A stretch of DNA of 42,110 nucleotides from a virus. Each line of letters opens with the position of its first letter. The first letter of the stretch is position 1. The notes under the pieces were generated by a model. The model was given only the letters and a program-made list of their open reading frames with translations. It had not been told where the DNA came from and ran no database searches. A program made the translations under genes and the position numbers. The DNA is taken from IMG/VR virus record IMGVR_UViG_3300035698_008016, positions 1 through 42,110 of that record, one strand, 5' to 3'. This document shows, piece after piece, positions 1 to 42,110 of the stretch.

Positions 1-127
1 CTTCTGGTCACCCCGCAATGCACCGAAGTCCTTGCTCTGTGAAGCAATGTTGGTTACGCGTGCCTTGAGTTCTCTTAGGCTTTTTGGGCTACTACCAAGT
101 AGCTCAGCAATACCCTCAACATCGGAA
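1..127. repeat. Direct terminal repeat, left copy (assembly overlap)
   Basis: Bases 1-127 are identical to 41984-42110. An exact 127-base terminal overlap is what a de Bruijn assembler with k=127 leaves on a circular or circularly permuted molecule, so it most likely marks closure of the contig and is not a biological terminal repeat. The gene that crosses it stays in frame when the ends are joined. The unique genome is therefore 41,983 bp. Confidence 0.95.
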
Positions 128-1269
128 ACGGCATTATTTACAATACCGAGTATTGCACCGGCAGAGCCGCGGATAGCAGAGCCACCCTGTATAATTGACT
201 GTTGGAGCTTAGTTGCCACCTGGATAGCTTCACGGGTATTCGTTCGGGCCGCTATGATCTCACGACCCTGTTTCTGGTCGGGTATCCGGATACCGGCCTT
301 CCGCATGTCGTTAGGGCTCATATCTTTCGGAACCCCCAGCATATCAAGGTTCAGGTCTTGGCGCTGCTTAAACGTGAACGGTGAGGTCTCCCTGGCGTTG
401 ATGGTAGCCTTCGTCTGGTTAAACTTCTTGGTACCTGCGTCAGAGTTGGCCTCATGACGTATACCCAGCCGCGCCGCGCTGATCTGGTCCGGCGTAGCTT
501 CCTCGATGTTGATACCAACGCCCGCAAGATAGCTCTTCACCGCATCGGAGGCCTGTGGTGTTGCCCGCTTGCGTATATTATCAGCCCGATCATTAAGTGA
601 GTCGGCCAGCTTGGCGTTTGCCTCAGAGCCCGTTGCCCGAAGTCTGTTGGCAGCCTGCTCAATACGGGCAGCCTCACCCATGAGCCTCTGCTGCATACTC
701 TGTGCCTGTTGACCCGTCAGCGGTGCTGTCGGATTAGATACCGTCTGATCCGTGGTAACCATACTAGGTAGCTGCTGACCTTCCGGAGTTGTAAGATCAA
801 CTGTCTGTGCACCCTGCTCACTGGGGTTAGCGGCTTGCGACGCAGCGGCTCGTTGCTGCTGCTCCTTATTCTCAGTGATGCTATCACCCAGGCCGCCGAG
901 GAACGTGGCCATCTCCTGCGGGCTGGAGAACATCGTTTTGACCTGGTCAAAGGTTAGGTCCGGCTGGTTCTTCATGGTCTTCATGGTGGCATTGAAGATT
1001 ATCTTTAGTTCATCGTCTTTTGCCGTTGTAAACATCTTGATTAGCGCAGGGTTGATGGGCTCACCCGTCATGCCCTGGAAGGTCTCATTCAGACCCTCAA
1101 CATATGCCTTCCTGGCCGCCGGCGGTAGTTTCTGCATCTGATTGATGCTGCCGATAGTGTCAAGCAGTAGTTTCTTACCCTGGAGCTTAAGGGTTTTCTC
1201 TTGCATCTGCTTCTTCTGCGCACCCTGGGCTATCCGTGCACCCATCGCGAAGGATTCTTCGAAACCCAT
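1..1269 (-). CDS. Internal virion / DNA-ejection-like protein, N-terminal part (gene crosses contig ends)
   Basis: This is the first 423 codons of a 539-residue protein whose last 116 codons lie at 41633-41983. Joining the contig ends keeps the frame exactly (1269 + 351 = 1620 nt). The start ATG at 1267-1269 follows an AAGGAG ribosome site. The protein is soluble and strongly helical, rich in Ala, Gln and Lys, with coiled-coil-like stretches around residues 10-35 and 185-240 and no signal peptide or catalytic motif that I recognise. It lies between the tail genes and the 941-aa virion protein, the usual place for internal core or ejection proteins of podoviruses. That role is inferred from position and composition only. 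Confidence 0.75.
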   Translation of the reverse strand, partial: MGFEESFAMGARIAQGAQKKQMQEKTLKLQGKKLLLDTIGSINQMQKLPPAARKAYVEGLNETFQGMTGEPINPALIKMFTTAKDDELKIIFNATMKTMKNQPDLTFDQVKTMFSSPQEMATFLGGLGDSITENKEQQQRAAASQAANPSEQGAQTVDLTTPEGQQLPSMVTTDQTVSNPTAPLTGQQAQSMQQRLMGEAARIEQAANRLRATGSEANAKLADSLNDRADNIRKRATPQASDAVKSYLAGVGINIEEATPDQISAARLGIRHEANSDAGTKKFNQTKATINARETSPFTFKQRQDLNLDMLGVPKDMSPNDMRKAGIRIPDQKQGREIIAARTNTREAIQVATKLQQSIIQGGSAIRGSAGAILGIVNNAVSDVEGIAELLGSSPKSLRELKARVTNIASQSKDFGALRGDQK

Positions 1270-1271
1270 AG

Positions 1272-2411
1272 TTAAGCTCCTTTCACCATACCGTAGTCCA
1301 CGGCGTAGTAGTTGCCCACAGTAGAGAAGACTGCTTCAGGCATGATCTGCTTAACCTCGTCGGCCATGAACCCGAAGCGCTGTCTCGCGCCATTCAGGTA
1401 TCGGAAGCTGTACAGCTTGATGCCACTGGCCAGCGTCATGATCCAGCGGATATCCCGTTTCAACCGTCGATCCGACATAAATGCGAACGAGGAGTACGCG
1501 CCGGCGGCACCGCCAACGGCAGACTCCGTGATCTTCTCGAGAAAGCTGGGCTGGGCGTTCATGTTGGCATTAAACTCGTTAGCACGATCACCGCGAGCAC
1601 TGAAGGCAGCGAATGAGTTAATAGGATTTGAGAAGCCTGCGGCATTCGCACCAAACGCAGCCGTGTTCTGCGCACTGAAGTTGTTAGCACCTATCAAGTT
1701 AGCCAGTGAGCCTGACTGCAGTGATTGAACCGAACCCGCCAGCTGCTGCCCCAGGTTTGCGGAATTCAGGTTCCGCTGATCAGCCTGGAGTGATCGTCCG
1801 ATGCCCAACTGCTCGGCCAGCGTCAGGTCATCGCGTCGAGCACCTTCAAGTATCTGTGTCTTCTGCTGAGCGAAATCATTAAGTGCTTCAATACCTGGTG
1901 TTGAGGTTTCAAAGCCTGGGCCGAGGGCACGGAGTAAGCGCTCATTGAGGGCATCCTCTGCAACGCCCAATTCGGACAGCAGTGCGGGGTTAACAGGTAG
2001 TTCACCTCTGAGTGCCGCCAGTGAGCGATCACCGAACAGCTGCTCAATCTCGCGGTTCTGCGCAATCTGGTCCTCAGTCGGCGCCGTTGCCTTGAAGAGG
2101 TCAAGCTGCTCAGTTGCAATATCCAGTTGCTGTTGACGTATCTGCTCGTCCACGGTGGCGTCGTCAGATTTCTCGAAGCCGGTAATGTTTCCGTCCTCAT
2201 CCGTGATAGCTGTGATGCCCGCCTGGTCGAACAAGATTGGCGAGAGCAGTTTGTTGATGCGCTCGTTCTCGATTAGTATGTCACGCTGTTGCCGAAGCAC
2301 TGAGGTCTGCTCGGCCAGCAGCTGTTTCTCCTCAGGTGATTGTACAGGTGCGTCTACGGTCGTATCACCCTTGGCGTAAGCGGATGATGGGCGGTAGGGT
2401 TTAAAGATCAT
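1272..2411 (-). CDS. Virion protein with C-terminal S74 intramolecular chaperone domain
   Basis: 379 aa. The last 67 residues (from about 313) match the peptidase S74 family, the self-cleaving chaperone that trimerises phage tail spikes and fibres. They contain SDRRLK, giving the Ser313/Lys318 dyad with the same five-residue spacing as in endosialidases, followed by the typical GFMADEV and YAVDYGM segments. Cleavage would fall just before Ser313. The body is not a beta-helical spike: residues about 25-200 are Gln/Glu-rich and helical, and about 210-300 are Ala/Asn/Gly-rich. The start at 2411 is chosen because it overlaps the upstream stop as ATGA and follows AGGAGA; a longer reading would begin at 2432. 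The protein is probably a tail or fibre component whose maturation needs the chaperone. Confidence 0.8.
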   Translation of the reverse strand: MIFKPYRPSSAYAKGDTTVDAPVQSPEEKQLLAEQTSVLRQQRDILIENERINKLLSPILFDQAGITAITDEDGNITGFEKSDDATVDEQIRQQQLDIATEQLDLFKATAPTEDQIAQNREIEQLFGDRSLAALRGELPVNPALLSELGVAEDALNERLLRALGPGFETSTPGIEALNDFAQQKTQILEGARRDDLTLAEQLGIGRSLQADQRNLNSANLGQQLAGSVQSLQSGSLANLIGANNFSAQNTAAFGANAAGFSNPINSFAAFSARGDRANEFNANMNAQPSFLEKITESAVGGAAGAYSSFAFMSDRRLKRDIRWIMTLASGIKLYSFRYLNGARQRFGFMADEVKQIMPEAVFSTVGNYYAVDYGMVKGA

Positions 2412-2815
2412 GTTAAGTCTCTCCTGAACCATTGATCCCCGTTGTCAGGGTCTGTTTTAACAAACTTGTACTCATCAGGCAATCCCGCAATAATATCAAG
2501 GTAGATGTCCTGATCGTCTTCCACTCTAAAGAAGTAGGTAGACACGTTGTTCTCGCGCAGCAGAAGCTCCATGGCCTCAACCAGTCTCATGGTAATGATG
2601 GGACTGCTTGAAACCAGCGGCTCCATAAGCACATAATCCTCGGCGGCTTCCAGATTTACGTTAATGAAGCCTTCAAGTTTACCCTTACGATCAGCGACGA
2701 CACAGAGCCATGAGAGCGGGAACTTCATGGGTGTCTTGCTTTTTTCTAGCAGGGCCTGTAGCACAGGCTTGTCAATTGGGTCGGCGAGTCGATACGTTAC
2801 TTCTACGGGCCTCAT
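2408..2815 (-). CDS. GNAT-fold-like acyltransferase, small tail-module protein
   Basis: 135 aa starting at 2815, where ATG lies six bases after AAGGAG; a start at 2839 is possible but lacks a ribosome site. The beta-strand/helix pattern resembles a GNAT N-acetyltransferase: N-terminal VTYRLADPID, a central strand ending in LEGFINVNLE, then a long helix around residues 80-100 and a YFFRVEDD strand. The pyrophosphate-binding Q/RxxGxG/A loop is not clear, so acetyl-CoA binding is uncertain. Similar small GNAT-like proteins occur in podovirus tail modules. It lies between the tail fibre and the S74 protein and is coupled to the latter by a four-base overlap. The function could be structural. Confidence 0.55.
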   Translation of the reverse strand: MRPVEVTYRLADPIDKPVLQALLEKSKTPMKFPLSWLCVVADRKGKLEGFINVNLEAAEDYVLMEPLVSSSPIITMRLVEAMELLLRENNVSTYFFRVEDDQDIYLDIIAGLPDEYKFVKTDPDNGDQWFRRDLT

Positions 2816-2825
2816 CGGGTTCTCC

Positions 2826-4220
2826 TTAGAGTATTTCAATAACTGTAATCATGGATGTAAGCCCACTGTTGGTACCCGTAGTCCAGGTACCCGAGGGACC
2901 TCCTGTCTGCTTAGCTCTTAGTTTATATGTCTGGGCCGATATGCTGGCGGGCGCGTGATACCCCACCAGTGTAGCTGACTGTGTATCACCTGCGGTGGAG
3001 GCACCGCGGCCGAGCTCTGAGATATCCGTAATAACACTATTGCTGCCATCCGTGAGTGCAAGGGTAACGCCGCTGGCATGGGCACTGGCGGCGGCCTGGA
3101 CGGGTATGGAGTCGGTCATGATGACAAACTTGGAATTGATGGATCTCGGTGTAACCGTGACAGTCAGCCCCGTCACATCTACGTAGGAGGCAGTTGTTAC
3201 AGCAAAGGCTGCGGTGATACTCGCAGACACCACCTGGGCCTTACCGGTAAGGGGCCCGCCATCTGCTCGGGTGTAGGCTACGATCATAACCTGGTTGGTC
3301 CCGGTGGCGAAACCGATAAGTCGATCACCCGCCGCCGTGGTGATATTAGCACCGCCCGGTATGTTGAGGTTGGTGGCGTGATGCGTAAGCAATACGGCAC
3401 CGTCGAACTGCAGAATAAAGGGTGTGCCGATCACAGAGGTAACACTGGTTACAGTCACGACACCGGTCACATCAAAGACGTTACCATCGGCACCCAATAC
3501 CAACGCCGTTGCTGAGGCAATATCCGCACCCTTAGTCCACGACTGCGTAGCGGCAAAGGTGTTAATGGTGTCTGTCTTGGCGGCGTTGTACTGTGTGGTC
3601 TCGATGAACGCAATGTCGGTGACTCCCATCGTGCCGCCGGCCAGCGCCGTAGACAGGAATTGCTTATTAGCGCCCACCGTACCAGACTGAACACCGACGG
3701 ACATCGAGATAACCTCAGACCAGCTGTCAGCATCCGTTGCCCTGGACCAGGCGCCGGCACCAGTATCATAAAGGCCATTCTCGGCGGGTGCCGTTTGGTC
3801 TTTAACGAGAACACGATCCGTCGATGTTAGGACACCGTCCAGTGTCTGCTCACCGGATAGTGTGATATTCTCCGTTGTGGCAACCACGACGGGGTTCTTG
3901 TGGAATGAGTCAATACCGGCGACAGAAGCAGCCAGCGTGGTGAGTGAGTCGTCAGGTACCTCATACCAGTTTGTCTTCCCGATAATCAAGTCGAGCTGAT
4001 ACCTCAATCGTGCTACCTCGCCGGCCAGCGATGTGGCAAGGCTTGCCGTGCTGCCTGGATAGGGGTCGACCATTGTATCCATCTCGGTCGCGTTGGTGGA
4101 ATAATCATCCACCATCAGCGGTACCAGGTTGGTAACGTGGTTCTCATGGTCCGCATTGTATATCGCCGCGGTAAGCGTTGTACCCGTGGCGCGCGTCGTG
4201 TGTGTATAAAGACCTGGCAT
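2826..4220 (-). CDS. Tail fibre protein
   Basis: 464 aa, rich in Thr, Ala, Val and Gly and predicted mostly beta. Residues about 95-180 contain a segment recurring in many phage fibre proteins: a strand leading to STDRVLVKDQT, then NGLYDTGAGAWSRATDAD. The C-terminal 140 residues look like a beta-sandwich tip rich in Thr-Val repeats. The N-terminal 60 residues mention MPGLYTHTTRATG and may be the virion-attachment part. The start codon overlaps the preceding stop by one base. The most likely role is host attachment at the podovirus tail. No enzymatic motif is seen. Confidence 0.75.
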   Translation of the reverse strand: MPGLYTHTTRATGTTLTAAIYNADHENHVTNLVPLMVDDYSTNATEMDTMVDPYPGSTASLATSLAGEVARLRYQLDLIIGKTNWYEVPDDSLTTLAASVAGIDSFHKNPVVVATTENITLSGEQTLDGVLTSTDRVLVKDQTAPAENGLYDTGAGAWSRATDADSWSEVISMSVGVQSGTVGANKQFLSTALAGGTMGVTDIAFIETTQYNAAKTDTINTFAATQSWTKGADIASATALVLGADGNVFDVTGVVTVTSVTSVIGTPFILQFDGAVLLTHHATNLNIPGGANITTAAGDRLIGFATGTNQVMIVAYTRADGGPLTGKAQVVSASITAAFAVTTASYVDVTGLTVTVTPRSINSKFVIMTDSIPVQAAASAHASGVTLALTDGSNSVITDISELGRGASTAGDTQSATLVGYHAPASISAQTYKLRAKQTGGPSGTWTTGTNSGLTSMITVIEIL

Positions 4221-4522
4221 CAGATAATTACCTCTCCATATTCGATTATCTCGTTAACAATAGCACCATCCACCATGCACAGGTCAACCATGTCGGCGTC
4301 GTAACATCCCTGAGCATCGGTCATGCTGAGCTCAGTGACGCAGCGCTGGCAGAGATTTGTGACATGTCGCCGTTGGCGATTAGAATCCCTCATCGTCACC
4401 AGCATCGATAGTTCTCGGTAATTATCACCTTTTATGAGTATATCTCCGCAGCATTTGCAGCCGATGCTTATAATATTACCAACGTGGTCGCGGGTTACAT
4501 AGTCTGGTTTAGCTATCGACAT
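4220..4522 (-). CDS. Small zinc-ribbon-like protein of unknown function
   Basis: 100 aa. The start at 4522 is preferred because ATG follows GGGAGATCAAG; a longer reading starts at 4597 inside the nozzle gene. It has CKCCG near residue 22 and CQRC near residue 58, a spacing that fits a treble-clef or ribbon-type zinc site. It overlaps the 3' end of the nozzle gene by 14 bases and touches the tail-fibre start (TGATG). No family is recognised. Its place between two tail genes suggests late expression, but a regulatory or assembly role cannot be told from sequence. Confidence 0.65.
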   Translation of the reverse strand: MSIAKPDYVTRDHVGNIISIGCKCCGDILIKGDNYRELSMLVTMRDSNRQRRHVTNLCQRCVTELSMTDAQGCYDADMVDLCMVDGAIVNEIIEYGEVII

Positions 4523-6092
4523 CTTGATCTCCCGTTCTAAAATAAACTTGAAAGCCAGAGAGTGAGAAGTCCTGGCCCGCACCGCTGTTTGAGACACCTA
4601 GGGACAGTCGCTTACCCTTGCCAGCTCGAACGCGCTTCTTGAGACTGATTATTTGCGGTGCACTTAGGACGTCGGTACCCAGTACAAAATTGCCCAGCTG
4701 CGCGTCATCGGAACCTAGATTAAATGAGATACTATCCTTTAAGGAACCGTCTAGGTATATCTCAACATCCAGATTAAAATTACCGGTGGGTCGCGCGACA
4801 ATCTCCAAGAAGTCGAGTTGCTTATTTAATACGGCAAGACTCTGGTCAAACTGCCTGAAGTCAGTATAGCTAGTCTGGAAGAGGGCGCCGTAGCCAGCAC
4901 CATCCTTAGAGAGTACATCTTGGTCAAGCGCATACACAAAGCCATCGGGGGTACCAATATAGGGCTTCTCTTGACCAAGACCGTCGAATGACTGCCAGGC
5001 CGCAGACACGGTATCGCGATCTGATGTAAGAAACCGAATGGCATCGGGTCTCTCGAAGTTTACCCTCAGCAGCTGATTGACAACGGTAGTAGAACTGCCT
5101 GGCATGTAGAAGTAAGCTTCCCGGGTGCCGTCGTAGTAGATAGCCCTAGCCTTGGCGGCCAGTTGACCGATGTTAACGTTGTTGTCTATCCAGGTGTTGA
5201 TATCTGCAATCTTGGTCAGATCGCTAGTGTTGACGTTACCAAACTCCTGAACCGCAGATAGCGCGTGTACATGACCACCCAGTGACAGGAAAATTATGTC
5301 GTTGTCCACAGGTATGATGGTCGCCGAATTCAGTGCACCGAGTGAGCGCGTTACCCTCTGGACCGTCCAGTTCGCAGGCAGCAGGTCGCGGGTGTCAATC
5401 ACGTATACCCCGCGAGGGTACTTGAAGACTACGAGCAGGCCATTAAATGACACGGCACCCACTATGCCGGCACCCTCACCAGGGTACACAGAGATGCTGC
5501 CCACCGTGAAGTCACCGTGGTCGAGTGCGTCCGTAAAGTACATCCGGTGAAGGTCGTTACCATTGCCGCCCGCCCACATCCTGTTGTTGTGTGATGCTAC
5601 CACCGTGGGGAATGATGAGGCCCAGTCTGTGGCGGGCGTTGTAACGTCGGCGGTTGTTGATGCGTCACCATCGATTACCTGGAGCTGATTAAGCCCCGTT
5701 GCGATAAACAACTTCTTATTCTGACCTGCAACCTCGGCACCGCCGTCTGCGAAGTTGGGTATGATGTTAGTGGTAGAGAGACCCGACTTCATGGTAGTAC
5801 CGAAAGAACCATCACCTGTGTCACGGTAGATCTTGCCGTCGTCAGTGATTGCAATCTGGCGCTGGAGTGCAGGCGTCGGCCACCAATCATGGCCCGCGAT
5901 TACCGCGGGAGCACCAGACAATGCGGTGGCGTTATATTTGGCAGCACCGCCGAGCTTACTGATAGAGCCCTTATCATAGGAGATATTATTCGCGAGTAAC
6001 AGATAGTCGGAACCTACCTCAAAGAGATTCTCACTGCCATGGAGACCAGCGATGCCGACACCCAACGGTACCACGTGACCCGTGTAGGCCAT
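4509..6092 (-). CDS. Tail nozzle / head-stabilisation protein, P22 gp10-like
   Basis: 527 aa, beta-rich, with repeated blades of the type seen in the beta-propeller nozzle of podoviruses: N-terminal VGSDYLLLANNISYDKGSI, then segments with HNNRMWAGG, YFTDALDHGDF, VSFNGLLVVFK and HALSAVQEF. This layout is typical of the P22 gp10 / gp12-like tail stabilisation family. The nozzle is placed below the head-tail adaptor, which fits the preceding 309-aa adaptor gene. Start ATG overlaps the adaptor stop by one base. Family assignment is by recognition of the blade pattern; no catalytic residues are expected. Confidence 0.75.
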   Translation of the reverse strand: MAYTGHVVPLGVGIAGLHGSENLFEVGSDYLLLANNISYDKGSISKLGGAAKYNATALSGAPAVIAGHDWWPTPALQRQIAITDDGKIYRDTGDGSFGTTMKSGLSTTNIIPNFADGGAEVAGQNKKLFIATGLNQLQVIDGDASTTADVTTPATDWASSFPTVVASHNNRMWAGGNGNDLHRMYFTDALDHGDFTVGSISVYPGEGAGIVGAVSFNGLLVVFKYPRGVYVIDTRDLLPANWTVQRVTRSLGALNSATIIPVDNDIIFLSLGGHVHALSAVQEFGNVNTSDLTKIADINTWIDNNVNIGQLAAKARAIYYDGTREAYFYMPGSSTTVVNQLLRVNFERPDAIRFLTSDRDTVSAAWQSFDGLGQEKPYIGTPDGFVYALDQDVLSKDGAGYGALFQTSYTDFRQFDQSLAVLNKQLDFLEIVARPTGNFNLDVEIYLDGSLKDSISFNLGSDDAQLGNFVLGTDVLSAPQIISLKKRVRAGKGKRLSLGVSNSGAGQDFSLSGFQVYFRTGDQDVDS

Positions 6093-7021
6093 CAGGTGTA
6101 CCCACCCGTACGTCGGTACTTAACGGCGCCATCAGGTCGGGGGTACAAACGACCAAACTCCTTATTATGACCAGACATACGGCGGGAGTGTTCCTTCATC
6201 ATCGATCGACAGCCAGCCTTCATCAGGTTCTGCATCACGCCAGCCCGGTCGTCATTCTTGTCAATCATTGTAAAGTACAAGGCCCCATCCGCGATAATCT
6301 TGCGATAATTTCGGGGTACGTCGGGGGTCTCACTACTGTTGAACGCGGTGAATTCCACAGGTAGACGGATGTAGTCATACTCGATACGAATTCTATCAGT
6401 GGCATGGCCGTAGTGGCTAAACTGAACAGTGTCCTCATCTGTGTGCGCGAAGACCTTTGGGTGGCCGGGCTGAATGTCCCATAGAGGGTATCTGTCTTTT
6501 AACTGGTCAAGCTCCACACCCCGGATTTGGGTCCGTTGACCCGCCGTGTGCATCTCGTCGTCCAGGTACAACACGTCTGAAGCAAGGTCATACTTTGTCT
6601 TGTACACCTTGAAAGTCTGGAGCCCGCTGGGCCCGACGTAGATGCTATCAAGTGAAACACTGGTGACGTTGCCTCCTGAGAGAATATTGTAAACCTCGGG
6701 CTGGCCGTCAAACTGGATAAACCGATCAAACCAGCTTGCAAAGTCCGCGCTGGGTAGGGTACCCACGCTGTCATTGTTAGTCATCGTTATACTGCCGATG
6801 TCGTAGGGCTCCATGTTAATAATGCCCCCATCATCTTTACGGAGCCACCACCAGTCGATATTAGTGGGCACGTCGAACTCGTCACCACCCACCGCTATCG
6901 CCAGGTAGGCACGGTTGATGTACCTCTTGATCTCATCGAGAAAGTCAGAGCCGGTAGCGGGCTCGCCGGCGCGGCTCAGTACATCGGTCAGAATATCTTC
7001 AGCAGTGTCCCAATTAGCCAT
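6092..7021 (-). CDS. Head-to-tail adaptor / tail-tube (gp4-like) protein
   Basis: 309 aa. The N-terminus has the amphipathic helices typical of phage adaptors (DILTDVLSRAGE, then FLDEIKRYINRAYLAIA), followed by a beta-rich middle (about 60-230) and a basic C-terminus with HSRRMSGHNKE. In podoviruses such proteins bind beneath the portal and carry the nozzle. The gene order adaptor then nozzle supports this. The start overlaps the 26-codon microgene upstream by eight bases. The alternative of an additional minor tail protein is less likely. Confidence 0.65.
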   Translation of the reverse strand: MANWDTAEDILTDVLSRAGEPATGSDFLDEIKRYINRAYLAIAVGGDEFDVPTNIDWWWLRKDDGGIINMEPYDIGSITMTNNDSVGTLPSADFASWFDRFIQFDGQPEVYNILSGGNVTSVSLDSIYVGPSGLQTFKVYKTKYDLASDVLYLDDEMHTAGQRTQIRGVELDQLKDRYPLWDIQPGHPKVFAHTDEDTVQFSHYGHATDRIRIEYDYIRLPVEFTAFNSSETPDVPRNYRKIIADGALYFTMIDKNDDRAGVMQNLMKAGCRSMMKEHSRRMSGHNKEFGRLYPRPDGAVKYRRTGGYT

Positions 7022-7094
7022 GACTAATCATATCTCCTATTGCGAGTCCGTTCTCGTCGGCTTCAGTGCCAGCCTTCAGGTATACGTAGATCAT
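7014..7094 (-). CDS. 26-aa microprotein between fibre/spike and adaptor genes
   Basis: A 26-codon frame (starts MIYVYLKAGTEADENG, ends DMISHG) too short for ordinary gene callers. It has a strong ribosome site, GGAGGACAGC before ATG, its start overlaps the stop of the 607-aa gene as ATGA, and its stop lies eight bases inside the adaptor gene. This fills an otherwise empty 69-base gap and keeps the translational coupling chain intact. Function unknown. It could be a real virion or regulatory peptide, or a translated leader that reinitiates the adaptor gene. Confidence 0.55.
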   Translation of the reverse strand: MIYVYLKAGTEADENGLAIGDMISHG

Positions 7095-8914
7095 GCTGTC
7101 CTCCGGTCGATCTCAGCCTGCGATAGCCCGGGTGTAAAGTATTTAAGACCCTTCAGCCAACCACCTAGCGCTCGGCCGCCGGTAGAACTCTCACCTACCC
7201 ATAAAGCATCAAAGCCCGAGGGTAACGCCAGCGAAGTGTCCGGCGTAGCCGCAATACCATCCAGTGAACCTTCGTGCTTATTAACTCCGTAGGTATTCGC
7301 GGCTTTATGCGTTGTGCCAACAGCTACGTTGCCCAGCGTAATAATATCGCTAGAACCATCGTAGATATCGGCATTAAGAGCCACGCCGCTGTTGAAATAT
7401 TGCGTAATTTCTTGTGTGCCTGCATTATTGGCCAAGTCATAAATTCTGTTTGTGGTGGTGGGCGTACCACGGATTTCAAATTCTGTGAGGAAAGTGCCCG
7501 ACAGTGTATCAAGCCAAGATAGATCCGTAGTCTTAATGGCATCCGCTTCTCGAGTGGAGGCACCACCTGACGTTACGATATACGAGCTAGCAGCTGTACC
7601 CAGCTCGGCCTGTATTGCGCCTATGTAGAAGCCATCGTCAACGTCGCTGTCAGTGGACCAGATGCCGCCATCGGGTATGATGTGGGGGGCCACGTTAAGA
7701 CTGGTTGATGCCACTGTAACCGTGATAGACACGCGGAACACACCGTTGCCCAGGTCTTCCGATGTAGAGCCCACAGGTGCTGTGTTTGAACCCGAACTCA
7801 GAACACCTGTGTTAAGGTCCACCGTGCGGTCCCAGGTAGTCACTCCGTCAGAAACAGCGAAGAGCATCTCATCATTCTGCCAGTATCTTACGTCGGCAGA
7901 GACTGTGTAGGTCTCACCGCTTACCACAGTCAAGGCCTCGGTGGTGTTAGCAAAGGCCTCTGCGCTAGCGGTACCAATCACGCGGTCCATCGTGGTGGCA
8001 CCGTCAGCACCGACGCCCACGTTAGCCACAACGGAGGATCTTATCTTAGCCCAGGCAGCATTATCTACGTCGTTGGAGTAGGGTATTAAGTTGGTGGCTT
8101 CGCCCTCAATCTGTAGCCCCCGCGGTGTGGTGCCGTAGTTCGTGATGGCAAGGGTGGTGGTGTGCACGTAGACGTAGGGCTCAACGTAGCGACCCGCCTG
8201 TATGGCGGTAGCATTTACCGTGGCACCGCTGGTGCGTGTGCCGGAACCATCGCCATCCACGATGGACACCGCAACTGACGCGAGGGTAAGTGAGGCATGG
8301 AAGAAGCCGACCATCGAGACCCGATACCAACCCTCATCGCCAATGGGTACTATGGAGGCGTGAGATAAGACTGAGTCACCACCGTCGAATGTGGTACCCA
8401 CTACACCCGTCTGTAGGTTAGCCCAGACCTGAAGACTATTCGAGCCGTTAGCGAAAGAGAGTCGAACCCACGGGTTGTCCACATATTGGGCGCAGTAACT
8501 AATCTCCAGCAGAGGTACCGGAGGTATACCCGAGTTAGTCCGCGTGAGCTGACCTGAGGCCCCGTCGTTCTCCAGCGACCAGGCGGTGGTCACACCCGGG
8601 GGTGGTGTCGGTGTGTCCGCGGTGATAACGTTGGTGGTGTTCCAGTAGGTACCATTACCCAGGTCTTCCGAAGCTGGCAACAGGTTCTCAGATATCACTA
8701 CAATCTTATTGTCGTCGCGGGCAACGTTAGAGCCCATCACCACCCTTAGGCCATCGATGCCATACATACTGGCATCACTGGCCCTTGTCGTTGACAGCAG
8801 AGCAAGGTCCAAGCCACCATTGATGAAGTCCAGATCGAGTGCCAGAGTGTCTAGACCCCCCGAGAGAGGTCTAGACAACGACCGGCTAAGCGACCGAGTC
8901 AGCGCTCGGGTCAT
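7091..8914 (-). CDS. Fibre or spike protein with repeated carbohydrate-binding-like domains
   Basis: 607 aa. The N-terminus is a short Arg/Ser/Leu repeat (residues 1-20, TRSLSRSLSRPLSGG). At least two domains of the phage CBM-like type follow. One begins near NLLPASEDLGNGTYW (about 77) and the other near NLIPYSNDVDNAAW (about 278). Each has the N-L-(L/I)-P-x-S ... W signature and a later DLGNG...R(V/I)S strand. The last 150 residues resemble a concanavalin/LamG sandwich (around ALWVGESSTGGRALGGWLKG). A sugar-binding adhesin role is likely. The position next to the decoration and adaptor genes could also fit a capsid fibre. Confidence 0.65.
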   Translation of the reverse strand: MTRALTRSLSRSLSRPLSGGLDTLALDLDFINGGLDLALLSTTRASDASMYGIDGLRVVMGSNVARDDNKIVVISENLLPASEDLGNGTYWNTTNVITADTPTPPPGVTTAWSLENDGASGQLTRTNSGIPPVPLLEISYCAQYVDNPWVRLSFANGSNSLQVWANLQTGVVGTTFDGGDSVLSHASIVPIGDEGWYRVSMVGFFHASLTLASVAVSIVDGDGSGTRTSGATVNATAIQAGRYVEPYVYVHTTTLAITNYGTTPRGLQIEGEATNLIPYSNDVDNAAWAKIRSSVVANVGVGADGATTMDRVIGTASAEAFANTTEALTVVSGETYTVSADVRYWQNDEMLFAVSDGVTTWDRTVDLNTGVLSSGSNTAPVGSTSEDLGNGVFRVSITVTVASTSLNVAPHIIPDGGIWSTDSDVDDGFYIGAIQAELGTAASSYIVTSGGASTREADAIKTTDLSWLDTLSGTFLTEFEIRGTPTTTNRIYDLANNAGTQEITQYFNSGVALNADIYDGSSDIITLGNVAVGTTHKAANTYGVNKHEGSLDGIAATPDTSLALPSGFDALWVGESSTGGRALGGWLKGLKYFTPGLSQAEIDRRTA

Positions 8915-9198
8915 GCGCTAAACCTTACCCAGTCAGAGACGGCGCCCGCGGACCAGCCAGACACAGTTGACTTCATGTAGGGGAAGATAGCGACAATCTT
9001 GGCACCCGACGCTGTAAGCTGCTCAATCTGTGCCCATGGACCATCAGCGGTGGACTTCCCATACAGTGTAAGTGTGGCCGTGGTGACAATCTCAACCTGC
9101 CAGGTACCCTCAAGCTCCAGACCCGTGAACTCAGTGGTGTTAAGCTCCTCACTGTCGCCGTTGGCAACTGCAGCGTTGTTGAACTTGTGCTCTCTCAT
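8911..9198 (-). CDS. Small structural protein, unknown
   Basis: 95 aa, beta-rich and rich in Thr, Ala and Gly, with no transmembrane segment. The pattern LEGTWQVEIVTTATLTLYGK then WAQIEQL resembles small phage proteins that decorate head or tail. It is coupled to both neighbours by four-base overlaps, so it is expressed with the preceding acidic protein and the following fibre. No family is recognised beyond this. Confidence 0.65.
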   Translation of the reverse strand: MREHKFNNAAVANGDSEELNTTEFTGLELEGTWQVEIVTTATLTLYGKSTADGPWAQIEQLTASGAKIVAIFPYMKSTVSGWSAGAVSDWVRFSA

Positions 9199-9728
9199 GA
9201 CATATTCTCCCGCATTGCGTCAGGCCGGACCGCGCGGACATCTTTCCGACTGATCTTCTCTTCCATCAGCTCGGTGAGATGGTTGAGGTTCGGAAGACCC
9301 TTCTTAGTCCAGTGACTGACTTCGTTTGCTTTCAGGCTGTCGATGGCTTCTTCCAGCGTCAGCCCCTCCTCCTCGTCTTCGTCGACTTCTTCCACATCGT
9401 CGTCATCGACGTTATCATCTTCTGCGGGCTCGGGGTCGGGCGCAGGTTCGTCGGCGGTCTCCTCGGAGCCGGGGATAACGCCTGGGGTAAAGCCATGAGC
9501 GATCAGCGCACGATCACTGATCTTGGCGAAATCTTCTTCGAACCAGCTCGGCAGTTCGGAATCCCAGACACCCTGGGACTCGGAATATAGCTGGCCACCC
9601 TGAAGATAGATGGTGCCGCCTTCTCGGCGGGACAGGCGGATGTACGGGTTGTGGCTAACCATGCGGACTTCGTTGCTACCTTTAATACGCTGGTAGTTGT
9701 GCGGGCGGAGATCAAGAACGTTGGCCAT
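9195..9728 (-). CDS. Acidic structural-module protein with C-terminal HWT domain
   Basis: 177 aa. The ATG at 9728 is preferred to a TTG at 9740 because a GGAAAT ribosome site precedes it. Residues about 85-125 form a very acidic linker (EPAEDDNVDDDDVEEVDEDEEE). It leads to a C-terminal helical segment with HWTKKGLPNLNHL, a signature common in small phage proteins located just after the capsid gene. The gene lies immediately downstream of an intrinsic terminator, so it is probably expressed at a lower level than the capsid genes. The exact role is unknown. Confidence 0.65.
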   Translation of the reverse strand: MANVLDLRPHNYQRIKGSNEVRMVSHNPYIRLSRREGGTIYLQGGQLYSESQGVWDSELPSWFEEDFAKISDRALIAHGFTPGVIPGSEETADEPAPDPEPAEDDNVDDDDVEEVDEDEEEGLTLEEAIDSLKANEVSHWTKKGLPNLNHLTELMEEKISRKDVRAVRPDAMRENMS

Positions 9729-9760
9729 TTTTATTTCCAATCGTGGCTGTCGTATTTAAG

Positions 9761-9794
9761 AGAAAAGGCAGGGACGGGCATTACCGCCCCTGCC
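9761..9794 (-). terminator. Intrinsic terminator after the capsid/decoration genes
   Basis: On the minus strand GGCAGGGGCGG pairs with CCGTCCCTGCC (11 pairs including one G-U) around a six-base loop, followed directly by TTTTCTCTT. It lies between the decoration protein stop and the next gene, so it should attenuate late transcription and make capsid transcripts more abundant than tail transcripts. Confidence 0.8.
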
Positions 9795-9821
9795 GCTGTC
9801 GTATCGGCTTCGGGCTTTAAC

Positions 9822-10241
9822 CTAGGTGGTTAAGGCCATGTCGGCGTTGTTCGCAGGGGTTTCCCAAACGTGTCGACCGAACAGGATCAGATGCGCGTTG
9901 CCGGCGGTGGGTGTTGCATTCGTAACCTGGAATACAGCCTCCTCACCGGGCGCGATCTTGATGTTGAGCCCGTCGATGTAGACCACCTTGCCAACGGCAC
10001 CGGTCGCAGTCGTGTAGTTGAGAGTGGCAATGTCGCCATCTCCACGACTGGTATCGGAACCAGCGGTAGGTCGTTTGTCAACCTTGACGGCACCGGTGGC
10101 ATTCGCGGCGGTCGTAAAGACCAGCGCAACTGCTTCGATGACGAAAGGCATGTAACCCGGCGCGAAGTCGCCGATGTCAGCCGCGGATGCCAAACTTGCG
10201 TTTGAGGCAACCATCTCCTGGTGTTGTCCGTGCGTGTACAT
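9822..10241 (-). CDS. Head decoration-like protein
   Basis: 139 aa, beta-rich, Ala/Thr/Gly-rich, directly downstream of the major capsid gene with a nine-base gap. Size, composition and position match capsid-stabilising decoration proteins of tailed phages. A short helix (residues 5-25) is followed by strands such as FVIEAVALVFTT and KVVYIDGLNIKIAPGEEAVF. It ends just before the intrinsic terminator and so is co-expressed at high level with the capsid protein. Family assignment is from position and composition; a direct homologue is not recognised. Confidence 0.6.
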   Translation of the reverse strand: MYTHGQHQEMVASNASLASAADIGDFAPGYMPFVIEAVALVFTTAANATGAVKVDKRPTAGSDTSRGDGDIATLNYTTATGAVGKVVYIDGLNIKIAPGEEAVFQVTNATPTAGNAHLILFGRHVWETPANNADMALTT

Positions 10242-10250
10242 TGGACCCCC

Positions 10251-11198
10251 TTACTGGCTGGTTACGTGGACAGCGCGAGCTTCGCCGGCATTGGCAGTAT
10301 CCCAGATCAAACCGAGTTCCAGGATGCCATACCATGCCACAGCCCTAGAGCGACCGAAGTCACCTGGGATTGCGGCACGAAGTTCGGGCGTTTGAACTTC
10401 CGCCAACGCGAGGAAGTCTTCACCGAACACGAGGCCTTCGCCCAGGACGGACGCGGTGCCCACCTTTGCGAGTGCGTTCGCGTGGTTCGTCTCCACGTGG
10501 CGAATGTTCTCGATCTTGCCGACCTCGCTGGTCAGCTTCTTGTCAGGAGAGGTATACTTGTGCCACTCCTCCCAGTCGCTGTCCCGCTTGATGCCGCGAA
10601 GACCCAGTGTGCGGAAAATGCCCACATAGTCGTCGCCCATCCAAGGTGGGCAATGCAGCGTATCATACATGTAGTCACGCATCTCTTCCGCGTGGTACAC
10701 GTTGTAATTCGCTGTGGCCGTGGTCGACGCCGTGCCATCCGTGTCGAACGTGCCTGCTGCGGCGCCGGTCGGGATGTACTTGATCTTGCACGTTTTGGCG
10801 GCAGCTGCCGCCTTGGTGTCCAGGACAAGGGTCATCTGATCGCGCAACTTGCGTTGGATCGGATTTTCCAGATCGAAGGACGACAGATCATCGGCGAGCG
10901 ACGTGTAAGGCACGGCGCGGCCGATTTCGGTGACGGTAATCGAAGTTGTGCTGATTGAGAACTCGTCCTCAGAGATCGGCATGCCTTCCGTCAGGTTGGC
11001 ATCGGTCGGTTCCGTCAAATTCGCCAGGCGCGTAAGGGTGACGCTTTCACCCATACGGCGACCGAATCCTTCGACAGGCCGAACGTAATCCATGAACTTG
11101 GAGTCTGCAACAGCAGCTTCGAAAACCTTGTTGGACATAGCATGGTTCTTAAACGTGCCGGACGGCGCGTCAAAGGCCCATGAGAATTGCTCACTCAT
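10251..11198 (-). CDS. Major capsid protein, N4gp56 / HK97-fold type
   Basis: 315 aa with the pattern of the N4gp56-like capsid family: an early helix ending in KFMDYVRPVEG, then GRRMGESVTLTRL, LTEGMPISEDEFSIS, and VTEIGRAVPYTSL leading to the spine helix around residues 105-135. The C-terminus contains the expected mixed beta domain. It follows the scaffold gene and precedes the decoration protein, the usual head order. A strong AAAGGAG ribosome site lies before the start. It forms the icosahedral shell after scaffold-directed assembly. Confidence 0.85.
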   Translation of the reverse strand: MSEQFSWAFDAPSGTFKNHAMSNKVFEAAVADSKFMDYVRPVEGFGRRMGESVTLTRLANLTEPTDANLTEGMPISEDEFSISTTSITVTEIGRAVPYTSLADDLSSFDLENPIQRKLRDQMTLVLDTKAAAAAKTCKIKYIPTGAAAGTFDTDGTASTTATANYNVYHAEEMRDYMYDTLHCPPWMGDDYVGIFRTLGLRGIKRDSDWEEWHKYTSPDKKLTSEVGKIENIRHVETNHANALAKVGTASVLGEGLVFGEDFLALAEVQTPELRAAIPGDFGRSRAVAWYGILELGLIWDTANAGEARAVHVTSQ

Positions 11199-11224
11199 TT
11201 GAGTTTGCTCCTTTGGGGTTTAAG

Positions 11225-11950
11225 TTAAGCTGTCTCACGGTGTGCCGCCTGTTTCCCTTTAATAGCTTGGGAGAGCGTTGTGGGGCCCGTGCTTTCTTCC
11301 CGAGGACGAGAAGCATTCGGTTTCGGTGTGGAGCCGCCGCCGCTTTCCGCAATACGCGGCGCATCGGTTCCCCCTCCGCCAAATCGTTTCGCAACATTCA
11401 TAAGGTGTGTGCGAGTTAAGTTGCCGAGTTGCTCGACCGACTGGGCAACGGGTAGCTTGCCCAGTGAGGCCCAATGTTGAGACATAAGCATATTCGCTGT
11501 CTCTTTATCCATCGACCGGTCGAGGTCTTTGTTGACAGTGAAGAACGTATCCCAGAACTGCCGCAGACCATCGGTCTGCTGCGTCTCCTGACGTATCTCC
11601 TTTGTAACAGACTCGCGCATACGGCGAGTGTACTCCTTCGGGTCCGAGAAGAGTAACTGCTCCATCTCGTCATCATCGCCTACCAGCGGGTCATCCGCGG
11701 GTGGGGCCGCTACCGGCTGCTGCATCTCAGCGAGCCGTGACTCAATACCCTGCGTGTAGTCGTTGAAGCTTCGCGCGGCGCGCTCATCAACCAGTGCGGT
11801 GCTACCGTCGGGCAGCGTCATCGTAACGAACTGGGCACGGCCTTCAGGCGGATCTTCAGGCGGATCTTCGGGCTCAACGCCAGCAAGTTTCTCAGCAAGT
11901 TGCTCGGGCGTAAGCCCATCGAGTTCAGTCTGTTCTAGCGGGTCGGCCAT
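11225..11950 (-). CDS. Capsid scaffolding protein
   Basis: 241 aa. It is acidic at the N-terminus (including a tandem PEDPPEDPPEG stretch from a 12-base DNA repeat), has a helical middle with coiled-coil character (about 65-175), and a low-complexity Gly/Ser/Pro and basic C-terminus ending in KGKQAAHRETA. This acidic-helical-basic build and the location directly upstream of the major capsid gene are typical of internal scaffolds, which bind the shell through a basic C-terminal tail. No protease domain is visible inside it. Confidence 0.75.
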   Translation of the reverse strand: MADPLEQTELDGLTPEQLAEKLAGVEPEDPPEDPPEGRAQFVTMTLPDGSTALVDERAARSFNDYTQGIESRLAEMQQPVAAPPADDPLVGDDDEMEQLLFSDPKEYTRRMRESVTKEIRQETQQTDGLRQFWDTFFTVNKDLDRSMDKETANMLMSQHWASLGKLPVAQSVEQLGNLTRTHLMNVAKRFGGGGTDAPRIAESGGGSTPKPNASRPREESTGPTTLSQAIKGKQAAHRETA

Positions 11951-11951
11951 A

Positions 11952-12212
11952 TTATTTATCCTTCATTTCTACGGCTTCATTACCAGCACCGATTACGCGG
12001 GCCAGCTCTATCTTCCACAGGTCATACTCAGCGAGGGCACCGACGGCACCGACGAGGGCATTGTGGTTGATATCCTTATTGCGGTAGCTTGTGGCAAGCT
12101 CCTTAACGATTGCAGCTTCGCGGGCAGCAATGATGGGTAGCACGATTGCGCGGACTTGCTTGGCAATCATGGCGTTCTCAACGCTTGAGCTGATGTCTAT
12201 GGTAGTGGCCAT
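11952..12212 (-). CDS. Small head-module protein, unknown
   Basis: 86 aa, nearly all helical, without Cys, signal peptide or transmembrane segment. It reads MATTIDISSSVENAMIAKQV at the start and has an amphipathic helix around IVLPIIAAREAAIVKELA. It sits between the portal and scaffold genes, coupled by a one-base overlap to the gene before. Small helical proteins here are common in podovirus head clusters, but no family is recognised. Confidence 0.6.
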   Translation of the reverse strand: MATTIDISSSVENAMIAKQVRAIVLPIIAAREAAIVKELATSYRNKDINHNALVGAVGALAEYDLWKIELARVIGAGNEAVEMKDK

Positions 12213-12445
12213 CAGCCGGCACCCAGTCTGGGTACAAGAAGGCCGCCAGGCAGATGTATCATCGTATCGCGGCCCTCAAGCCGGTTAATATCACCCATGG
12301 CAATGGCGAGACACTCCATAGCACCATCCTGTGCTTTCATCAAGAAATCCACGCGCTTGGCGAGGTGTTCCTCAGGTATGGTTTTAGAATGCTCATGATA
12401 CCACACAGCCCACTCAGTTAGTTTTGTCTGGAGTTCTGCGCTCAT
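12212..12445 (-). CDS. Small head-module protein, unknown
   Basis: 77 aa, helical, with the segment LTEWAVWYHEHSKTIPEEHLAKRVDF cut across two helices and a Gly/Pro-rich C-terminus (LPGGLLVPRLGAG). It lies immediately after the portal gene and overlaps the next gene by one base. It could be a chaperone or minor head protein. There is no catalytic or metal site visible and no recognised family. Confidence 0.6.
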   Translation of the reverse strand: MSAELQTKLTEWAVWYHEHSKTIPEEHLAKRVDFLMKAQDGAMECLAIAMGDINRLEGRDTMIHLPGGLLVPRLGAG

Positions 12446-12446
12446 C

Positions 12447-14420
12447 TCACGATAGTCCTGTAAGTGGTTTTGTCACCTGATTAACTTCACCTGGCACCTG
12501 GGCACCGGCACCTGTGTCAGACACGCCGGCACCACCGCCAGATGATGCACCCGCTCCCGAGGTGAACTCGCGGAAGTAGGGCAGTTGCTTCATAAACTCA
12601 GGCAAGCCTTCCAGCTCTTCCTCGTTTGCTTCAAGTTCCTGCGGGTTGATGCCCATGGCTTTGAAGGCTTTATCGAGTATCCTCTCTGGGGAGTATTTCT
12701 TCATAAACGTCTGCAGCATCACGGGGCTTTGACCGACAAACTGCATTAGACCAATGAGCTTCTGGAACTCTCGAACATTATTAAGCTGCGCCGTGAGCCC
12801 ATTCACGCGAAACGCGCACATGGATGAATACATCGTGAAGCGCTGCTCGGGTGTCATGGTGAAGAACTTGAACGCTGTGCGCGCGTCAACGGCTAACGCG
12901 ATAGACTCGGGGGGTATCTCATCCGTGAACTGCAAGATGGTGAGCCAGCAGAGTTCTAGCGTGCGTTCGATACACTCGTTCTCAAAGTCACGAAGCGCGG
13001 AGTTCACCGTGCTATCATTGCCCGCCTCGGACTGGACGATCTCGGTAGCCTTCACCTGACGACTTGCGAGATTACCCAGCTTGGTGTCATTTGTTAAGCC
13101 TGCATTGTTGAACTCGCGGTCCAGCGTATTGAGCACAGAGATCGACTCACCCGAGACGGAACCCGTAACTACCTGCTCAACAACCTTCATACCATCAGGA
13201 GTCTCCTCCTTAATAACCAGGGTCTCGCCGGCACCGATACCGTCGGCTATCTGTCCAGGGTCAACCAGGAGATTGGCCCGAACCTGACGAACACCCCAGA
13301 CAGAGCTGATGCCGCCATCAATAACAAGATTGAACAGCTCATTGAAAGCAATATTAAGACTAGCAGCGTTGTCGTAGAGAGCCTTATGCCAGACGCTGTG
13401 CGGCACGCGGATAAGCGGTGCGGCCACGAAGGGTGACTTGCCGTGCCACAGAGGATTTTTAGTGGGCTTGCGAATAAGTATAGTATCATTCGCGATAGCT
13501 GCGACCACGTTCTCATGGAGCACCGTCCCATCTGTGTTCAGAATAGTCCCCCAGAATTCGTCAATCATCACGCGCTTGCGAAAGTCGGGCATCGCAGCCT
13601 CATCCTGGCCTTTCTCCGTCTCGCTGCGTTTATCCTCATCTGGAGCCTCAACACTCATAGTTCCGATCAGGCTTCTCACCGCGGCGAGATCATAGACACC
13701 GGCCTCGGCCATCTCGAGAACATCAGACAGGTCGCGCTCAACACGATGTATCTCGTAGAGCCCTGCGCCCGTCGGGTCCGGGAAGTATTCGGTATCGGGG
13801 ACAAGATCTACGCGCAGGCGCCATGACTTAACGTTGCGGTGCACGATGCGGTCCGGCCGTATGATGCGGTCCGTCTGCTCGTCAATAAAGGCCTCACCAG
13901 CCTCGACGGCGAGCTGAGGTCGTGTCACACTGTAGCCGTGGACCTTGAGAATAATCAGCGAGTCCGTCAGCGCCGACCGAACACCATCACTGAGGACAGT
14001 GGTGAAGTTCTTGGCCGCGAGGTTCCCCCGCTCGTGTGCGAGATTGCCCAGGAAGCAGTTCATGATTTTTCGGACTTCGTGAGGTGTCAACGGAGACTCC
14101 GACGAGACGACGGGCTCGTAGTAATCCTCACCGGTTCCAACAAGGCCCTCTTTTATAAAGGCTACGAATTGCTCCTGGGCAATGGCAAGTTTTGGTACAA
14201 ATTCGGTGGACTGGCCTTTTCCTTTATGCGACCAGTCTTGAATCATGGCAACCACATCCCGGTTGCGTCGGTTCAACCTTAGCCGGGAAGAGCGGGCATC
14301 ATCAGCCTGCTGACGATACTGCTGGATTGCTTTAACAACCATGAAGTCCCCTGCATTACTGGGCACCTTGTCTTGGAGTTCCGCCGGTGCTTGGGCCATG
14401 TTGATAACGTTATCCGCCAT
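12447..14420 (-). CDS. Portal protein
   Basis: 657 aa, the usual size for podovirus portals. The N-terminal half contains the clip and wing pattern (FVPKLAIAQEQFVAFIKEG, then YEPVVSSESPLTPHEVRK). The middle has strand-rich wing segments around PDTEYFPDPTGAGLYEIHRV. Residues about 380-470 contain the long crown and stem helices (SLNIAFNELFNLVID, then LNTLDREFNNAGLTND and QVKATEIVQ). The low-complexity Gly/Ala tail (about 615-640) is expected for a channel barrel end. It follows the terminase and precedes the scaffold and capsid genes. The portal is the DNA channel and docking site for terminase and adaptor. Confidence 0.85.
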   Translation of the reverse strand: MADNVINMAQAPAELQDKVPSNAGDFMVVKAIQQYRQQADDARSSRLRLNRRNRDVVAMIQDWSHKGKGQSTEFVPKLAIAQEQFVAFIKEGLVGTGEDYYEPVVSSESPLTPHEVRKIMNCFLGNLAHERGNLAAKNFTTVLSDGVRSALTDSLIILKVHGYSVTRPQLAVEAGEAFIDEQTDRIIRPDRIVHRNVKSWRLRVDLVPDTEYFPDPTGAGLYEIHRVERDLSDVLEMAEAGVYDLAAVRSLIGTMSVEAPDEDKRSETEKGQDEAAMPDFRKRVMIDEFWGTILNTDGTVLHENVVAAIANDTILIRKPTKNPLWHGKSPFVAAPLIRVPHSVWHKALYDNAASLNIAFNELFNLVIDGGISSVWGVRQVRANLLVDPGQIADGIGAGETLVIKEETPDGMKVVEQVVTGSVSGESISVLNTLDREFNNAGLTNDTKLGNLASRQVKATEIVQSEAGNDSTVNSALRDFENECIERTLELCWLTILQFTDEIPPESIALAVDARTAFKFFTMTPEQRFTMYSSMCAFRVNGLTAQLNNVREFQKLIGLMQFVGQSPVMLQTFMKKYSPERILDKAFKAMGINPQELEANEEELEGLPEFMKQLPYFREFTSGAGASSGGGAGVSDTGAGAQVPGEVNQVTKPLTGLS

Positions 14421-14607
14421 AGCTGGGTGACCTAACTGTTATGACTGTGGACTTCGCGCCGACACAAGATGTGCATGTACCCATGGTCTGCTCGTGGCGG
14501 AGCATCAGCGTAGCGTTGCATTTGTTACAGGTCTTCAACGTGGGGTCCTCTCTAGTTCGCTCGAGAATAGCTGGGAGATCGAACAGCGGTGGCTTGAGCA
14601 TATTCAT
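14410..14607 (-). CDS. Small zinc-ribbon protein between terminase and portal
   Basis: 65 aa with two CxxC knuckles, CNKC (about 27-30) and CTSC (about 45-48), 14 residues apart, typical of a zinc ribbon. It overlaps the terminase 3' end by 56 bases and the portal start by 11. The last residues, VRSPSYGG, echo the terminase C-terminus (VRSPSYSRAN); the DNA is 15 of 18 identical at 14418-14435 and 14567-14584. Possible roles are a terminase- or portal-associated DNA-binding cofactor. No family is assigned. Confidence 0.65.
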   Translation of the reverse strand: MNMLKPPLFDLPAILERTREDPTLKTCNKCNATLMLRHEQTMGTCTSCVGAKSTVITVRSPSYGG

Positions 14608-16075
14608 GTTGGATAGCCTCTAGCTTGACGGGCTCCTCGAAGTTAACCCAATAACCGAGGCCGTCAGAGAAATGTGTTCGTTTGTAGTATGGGTCCTTAC
14701 TGTTCTTGGTCTTCTTGATGCCACCATCAGGCGCACGAAGCACCTGCTCCATGTCGGCAACAACTTCTGTAGCGGAGGGGTCAACCTGAAGCAGATGTAG
14801 ACCATCCTTGCTCCCACAGGCTGAGTTCATTGCATTGATGCGGTCGGGTACTGAGGGGTTAACCTCTGGGACCTTAATACGAACGCGGCTGCCGAAATTA
14901 ATTAGGGCATTCTGTATTAGGTGATAGCTGGTCTTGTTATCATGGTGAGACCTCCCGCGGCCGGTCGCGTCGCCATACACCCAAATCTCACCCTGATGGT
15001 TCTTGTGGCGTTCGATGAACCAATTACACATGTCGGGTATGCTGCCCTCATCAAGCACAAGCTCTTCGAAGATACGGAAGTACATACCATCTCGCTGACC
15101 GACCAGCGACATCATGGGTTCAACGTTGAAGTCCCAGCACCAGGCTATCGGACGTTGCGGATGCCAGAACTTCGACTGATCGGCCACGTTCGCATCATAA
15201 CTGAAGCTTGGGTACGCTCGTGCTCCACCGAGTCCAGGTAACCACTCGCCGTTAAGTCGGATGCGTCGTTGTACAGACCCTTCGGCGTAGATACCTTCAA
15301 GCCGCCCGATCTCACCTCGGGGTATGTGGGGGTTATCGTAGATGGAAGCCGTAAATGCTCCCACCCCTGGTTTAAGACCCTGCTGGAACGGCTTGAGGAT
15401 ATCCGTGTAGACCCACGTGACACCACCAACGGCGCCTTCCGGCGGCAAGAGTGTACATGTACCAAATATCTTAAGCGGAGAAGCACCCACTCGGATAACA
15501 CATTCCTCATAGATACCAAAAGGCGGCTCTTCATCGAAGTGAACATAGTCTTTCTCCGTGCCCTGGAACTTCTTGCGCCCAGAGTCGGCAGACTTGAAAC
15601 CGATGATGCTGCCGTTCTTGAGCTTAAGAATCTGATCGCTGACGCGCCACTCATTAATCTCATGCGGGGGTATGAAAGGTACATGCGTCTGACCCGGAGG
15701 TGTGAAGCCGTTATCAAATAGCTTCGGCTGAACGATGTCTCGGGAAGACGGAAAGTCAAGTGACACGACCCATCCAGAGGTCGCGCGATCTTTCACTGAG
15801 ATCGACGAGTTCTGACCCGTTACGAACTTGACGTTGTCTGACTGATCACCGAATCTTGCAAGTGTCGCGTCACATATGGCACCAGCATCCGACTTGCCGG
15901 AACGGTTAGCAGCTACGAACCAGTTCTCGGCTTTCTCACCCATAACAACACTGCGGACGAAGTCATCTTGTTTCTTATACGGACGCCAGTGTGCCCAGCC
16001 ATCATGTTCGTGGCGCTTATTGCGTTCGGCTTTGATTGCCGCGAGTTGTTTGAGCGATGATGACATGCTCCGCAT
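14552..16075 (-). CDS. terL: Terminase large subunit
   Basis: 507 aa. The ATPase domain has Walker A VAANRSGKSDAG (about 53-64), Walker B DYVHFDEEPP (about 175-184) and a coupling motif around FGTCTLLPPEG. The RNase H-fold nuclease domain shows acidic residues in CWDFNVEPM (about 288), WVYGDATGRGRS (about 340) and THFSDGLGYW (near 475), as expected for the three-metal-ligand site that cuts concatemeric DNA. The motor docks on the portal encoded next. The start at 16075 is used; a second ATG at 16066 could serve if the promoter overlapping the first codon is active. Confidence 0.92.
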   Translation of the reverse strand: MRSMSSSLKQLAAIKAERNKRHEHDGWAHWRPYKKQDDFVRSVVMGEKAENWFVAANRSGKSDAGAICDATLARFGDQSDNVKFVTGQNSSISVKDRATSGWVVSLDFPSSRDIVQPKLFDNGFTPPGQTHVPFIPPHEINEWRVSDQILKLKNGSIIGFKSADSGRKKFQGTEKDYVHFDEEPPFGIYEECVIRVGASPLKIFGTCTLLPPEGAVGGVTWVYTDILKPFQQGLKPGVGAFTASIYDNPHIPRGEIGRLEGIYAEGSVQRRIRLNGEWLPGLGGARAYPSFSYDANVADQSKFWHPQRPIAWCWDFNVEPMMSLVGQRDGMYFRIFEELVLDEGSIPDMCNWFIERHKNHQGEIWVYGDATGRGRSHHDNKTSYHLIQNALINFGSRVRIKVPEVNPSVPDRINAMNSACGSKDGLHLLQVDPSATEVVADMEQVLRAPDGGIKKTKNSKDPYYKRTHFSDGLGYWVNFEEPVKLEAIQHEYAQATAVRSPSYSRAN

Positions 16076-16103
16076 ATTACGTGCCCTAGCGGAAACATGT
16101 CAA
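16074..16103 (-). promoter_or_regulatory. Candidate sigma70 promoter overlapping the terminase start
   Basis: Minus strand TTGACA (16098-16103), an 18-base spacer and TAATAT (16074-16079). The -10 overlaps the first terminase ATG (16073-16075), so transcription would start near 16067 and the second in-frame ATG at 16066 would be at or near the 5' end, giving a leaderless message. No experimental support. Confidence 0.4.
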
Positions 16104-16134
16104 CACCTTCCCCAAACCCTATGTTTTGTGCGCG

Positions 16135-16395
16135 TTACACGCGTGTACGTGTGTATCGCCAAGCAAAATACGCCGCGGACATGCCGCACTCTGGGCATTG
16201 CTTGGTCACCTCAAGCTTCTGAACACCAGTAACAAGAACACCCCACAGGTGGTGTGGCTTCACGCTGATTGTTCTGCCATTGAAGTGGTGGTCACACGCA
16301 TCCGGCTTGTAGGGCTTATCCTCTACGAATGGACGGCCACCTGCCCAGACTAGTGTGGTCGGCAGATAGTCGGCGTGCGTGAAGATTTTACCCAT
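16135..16395 (-). CDS. Hypothetical protein with CxxC pair
   Basis: 86 aa, with His-rich middle (DHHFNGRTISVKPHHLW) and a late CPECG knuckle near residue 67. Only one CxxC is present, so a complete zinc ribbon would need the nearby Cys34 and His residues. It is coupled to the previous gene by an eight-base overlap and lies directly upstream of the terminase promoter. No family is recognised. It is probably expressed from the late promoter at 18050-18078. Confidence 0.6.
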   Translation of the reverse strand: MGKIFTHADYLPTTLVWAGGRPFVEDKPYKPDACDHHFNGRTISVKPHHLWGVLVTGVQKLEVTKQCPECGMSAAYFAWRYTRTRV

Positions 16396-17017
16396 GGCTC
16401 TTTACCTCCGTATCGGCGCGCCACTGCAAGAAGGTGACACCCGGCGACCAGTTGTGGGCGATGGCGACGTGGTAGTCGACGGTGCCGTGCTCCGCGTCGA
16501 ACACCCGGGCTTCGGTGTTGCAGAATGAGTTCCACGCATCCTGCACCTCGCGGGTTGATGCATAGTAGGCATCCATATCCTCGCCTTTCTTCCAGATGCA
16601 GCGGGGTCGGCGGTCCTCTCCGGTAGTGGGTGTGACCCCGCAGTCACAGGTACTGTCGCGGTTGGGTGCCGCACGATTATTGTGCCACCTACAGCCAGGC
16701 CGGTGACCCATGATAGTGTAGGGTATATCCATGGGTATCGCTACCTCAGAGTGTGCGGCAACCAAGCTTGCTATCACCCCCTGCAACTTCGACAGCTTTA
16801 CTGCCAGCTCACATCTTATACGACGCTCGGTGTCATATTGACCCTGCATAGTTGCGATGCCCGCTTTGTAGCCTGCTTGGTAGTTCCGATACGCCTCAGC
16901 CCGCCCCCACTGTAGCGCCTCCTCATGTATTGCCTCCATCGCAGACTCCATACGTGGGCTATCACCAGCAACCTGTGCCGCTGATAGCTCATCCATCAGC
17001 TCATCGGGGGTACTCAT
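16388..17017 (-). CDS. Hypothetical late-region protein with Cys/His cluster
   Basis: 209 aa. The N-terminal 90 residues are helical with coiled-coil character (ELMDELSAAQVAG, then ELAVKLSKLQGVIASLVAAH). Residues about 105-130 hold a Cys/His cluster: GHRPGCRWHNN, then STCDCG. That could bind zinc. The C-terminal part is Trp-rich. It starts with the same CACATGAGTACCCC start context as the gene before and is coupled to it by a four-base overlap. Function unknown. Confidence 0.6.
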   Translation of the reverse strand: MSTPDELMDELSAAQVAGDSPRMESAMEAIHEEALQWGRAEAYRNYQAGYKAGIATMQGQYDTERRIRCELAVKLSKLQGVIASLVAAHSEVAIPMDIPYTIMGHRPGCRWHNNRAAPNRDSTCDCGVTPTTGEDRRPRCIWKKGEDMDAYYASTREVQDAWNSFCNTEARVFDAEHGTVDYHVAIAHNWSPGVTFLQWRADTEVKSHG

Positions 17018-17298
17018 GTGTCCATCTCCTCAAGACATTCAATATATTCCTGATAAAGCTTAAGGGTCTGTGGCCTCCGCCCGTTGGACTCATGGGTAAG
17101 TGAACCAATAAGCCTACTAGCCGCATCCAATGCATCCCTGGACTCAGCCCCGCCGCTCTCATACCCTGTCCTGTATGACAGCAGCCCCATACCATCGCGG
17201 TATACGGCAATTGCACCAGGATCACCCTCGCTACACACGTGGAGACTCTTGGTCTCATCAAGGGTCCTTAACCACGCTATGGGCTGGGGGGTACTCAT
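17014..17298 (-). CDS. Hypothetical protein
   Basis: 94 aa, starting at 17298, where the ATG overlaps the peptidase stop (ATGA); an upstream in-frame ATG exists at 17307. No transmembrane, signal or metal motif is seen. The segment DALDAASRLIGSL is a likely helix. The start context is a near copy of that of the next gene. It belongs to the string of small coupled genes between the late promoter and the terminase. No family is recognised. Confidence 0.6.
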   Translation of the reverse strand: MSTPQPIAWLRTLDETKSLHVCSEGDPGAIAVYRDGMGLLSYRTGYESGGAESRDALDAASRLIGSLTHESNGRRPQTLKLYQEYIECLEEMDT

Positions 17299-17852
17299 GT
17301 GACGCACCCATGCAGGTCAAGTACCTGATAGTCTACCTTACCGCCGCAGTTGTTGTCATAGTGGCAGGCCGCCTCCACGGCACAGGTCATGGTATCCTGT
17401 AGTGTACCTGTACCATAGCCCTCGTCGTAGTCAAACAGGGCACCATAGGCGTATGGCCGACCACTGCCACTGGCCACATACGTCTTTGCGGTAATAGGTA
17501 ACATACCCATGTCCATGTTCAGGAACTGAACGGCCCCCCATCCACAGATAAGTAGATTCGCTTCATACTCACCCCCAAGACCGCCCTGATCCTTAAACTG
17601 AGGATACGCGGATAAGATATCACGCAGTGCACCCGAGAAAATCCCAGGACGGGCGCTGGAAGCTACCAGCGTCGACGTGTGCTCCTCGATGACAGGTAGT
17701 AGGCTGGCATGGCCGGCAGCCATGATGATGATGCCATTCGGCAGGACATTGTACTTCTTGCGTGAGATGGGTACGGGGCTACCGTCGTTCCAGAGAGAGT
17801 CGGTGGCAATGTGAACCCGGGCCCCCTCCTGGTATGCGATCAAAACGGTCAT
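17295..17852 (-). CDS. Proteasome / HslV-like Ntn-hydrolase (threonine peptidase)
   Basis: 185 aa. After removal of Met1 the new N-terminus is Thr, as in proteasome beta subunits and HslV. Counting that Thr as 1, the order is TVLIAY, Asp17 in HIATDS, Lys31/Lys32 in ISRKKY, the strand IIIMAAGH ending at the conserved Gly46, Ser129 in ASGSGRPYAYGAL, and Asp165 before a Gly-Gly turn and VDYQVL. These match the catalytic Thr1, Asp17, Lys33, Ser129 and Asp166 set. Length agrees with HslV-type subunits (about 175). No HslU-like ATPase is in the window. It sits in the late region upstream of terminase, so it may process virion proteins or host targets. That role is inferred. Confidence 0.75.
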   Translation of the reverse strand: MTVLIAYQEGARVHIATDSLWNDGSPVPISRKKYNVLPNGIIIMAAGHASLLPVIEEHTSTLVASSARPGIFSGALRDILSAYPQFKDQGGLGGEYEANLLICGWGAVQFLNMDMGMLPITAKTYVASGSGRPYAYGALFDYDEGYGTGTLQDTMTCAVEAACHYDNNCGGKVDYQVLDLHGCVT

Positions 17853-18019
17853 CCGTGGTTACACCGGATCATGACATCCTCGTCCTTCTTGAGGTGATCT
17901 CGAAGGACCATGATGATAATAGATATCTCATTGGTATCCATAATCTCCTCGAGCTGTTGATTAGGTGTATCTATATCCGGGGGCTTCCGAACGGATACTG
18001 TGTAATCGTAGTCAGTCAT
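17849..18019 (-). CDS. 56-aa hypothetical protein, first gene after the late promoter
   Basis: 56 codons (starts MTDYDYTVSVRKPPDID, ends MIRCNHG). The ATG follows AAGGAGACTAAG and the stop overlaps the peptidase start as ATGA. It begins about 30 bases downstream of a well-formed sigma70 promoter. Composition is acidic, with one hydrophobic run (EISIIIMVLRDHL) too short for a membrane span. Function unknown. Its position as leader of the peptidase transcript suggests it could pair with it. Confidence 0.65.
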   Translation of the reverse strand: MTDYDYTVSVRKPPDIDTPNQQLEEIMDTNEISIIIMVLRDHLKKDEDVMIRCNHG

Positions 18020-18049
18020 CTTAGTCTCCTTAGTTTATATCAACAAATC

Positions 18050-18078
18050 ATTGTAAATCGCGCGAGAACCCCCGTCAA
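18050..18078 (-). promoter_or_regulatory. Late sigma70-type promoter
   Basis: Minus strand TTGACG (18073-18078), a 17-base spacer and TACAAT (18050-18055). It reads into the 56-aa gene, the proteasome-like peptidase and the terminase cluster. TCGCGC and GCGCGA flank the -35 as a 6-bp inverted repeat and may be an operator. It is the best-matching promoter found on the minus strand. Confidence 0.7.
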
Positions 18079-18185
18079 TGCGCGAAATCTTGAGATAGGA
18101 CTTTAAAATGTGGGCCTAGGGATTCGCGAGCGGGTACAGGGGCAGCGGGTGTGGCAGGGGGAGGGGTCACCCCCGCGCGTTCCAT
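18075..18185 (-). CDS. Possible 36-aa Pro/Ala-rich microprotein
   Basis: A 36-codon frame (MERAGVTPPPATPAAPVPAR at the start, then ESLGPHFKVLSQDFAH). It fills the space between the terminator at 18251 and the late promoter, and its stop lies inside the -35 hexamer. An AGG lies about 13 bases upstream of the ATG, so the ribosome site is weak. It may be only an open stretch of high-GC sequence. Confidence 0.25.
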   Translation of the reverse strand: MERAGVTPPPATPAAPVPARESLGPHFKVLSQDFAH

Positions 18186-18250
18186 GTCAACTATTACCTT
18201 GATACCATTTGATACGTGTGGGATTGAACCACCCATTCAACCCAAAGAAA

Positions 18251-18278
18251 GACGCGCACGAAATTAATCATGCGCGTC
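18251..18278 (-). terminator. Intrinsic terminator closing the small regulatory cassette
   Basis: GACGCGCA pairs with TGCGCGTC around a 12-base loop; on the minus strand it is followed by TTTCTTT. It lies 17 bases after the stop of the 67-aa gene and isolates the 18296-18962 cassette from the late promoter. Confidence 0.6.
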
Positions 18279-18295
18279 GGTCGTCGCGTGCGGTG

Positions 18296-18499
18296 TTACG
18301 CGTCGGGTTTTGATTTCGTCATGCGTGCGGTTACGGTTTTGACACGTTTGTCAAATTCGGCTTTGGAGAACGTGTGACGATTTCCGCGTCCAACGCGTTC
18401 GTTATTTGCGCGCAAAATACGGCGAACATTTTTCGCCGTCGTGTTGCATTTGGTCGCGATGTCGGACGGGGTGAACGTCGATTTTTTCGGGTCGGTCAT
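18296..18499 (-). CDS. 67-aa helix-turn-helix DNA-binding protein
   Basis: 67 aa, basic. The segment FTPSDIATKCNTTAKNVRRI (about 9-28) reads as a helix-turn-helix in which TTAKNVRR would be the recognition helix, followed by a NRHTFSKAEFDKRV wing-like part. The ATG follows AAAAGGAAATGACAA. A perfect 14-base palindrome lies 89 bases upstream. The gene ends at an intrinsic terminator, so it sits in a self-contained regulatory unit. It is probably a transcription regulator. Its operator may be that palindrome or the one at 18942-18959. Confidence 0.7.
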   Translation of the reverse strand: MTDPKKSTFTPSDIATKCNTTAKNVRRILRANNERVGRGNRHTFSKAEFDKRVKTVTARMTKSKPDA

Positions 18500-18587
18500 T
18501 TGTCATTTCCTTTTGTGTGTGTATCAACAGCTATAGTTTCGCAGAACGTCAAGGTGATGTCAACAATGAATCTTGATGGTTTGAAAG

Positions 18588-18601
18588 ACAATTGCAATTG
18601 T
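18588..18601. promoter_or_regulatory. Perfect 14-bp palindrome, candidate operator
   Basis: ACAATTGCAATTGT is an exact palindrome in the gap between the 92-aa gene and the helix-turn-helix gene (18500-18627). A symmetric site of this size upstream of a small HTH gene is a reasonable autoregulatory operator. No clear promoter hexamers surround it. Confidence 0.4.
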
Positions 18602-18627
18602 ATTCGGGATCATGATAACCCAGTAGA

Positions 18628-18906
18628 TCATGGGGTGCACCGACGAATACAATAATCATGGGTGTCATTGTTATCAGCGAGGATGTAAATCATTCGATCA
18701 CCGCAGGGGCGCAGGAGTTTGGCATCAACCAATTGCGTTGCGAAGTCATGGGAAACTTCATCGTCGGGCGAATATTTATTGCGGATGGCGAGAGTCGTAA
18801 CGTGTTCGATTAAGGCATCAACATAGTCGGCGCAACATGCGAAGGTACGGTTCATTTCGTGGTCGGGTGATTCGAGATCAACGGACGTGGTTTCGTAGAC
18901 GTTCAT
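18628..18906 (-). CDS. Hypothetical protein, first gene of the regulatory cassette
   Basis: 92 aa. The start at 18906 is chosen because GGAG lies six bases upstream; a longer frame would begin at 19023 but would contain the promoter at 18934-18962. It is acidic and has four Cys residues (CC near residue 24 and two near the C-terminus, CGDRM and CIRRC), with a helical centre (YVDALIEHVTTLAIRN). Function unknown. Its own promoter with an embedded palindrome indicates separate regulation from its neighbours. Confidence 0.6.
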   Translation of the reverse strand: MNVYETTSVDLESPDHEMNRTFACCADYVDALIEHVTTLAIRNKYSPDDEVSHDFATQLVDAKLLRPCGDRMIYILADNNDTHDYCIRRCTP

Positions 18907-18933
18907 GACATTCTCCATTTGTTTAATGTCATG

Positions 18934-18962
18934 ATTGTATAATCCATTCGTTAATGGATCAA
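18934..18962 (-). promoter_or_regulatory. Sigma70-type promoter with palindromic operator in the spacer
   Basis: Minus strand TTGATC (18957-18962), 17-base spacer, TACAAT (18934-18939). The inverted repeat ATCCATT / AATGGAT (18942-18948 and 18953-18959, four-base centre) fills the spacer and touches the -35, where a bound dimer would block RNA polymerase. It drives the 92-aa gene and probably the HTH gene. Confidence 0.6.
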
Positions 18963-19107
18963 TAACAAATCTTGCCTCTTTTGATCCACCGCGGGTGCGG
19001 TCCCGGCGGGGATCTTTCCCCATCCACCGAGACGGACGTCATCTACCAAACCACCGGGGAAATATCCCCCGCGGATCAGCAGTAAGTCCTTTTTATGGCG
19101 TCCCGAA

Positions 19108-19542
19108 CTAGTCTGTATCTACCGGCCGGAATATACCAGTGCCATCGGGAGCTAGCTCGAGGATATCACCTCTCTCAATAGACTCCATGGCTCTCTGTAG
19201 TTCTTGGTCACTGAGGTCCTCGATGTAGTTCATGATGGTATGCTCGTGAACTACCTTCTCATTGTAGCCGGAAAGCTTGGCAAACATCACAACCATCTGT
19301 GCCCACCCGGCAGGGTTCTTTCTGGCCATCCTATCTAAGGATGCTTTAGACGGTTGAGACTGCATTATGTCCTGGAGTACATCCGTGAAAGGACTGCGGC
19401 TTAAACTGGTGAGCTGCTGCTCAAGATATGAGGGGGGAACTTGCCGCGAAGAACGATCCAACCCCTGTCTTCTCACCACTTCTATATCCTTCCCGGGGAC
19501 CTTACTCTCTCTCCGGCTTCCGGACTTGCGTTTAAAACCCAT
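19108..19542 (-). CDS. Possible terminase small subunit
   Basis: 144 aa. The ATG at 19542 is preferred (eight bases after AAGGAG); an in-frame ATG at 19563 overlaps the upstream gene further. The N-terminus is basic (GFKRKSGSRRESK), the middle is helical, and the C-terminus has MNYIEDLSDQELQRAMES, like the LSDEEL-type tail seen in many small terminases. No other small-terminase candidate is evident in the late region. The location about 3 kb upstream of terL and the lack of a clear N-terminal HTH make this a tentative call. Confidence 0.4.
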   Translation of the reverse strand: MGFKRKSGSRRESKVPGKDIEVVRRQGLDRSSRQVPPSYLEQQLTSLSRSPFTDVLQDIMQSQPSKASLDRMARKNPAGWAQMVVMFAKLSGYNEKVVHEHTIMNYIEDLSDQELQRAMESIERGDILELAPDGTGIFRPVDTD

Positions 19543-19849
19543 CTGGCTTACTCCTTTTGTCAAACTTTGATTTCATGTTATAGACTCCATTCTCTCCGTA
19601 TTGATACTTCCATCTCATCAGTAGCCATCTGCGTATCATCTCAGGATCGGTGCACAGGGTTCCGTCAGGCAGGCGAGCAGCAGGGAATCCGTAGCTGCGT
19701 ATCCACCGACGAATAGTACCAATCTTATACCTACCCCGAAAGTAAGCCATGATTTCATCTGCACCAAACAATACTCTCTCGGTGCCCATGTCCTCGAGTG
19801 GTACATACGCATGTGACTTCTTCCTAGTGCGGGGACCTTTCGCTCGCAT
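19532..19849 (-). CDS. Predicted helix-turn-helix DNA-binding protein
   Basis: 105 aa, basic at both ends. Residues about 25-75 contain GADEIMAYFRGRYKIGTIRRW, then a turn and YGFPAARLPDGTLCTDPEMI, a layout like excisionase/AlpA-type or small-terminase HTH domains, where a helix-turn-helix is followed by a short beta hairpin. It lies in the first leftward operon, overlapping the next gene by 11 bases. A role in DNA recognition (regulation or packaging initiation) is inferred. Confidence 0.55.
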   Translation of the reverse strand: MRAKGPRTRKKSHAYVPLEDMGTERVLFGADEIMAYFRGRYKIGTIRRWIRSYGFPAARLPDGTLCTDPEMIRRWLLMRWKYQYGENGVYNMKSKFDKRSKPDGF

Positions 19850-19850
19850 C

Positions 19851-20204
19851 TCATCCTATCTCCATCAGTCTTGCTGCTCTTGGTGAGCGTTCCCAGTACC
19901 AACGCTTCTCCTTTCGATTATACTGACACCGGTAGCCCATATCAATGGCTTTGTTCCGATATGTGGCAAATGATATATCAGACAGCTCGGCCTGATGCTT
20001 GATGACAATGCTGGGGATCTTGTTACCCATTGAGCTAAGCCATCGGCTACACTCCTTGCCTTTTACACCGCGAACACCCGTACTCCGTGAGTTAGCACCA
20101 CGGCGTTGGATATCACTGCGTATCTTCTTCTTCTTCTTATCGCTATCTCGTATCTCTCGTAACAGCGAGATAATGGTCCTTAGTAAGTCATGAGTCTCGG
20201 TCAT
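19851..20204 (-). CDS. Basic hypothetical protein, first leftward gene
   Basis: 117 aa starting at 20204, where ATG follows GGAGG by eight bases; the frame stays open upstream to 20276, but without a ribosome site. There is a Lys-rich stretch (DSDKKKKKIRSDIQRR) and a C-terminal half with HQAELSDISFATYRNKA then GYRCQYNRKEKRWYWER, reminiscent of a winged-helix or nucleic-acid-binding hairpin. It is the first gene downstream of the leftward control region and may be a regulator. No family is assigned. Confidence 0.6.
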   Translation of the reverse strand: MTETHDLLRTIISLLREIRDSDKKKKKIRSDIQRRGANSRSTGVRGVKGKECSRWLSSMGNKIPSIVIKHQAELSDISFATYRNKAIDMGYRCQYNRKEKRWYWERSPRAARLMEIG

Positions 20205-20276
20205 GTTGCGCCTCCTCGCGCGTGAACACTCGAACATACCGTATATACATGAAATATATATAGTATTACAATACAT

Positions 20277-20381
20277 TTAGTCTCAGACATATTCACAAGT
20301 TTAATAGTATACCATGTAGATAACGGACGTATGCCACATCCATATGTATACTAGTTAACTCATTGATATGTCTAAGACTAA
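20277..20381. promoter_or_regulatory. Paired operator-like inverted repeats
   Basis: TTAGTCTCAGACATAT (20277-20292) and ATATGTCTAAGACTAA (20366-20381) are reverse complements with one mismatch. Each has its own perfect core palindrome GTCT-n-AGAC. Centres are about 89 bases apart, near eight helical turns, which would permit looping. The right copy covers the -35 of the leftward promoter candidate. Confidence 0.6.
20345..20374 (-). promoter_or_regulatory. Candidate leftward promoter
   Basis: Minus strand TAGACA (20369-20374), an 18-base spacer and TATACA (20345-20350). It would drive the 117-, 105- and 144-aa genes. The -35 lies in the right-hand GTCTAAGAC palindrome, consistent with repression there. 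The match is moderate. Confidence 0.45.
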
Positions 20382-20464
20382 TTTAACAGTAATACCCGAG
20401 CATTATCAATCGTTAACCAGCGTCGTATGTTCGTACACGCGCGCGTGTGCGGCGATATTCGCTG

Positions 20465-20494
20465 TTGACTGCGGCATACATAAGAATATATATT
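20465..20494 (+). promoter_or_regulatory. Candidate rightward early promoter
   Basis: TTGACT (20465-20470) followed by TATATA at 16 bases (20487-20492) or TATATT at 18 (20489-20494). Transcription would start near 20500, leaving a short leader before the first early gene at 20529, whose ribosome site GGAG is at 20518-20521. A further TTGACA at 20502-20507 has no usable -10 upstream of the gene. Confidence 0.6.
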
Positions 20495-20528
20495 TACTGC
20501 GTTGACACATTTTACACGGAGATCACAT

Positions 20529-20660
20529 ATGAAATGCCATCTTATCTTTGATTACCTCAGGCCTGGGTCACCGCCTGACTACATGGCCGCTGACCCGGAC
20601 CACGCTGACTGCCGGGGTATCATCGATGCCCTTACCCTGTGGATGAAGGAGAACCACTGA
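20529..20660 (+). CDS. 43-aa early hypothetical protein
   Basis: 43 codons (starts MKCHLIFDYLRPGSPPDYM, ends LWMKENH), with ACGGAG seven bases upstream of the ATG and a stop that shares bases with the next start (TGATG). It is the first gene of the rightward early train. Acidic, with two Cys and one His in a CxH / HADC pattern that is not a full metal site. Function unknown; first early microproteins often modulate host processes, but nothing here shows that. Confidence 0.6.
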   Translation: MKCHLIFDYLRPGSPPDYMAADPDHADCRGIIDALTLWMKENH

Positions 20661-20896
20661 TGCCCCTAATCACCATACGCACCACAGATGGTATCAAGGT
20701 CTTCAACCGGTATGACATACACCTGTTTACCATCCAGCTCCAGACCACAAAGCCCTCACCTCGGTGGTACATTGAGACTGAGCATGACACCACCCGACGG
20801 TTAGACCTCACACACTGGTGGGAGCGCTACGCGGCCGCCGAGCATTACTGCCGTGTTCTCGGGCTGGAGTACAGCCTGGATGAGGTATCAAAATGA
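20660..20896 (+). CDS. 78-aa early hypothetical protein
   Basis: 78 aa. The start at 20660 is chosen because AAGGAG precedes it and the ATG overlaps the previous stop; an in-frame ATG at 20639 would overlap further. Beta-rich N-terminus (PLITIRTTDGIKVFNRYDIH) and a helical end (WWERYAAAEHYCRVLGLEYS). It ends in EVSK through the repeated junction described at 20881. No recognised family. Confidence 0.6.
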   Translation: MPLITIRTTDGIKVFNRYDIHLFTIQLQTTKPSPRWYIETEHDTTRRLDLTHWWERYAAAEHYCRVLGLEYSLDEVSK

Positions 20897-21060
20897 CTGC
20901 CTACCATATCGTGTACTACAACGCGGAGGGCAAGTCTGTCGCCACGCAGACGCTGGAGACTGACGTTCACAAACTGGGCGCGGCCAAGATGATGCTCAAG
21001 CAATCAACCCTCCGCTCAAATGAGTGGTCCTATTTCACATTCACTGAGGTATCAAAATGA
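20893..21060 (+). CDS. 55-aa early hypothetical protein
   Basis: 55 codons (starts MTAYHIVYYNAEGKSVATQT), coupled on both sides by ATGA overlaps. It ends in the same EVSK plus start context as the preceding gene. A short beta strand and one helix (LGAAKMMLKQS) are predicted. No family. The gene is supported by ribosome-site spacing (TGAGGT before ATG) and by the unbroken coupling chain. Confidence 0.6.
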   Translation: MTAYHIVYYNAEGKSVATQTLETDVHKLGAAKMMLKQSTLRSNEWSYFTFTEVSK

Positions 21061-21365
21061 CTACACCCACTGAGGCAGGCGAGCAGATGGTCGAGGAGTA
21101 CCGCGGCGCCATACTCGCGATGAATAATGACATGACGGCAAGCCTGGAGCAATACGTTATCGCGCTGCTCGACCGTAACCCCGATATACCGCCGAACCTG
21201 GCGCTGCAGGTTGTATCGATGGGTCTTGTTAACCTGGCCGTCGTCGGTGTCATGGAGCTGTCGCTCGAGGGTGCTTCACCGGCCACACGCGACGAGGCCG
21301 CCAGCGAGATGGCCACGGTATTCTCCCGACTCATCGGCGTTATCAAAAATGGAGACAAAAAATGA
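21057..21365 (+). CDS. Early hypothetical protein, helical
   Basis: 102 aa, acidic and almost entirely helical. The central segment LALQVVSMGLVNLAVVGVME is hydrophobic enough to be a membrane-associated helix, but it is interrupted by polar residues and could equally be the core of a helical bundle. Four-base overlaps on both sides. No family is recognised. Confidence 0.6.
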   Translation: MTTPTEAGEQMVEEYRGAILAMNNDMTASLEQYVIALLDRNPDIPPNLALQVVSMGLVNLAVVGVMELSLEGASPATRDEAASEMATVFSRLIGVIKNGDKK

Positions 21366-22081
21366 CCGACACGAAGATACTCGACCGTATCCACAAGATG
21401 ATGGCTCTTGCGAATAACGAGGGTGCCACCGAGGCTGAGGCCGCCACTGCCCTGGAGATGGCGCAGAACCTGGCCATTCGCCACGGTATTAACATATCAC
21501 TACATGCGGGCGCCGAGCATACCGCTGAGTCACGCGTTACCAGCATCCGAGACCCGAAGCCCTGGCCGTCATCCAACGCATACCATCGTACCCTGTGGGA
21601 CATCGTCACGCAGATGTACTATGGTCAATGGGTCGTCCATCAGCGTTCGAAGGGCCACTTCGAGATTGAGTTTATCGTTCTCGACGAGTACTCAACCGTC
21701 GCTCTCGACACATTGTACTTCGTCAAGGCCCAGGTCGAGGAGCTGTACAAACAGAATATGCCACGTGGTATGACACAGAAGGAACGTTCAAATTATCGCC
21801 GTACGTTCAAGTTCGCTGCCGCTGCCCGCGTATCGACGCGTGTCTGGAACCACCGTTTCGAGCTCGAGAATGACAATGACTACGCGGAGACACATACGGG
21901 GCACAACGCGCTCGCTGTTATCGACCACACCAGGCAGGCTAAAGAACGCGTCCGGGCTCACGTCAATGAGAACTTCCGGCACCTGCGTACCATGAAGACT
22001 CGTGCTGCCAAGGCTGGCCGCGGTACACATGATGGAACCCGCGCCGGCGCAAACGTCCAACTAAATAGGAGCCTCACATGA
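21362..22081 (+). CDS. DUF2786-domain protein
   Basis: 239 aa. The first 50 residues are a clear DUF2786 domain: KILDRIHKMMALANNEGATE, then EAATALEMAQNLAIRHGI. That helical module is common in phage and plasmid proteins of unknown biochemical role. A second alpha/beta part (about 75-175) contains YHRTLWDIVTQMYYGQWV and a basic, Arg-rich end (HVNENFRHLRTMKTRAAKAG) that may bind nucleic acid. It is the largest protein of the early train. The role is not established for the family. Confidence 0.75.
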   Translation: MTDTKILDRIHKMMALANNEGATEAEAATALEMAQNLAIRHGINISLHAGAEHTAESRVTSIRDPKPWPSSNAYHRTLWDIVTQMYYGQWVVHQRSKGHFEIEFIVLDEYSTVALDTLYFVKAQVEELYKQNMPRGMTQKERSNYRRTFKFAAAARVSTRVWNHRFELENDNDYAETHTGHNALAVIDHTRQAKERVRAHVNENFRHLRTMKTRAAKAGRGTHDGTRAGANVQLNRSLT

Positions 22082-22287
22082 ACGACGAGGATTCGCTTAA
22101 CGAACTCGGTGACCGTCTGTCACGTATTGATCGGGAGATTGAACGACTTAACCGACAGGAGGGGTCAATCGATAAACGTACGGATATGATTGACGTCTTC
22201 CTCGGCTTCTGCGGCATCATACTGGGTGGCCTACTTATCTGCGGTGTTGTCGCCGTGGTACTGCATGCCTCGGGGGTAATCGAATGA
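22078..22287 (+). CDS. Small membrane protein with N-terminal coiled coil
   Basis: 69 aa. Residues 5-40 are charged and helical (LGDRLSRIDREIERLNRQEG), likely coiled coil. Residues about 41-65 form one transmembrane helix (FLGFCGIILGGLLICGVVAV). No signal-peptide cleavage site. Probably an inner-membrane protein with a cytoplasmic coiled coil. It is coupled by ATGA overlaps to both neighbours. In the early region a lysis function is unlikely; superinfection exclusion or host takeover are guesses. Confidence 0.65.
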   Translation: MNDEDSLNELGDRLSRIDREIERLNRQEGSIDKRTDMIDVFLGFCGIILGGLLICGVVAVVLHASGVIE

Positions 22288-22880
22288 GACGCAAGAGTTC
22301 AAAAGAGTTCATGCGTGACCCGCTCATCATCCCGGTGTTCATGAGACAGGTGGGCACCAAGCTCACCGCCATGAAAATACACCTCACGTTGACCGGCACT
22401 CACTCCAAGAAGTCCAAGATGTTTACGTTCGTGGAACGTGACTTCAACACCGCCGCCGATGCCCTCATTTATATCAACAAAGCCATGCCACAGATCGGCC
22501 GGTATGCCGTGAGTGATCGTGTCGCCGTTGATGCATCGGGTTTAATGCTCTACAGCAACTACAGCATCCGCAGCATCATTGACGGTGTTGAACCCGACGG
22601 AATGCTACCCAACCACAGGCTTGATAAGAGGAGCTTCACAAACATGACGAAGCCAACACCATCCGCCAAACCCGCAGCCAAGCGCAAGGAACGCGTCAAC
22701 GGTGAGATCATCGTGCTGAAGGTTATATGCAACGAAGTCGACATCGACCCGGGGCTCGCACGAAGAAAATTGCGCGCCGCGATTAAAGCGGGTACACTGG
22801 AGCATGCCCCGTCCGCTCGCTGGGAGTGGCCTAAAGGCTCTGACATACTAGCAACCGTGAAGGAGATACTGAACAAATGA
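22284..22880 (+). CDS. Early protein with C-terminal DNA-binding-like helical module
   Basis: 198 aa. The N-terminal 110 residues are mixed alpha/beta (MKIHLTLTGTHSKKSKMFTF, ASGLMLYSNYSIRSIIDG). A basic linker (TPSAKPAAKRKERVNGE) leads to a module with CNEVDIDPGLARRKLRAAIK and then WEWPKGSDILATVKEIL. This module is laid out like the C-terminal half of the Lys-rich protein at 36961-37302 (LGIAAFTVRVKLRQAGI, then a Trp/Tyr hairpin and helix). It looks like a helix-turn-helix plus hairpin. Function unknown. Confidence 0.6.
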   Translation: MRRKSSKEFMRDPLIIPVFMRQVGTKLTAMKIHLTLTGTHSKKSKMFTFVERDFNTAADALIYINKAMPQIGRYAVSDRVAVDASGLMLYSNYSIRSIIDGVEPDGMLPNHRLDKRSFTNMTKPTPSAKPAAKRKERVNGEIIVLKVICNEVDIDPGLARRKLRAAIKAGTLEHAPSARWEWPKGSDILATVKEILNK

Positions 22881-23032
22881 AACTTACAGCAAAGCAACGT
22901 AACACTCTGGGTGATCTGCAAGAGACAGTTAACAATCTTGCGGGTATAGCGACCGCAGGGTTCTTCGCCGGGCTCGGGTTCTTCGGGTCATTCTACGTTA
23001 TTGTCGCAATCGTGGGGAGCATGAAGCCATGA
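22877..23032 (+). CDS. 51-aa small membrane protein
   Basis: 51 codons (starts MKLTAKQRNTLGDLQETVNN) with a transmembrane helix around residues 22-48 (GIATAGFFAGLGFFGSFYVI). Its start overlaps the previous stop and its stop overlaps the next start, both as ATGA. Short charged N-terminus and little after the helix. Together with the 69-aa and 28-aa proteins it makes three tiny membrane proteins in the early train. Confidence 0.6.
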   Translation: MKLTAKQRNTLGDLQETVNNLAGIATAGFFAGLGFFGSFYVIVAIVGSMKP

Positions 23033-23250
23033 GCTACGGTGAGAACTGGACGGCCGACTACATCACTATCAAGTTCAAGGTGATGTCCGAGCGCGTTGAC
23101 AAAAACGGCAAGACACGTGGCAGCACACGAACGAGAACTGTGCTGCGCCGGGTGAACTCCGAAGAGGAGGCTGTTCGTGCCTTCCTCGGTGTTCGCAAAC
23201 ACTACTCGAACTGGAATACCCGCGACTTCTCGTGGGCCCCGCAATTCTGA
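23029..23250 (+). CDS. 73-aa early hypothetical protein
   Basis: 73 aa, basic. Beta-hairpin-like N-terminus (ADYITIKFKVMSERVDKNGK) with Arg/Thr-rich middle (RGSTRTRTVLRRVNSEEEAV) and aromatic C-terminus. It could bind nucleic acid. No family recognised. Confidence 0.55.
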   Translation: MSYGENWTADYITIKFKVMSERVDKNGKTRGSTRTRTVLRRVNSEEEAVRAFLGVRKHYSNWNTRDFSWAPQF

Positions 23251-23263
23251 AGGAGAAACTGTT

Positions 23264-23497
23264 ATGAGAAGATCACCTCTTGCTGCACTTGCTACCTCCA
23301 TATTGTCCTCTGGCTTAAGCATGGTGCCACACATTATTAAGCCAGGGCCTCGCGCCCAGCGTCGTCGCTATCGCCATAGCTGGGGTGGTGATGCGAACAA
23401 GTACCCGCCTCACCAGGGTAAGAAGGAATGCCTGCGTCGTCGGGAACGTCGGGGTACAGAAGACTACGCTGCACTCGCAACGAATGGGCTTCGGTGA
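23264..23497 (+). CDS. 77-aa very basic early protein
   Basis: 77 aa. The start at 23264 lies seven bases after AGGAGAAAC; an upstream in-frame ATG at 23177 lies inside the previous gene. Arg-rich (PGPRAQRRRYRHSW, then CLRRRERRGTED). The N-terminus (RRSPLAALATSILSSGLSMV) has a hydrophobic stretch that could act as a signal or anchor, though it is short. Probably nucleic-acid binding. Stop and next start overlap (TGATG). Confidence 0.5.
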   Translation: MRRSPLAALATSILSSGLSMVPHIIKPGPRAQRRRYRHSWGGDANKYPPHQGKKECLRRRERRGTEDYAALATNGLR

Positions 23498-23748
23498 TGA
23501 GGACCGGCTTCCGTCGTAAGTGTCGTGTCTATCTTAATCGATGGGCCGGTGGTTCAAAAGAACACCACATCCGCCGGCGAGAGCTGGACAATTCATATGA
23601 CTCACTGCTGGTTGATAATGGCAATCACGCTGTCCTCATCAAATGGGATAACGGTCAGATAACAATCTGGGCTGAGGGGGGTCGGATCAATGTGATACCA
23701 AGCGCAAGCAATGTGGTCATCATCGAAACCCGAAAGTTCTCCCAGTGA
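23497..23748 (+). CDS. 83-aa early hypothetical protein
   Basis: 83 aa starting at 23497, overlapping the previous stop by one base. The N-terminal half is basic (MRTGFRRKCRVYLNRWAGGS) and the C-terminal half beta-rich (HAVLIKWDNGQITIWAEGG). No family. Its stop lies within the GTGA that starts the next microgene. Confidence 0.55.
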   Translation: MRTGFRRKCRVYLNRWAGGSKEHHIRRRELDNSYDSLLVDNGNHAVLIKWDNGQITIWAEGGRINVIPSASNVVIIETRKFSQ

Positions 23749-23831
23749 ACTACGTCGTTGATGTAGCCTGCATCGCGTTGATCTGCGCGGGTGTCTACCT
23801 ATTTGTAGAGGGAGCGATGCTGAGCATGTGA
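23745..23831 (+). CDS. 28-aa membrane microprotein (GTG start)
   Basis: 28 codons beginning GTG (MNYVVDVACIALICAGVYLF at the start), almost wholly one transmembrane helix. The GTG overlaps the preceding stop as GTGA, continuing the coupling chain. The frame ends 23 bases before the terminator stem. Too short for standard gene calling. Function unknown. Confidence 0.45.
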   Translation: MNYVVDVACIALICAGVYLFVEGAMLSM

Positions 23832-23854
23832 TGGCCAGTGATGTGCGAGAGGAT

Positions 23855-23886
23855 GCCGCAGTAGATATCGATCTGCTGCGGCTTTT
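23855..23886 (+). terminator. Intrinsic terminator closing the early train
   Basis: GCCGCAGTAGAT (23855-23866) pairs with ATCTGCTGCGGC (23871-23882), 12 pairs including one G-U, with a four-base loop, followed by TTTT. It ends rightward transcription before the converging primase-helicase gene. Confidence 0.85.
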
Positions 23887-23960
23887 CCTTGGGTTGTTAT
23901 GGATGCTTTCGCAGCGCGTACACGCATATATGTTGTATAGCGTACTTCGATATATCCTGA

Positions 23961-24034
23961 GCGCGACAGGAACGCTAGGCTATTATAATGTGCATCGTTT
24001 AACGCTGATACGTGCCTAACGTTTCCTGACACGC
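23961..24034. repeat. Long imperfect inverted repeat between convergent operons
   Basis: GCGCGACAGGAACGCTAGGC (23961-23980) and the segment 24014-24034 are near reverse complements (about 16 of 20 paired, one bulge) around a 33-base loop containing TATAAT. It lies 24 bases beyond the end of the primase-helicase gene, with no U-run on either side. It could be a 3' mRNA-stabilising hairpin or a factor-dependent terminator. Confidence 0.5.
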
Positions 24035-24058
24035 TAAGATCAATCAAAAAATGCATCG

Positions 24059-25861
24059 CTATTCGTCTTGGAGAAACCATTTGCCATCCTTCTTGGTACA
24101 GTTAAGGTAGTCACGCGCATCAAGCACAACCTTCCAGTCATGGCTGTGTGTTTCGGCAGCGCTGCGTATGTCGCGAACCTTAGCGGGTAAGTATTCTTTC
24201 AACCACTCGGCGGCGTCAATGACAGCGGCGGCACGTGAGTTGGATACGTCAACACCCATGACATCACCGGCCTCCAGCGTTGTTGCACCCTCCCAGCTGA
24301 ACGGCCGCTCGGCGTTGGCAGCGAGTCGATATTTGATTGACATGCCACGCGATGCTAGATTACTTTTAATGTGTACGATAACGCGGCACTCCTCATCATC
24401 GGGGTCGCGGCCGATCATAAGGACACTTCGTGAGGCAGCGGTAAGATCGATCGACCCGAGCCCGCGATATATTGCTTTGTCCTTGCTACCCTTAGTCAAA
24501 TGTCGAAGACATACGATGGCAGCGCCCGAGTGTGCGGCGATCTCGGCTAGTCTTGCCATGCACTCCCGCGTTTCATTTGCCCTGTGGAGATCGATGCCGC
24601 CCCCCATGTACGCCACGAGCGGGTCAATAATAACGAGCAGAGGTTTGAGGTCACAGATAAGTTCTTCGAGTTCTTCGAAGTGATCCTCCTCAAACGTCGT
24701 GAACTCAGGCAGTGCATATATGTTGCTGCCGTCAACGCCCATCATATCGAGTCGGGGCTTGAGCGTGTCACCGATACCATCCTCGGCAGACATGAGTAGA
24801 ACCTTACCCTTTATACGCTTCTTACTCAGAGGTAGTCGTTGGCCCTGGGAGACGGCGGCGGCAAGTGACAGCGTGAGCCAGGTTTTACCGAGGTCAGGAT
24901 CACCTTCCATCAGAGTCACTTTGCCGAGTGGTATATAAGGTGGCCACAGGAAGGTAACAGGCTCAGGCTTGGTCTCGACTAGTTTAACGAGACTTAGCTT
25001 CTTCTCCGACCTTTCACCATCGCCGCGTTTTTCTTTTCGTTTAGTTTTCTTCTTTGGCTTAGCGTCTGCAGATGCATATGCTTTTTCAACATCTCGTCTG
25101 AGTTGCGCTGGGCGGTCTTCGAATTTGTTCCACCGACTGGACTGGATGACGGCGATGACTTCGTCGGGGTTAAGGCCCGCTTCAAATAGTTCAAAATACA
25201 TCTTCCATAGGAGATCACTGCGGGAACCTTTCTTGGGGGGTTTGTTTAGGGTGCGTCGTAATATACGCGGTATCCGGGCGATGAGCTCCTCACCTACTTC
25301 GGTCTTCGCTTCAAGACCCGTATACGTCTCAATGGGTTTTGACTGTTCAGCCCACCACATAAGTTTAGTGCGGGGCTTCTCGGGATATTTGTGGTTCCGA
25401 GTTCCGGGTATCCGCAGTACCTGCGACAAATCCCACCCACCGTGGTCAGCTCCCAGGTGGTAAGTAAGGTCCTTGTTGGGTACCTCGAGTCGGGCATTGT
25501 CATAGAAAGCGTTAAGCATCCATAGGGCAGCGTAGCGGTTGGGTGAAGACTCCCACGCAATCGATGGCCTAAGCTTAACCTGCTGCGGATCAACACCGTC
25601 CAGGTCTGCCCACAGATATGATGAACCGCGGACATACTCGTTTTTACGACGACGATGGGTGAACGGGTTGGGACTAAAGTAGAGGTCGTGAGTGCTGGCG
25701 GGGTGAGTGCTGAAGAATTCATCAAGCTTCTTCTTGTTGGTCGGCCACTTGATGGGGTGATCCTTCCATCGTCCATCTTCATTCTTGGTAGCAATGAAGA
25801 AATAGTCTCCTTTTTGGGCATCTTTCTTCCAGACTTTTAATAAGAACTCAGTGGCCTTCAT
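24059..25861 (-). CDS. Primase-helicase (RepB/PrimPol-like N-terminus, RepA/AAA_25 helicase)
   Basis: 600 aa. The N-terminal third resembles plasmid/phage RepB-type archaeo-eukaryotic primase-like domains: SSYLWADLDGVDP (two acidic residues, about 82-94), SIAWESSPNRYAALW, then HLGADHGGWDLSQVLRIPGT followed by RNHKY. Residues about 300-520 are a RecA-fold RepA/AAA_25 helicase with Walker A EGDPDLGKTWLT, Walker B PLLVIIDPLVAY and the sensor LRHLTKGSKD. The C-terminus is a small winged-helix-like tail. It should unwind and prime phage DNA. It is encoded on the opposite strand to the polymerase and other replication genes, with its own promoter and an HTH gene in front. Confidence 0.8.
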   Translation of the reverse strand: MKATEFLLKVWKKDAQKGDYFFIATKNEDGRWKDHPIKWPTNKKKLDEFFSTHPASTHDLYFSPNPFTHRRRKNEYVRGSSYLWADLDGVDPQQVKLRPSIAWESSPNRYAALWMLNAFYDNARLEVPNKDLTYHLGADHGGWDLSQVLRIPGTRNHKYPEKPRTKLMWWAEQSKPIETYTGLEAKTEVGEELIARIPRILRRTLNKPPKKGSRSDLLWKMYFELFEAGLNPDEVIAVIQSSRWNKFEDRPAQLRRDVEKAYASADAKPKKKTKRKEKRGDGERSEKKLSLVKLVETKPEPVTFLWPPYIPLGKVTLMEGDPDLGKTWLTLSLAAAVSQGQRLPLSKKRIKGKVLLMSAEDGIGDTLKPRLDMMGVDGSNIYALPEFTTFEEDHFEELEELICDLKPLLVIIDPLVAYMGGGIDLHRANETRECMARLAEIAAHSGAAIVCLRHLTKGSKDKAIYRGLGSIDLTAASRSVLMIGRDPDDEECRVIVHIKSNLASRGMSIKYRLAANAERPFSWEGATTLEAGDVMGVDVSNSRAAAVIDAAEWLKEYLPAKVRDIRSAAETHSHDWKVVLDARDYLNCTKKDGKWFLQDE

Positions 25862-26027
25862 GGGTCATCACTTCCTTCAACGCTTCTGCGTCTTCTTGTT
25901 TTATCATCCACTGCCATCCATATTTTTCGGCGGCAAGCGTACCGGATTTAATACGTCGGATGACCTGCGTGTATTTTAAATGTAGCAGCGTTGCTGTTTC
26001 ATCGACGGTTAATAAATTTTCTGTCAT
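25848..26027 (-). CDS. 59-aa helix-turn-helix (excisionase/MerR-like) protein
   Basis: 59 codons. The sequence LLTVDETATLLHLKYTQVIR (5-24) then RIKSGTLAAEKYGWQW is a textbook HTH_17/excisionase-type DNA-binding domain, ending in a short helix (QEDAEALKEV). It overlaps the primase-helicase start by 14 bases in another frame and is co-transcribed with it. With no integrase in the genome, an excisionase role is unlikely; a regulator of the replication island or an origin-binding accessory is more plausible. Confidence 0.75.
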   Translation of the reverse strand: MTENLLTVDETATLLHLKYTQVIRRIKSGTLAAEKYGWQWMIKQEDAEALKEVMTHEGH

Positions 26028-26040
26028 TGGAATTTTTCCG

Positions 26041-26069
26041 TTTACATACGATCAGCATGCGAGTAAAAA
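26041..26069 (+). promoter_or_regulatory. Candidate rightward middle promoter
   Basis: TTTACA (26041-26046), 17-base spacer, TAAAAA (26064-26069). It would start the nucleotide-metabolism and replication operon at 26121. The -35 and spacing are good; the -10 is poor. It is needed if the terminator at 23855 stops the early transcript. Confidence 0.4.
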
Positions 26070-26070
26070 C

Positions 26071-26100
26071 GTCATACGCCAATATTTGGTGTCTTGTCAA
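26071..26100 (-). promoter_or_regulatory. Candidate leftward promoter for the HTH and primase-helicase genes
   Basis: Minus strand TTGACA (26095-26100), 18-base spacer, TATGAC (26071-26076). The near-palindrome CCAATATTTGG (26079-26089) lies in the spacer and could be the operator of the 59-aa HTH protein. The promoter is back to back with the rightward candidate at 26041. Confidence 0.5.
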
Positions 26101-26120
26101 TCAACATGAGGAAAAACGCT

Positions 26121-26522
26121 ATGTCATTACTTCAAAACCCCAGTGAGGAATACCTGCAATCAATCGCTGAAGACCTGCGCGATAAGAACGTAAGATCAGA
26201 AATCTTGTCGGCGGGTCACCAGCTTACCAACCAAGACCGCAACCTGCAGTATGGTTCAGCGGATGGTAACTACACATCTGTGGCTGCCATCATGGAGATA
26301 CTGATCGAGCAGGGCAGTGGTCATCAGAGCCCCGCTGAGATTGCCGCTATCCAGCAGGTTGTCGTTAAACTTGTTCGCATGTCTCAGGGTCCGTGGAAGA
26401 AAGATAACTACATCGACGGCGCCGTATACATGGCTATCGCAGGCGAGATCGGCTACAACCGGCGGCCGCAGTCTCAAGGTGTTCACAGCTACGGTGTCGC
26501 CGAGAAGGAGGTATGCTCATAA
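26121..26522 (+). CDS. DUF6378-domain protein
   Basis: 133 aa. The ATG at 26121 has GAGGA eight bases upstream; an ATG at 26106 is possible. Residues about 40-125 fit DUF6378, common in phage nucleotide-metabolism clusters: RNLQYGSADGNYTSVAAIME, a helix with IQQVVVKLVRM, then KKDNYIDGAVYMAIAGEIG. The ligand and reaction of this family are not established; the arrangement of acidic and Lys/Asp residues recalls all-alpha NTP pyrophosphohydrolases. It heads the cassette of dNTP-metabolising genes. Confidence 0.7.
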   Translation: MSLLQNPSEEYLQSIAEDLRDKNVRSEILSAGHQLTNQDRNLQYGSADGNYTSVAAIMEILIEQGSGHQSPAEIAAIQQVVVKLVRMSQGPWKKDNYIDGAVYMAIAGEIGYNRRPQSQGVHSYGVAEKEVCS

Positions 26523-27253
26523 TGGTTAACGTCAATGACATACCCGATAGCGTTGTACCGAAGACAGACTGCCGACTCGCGTCAATCTACGACCGCCAAC
26601 GAGAGTTGATGGAGAAGTATGAGATCATCGAAGACCAGAACGGTTTGCTCCAGGTCCACGGCTATCCGGTCGATCTCCACGACAGGCATGGCCAAGCACG
26701 ACTAAAGGACTTTGCCTGGCGTGTTACCGAGGAGGTAACGGAAGCAACGTGTGCCATCATCGAGCACCCTCATGATCCGATACATATGCAGGAGGAGGTC
26801 TGCGATGCATACCACTTCTTCATCGAACTCATGATACTCGCCGGCGTCTCACCTGAGGACACAGTTGAGTGGATGGTGATGAAAGACTACTACCAGCCTG
26901 GCTCCGCACAACACGCGTGCCGCCTCAAAGGTCTGTGGATGAAAGCGAAACCTCCGCAAGAGATGGTCGACATGGCCGAGATACTGGCGGCGGCACCGAC
27001 CATGCACCTCCGTAACTTCACGGCGTACAAGTTCATTGAGCATATTGGTCTGGCAATGAACTGCCTGAAGCAGAAGCCCTGGAAGCAAACACACTTCCAC
27101 ACGGATACAAAGAAGTTCATCGACCATCTCCATGACGCACATGAGGCATTCGTCTGGTTTGCAAAGTCCTGCGGCCTGGGCTATGACACAGTCTATCAGC
27201 TGTACTTCAAAAAGTCGGAAGTTAACATATTCCGGCAGCGGAGCAAGTATTGA
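26522..27253 (+). CDS. All-alpha dUTPase/dCTPase-like nucleotide pyrophosphohydrolase
   Basis: 243 aa. The start at 26522 lies ten bases after AAGGAGG; the ATG at 26513 is too close to it. The metal-binding signature of dimeric all-alpha NTP-PPases is present: WRVTEEVTEAT (EExxE) and then MQEEVCDAYHFFIEL (EExxD), with 25-30 residues between. The C-terminus LYFKKSEVNIFRQRSKY matches the end of dimeric dUTPases. The T4 dCTPase-dUTPase is in the same superfamily, so substrate may be dUTP, dCTP or both. It would deliver dUMP or dCMP to the ThyA-like enzymes downstream. Confidence 0.75.
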   Translation: MVNVNDIPDSVVPKTDCRLASIYDRQRELMEKYEIIEDQNGLLQVHGYPVDLHDRHGQARLKDFAWRVTEEVTEATCAIIEHPHDPIHMQEEVCDAYHFFIELMILAGVSPEDTVEWMVMKDYYQPGSAQHACRLKGLWMKAKPPQEMVDMAEILAAAPTMHLRNFTAYKFIEHIGLAMNCLKQKPWKQTHFHTDTKKFIDHLHDAHEAFVWFAKSCGLGYDTVYQLYFKKSEVNIFRQRSKY

Positions 27254-28014
27254 AGTCCTTCGAGGCTCAGTGGGCACGGTGGGTAAGCGACCTCTTTATG
27301 GGGGAGCCTATCCACCGCTCTGGTGTTCAAATGATCTTCAGAAACCAGAGCATGCGACTCACAGGGAGGCAGTTCCTCGATAGCACCATGACACTTGATG
27401 GCTCCGGTTACACGAACATGAAGCTCACGATGCTGAAGAACCACTACCTACCTGAGGGTGCCATTGAGAAGGCACGTGGTATCCTCGCCGACCGAGTCAA
27501 GACTAAGAAGTACGGCTCTGCACTGATACCACATCAGGGTAAGGTGAAGACGGGTTTCACCAAGCAGGATTTCTGCATGATCGGAACCACTATCACGTAT
27601 ATCCCCAAGAAAGGCTTCTATTGGAACACACACTGGCGGACAGCTGAGGTTACCAAGCGGCTACGCGGTGACTTCGTGTTCCTACGTTATATACATGGTG
27701 AGCTGGAGGATATCATCGGCCGTCCTCGTCGAGTACAGTTCCTGTGGGACAACGTCACCGCGCATCCGATGTTCTTCCTACTGCTTATCGCTCGTCACCC
27801 CCGATGGGAGAAAGTGCTTGACCTGTGTGACGAGCGTACCCGGAGGGATTGTCTCAAGTGGCTGTACTACTATCTCGTTGACCCCGATGAGCCATATACA
27901 CGATATTCCTCGGCGCATCAGGTTCGCAAAATTGCTGATCGTCAAATGGATGTTGACACGTTAAAACGGGTAGCGCAATATGTACAACGTCACTTCACAC
28001 CAAAGGAAAAGTAA
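27250..28014 (+). CDS. Divergent ThyA-fold-like protein, uncharacterised
   Basis: 254 aa from a TTG that overlaps the upstream stop (TTGA); an in-frame ATG is at 27298. I know no named family for it, but the centre follows thymidylate-synthase spacing. Cys109 (KQDFCMIG) is 21 residues before Arg130, which begins RTAEVTKRLRGDF; Glu133 and Asp141 sit where ThyA has Asp169 and Asn177; His172 is in VTAHPMF, 31 residues further on. ThyA spacings are 20, 11 and 30. An upstream RVKTKKYGS segment could be the phosphate-binding arginine region. The gene sits inside the nucleotide cassette. This assignment is an inference that needs a profile or structure search. Confidence 0.5.
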   Translation: MKSFEAQWARWVSDLFMGEPIHRSGVQMIFRNQSMRLTGRQFLDSTMTLDGSGYTNMKLTMLKNHYLPEGAIEKARGILADRVKTKKYGSALIPHQGKVKTGFTKQDFCMIGTTITYIPKKGFYWNTHWRTAEVTKRLRGDFVFLRYIHGELEDIIGRPRRVQFLWDNVTAHPMFFLLLIARHPRWEKVLDLCDERTRRDCLKWLYYYLVDPDEPYTRYSSAHQVRKIADRQMDVDTLKRVAQYVQRHFTPKEK

Positions 28015-28015
28015 C

Positions 28016-28225
28016 ATGAAACTAACCGAAAAAGATGAAAGGGACCTGCCCAGAGATGAGAACAAGGTCTGGGCCCTTTCCGTCAACCGTCCGCTACGGG
28101 AGCGTATCTATACGACGATTTTCTTCAACGGCTGCCCCGTAGGTGGCAACAGCAACCGTAAGAAGGCGCACCTCGCTGCACGTCAACTTGCCGGCAACTA
28201 CGACGCTTCCTTTACTTCAACCTAG
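28016..28225 (+). CDS. 69-aa hypothetical protein
   Basis: 69 aa, starting at 28016, where ATG follows AAGGAAAAGTAAC; a longer reading begins inside the preceding gene. Charged N-terminus (MKLTEKDERDLPRDENK), a strand pair (VWALSVNRPLRERIYTTIFF) and a Lys/Arg/Ala-rich end. It lies between the two ThyA-like genes. No family is recognised. Confidence 0.6.
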   Translation: MKLTEKDERDLPRDENKVWALSVNRPLRERIYTTIFFNGCPVGGNSNRKKAHLAARQLAGNYDASFTST

Positions 28226-28234
28226 GAGGGACAT

Positions 28235-28927
28235 ATGTCTCACAGATTTTACAAAGACTTCCCCGAGGCGTTCAGCGAACTGGGCCGTGAGCTCAAGGAG
28301 ATGGGCATCCACACGCAGACACGAACGATGCAGAACAAGAAGATAGTCGGCCAGAGCGACTACGATACCTATGAGCTGCGGAACTACATGTACACTGTGC
28401 TGACGCCGAGGCTTGAAGAGCTGTCGCCTGTACAGCCCTGGGCCGATGAAGAATTCGAAGAACGGATGCAGGGTGCGTGGGGTGCCCCGGAAAACCCTGG
28501 GGATGCCTACAAACTACGGCCCGAAATCTGGAAGGAGTTCCTCAACGATGATGGCAAGTTCTGCTACAGCTATAGTGAACGATGGGCACGCGACAGCCAG
28601 GTACGCGATGTGATTTCGGGGCTTCAGCGCGACCTCAACAGCCGGCAGGCTATCATCCAGATGTGGGGTTCCGATGACGCCAAGCGAATGGGCACCGTCC
28701 GCGTACCCTGCTCGTTGTACTGGCACTTCCTCTTCCGCGAGAATGCGCTACACCTGACCTACACCATGAGGTCATGTGATTACGCCACCCACTTCCAGAA
28801 TGACGTCTATCTGGCCATGAGGCTTGGTGAGTACATCGCCAAAACCCTGGATGTGCAGATGGGGTCATTCACGCACCTCATGCATAGTTTCCACGTCTAT
28901 CAGAAAGATGTCCGTGACGCGTTTTAA
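28235..28927 (+). CDS. ThyA-superfamily enzyme, predicted dCMP (hydroxy)methylase type
   Basis: 230 aa. It aligns without gaps to E. coli thymidylate synthase over the catalytic half: Cys159 (RVPCSL) = Cys146, Arg179-Ser180 and Asp182 (RSCD) = Arg166-Ser167 and Asp169, His220 and Tyr222 (FHVY) = His207 and Tyr209. Arg137 in NSRQAIIQMW is in the phosphate-binding loop. The nucleobase-selecting Asn177 is replaced by Asp190 (QNDVYL). Asp at this place is the hallmark of dCMP hydroxymethylase, and the same change in bacterial TS shifts specificity to dCMP. The likely product is 5-hydroxymethyl- or 5-methyl-dCMP. It lies between dUTPase/dCTPase-like and dCMP deaminase genes. Confidence 0.8.
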   Translation: MSHRFYKDFPEAFSELGRELKEMGIHTQTRTMQNKKIVGQSDYDTYELRNYMYTVLTPRLEELSPVQPWADEEFEERMQGAWGAPENPGDAYKLRPEIWKEFLNDDGKFCYSYSERWARDSQVRDVISGLQRDLNSRQAIIQMWGSDDAKRMGTVRVPCSLYWHFLFRENALHLTYTMRSCDYATHFQNDVYLAMRLGEYIAKTLDVQMGSFTHLMHSFHVYQKDVRDAF

Positions 28928-29201
28928 GCCGGCGGCCCACATGTACTACGGCACTGTTGGTGTAAGACCCATCAGTGACCGTATGGTGGGTCTCCAACAG
29001 CAGGAATGCTATCTTGGACCCGAAAGCCTTAATAGCCTAATCAAAGAACTTCAAAGGTTTCAGAAACATGACCCGATCCTCCAAGCACTCCAACCTGATA
29101 ACCCAGGCGTTCGTGATATCCCAGCGGGGTACGTGCGTCCGACGACAGGTTGGGTGCGTACTCGTCGATATAGAAGGTCACACAATAGGGACGGGCTATA
29201 A
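28908..29201 (+). CDS. Possible small protein between ThyA-like and dCMP deaminase genes
   Basis: An open frame fills the 140-base space between the two enzymes: ATG at 28908 (MSVTRFKPAAHMYYGTVGV) or 28941, running to 29201 and overlapping the deaminase by 134 bases. The first part has plausible protein composition (LNSLIKELQRFQKHDPI) but the overlapping end is Arg-rich and may be only an out-of-frame reading. No ribosome site stands out. Either a true short protein or noncoding spacer. Confidence 0.35.
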   Translation: MSVTRFKPAAHMYYGTVGVRPISDRMVGLQQQECYLGPESLNSLIKELQRFQKHDPILQALQPDNPGVRDIPAGYVRPTTGWVRTRRYRRSHNRDGL

Positions 29202-29532
29202 TGGCCCTCCCTCAGGCTGGCAGCACTGTACTGACGTGGCCTGTCCTGGGGCTACAGCTGCCTCCGGTGTTGGACTGGAGATTTGCGAGGCTATCCACGC
29301 CGAGCAGAACGCTCTCCTTCAAACATCAAGAGTCCGACATATCGAAGCGGCCTACGTCACCGATGCCCCATGCATCCATTGCACCAAGTTACTGCTCAAT
29401 ACGGGTTGTAAGCGTATTTATTACGCCCGATCCTACTCAGCCAGCGGAACATCACTGTGGCTCAAAGCGGGCAGAGAGATTATCCAAACTGATCCAGAGC
29501 CTGTGAACTGGGGGCGGATGCGTCGTGGGTAA
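29068..29532 (+). CDS. Deoxycytidylate deaminase
   Basis: 154 aa, zinc-dependent cytidine-deaminase fold of the dCMP deaminase type. Catalytic zinc ligands are His77 (with Glu79 as proton shuttle, IHAEQNALL) and Cys102/Cys105 (DAPCIHC). The N-terminal RGTCVRRQVGCVLV and TGYNGPPSG match the family. Extra Cys and His (HCTDVAC) fit the second zinc site found in phage enzymes such as T4 gpcd. It converts dCMP to dUMP and so balances pyrimidine pools beside the ThyA-like enzymes. Its 3' end overlaps the polymerase start by eight bases. Confidence 0.88.
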   Translation: MTRSSKHSNLITQAFVISQRGTCVRRQVGCVLVDIEGHTIGTGYNGPPSGWQHCTDVACPGATAASGVGLEICEAIHAEQNALLQTSRVRHIEAAYVTDAPCIHCTKLLLNTGCKRIYYARSYSASGTSLWLKAGREIIQTDPEPVNWGRMRRG

Positions 29533-31978
29533 GTTCGTCGAGTTTGACAGCGGCTGTCATCTGTGCCCACTCAATGAGGTAGCACAGGCTGTATGTGTAC
29601 CTGGTGTGGGCAATCGTAGAGCTGACATCATGGTCATCGGCGAGACACCTAGTTATTCGGGTAGTGCGTTCGGTGACGTCGGCGGTAAGTTGCTACTCAA
29701 GATGCTCGCTGACGCCGGCCTAAGTGAGAAAGATTTTTATTACACTCATGCGGTGCATTGTATACCCGAGTACGGCGAGAAAGCGCGTGCGGCACACCTG
29801 AAGGCTTGCAGGCACTGGTTATATCAGGAAATCGAACGCGTCAAGCCAAAGTACATACTACTACTGGGTAACATCGCACTATCCGCCTGCTTGGGTATGA
29901 CAGGTATATCCAAGCTTCGGGGTATACCCGTTGAACAAAATGGCATCATCTACCTGCCCACCTATGGGCCCGGCTACATCGTTAAGAATAAGGGTGAGAG
30001 AAGCACGGTCTCGGCGGATATCAACGCCTTCGCCACTATTGCAAAACATGGCAAGGTACCAGAGATGGAGGGTCTTAATTTTGTTATATGCGACACGAAG
30101 GAAACTATCGACGCAGGACTTAGAGAGATTAAGAGAGCCGGTCGGTGGGTTGACATCGACACTGAGACAAGCGGCCTTCATCAGTTTGAGCCTGGCGCTT
30201 TTATCGCCAGTATTGGTGTGGGTATTAAGGGTCATCAGTACTGCTTTGTGATGAACCACACCCAGGGTAATAACTTCCGCAAGTTTAAGGCCCAGCGTCG
30301 CATTGCTAACAAGATATACAATGTACTTAAAGATAAGAAGATCAATGCCCAGAATGGCAAGTTTGATACGCTGTTCTTGTGGGTTGTCTATGGCATCAAG
30401 CTGGACACTCACTTCGACACTATGCTAGCCCACTACAATCTCGATGAGAATAGCCGTCATGGTCTGGATGTGTTGGCCGCCAGGTACTTCGGGGCGCCGT
30501 CATATGATATACCGCTAGAGGAGAAACATGGCCGCGGCGACTTGACGAGGCACTGTGAGTACCTAGCGAGTGACCTCTACTGGACGCGCAGACTCCGTCT
30601 ACTATTCCAGAAACAACTACGAGAAGACCTCGCAACACAAAGGATTTTCTATGAGATAACCATGCCTCTCTCGAATCTCTATCGAGACATTGAGTACGAG
30701 GGTGTTTATATCGATCCGGCCAAGATCAAGGATGCTTGGGAGTTTTGGATCGAAGAACGAGACACCCAACTGGCAGCGCTGTCTGAGTATATCACTGATG
30801 ATCGGAAGTGGTTTGACAAGAAGCAGAAAGCCTGGGTACCTGGTATCAACTGGGCCTCCGCGGACCAAGTGTCAGAATTCCTGTTCGGGGAGCTGGGCCT
30901 CACACCACTCGATAAGACCGGCACAGGTAAGAATAGTGTCGCTGAGAGTGTTCTGCTACGTCTCATTGAGGACGGGGCTGAGGTTGCGAGTACGATCCTC
31001 AAGTTCAGGTTGGCGGACAAGCAGTCGGGCACGTTTCTCAAGAGTTGGTCCGAGAAACTTGTCAACAACCGTCTTCACCCCAACTTCAAAATCCACGGAG
31101 CCGTCACGGGACGCCCTGCGTGTGAAGAGCCAAACCTACAAGCAACACCTCGAGACCCCAGAGTTAGATCGCTTATTACAGCTCCTCCAGGATGGACCCT
31201 GGTCGAAGTCGATCAGTCCCAAGCTGAGATGCGAATTGCTGCAGAGATGTCTGGAGACGAAGGCCTTGCTAGATGCTTCCGAGAAGGCATAGATGTCCAC
31301 ACGCTAATTGTCCAGACCACCTTCGGTATCATGAACCCCACATATGAGGAACGTAAGAAGGGTAAGGCTATTAACTTCGGCTTCCTCTACGGCATGTGGT
31401 GGAAAAAGTTCCTTATATATGCACGCGATAACTATGGAGTAACGGTCAGTGCCAAAGAAGCCAAGCAAGCCAGAATTACCTACTTCAAAACGTGGTCCTC
31501 CCTCGAGACCTGGCATAAACGACAGAAGAGCTACGCCCGACGCCATGGGTACGTTCGCTCGCTTATGGGTAGGAAGCGCAGACTCCCCGATGCACTATCA
31601 GTCATCGATAGTAATGATCGCCGTGCGGCGGAGCGTCAGGCTATCAATTCACCTGTGCAGGGCTTCGCGAGTGATTGGAATGTCCTTGCTGCGTTGGAGA
31701 TGCAGCAGAGACTTGACCCTAAACGGGCTAGGCTATGCGGGACTGTTCATGACTGCGTTCTTATTCTTGTTCGTAATGACTATCTGAATATTGCGGTACC
31801 GCTTATCAAATCCATCATGGACCTGCCCGATGCGGTAGGTACAGTCTTCAGAGTTCGCATGAGGATCAAGATGATAGGCGACATAAAAATCGGTCCCTGG
31901 AATGCCTCACGCGAATGGGAGGGTGAGAAAATCCCAGTTGACAAGGAAAAGCTGCTCGAATACATTGCTGCTCGTTGA
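29525..31978 (+). CDS. DNA polymerase, family A, with N-terminal UDG-like Fe-S domain
   Basis: 817 aa, GTG start overlapping the deaminase stop. Residues 1-160 resemble family-4 uracil-DNA glycosylase, with four spaced cysteines for a 4Fe-4S cluster (Cys11, Cys14, Cys79, Cys95). The catalytic GEAPG-E motif is GETPSYSG, and the HPS motif is replaced by YGPGY, so glycosylase activity is probably lost. The 3'-5' exonuclease follows: VDIDTETSG (Asp212, Glu214), NAQNGKFD and LASDLYW. Polymerase motifs: A EVDQSQAEMR, B RKKGKAINFGFLYG and C TVHDCV, where the usual HDE is HDC but the metal-binding Asp is kept. Similar UDG-PolA fusions are known in SPO1-type phages. Confidence 0.9.
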   Translation: MGKFVEFDSGCHLCPLNEVAQAVCVPGVGNRRADIMVIGETPSYSGSAFGDVGGKLLLKMLADAGLSEKDFYYTHAVHCIPEYGEKARAAHLKACRHWLYQEIERVKPKYILLLGNIALSACLGMTGISKLRGIPVEQNGIIYLPTYGPGYIVKNKGERSTVSADINAFATIAKHGKVPEMEGLNFVICDTKETIDAGLREIKRAGRWVDIDTETSGLHQFEPGAFIASIGVGIKGHQYCFVMNHTQGNNFRKFKAQRRIANKIYNVLKDKKINAQNGKFDTLFLWVVYGIKLDTHFDTMLAHYNLDENSRHGLDVLAARYFGAPSYDIPLEEKHGRGDLTRHCEYLASDLYWTRRLRLLFQKQLREDLATQRIFYEITMPLSNLYRDIEYEGVYIDPAKIKDAWEFWIEERDTQLAALSEYITDDRKWFDKKQKAWVPGINWASADQVSEFLFGELGLTPLDKTGTGKNSVAESVLLRLIEDGAEVASTILKFRLADKQSGTFLKSWSEKLVNNRLHPNFKIHGAVTGRPACEEPNLQATPRDPRVRSLITAPPGWTLVEVDQSQAEMRIAAEMSGDEGLARCFREGIDVHTLIVQTTFGIMNPTYEERKKGKAINFGFLYGMWWKKFLIYARDNYGVTVSAKEAKQARITYFKTWSSLETWHKRQKSYARRHGYVRSLMGRKRRLPDALSVIDSNDRRAAERQAINSPVQGFASDWNVLAALEMQQRLDPKRARLCGTVHDCVLILVRNDYLNIAVPLIKSIMDLPDAVGTVFRVRMRIKMIGDIKIGPWNASREWEGEKIPVDKEKLLEYIAAR

Positions 31979-32010
31979 TACAACACATAGGACAAGTCAG
32001 GAGATAACAT

Positions 32011-33057
32011 ATGAAAGTTTCGCAATCCCAGATCAAGACCTATCGCATGTGCCAATATGCATGGGGTATTAAACACCTCGAGAATTTGGTGCCGAGGAAA
32101 ACACGGCGACCTCTTGGTTTTGGCCGGCTCGCTCATCAAGTTCTCGAGGACCACGCAAACGGTATCCCCATGGACAAGACCATGTCCCGCGAATGGGCCA
32201 AAATCGAAGATACCGTGTTCAGCGCCGAGCTTGATGAGTACGAACTGATCTTCGAGGATGTAAGTCTGGTCATGGAATCCTACTTTGATTTCTATAAAAA
32301 AGACCCTCTCCGGATCGTGACATTTAATGGGCAGAATGCAGAACACGATTACTCCGTACCACTACTCGATGGGATCGACTTTACCTTCATGGTGGATAAG
32401 CTTGTCCAGGATAGACGCAAGCATATCTGGCTATCGGATAACAAGACGGGTGTTCAAGACCCCGGCGCGGAGGGTCGGTTCTGGGACCTTCAATCGAACA
32501 TGTACGTCTGGGGTATCCGTCAGCTGGCGGAGTTCCCCATACATGGTATCATGTGGGACTACCTAACCTCTAAACCGCCTCGCTACCCCGCACTGCTCAA
32601 GGGCGGTGGGTTGTCGAAGGCGATGAGCCAGCGCACCACGTGGAAACTGTATCGCCGACAGATCAAATCCCTGGGTCTTGAGGTCAAGGACTATCTTGAT
32701 ATGAAGGAGGCCTTTCAGAATAAGGAGGCTGAATACTTCAGTCGTATCTACAACCCGATCAATGAGAAACTACTCGGACGGCTAGTCGACGAGGCTAAGG
32801 TAACGGCTGTCCAGATACGTGACACGCGGGAGCACCCACACTCCATTGTCCGCAATATGGGTAGGCACTGCTCGTGGTGTGACGTTCAATCCTTATGCAA
32901 GGCTCGGCTCGTAGGTCTTGATGAGAAGGAGGTAATGCGAGATTACAAGAAGGAGAAAAAGCATGGCGGTTCGCAGGGAAAGAAAACGAAAGCAGACATC
33001 AAGGGAAAGAAATCAAGACGCGCCAAACCCAGGAAACGTACTCGGAAAGCTGCGTGA
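32011..33057 (+). CDS. Cas4/AddB-like PD-(D/E)XK nuclease with Fe-S cysteines
   Basis: 348 aa. Cys14 (YRMCQYAW) together with three cysteines in CSWCDVQSLC near residue 295 forms the split 4Fe-4S pattern of AddB/Cas4 exonucleases. The nuclease core has GFGRLAHQVLE (motif with His), FMVDKLVQD (metal-binding Asp) and WLSDNKTGVQD (D-x-K motif). A Lys/Arg-rich tail (from about 315) overlaps the next gene by 95 bases. Such nucleases resect DNA ends; with the downstream Sak4-like ATPase it probably forms a phage recombination pair. AGGAG precedes the start. Confidence 0.8.
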   Translation: MKVSQSQIKTYRMCQYAWGIKHLENLVPRKTRRPLGFGRLAHQVLEDHANGIPMDKTMSREWAKIEDTVFSAELDEYELIFEDVSLVMESYFDFYKKDPLRIVTFNGQNAEHDYSVPLLDGIDFTFMVDKLVQDRRKHIWLSDNKTGVQDPGAEGRFWDLQSNMYVWGIRQLAEFPIHGIMWDYLTSKPPRYPALLKGGGLSKAMSQRTTWKLYRRQIKSLGLEVKDYLDMKEAFQNKEAEYFSRIYNPINEKLLGRLVDEAKVTAVQIRDTREHPHSIVRNMGRHCSWCDVQSLCKARLVGLDEKEVMRDYKKEKKHGGSQGKKTKADIKGKKSRRAKPRKRTRKAA

Positions 33058-33871
33058 CCCCAACAAGATTAAGACAAAAATGAAAATCGTCATATACGGT
33101 ATGGCCGGTACTGGGAAGACCACCATCTCAACGACATTCCCCGCACCGATCCTCCACCTGGACATCAAGGAGAATACCGCCGCCGCACTCAAAGGTGTAC
33201 CTGGCCTGAAAACCATGAGCATCGAGAGCTGGCAGGACATGCTCGACGTCTACTGGTTCCTCAAGGAAGGTGAGCACGAGTTCAAGACAGTGGTTATCGA
33301 CACTGTGGGCCAGCTCCAAGACCTGTCCGTTGGTGAGATCGCCAAGGAGAAATCAAAGCGGTCGAGCAAATCTAACCAATCCCGAGGCGGCAAGCGACTC
33401 GGCGATTGGGGTACGCTTACCAAGCAGGACTGGGGGAAAGTCTCTGGAAATCTAAAGACTATGATTATTGACATGCGAGACTTGGACATTAATATTGTGT
33501 ACATCGCGCAAGAACGCATAACGACAATGGAAGAAGACGATGACGAAGACGATGGGGGCCTCATTGCCTCACCATCCATCGGCCCACAGATGATGCCCTC
33601 CGTAGCGTCAACGCTCAATGCATCGGTCGATGTCATCGGCAATACATTTATTCGGCAGCGCCAGGTGGTTAAGCGCGTCGCTGGAAAGAAGAGAAATCGC
33701 AAAGTGATAGAGTATTGCTTGCGACTCGGGCCGAGCGCCCTGTACCGAACTAAGGTCAGGACGCCGCGGAAGATACGACCTCCGGATCAACTCATAGACC
33801 CGAGCTATGACACGATCCATGAAGCAGCTGTTAAAGGAGCCAAAAGTGGCAAAAAAGGCAAAGAAGACTAA
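32963..33871 (+). CDS. Sak4-like RecA-fold ATPase (AAA_24)
   Basis: 302 aa. Walker A IYGMAGTGKTTIS (about 43-55), Walker B FKTVVIDTVGQL (about 107-118), and a later INIVYIAQER segment that fits the sensor strand. This is the phage AAA_24/Sak4 group, linked to single-strand annealing and recombination. An acidic loop (EEDDDEDDGG) interrupts the middle. ATG at 32963 follows AAGGAG by seven bases. Basic N-terminus (RRERKRKQTSRER) is encoded in the overlap with the nuclease tail. It is followed by an ssDNA-binding-like gene, as usual for Sak4. Confidence 0.8.
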   Translation: MAVRRERKRKQTSRERNQDAPNPGNVLGKLRDPNKIKTKMKIVIYGMAGTGKTTISTTFPAPILHLDIKENTAAALKGVPGLKTMSIESWQDMLDVYWFLKEGEHEFKTVVIDTVGQLQDLSVGEIAKEKSKRSSKSNQSRGGKRLGDWGTLTKQDWGKVSGNLKTMIIDMRDLDINIVYIAQERITTMEEDDDEDDGGLIASPSIGPQMMPSVASTLNASVDVIGNTFIRQRQVVKRVAGKKRNRKVIEYCLRLGPSALYRTKVRTPRKIRPPDQLIDPSYDTIHEAAVKGAKSGKKGKED

Positions 33872-34685
33872 GATGCTTTCCGTCAACTTCGATGATGTCG
33901 AGGTCCGGAAAACACCGCCGGAAGGTGATCTGCCGTGGATTGTTGACACGGCCACCGTCGAAGATGGTGAAGAACACCCGTATGTCAAGTGGGTATTCAA
34001 GGTCGCACGCGGCGAATACAAGGGTGCGATGGGCTGGACGAATACCTCCATGTCGCCGGCATCCCTGTGGAGCCTGCGCGGACTGCTCGAGGCGATGGGC
34101 GTCAAAATCCCGAAGGGCAAGATGGACCTCGATCTCGAGTCATATGTCGGTCTGGAAGTCGGCGCCACACATGAGCTCGAAGTTTGGGACGGTCGCAAGA
34201 AAGTTGACTTCGTTGACTTCTTCCCCGTGTCCGAGCTCGAGTCCGACGGCACCACCAAGGACGACGACGGCGATGATGCCGACGCCGATGGCGAAGATCT
34301 GCCCTCGGCCGACGAGATCGGTGAAATGGATCTCGAACAGCTGGAAGCGCTGATCGAAGAAAATGACCTCGATGTTGAGCTTGACGATGCGAAGGGTAAA
34401 GGCAAGAAGAAGCTGGCCGCCCAACGCAAGTTGGTGATCGACGCTCTTGAAGAAGAAGAAGAAGAGGAGACCGAAGAAGAAGAAGAAGACGATGACGATG
34501 GGGGCGACGACGATACCTCCTACGCCAAAGACGCCGTCATGGACATGAAGGGTAAGGCCCTGGATGAGATCGTCGAGAACGAGGAACTCGACATTGAAGG
34601 TTACGAGGACATGAACTTGCGTAAGAAGCGCAAGGCTGTCGTTGAAGCCCTCGATGATGAGGACATGCTCGACGAAGAAGACTAA
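33846..34685 (+). CDS. DUF669-like ssDNA-binding-type protein with acidic tail and SAP-like repeats
   Basis: 279 aa from the GTG at 33846, six bases after AAAGGAG; in-frame ATGs at 33807 and 33819 lack a ribosome site. Residues about 10-125 fit DUF669/OB-like phage proteins (VNFDDVEVRKTP, WVFKVARGEYKGAMGW, LRGLLEAMGVKIPKG). The C-terminal half has two related helical modules: MDLEQLEALIEENDLDVE...LVIDAL and MKGKALDEIVENEELDIEGY...AVVEAL. They resemble SAP/HeH/Rho-N motifs and are separated by a very acidic linker (about 60 percent Glu/Asp). An acidic C-terminal tail is typical of SSB proteins. Likely partner of Sak4. Confidence 0.65.
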   Translation: MAKKAKKTKMLSVNFDDVEVRKTPPEGDLPWIVDTATVEDGEEHPYVKWVFKVARGEYKGAMGWTNTSMSPASLWSLRGLLEAMGVKIPKGKMDLDLESYVGLEVGATHELEVWDGRKKVDFVDFFPVSELESDGTTKDDDGDDADADGEDLPSADEIGEMDLEQLEALIEENDLDVELDDAKGKGKKKLAAQRKLVIDALEEEEEEETEEEEEDDDDGGDDDTSYAKDAVMDMKGKALDEIVENEELDIEGYEDMNLRKKRKAVVEALDDEDMLDEED

Positions 34686-34693
34686 TCGCCATC

Positions 34694-34756
34694 GGGAGGC
34701 CAGCCACCGCTCATCTCCTCGAGCGTGTGTGTCAACAACCACGTGGCTGGCCTCCC
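34694..34756 (+). terminator. Long stem-loop after the SSB-like gene (terminator or processing site)
   Basis: GGGAGGCCAGCCAC (34694-34707) and GTGGCTGGCCTCCC (34743-34756) form a perfect 14-bp stem. The 35-base loop holds a second hairpin, CGCTC/GAGCG (34708-34712, 34721-34725). The following bases (ACCTCTATTTGTT) are only weakly U-rich, so termination may be partial. Confidence 0.6.
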
Positions 34757-34812
34757 ACCTCTATTTGTTAGTAGTGCGGATATATCACTTAACCACAGAA
34801 AGCGAGAATGAC

Positions 34813-35178
34813 ATGGCACTTCAAAAATGGCAAGTACGATACTGGGGCACGGTTTATAAAACCTTCCTTCCTGCAAAGGCAATCGGAGACGACGACTTCA
34901 AGGCAACGATGCGCCCGAAGTTATTTGTTGTCGAAGGCTACGTCACCAACCAGGGCGGCGGCCTGTCAACGTCCTTCACCGACCCCGAAGAAGGTGTCGT
35001 GCAGAATGTACCTTACTGGTACGTCGTCAATCTGGCGGTACCTGAGGGCCGTGACTCCTATGAGCCCAGCGGTTCCAGGGGTGAGATCGGAACCGAGTCC
35101 GAGCGAAGCATCCTGATCTATCGGGATCAACTGCTTCGCGATGGCAGTGGAAACATCATCGGCATGAACCACGCGTAA
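34813..35178 (+). CDS. 121-aa hypothetical protein flanked by terminators
   Basis: 121 aa, starting at 34813. An overlapping out-of-frame ATG lies six bases upstream, and the weak ribosome site is AGCGAGA. Beta-rich with WQVRYWGTVYKTFLPA, YVTNQGGGLSTSF, VPYWYVVNLAV and ERSILIYRDQLL. No signal, transmembrane or metal motif. It is bounded by a long stem-loop upstream and a strong terminator downstream, so its level may differ from its neighbours. No family is recognised; a position among recombination genes suggests a DNA-metabolism accessory. Confidence 0.6.
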   Translation: MALQKWQVRYWGTVYKTFLPAKAIGDDDFKATMRPKLFVVEGYVTNQGGGLSTSFTDPEEGVVQNVPYWYVVNLAVPEGRDSYEPSGSRGEIGTESERSILIYRDQLLRDGSGNIIGMNHA

Positions 35179-35186
35179 CAAGCCGG

Positions 35187-35219
35187 GGGCGTAGTGGCTT
35201 CGGCTGCTGCGCCCTTTTT
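35187..35219 (+). terminator. Intrinsic terminator with UUCG tetraloop
   Basis: GGGCGTAGTGGC (35187-35198) pairs with GCTGCTGCGCCC (35203-35214), 12 pairs including three wobbles, around the stable TTCG tetraloop, followed by TTTTT. It is among the strongest intrinsic terminators in the window. The VRR-NUC and helicase genes beyond it have no obvious promoter and may depend on read-through. Confidence 0.85.
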
Positions 35220-35236
35220 CTAGGGAACGGATCAAC

Positions 35237-35701
35237 ATGGCCAAGAAAGCTGAGTCTAAACTACAACGAAAAATTAGAGACCGCCTTGAACAAGAGTTCG
35301 GCGGTTTTTGGTTTAAGGTACATGGCGGTCCTTATCAACGCGCTGGTCTCCCCGACCTACTGGGTTGCGTCTTCGGCATGTACGTTGCCATAGAGATTAA
35401 ACTGCCGGATAACACGCGATCAAAACCCTCCAAACTGCAGCTCCGCACCATTGATAAGATACGCGATGCTGGAGGCCTGGCATTTGTATGCGACAATGAA
35501 GATCACGCCGTAAGGGAAATAAAACAATGGTTGCGAGCGCACTCAACAAGCCGCTATATGGATATCAGGGTAAGGCAGCGCGTAAGGCATCTAGTCGGAG
35601 ATCTTTTGCGTTCTACATGGAGCCCGGCACAGGGAAGACAATTACACTCCTTGAAGTTCTTAGTCGAAAAGCACTTACTGGCAAGATTCGATACGGAATA
35701 A
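35237..35701 (+). CDS. VRR-NUC nuclease
   Basis: 154 aa. Residues 8-95 are a VRR-NUC PD-(D/E)XK domain: LQRKIRDRLEQEFGGF, a Gly-rich KVHGGPYQRAGLPDLLG with the metal-binding Asp, YVAIEIKLPDN (E-x-K), and a final helix DKIRDAGGLAFVC. Phage enzymes of this type cut branched or Holliday-type DNA. The frame continues about 57 codons past the domain, overlapping the helicase by 175 bases. That tail is Arg-rich and may not be conserved. ATG follows AGGGAACGG. Confidence 0.8.
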   Translation: MAKKAESKLQRKIRDRLEQEFGGFWFKVHGGPYQRAGLPDLLGCVFGMYVAIEIKLPDNTRSKPSKLQLRTIDKIRDAGGLAFVCDNEDHAVREIKQWLRAHSTSRYMDIRVRQRVRHLVGDLLRSTWSPAQGRQLHSLKFLVEKHLLARFDTE

Positions 35702-36945
35702 TCTGGGCCCCCAAAACCGTTATTACCGTGTGGCAGAAACAGATACGTGAACATATCAATAAACATCGCCTGAAGGTCCGGGTCTATACGCTGCCGGATG
35801 ACGTCAGGACACTGAAGCGTTTGATGTTGCGTAAATCACACATGACAGTATTCCTAGCAAATCCTGCGCAATCCTGGCGTAAGGAAAAAATCCTTCGTAA
35901 AGTAGACTGGGACTTCGGTGCTGTCGATGAGTCTCAGATGCTTAACAAGGCTACCTCCAATCAGTCGAAGTCCATATGGCGGATACATCGTACCAGCACG
36001 TACCGGTATGTACTATCTGGTACACCTACGGATGGCGATGATGTTGCGCTCTATGGTCAGATGAGATTTCTCGGTGTCGCGGCACTACCCACCTCCTGGA
36101 GTGAATTTGCCGGCAGCGAGTGGAAGCAGAGTGAATGGTGCAAGGCCTTTGGCTATCAGGGCCGCAAGAGGAAGCTCCGACGTGGTCGTGTCGCCGAGTT
36201 CAAACAGCTTGTTGCTAATCGCAGCGTCGTAGTTAAGAAACGTGACGTACTCGATCTACCCCCCGTGACGATACAGACAATCAATGGTGATTTACATCCA
36301 AAGGTTAGAGAGTTATATCTTGAGCTTGAAGAGAATTTCGTGTCCGAGTGGGAAGGTGAAGAAATCGTCACTGAGTTCATCATGACACAGATGATACGAC
36401 TGTCTCAGATTGTCGGTGGTCACTTCGTGTCAGACGTCGATGCTGACCCCGTTGAGTTACCCTGTGATAAGCTCGACCGACTTTTGGATAATGTATGCGA
36501 CACACTCGGCCATGAGAAGCAGGTAATCTTTGTTCGGTTCATACCTGAACTCCATCGCATTGAACGTGAGATACGGCGACGATCTAAGAACATCTCCGTT
36601 GCGACGCTACATGGTAAGTCTAAAGATAAGAAGATTTGGCAGAAGTTTCAAGAGCGAGATGACCCACAGATACTGATCGCTGAGCAAGGCACAGGTGGTG
36701 TTGGGATTGATTTGTTCGTAGCGTCGTATATGCATTTCTTCTCGAAACACTACAGTTTTCTCAAGTATCAGCAGGCAATTGACCGGCTTGACCGCATCGG
36801 CCAGCAACGACCCGTAACGATTTATGATTATATTCAGAATTCTACTATTGACATTAGTCAAGCGAGACATTTAAAACATAAATCGTCATCAGCTGAAGCG
36901 CTGATGCGTGACATAAAACGAATGGCATCCCGCCGTAACATTTAA
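35527..36945 (+). CDS. SNF2-like superfamily 2 helicase
   Basis: 472 aa, compact. N-terminal LYGYQGKAARKA plus Walker A EPGTGKT (about 32-38), motif Ia IIWAPKTVITVWQKQ, motif II AVDESQM (DESQ in place of DEAH), motif III VLSGTPTD. The second RecA-like domain has KQVIFVRFIPEL, ISVATLHGKSKD, and motif VI-type QAIDRLDRIGQQRPVTIYD, the SNF2 signature. It lacks added chromatin domains, as do other phage members. It follows VRR-NUC, a common pair in phages, and probably remodels or unwinds branched replication and recombination intermediates. Confidence 0.85.
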   Translation: MVASALNKPLYGYQGKAARKASSRRSFAFYMEPGTGKTITLLEVLSRKALTGKIRYGIIWAPKTVITVWQKQIREHINKHRLKVRVYTLPDDVRTLKRLMLRKSHMTVFLANPAQSWRKEKILRKVDWDFGAVDESQMLNKATSNQSKSIWRIHRTSTYRYVLSGTPTDGDDVALYGQMRFLGVAALPTSWSEFAGSEWKQSEWCKAFGYQGRKRKLRRGRVAEFKQLVANRSVVVKKRDVLDLPPVTIQTINGDLHPKVRELYLELEENFVSEWEGEEIVTEFIMTQMIRLSQIVGGHFVSDVDADPVELPCDKLDRLLDNVCDTLGHEKQVIFVRFIPELHRIEREIRRRSKNISVATLHGKSKDKKIWQKFQERDDPQILIAEQGTGGVGIDLFVASYMHFFSKHYSFLKYQQAIDRLDRIGQQRPVTIYDYIQNSTIDISQARHLKHKSSSAEALMRDIKRMASRRNI

Positions 36946-36960
36946 ATGGAGACCACGATC

Positions 36961-37302
36961 ATGGCCCGTAAAAAGAAAATCGAAGACGTCGCCGAAGATA
37001 AACCCGCGAAGGCCGCGAAAAAGAAGCCGACACCTCCGAAACTCGAGAAGCCCGACTATGGTGTTGATTTCGTCGCGGAAGCACTCGGCATCGCCGCCTT
37101 CACCGTTCGCGTCAAACTGCGCCAGGCCGGCATCAAGAAAGACGGCCGCACGTATGACTTCGGTACCAAGAAGGCCGCCGAGGCAATCGTCAAACAGCTG
37201 AAAGCCAAGGCGAAGACCGAAGCCGCCGAGGCCGACGAGGCCGACGATGATAAGCCGGCGACCAAAAAGAAGAAGAAGAGAACGAAGAAGACCGACGACT
37301 GA
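36961..37302 (+). CDS. Lys-rich DNA-binding-like protein
   Basis: 113 aa, starting at 36961 after GGAGACCACGATC; an ATG 15 bases upstream is alternative. A basic N-terminus (ARKKKIEDV, then KPAKAAKKKPTPP), a folded centre of about 50 residues (YGVDFVAEALGIAAFTVRVK, then RQAGIKKDGRTYDFG), and a Lys/Asp tail ending in KKKKKRTKKTDD. The centre reads like an HTH followed by a hairpin and resembles the C-terminal module of the early protein at 22284-22880. It could be a histone-like or regulatory DNA-binding protein. Last rightward gene. Confidence 0.65.
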   Translation: MARKKKIEDVAEDKPAKAAKKKPTPPKLEKPDYGVDFVAEALGIAAFTVRVKLRQAGIKKDGRTYDFGTKKAAEAIVKQLKAKAKTEAAEADEADDDKPATKKKKKRTKKTDD

Positions 37303-37333
37303 GTCTGCGCACACTCACTACCCCGCAGCTTCG

Positions 37334-37369
37334 AACCCGGCGCGTAGTCATTTCCGCGCCGGGTTTTTT
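37334..37369 (+). terminator. Intrinsic terminator between converging arms
   Basis: AACCCGGCGCG (37334-37344) pairs perfectly with CGCGCCGGGTT (37355-37365) around a ten-base loop, with a T6 run (37364-37369). It ends the rightward operon eight bases before the end of the leftward lysis cassette. On the minus strand the U-tract is short. Confidence 0.9.
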
Positions 37370-37376
37370 AGTAGGC

Positions 37377-37661
37377 TTAGCAGCGAGGCGGTGTATCACC
37401 CAGTCGCTTCGCCAACTGCTTCATCTCGGCGCACTTCTCGGGCGTCGGATGGTTGCCATCTGCTAGCCATTTCTTGAAGACTTTAAGTTCCAGCCACTCC
37501 ACAGATGATGCAACAACAACGAGAAGCTTGGCTTCAACTGCACGGACCTCCAGGATCACCGCTGACCTGAGACCAAAGTAATCACCGGCCGCGAAAGCTG
37601 TGGTCGATGTTAAGATACCACCGACTGCCAGCAGTACATGGAGCTGGGATGGCTTCTTCAT
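37377..37661 (-). CDS. Lysis-cassette protein with N-terminal signal sequence
   Basis: 94 aa. The N-terminus MKKPSQLHVLLAVGGILTST followed by AFAAG is a good Sec signal peptide with a likely cleavage after AFA (about residue 24), or an uncleaved anchor. The remainder is helical (VRAVEAKLLVVVASSVEWLE) with two Cys near the end. It is the last gene of the leftward operon, four bases overlapped with the holin gene. Position suggests a periplasmic lysis helper such as a spanin component, but no lipobox is present and no family is recognised. Confidence 0.55.
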   Translation of the reverse strand: MKKPSQLHVLLAVGGILTSTTAFAAGDYFGLRSAVILEVRAVEAKLLVVVASSVEWLELKVFKKWLADGNHPTPEKCAEMKQLAKRLGDTPPRC

Positions 37662-38131
37662 CTGGCTTTCCCCGCTAGTTTCTCAGCCATGCGAATACCA
37701 CCCATGCCCAGCAGGGCAACCACTAACTCCATCAGCCCGGCATTTGTTGCGGGGTAGGGTGGGATAACCGTCATGATGTTGTCCGCGGTAATCGTGACGG
37801 TGTCCAGCATATGCAGGCAGGCCTTTGTCCAGATGATCGCCGCCATGATATACTGAGGTATAAAGTAGAAAAACAGACCCCAGCCGCAGACCCAGCCAAT
37901 CCAGGGACGCCAGCCCGCGACAAATATGGTGCGGTGAGCCGCCTCAATCTTGTTGAGCTCTACCTGTGCTTTCCCAGGTTCCATCGCCATCTTGGCCAGT
38001 AGGACTTGAGCAACGCGCTTCTCGTCGTCGGTCTCCACGAACTGGTCGATAACATTGCCGATACCCTGAACGACGTCGGTAACGCCGCCCGCGGCACCGC
38101 CGATGAGTTTACTTGCGAGCCATGATGCCAT
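37658..38131 (-). CDS. Holin, three-TM GTA type
   Basis: 157 aa, matching the holin family first described for gene-transfer-agent release. An amphipathic N-terminus (ASWLASKLIGGAAGGVTDVV) is followed by EAAHRTIFVAGWRPWIGWVC, whose aromatic-rich WRPWIGW is the family signature. Hydrophobic segments lie near residues 67-100 (WRPWIGWVCGWGLFFYFIPQ and following) and 130-150 (GLMELVVALLGMGGIRMA). It forms membrane lesions that release or activate the endolysin. The endolysin is encoded 270 bases upstream in the same operon. Confidence 0.85.
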   Translation of the reverse strand: MASWLASKLIGGAAGGVTDVVQGIGNVIDQFVETDDEKRVAQVLLAKMAMEPGKAQVELNKIEAAHRTIFVAGWRPWIGWVCGWGLFFYFIPQYIMAAIIWTKACLHMLDTVTITADNIMTVIPPYPATNAGLMELVVALLGMGGIRMAEKLAGKAR

Positions 38132-38143
38132 CGCTATTTCCTC

Positions 38144-38389
38144 CTATGTAATCTTAAAGGGGTTTGCTTTAATAAGCCATAGCCAGATACCCGTGATACC
38201 TGACATGGCAGCTAGTCCACCCAAAAACCACGATTGCCGCCGTTCGACATTACGAAGCCGGGTGGAGTGGTTATTCAGGCGCTCAGCATTCGCCCGGTTA
38301 TTCTCGCCGACGCGCTCGCCGAGACTCTTCATGCTACCCTTAAGCTCACCCACGGCAAGCATCAAATCGTTATTTGTGGCTTCACTCAT
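38144..38389 (-). CDS. Small lysis-cassette protein with coiled coil and C-terminal TM helix
   Basis: 81 aa. The start at 38389 is nine bases after AAGGA; an ATG six bases upstream is too close to it. Residues 1-50 are helical and heptad-like (LKGSMKSLGERVGENNRANA, then RLNNHSTRLRNVERR). Residues about 54-72 are a transmembrane helix (WFLGGLAAMSGITGIWLWL). This tail-anchored layout resembles XhlA-like haemolysin or antiholin proteins. It lies between endolysin and holin genes, so a lysis-timing role is likely but not proven. Confidence 0.65.
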   Translation of the reverse strand: MSEATNNDLMLAVGELKGSMKSLGERVGENNRANAERLNNHSTRLRNVERRQSWFLGGLAAMSGITGIWLWLIKANPFKIT

Positions 38390-38400
38390 CTGCATGATCC

Positions 38401-38811
38401 TTAATCTATGTCATTGTAGAAAACGTGACCACCCTCACCGAAGCAGGGTAGTTTACCATCGGACCAACTTGGCTCGATCTCTTTCGTGTGATAGTGTGTG
38501 GCACCGTGCGTAAAGTCAGACTCTGCCAGAGCCTCCTCAACGGCACGTCGGCACTGCCGGTAAGCAGCATCACCAGCCGTTAAGCGCTTCATACGTGCGG
38601 CATTGGGATCATCGGTGTTCCACGCCGAGAACTGACGCCACCTCAAGCATGTAGCCGCGATGCAAGTATCACGACCAAAGCGTTCGGACCGGGTTCGATT
38701 GATGATAACGTGGGCCACGGCCTTCTGACTCTGATAGGTCTCACCGCGGGCCTCACCCCATAGTGTGCGGGCAGCGATGTCCAGGTCGGCGTCGATTATG
38801 AGTAGGGTCAT
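38401..38811 (-). CDS. Endolysin, SleB-like cell-wall hydrolase (Hydrolase_2)
   Basis: 136 aa. The start of the fold AARTLWGEARGET (residues 13-25) with Glu20 is the Hydrolase_2/SleB signature. It is followed by AVAHVIINRTRSERFG, CLRWRQFSAWN and a late THYHTKEIEPSW plus GHVFYND, all family features. These enzymes cleave peptidoglycan glycan strands, probably as lytic transglycosylases. No signal peptide is present, so it needs the holin to reach the wall. Four-base overlap with the 941-aa gene. Confidence 0.88.
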   Translation of the reverse strand: MTLLIIDADLDIAARTLWGEARGETYQSQKAVAHVIINRTRSERFGRDTCIAATCLRWRQFSAWNTDDPNAARMKRLTAGDAAYRQCRRAVEEALAESDFTHGATHYHTKEIEPSWSDGKLPCFGEGGHVFYNDID

Positions 38812-41633
38812 TTTTGTTCCTGTTCTTCCTGTACATTTCGATAGCCGAGTGTCATAAGATGCAGCCTCACTTTCTTAAGGTATTTTGCGGGGGCACGGGC
38901 CATCAAGGCTTTGTCCATAAGATCACGCGCGATCACAGGGTCGATGATGGCTCGTTCGAGTAGTGCCTGGACTTCTTCATCCATCATGCGGCCAACCGTA
39001 GAGTTAACGAGTCGGGCGGTGACTTCTGAGGCAACGAAGCGAGGTGAAACAACACCACGTGCCACCGAATAAAAACGGGACAGCAGCCCAGGCATAGTCA
39101 TCGAACTCATTGCGGCGTTAAGCGGACCTGAGCCCGTGTCACCCCCGGCAACGGACCGCGGTACCAGTGCACTCATCTCCTTTGCCTTGATAGCCTCGTT
39201 GGCGATACCCTTAAGGTTTTTGATGTGAGCATCATTATAGCCCAGTGCCTTCAGCGAGCGCTGTGTAGTGGGGTCATTGATGAAGTCACGCATTAGCTCA
39301 GGTTTGTGGAAGACAGTCTGGTAGGTGTCACCAGCCTCCATATGCATGTACTTATCCTGGAAACCATCCCAGAATGCCCGGCGGATACCCGACTGCGCCT
39401 CAACATCATTACGAGTCTGATGCATCAGTGCGGCTAGCTTTTTGGGTGCGTTCTTGCTGCCGATGATGGTACCCATCGATTTAGCGGGATCCTCCCCCAG
39501 TGCCAGCGTTGAAGCATTCTTATCCACAGTAGACTGGAGTCGACGTGCGCGACCGCTAAGCGCATCGAACCGGGCCTGCGTGCGACCTGCGTCCAGCAGT
39601 TTGGCACCAATCTCGGGGAATTCCTCGAAGACACCTCGGAAGTTCCTCGTGACAAATGTTCGAAGGCGGTCCGGCCTAAGCATACCTTTGCCATCGGTGG
39701 AGAACTCGTAGGCAACACGGTAGAGATGATCCTCAATCATCTGCTTCTGGGGCATCGTCATGTCACCTGACTTGACGGTGGACCCATCGAGTTTAATACC
39801 ACCGACAGCTGCCTTCAGTTGCTGAGCAGACTCCCGGCTACCTGAACCCGCATTAAGGTAGGCCTGGAGGGTAGCGGACTCTGGGATAATATCCGGGGAG
39901 TCCAACGCACCCTGTCGGTGGATACGCGCTGATGTGCCATGTCTGAATATAGCAGCACCGCGGCGTTGGAATTCTGATGCAGTCTTGTATCTCTTAGCAG
40001 TGGTGGGGTACACGGAGCTACCGCCGATGCTGTCCAATGTGATCTGGGTGGCATCGAGAATACTGCGGATACGGTTTTTAGCACCGGGGTCTTTGGTGAG
40101 GTTCATCTCCTTCTTCAAGTTATTACGCAGTGCGCGGAATTCCTCAAAGTTCTCACCTTTGCCGAAGTTCTGGATAATTGTGTAGAGACGGCGTTCGTCA
40201 CCGACCATCCTGTCGGTCTTCCTCATACGAGCACGCGCCTGCCTGACAGCACCTTTTACCTGACCCGTTGGCCATTTAGCAAAGCCGTCGGGATCAACGG
40301 CGTCGTAGGCCTTGCGAACATCCGCGGTAAATGAGCCCTTAGCCTCAGTCAGTGCTTGACGGATGCCCCGATTAACCACCATCGGATCAACGCCTTTAGC
40401 CGCCAGTGCATTTTCAATTGCAAGGTTCTCGTACAGGCTGACTCGTTCGTCCAGGGTTTTCATTAGCGAATTAACGCGTGTATCAATCGATTGCGTTGCT
40501 GCTTCGAATCCTGGGCCTCCGGGTTTCGATACAGCAGGCCCGCTGTTGATTGTGATATCATATGACTGCTTCAACTTATCACCCATCGCCGCCACGTTGT
40601 TCTCGATCTGTGCTGCAACCCGCGGTGACTTAGGCACGATCTCTTTAAACAGCCGGCCTAGCCCGGGGTCATTTGCGGTAACGTGGGTCGGCGGGTCAAC
40701 CACAGAGAATGGTGCAGGGGGACCGTCGATAGCATCCGTTAGTCGCTGACCCGAGAGGAGTACGTTGGTCGATCGATCTATTAGCATGTTGCCGACCTTT
40801 TTCTCTGCCAAGCCCTGAGCCTTCTTTTGGCTGGAAGAGATCGCTGCGTTGTCACCTTGACCTGCACGTATACCCTCGCCGGCACCTTTGATGGCACTGC
40901 CGGCACGACCAATAACACCTGCCGTGGTGGTCGCAACCTTGGCGGCGGCGAATGGTGACACGGCACCTGCAAAGCTGCCCAGCATGTCAGCGGTGGTGTT
41001 ACCAGGTGCAGCCTCATTTGCGATACCGGCACCGGCACCGGCACCGACAGCACTGACAGCCTCTGCCCCGACGGCTCGGGGTGCATTCCGCTGGAAGGGC
41101 TCCGTCATCCCACGGACCAGGGCGTTGCTACCCTGCGTACCCTGACGTGCCTTATTAAGCAAAGCACCGCCGGGTATTACGCTAGCCCCCACCTCTTGAC
41201 CGACGCGTCTTAAGATACGCTCCTTCCGGGTCAGCGGACCTTCCACTGCCCTGGAGCTAACATCATCGATGAGCCCAAAACCCGACATACCATTAAGTAC
41301 AGCCCTTTTGCCGATACTGCTGTCAAACTCAACGCCGCCGGTCATGTCGTATCCAGTGGTGGATTTAAGGAGATCACGGATGCCGTTGATAGCCATCGTG
41401 GGTAAATCCATTGCCATGCCGGCCACGGTTGCAGCACCCTCATTTGCACCGCCCGCGGTGATTGCGATGCCGCGGATAACATTCTCACCGCCGGATCGTG
41501 AGTTAACAATCTTGGCGTTATCGCTAGCCTCCAGTGCCTCAAGAACATTTAGCTCGTTCTCCTCGGTCATCGGACCTTCAAGTCTCTCAAGTAACGCAAG
41601 CTCTTGCGCTTCTGTCATTACACCGCCGGCCAT
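38808..41633 (-). CDS. Large internal virion / DNA-ejection-like protein
   Basis: 941 aa. The N-terminal 300 residues alternate helices with Gly/Ala-rich hydrophobic stretches (AVSAVGAGAGAGIANEAAPG, then SFAGAVSPFAAAKVATTTAG), a composition seen in podovirus internal core proteins that enter the host membrane during ejection. Residues about 310-900 are long charged helices (VRKAYDAVDPDGFAKWPTG, KEMNLTKDPGAKNRIRSILD). The protein follows the other internal virion gene by a one-base overlap and precedes the endolysin. No lysozyme or transglycosylase motif is found inside it. Role inferred. Confidence 0.7.
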   Translation of the reverse strand: MAGGVMTEAQELALLERLEGPMTEENELNVLEALEASDNAKIVNSRSGGENVIRGIAITAGGANEGAATVAGMAMDLPTMAINGIRDLLKSTTGYDMTGGVEFDSSIGKRAVLNGMSGFGLIDDVSSRAVEGPLTRKERILRRVGQEVGASVIPGGALLNKARQGTQGSNALVRGMTEPFQRNAPRAVGAEAVSAVGAGAGAGIANEAAPGNTTADMLGSFAGAVSPFAAAKVATTTAGVIGRAGSAIKGAGEGIRAGQGDNAAISSSQKKAQGLAEKKVGNMLIDRSTNVLLSGQRLTDAIDGPPAPFSVVDPPTHVTANDPGLGRLFKEIVPKSPRVAAQIENNVAAMGDKLKQSYDITINSGPAVSKPGGPGFEAATQSIDTRVNSLMKTLDERVSLYENLAIENALAAKGVDPMVVNRGIRQALTEAKGSFTADVRKAYDAVDPDGFAKWPTGQVKGAVRQARARMRKTDRMVGDERRLYTIIQNFGKGENFEEFRALRNNLKKEMNLTKDPGAKNRIRSILDATQITLDSIGGSSVYPTTAKRYKTASEFQRRGAAIFRHGTSARIHRQGALDSPDIIPESATLQAYLNAGSGSRESAQQLKAAVGGIKLDGSTVKSGDMTMPQKQMIEDHLYRVAYEFSTDGKGMLRPDRLRTFVTRNFRGVFEEFPEIGAKLLDAGRTQARFDALSGRARRLQSTVDKNASTLALGEDPAKSMGTIIGSKNAPKKLAALMHQTRNDVEAQSGIRRAFWDGFQDKYMHMEAGDTYQTVFHKPELMRDFINDPTTQRSLKALGYNDAHIKNLKGIANEAIKAKEMSALVPRSVAGGDTGSGPLNAAMSSMTMPGLLSRFYSVARGVVSPRFVASEVTARLVNSTVGRMMDEEVQALLERAIIDPVIARDLMDKALMARAPAKYLKKVRLHLMTLGYRNVQEEQEQK

Positions 41634-42110
41634 CAGTTAGTCCTCCCATGCTTCTTTCGAAGTGTTTGGAGACGAGCCTTAAGTTTCGGGTCCGTGATAT
41701 GGCCAGTCTCATTGGTTTTAATCTCGGGCTTACCCGCACCAAACGCAATCGGCGGGATTGCCATGCGGTTCAGGTTGACGCCCAGTAGTACCTTCTCTCG
41801 GTTCTCGTAGCTAGCACCGAGCTGAGTCTTAAATGTCTGCAGTACCTTGACGGCAGTGTTGGGATCACCAATGTCCGCCGCAATGGACGGCAGGAACTGC
41901 TGACGAATGACGTTGTCCGATACAGCTCGACCGGACTTACCCGACGCGGCGGCCGCGAGAAATACTAGCTGAGTGGTCAATGACTTCTGGTCACCCCGCA
42001 ATGCACCGAAGTCCTTGCTCTGTGAAGCAATGTTGGTTACGCGTGCCTTGAGTTCTCTTAGGCTTTTTGGGCTACTACCAAGTAGCTCAGCAATACCCTC
42101 AACATCGGAA
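41633..42110 (-). CDS. Internal virion / DNA-ejection-like protein, C-terminal part
   Basis: Right-end portion of the 539-aa protein whose N-terminal 423 codons are at 1-1269. Unique codons here are 41633-41983 (117 codons with stop); 41984-42110 duplicates 1-127. The reading frame is identical across the join. The segment is helical (VLQTFKTQLGASYENREKVL) and ends KLKARLQTLRKKHGRTN, a basic tail. Its stop overlaps the start of the 941-aa gene by one base (TGATG). It should not be counted as a separate gene. Confidence 0.75.
   Translation of the reverse strand, partial: SDVEGIAELLGSSPKSLRELKARVTNIASQSKDFGALRGDQKSLTTQLVFLAAAASGKSGRAVSDNVIRQQFLPSIAADIGDPNTAVKVLQTFKTQLGASYENREKVLLGVNLNRMAIPPIAFGAGKPEIKTNETGHITDPKLKARLQTLRKKHGRTN
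41984..42110. repeat. Direct terminal repeat, right copy (assembly overlap)
   Basis: Exact copy of bases 1-127. See the left copy for interpretation: it closes the genome to a circle of 41,983 bp and lies wholly inside the internal virion protein gene. Confidence 0.95.

Follow-up and report, generated by a model that had tools for sequence, protein, structure and literature searches.

An Asp177-type thymidylate synthase homologue and its ThyA-fold partner in a recurrent phage gene cassette

Introduction

What does a thymidylate synthase homologue act on when the asparagine at its base-reading position has given way to aspartate? This question is raised by a gene at positions 28235-28927 (+ strand) of a 42,110-nucleotide viral sequence (IMG/VR record IMGVR_UViG_3300035698_008016), the whole of which is referred to here as the window. 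We call its product, an Asp177-type protein of the ThyA superfamily and a predicted dCMP C5-modifying enzyme, TS-D, and the product of the next large gene upstream, X. Thymidylate synthases (TS) with Asp177 are a known kind of phage protein and, in the MetaGPA study (PMC8670742), are linked to modified cytosine: Asp177 is presented there as an experimentally established dCMP determinant that marks the TS proteins of modified contigs. These proteins have the diagnostic Asp177 in common with TS-D, and some may belong to the clade described below. That study, in the sections consulted, reports TS and carbamoyltransferase and no second ThyA-fold partner. What is apparently undescribed is a clade of Asp177 TS proteins nearly always paired with a ThyA-fold protein that has the nucleophile, the arginine of the phosphate site and the aspartate that reads cytosine among its invariant residues; our literature search, which was thin on subscription journals and preprints, returned no description of the combination. 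Dozens of phages, isolated ones included, carry both genes.

An aspartate is invariant at the base-reading position of a phage-specific clade

The TS-D reading frame encodes 230 residues from an ATG start, in front of which lies a ribosome-binding sequence graded good (AGGAGGG). The protein matches Pfam PF00303 (Thymidylat_synt; E 7.6e-18, 65 bits against a cut-off of 24.3) and a PHROG of thymidylate synthases (E 2.3e-29), and its AlphaFold model (pLDDT 93.9) matches ThyA structures with Z of about 20, all of which bears out the superfamily assignment that a sequence-only reading of the window had made. The residue spacings cited in that reading are likewise exact, with 20 residues from Cys159 to Arg179, 11 from Arg179 to Asp190, 30 from Asp190 to His220 and 2 from His220 to Tyr222. 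Cys159 (codon 28709-28711, +), the counterpart of the nucleophile Cys146 of ThyA, is present in 92 of 92 aligned rows. The family was sampled as 80 viral loci fetched by family alignment (482 relatives in the collection) together with phage records; single-protein searches of viral contigs with the TS-D or X sequence gave no usable match, and a mixed alignment of X proteins offered no segment sufficiently conserved for searching.

The claim that Asn177 is replaced by Asp190 (codon GAC, 28802-28804, +) was upheld by profile alignment to E. coli ThyA, which is gapless from Arg166 to past Asn177. Asp179 of T4 gp42 and Asp194 of AfhB, a phage enzyme discussed below, fall in the same column. The position is Asp in all 72 non-redundant members of the clade and in 90 of the 92 rows before dereplication; the two rows with Asn are additional TS copies whose loci also carry an Asp copy. 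The aspartate is thus not a matter of chance. Asn189 was considered as the true residue 177 and rejected, as it aligns with position 176, a variable one in the family (34 N and 20 D, n=72). TS-D thus lacks the Asn177 of canonical thymidylate synthases and has the Asp177 of dCMP-type enzymes.

It could still be asked whether TS-D, despite its Asp177, works on dUMP as an ordinary or relaxed thymidylate synthase. It retains the fold and most of the residues that contact dUMP, and no ThyX was found in the window. However, we consider this reading very unlikely, given that Asp is invariant across the clade and that, where these viruses have a separate TS copy, that copy has Asn. In fact, in three viruses (L055, L018 and Microbacterium phage Huwbert) the Asp copy is accompanied by a distinct Asn177 copy, and in Huwbert the canonical gp68 (Asn177) directly follows gp67 (Asp177). 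ThyX, moreover, exceeds its family cut-off in 8 of 58 records. In viruses with a separate Asn177 TS or ThyX, the Asp copy is therefore not needed for dTMP.

Active-site residues and the nearest solved relatives

Arg126 and Ser167 of ThyA are kept in the TS-D family (Arg137 and Ser180 in TS-D). These residues are associated with deoxyribose rather than ribose substrates (PMC5175136), and their retention goes with a deoxyribonucleotide substrate. For example, MilA, a folate-dependent CMP 5-hydroxymethylase (5jnh, 5b6d, 5b6e, 5jp9), resembles TS-D in fold (Z 21.8) and in the aspartate at its base-reading position, but has Ala176 and Lys133, the ribonucleotide type, where TS-D has the deoxy-type Ser180 and Arg137 (PMC5175136). 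By precedent, then, the view that TS-D would act on dCMP is well supported, and this half of the sequence-only prediction of a dCMP hydroxymethylase or methylase stands on the Asp177 precedent and on Arg126 and Ser167. The chemistry that it named is less certain, given the hydroxylase precedent of AfhB.

The same reading held that every catalytic residue other than Asn177 is kept, which proved too strong: Arg127 is replaced by Gln138, His147 by Ser160, Leu143 by Arg156 and Gly173 by His186. His173 and Arg143 of the clade are found in none of the reference enzymes compared. The counterpart of ThyA Glu58 (T4 Glu60), which has a role in activation of methylene-folate in the T4-type enzyme, is placed differently by different aligners, and the candidate positions 71, 73 and 76 vary. 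On the folate side, Trp99 (codon 28529-28531, +; ThyA Trp80) and, on the pterin side, Asp182 (codon 28778-28780, +; ThyA Asp169) are each present in 72 of 72 members of the viral-locus set, as in the T4-type enzyme; at the Trp80 position a few isolated phages, among them some actinophage and Pseudomonas members, have Phe. T4 Asp171, which corresponds to ThyA Asp169, is part of the pterin water network in the T4 ternary complex (PMC6400193).

TS-D also lacks the C-terminal tail that closes over the folate in ThyA, as does T4 dCH (PMC6400193), and this absence argues against a dCMP methylase, whose 5-methyl-dCMP could serve 5mC DNA or a detour to dTMP through dCMP deaminase. An Asn177Asp change that turned bacterial TS into a dCMP methylase is cited in PMC8670742, and 28 of 71 related loci contain a homologue of dCMP deaminase. 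The detour, however, would be unneeded in phages with ThyX or a canonical ThyA, and we regard the methylase as unlikely.

T4 gp42, the dCMP hydroxymethylase, has Asp177, Cys146, Asp169, Trp80, Ser167 and a short C-terminus in common with TS-D, but is only about 19% identical to it, has Gly173 and Asp145 where TS-D has His and Arg, and lies on a separate branch. SPO1 gp29, a dUMP hydroxymethylase, resembles TS-D in superfamily, catalytic Cys and Arg, but has Asn at 177. In the tree TS-D falls in a 72-row phage-specific clade (support 99/98), apart from ThyA, SPO1 gp29, T4 gp42 and AfhB; T4 gp42 and SPO1 gp29 form long branches whose exact placement is unsure.

Among solved structures, AfhB (phage HY126; RB69 ORF048c), deposited as a riboflavin/FAD-dependent dCMP hydroxylase, comes closest to both TS-D and X. 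We take its activity from the titles of its PDB entries 9iqc and 9iqu, which name a dCMP hydroxylase and a riboflavin-dependent monooxygenase with dCMP and FAD, and from PMC13390438, where a TS-superfamily enzyme of RB69-like phages is reported to make 5-hydroxy-dCMP and the DNA to contain 5-hydroxy-dC. RB69-like records often label the homologue of AfhB (L094:124-840, RB69 ORF048c) dCMP hydroxymethylase, while these sources give 5-hydroxylation. Because AfhB is deposited as a flavin-dependent hydroxylase, Asp177 by itself indicates cytosine preference and not one-carbon transfer. TS-D might accordingly hydroxylate dCMP at C5 with the help of flavin, in the manner ascribed to AfhB, and the resulting 5-hydroxy-dCMP would later be glycosylated in DNA. 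Indeed, AfhB is the top structural match to the TS-D model (Z 22.3, 27% identity), in a tie with MilA, and the strongest profile match tried (E 3e-25), above ThyA and T4 gp42, with four sequences in the AfhB profile and one in each of the others. The two proteins have in common the ThyA fold, Asp177, Cys146, Arg166 and Ser167. AfhB and its relatives nevertheless form a separate branch, and they have Tyr80, Asn169, Val173 and Glu143 where the TS-D clade has Trp, Asp, His and Arg; this residue set is our own criterion, drawn from four relatives, of which the Rhizobium member is unaligned at position 80. Furthermore, sugar-modifying genes adjoin the RB69-type enzyme (PMC13390438), whereas no glycosyltransferase was named when the main open reading frames of the window were scanned against Pfam and PHROG. 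We consider a flavin-dependent hydroxylase rather unlikely. The folate-type Trp80 and Asp169, which TS-D keeps and AfhB lacks, instead favor folate-dependent hydroxymethylation, a reading that these residues suggest but that is not proven.

A second ThyA-fold protein adjoins TS-D

The neighbor of TS-D, which the sequence-only reading passed over, likewise has the ThyA fold and an Asp at the base-reading position. X is encoded at 27250-28014 (+) from a TTG start, overlapping the end of the gene at 26513-27253. It is unannotated and highly diverged, with neither a Pfam match over cut-off (PF00303 included) nor a PHROG match, and its relatives match only PHROGs of unknown function. Two phage records name it pyrimidine hmase synthase without comment, indicating that annotation pipelines have detected the kinship; no function for X was found in the literature or records searched.

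The AlphaFold model of X (pLDDT 92) has AfhB as its best structural match (Foldseek 1.1e-6; VIA Z 14.3, rmsd 3.3 A over 177 aligned residues), and all 50 among the matches listed belong to the TS superfamily. In profile-profile comparison, X matches the TS-D family with E 1.2e-5 and AfhB with E 3e-5. The X profile gave no significant match against PDB sequences, where the best was again 9iqc (E 0.17), and none in hhalign against single ThyA or T4 sequences. The kinship of X to the ThyA superfamily is thus visible only by fold and by profile-profile comparison, and its identification as an AfhB orthologue is not supported. The short stretches of RB69, Acj9 and Klebsiella sequence that were searched showed no X partner near the AfhB homologue.

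In both the TS-D and the AfhB profile alignments, Cys109, Arg130, Glu133 and Asp141 of X fall on ThyA positions 146, 166, 169 and 177. Cys109 (codon 27574-27576, +) is present in 92 of the 92 X proteins with a letter there, Arg130 (27637-27639, +) in 90 of 93 and Asp141 (27670-27672, +) in 93 of 93. Also conserved are Tyr66 (92/92) and a Lys or Arg at residue 58 (91/92); Tyr66 may correspond to ThyA Tyr94, a point on which the two profile alignments disagree. The columns near Arg126/127 and His207/Tyr209 are unconserved, and Ala, Ser, Thr and Val all occur at position 167. From this pattern we infer that the X site may still bind and attack cytosine, in another sugar-phosphate setting.

The pair belongs to a recurrent, mainly viral cassette

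In 61 of 71 non-redundant loci, X and TS-D share a strand and are no more than about 1.6 kb apart; in 45 of them the gap is under 250 bases, and eight loci have two copies. By whole-record count, X is found in 50 of 58 records. TS-D is also encoded on nine prokaryote genome contigs, and X on seven of these, which indicates that the pair is mainly viral. In the window, the cassette consists of an all-alpha NTP pyrophosphatase of the dUTPase_2 type (26513-27253, +; PF08761, E 1.1e-6; PHROG 12184, E 3e-31), X, a small open reading frame of 81 residues with no Pfam or PHROG match (27980-28225, +), TS-D, a dCMP deaminase with its HAE and PCxxC zinc motifs intact (29068-29532, +; PF00383, E 1.5e-17; PHROG 174, E 1e-32) and a family A DNA polymerase with an N-terminal UDG-like domain (29525-31978, +; PF00476, PF01612, PF03167). 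Grouped by homology, the genes around TS-D in the 71 loci comprise PolA in 58 of them, a pyrophosphatase of the dUTPase_2 type in 51 and a nucleotide kinase in 23, besides the deaminase counted above. The sequence-only reading had remarked that a dNMP kinase is missing, and indeed neither a home-made profile nor PHROG 761 found one in the window.

The cassette of NTP pyrophosphatase, X, TS-D, deaminase and PolA recurs in unrelated phages, and it is present in isolated Gordonia Emalynviruses. The order NTP pyrophosphatase, X, TS-D, PolA is found, for example, in Serratia phage Serbin, Pseudomonas phage PMBT14, Yersinia phage P744, Streptomyces phage Zuko, Microbacterium phage Huwbert, Gordonia phages Feastonyeet and Azira, and Mycobacterium phage Muddy, a therapy phage. 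In Muddy the X/Asp177 TS pair is gp47 and gp46 (L112:4004-5673), annotated as hypothetical protein and thymidylate synthase, respectively.

In ten of the 71 loci no X was found near TS-D. Four of these (L036, L082, L083:6657-8009 and L090) have an asparagine-synthase-like gene, and three of the four also have a DNA methylase-like gene. That all four asparagine-synthase-like loci should fall among the ten has a chance probability of 2e-4, calculated after the association had been seen, and these genes may mark a different cytosine modification.

A possible route to modified cytosine, and the role of X

Our best explanation of these data is that TS-D is a dCMP-specific folate C5 enzyme and X a second cytosine-directed enzyme of the cassette; taking the two parts together, we are evenly poised on whether it is right. 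What the data establish is the residue, the predicted folds of the two proteins, the clade and their conserved pairing, whereas the substrate, cofactor and product, the part played by X and any modification of virion DNA follow by inference. In this scheme, the dUTPase_2-type pyrophosphatase would hydrolyze dCTP, both lowering dCTP and supplying dCMP. Cys159 of TS-D would then attack C6 of dCMP, with recognition and protonation of the cytosine by Asp190. C5 would most likely receive a one-carbon unit from folate, to be released by water as 5-hydroxymethyl-dCMP; 5-methyl-dCMP, were a hydride to end the reaction, would be the minor alternative. A host or unrecognized kinase could carry the product to the triphosphate, which the phage polymerase would then incorporate, and X would probably act on the TS-D product or on a different nucleotide form. 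Against this explanation stand AfhB as the nearest solved structure, the unplaced Glu58/Glu60, His173 and Arg143, and the lack of a kinase in the window. The literature searched contained no measurement of enzyme activity or DNA modification for any member of the clade.

More specifically, X might be a catalytically active enzyme that performs the second of two steps in a cytosine pathway, following the formation of 5-hydroxymethyl-dCMP or 5-hydroxy-dCMP by TS-D. It would form the same Cys-C6 adduct on the TS-D product, in a different sugar-phosphate setting, and would add a new substituent through an exocyclic methylene, or else act on the triphosphate or on DNA. We hold this to be possible but doubtful. 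If X were active, thymidylate-synthase chemistry would be applied twice to one base; such hypermodification by the thymidylate-synthase fold would extend to phages of Proteobacteria and Actinobacteria and to many gut and environmental viruses.

X may instead be no enzyme itself but a partner subunit in hetero-dimers with TS-D, a reading compatible with several of those considered for TS-D and, in our view, possible but less likely than not. It is in keeping with the adjacency and common orientation of the two genes in most loci, with the unconserved Arg126/127 positions of X and with the fact that ThyA-type active sites span both subunits (PMC6400193). Yet Cys146, Arg166 and Asp177 are among the very few invariant residues of X, and a structural partner would need none of them. 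In addition, no X was found near TS-D in the ten loci noted above, four of which have the asparagine-synthase-like gene instead.

Further features of the window and of related loci

Just before the cassette lies a gene for a DUF6378 protein (26094-26522), relatives of which are called phosphofructokinase by PHROGs, probably a borrowed name. Residues 26-159 of the polymerase (PF03167) have motifs that appear degenerate by eye, with GETPS at one and YGPGY replacing the histidine motif, and this UDG-like domain may be inactive as a glycosylase. Elsewhere in the window, a 941-residue open reading frame (38808-41633, - strand) has no Pfam or PHROG match. Finally, in the Pseudomonas phages Lebethron and STP12 a third short protein is encoded between TS-D and the deaminase (L003:6259-6786 and L009:2987-3520); it has a Cys, an Arg-Ser and an Asp at ThyA-like spacing, and the extended X profile matches it.
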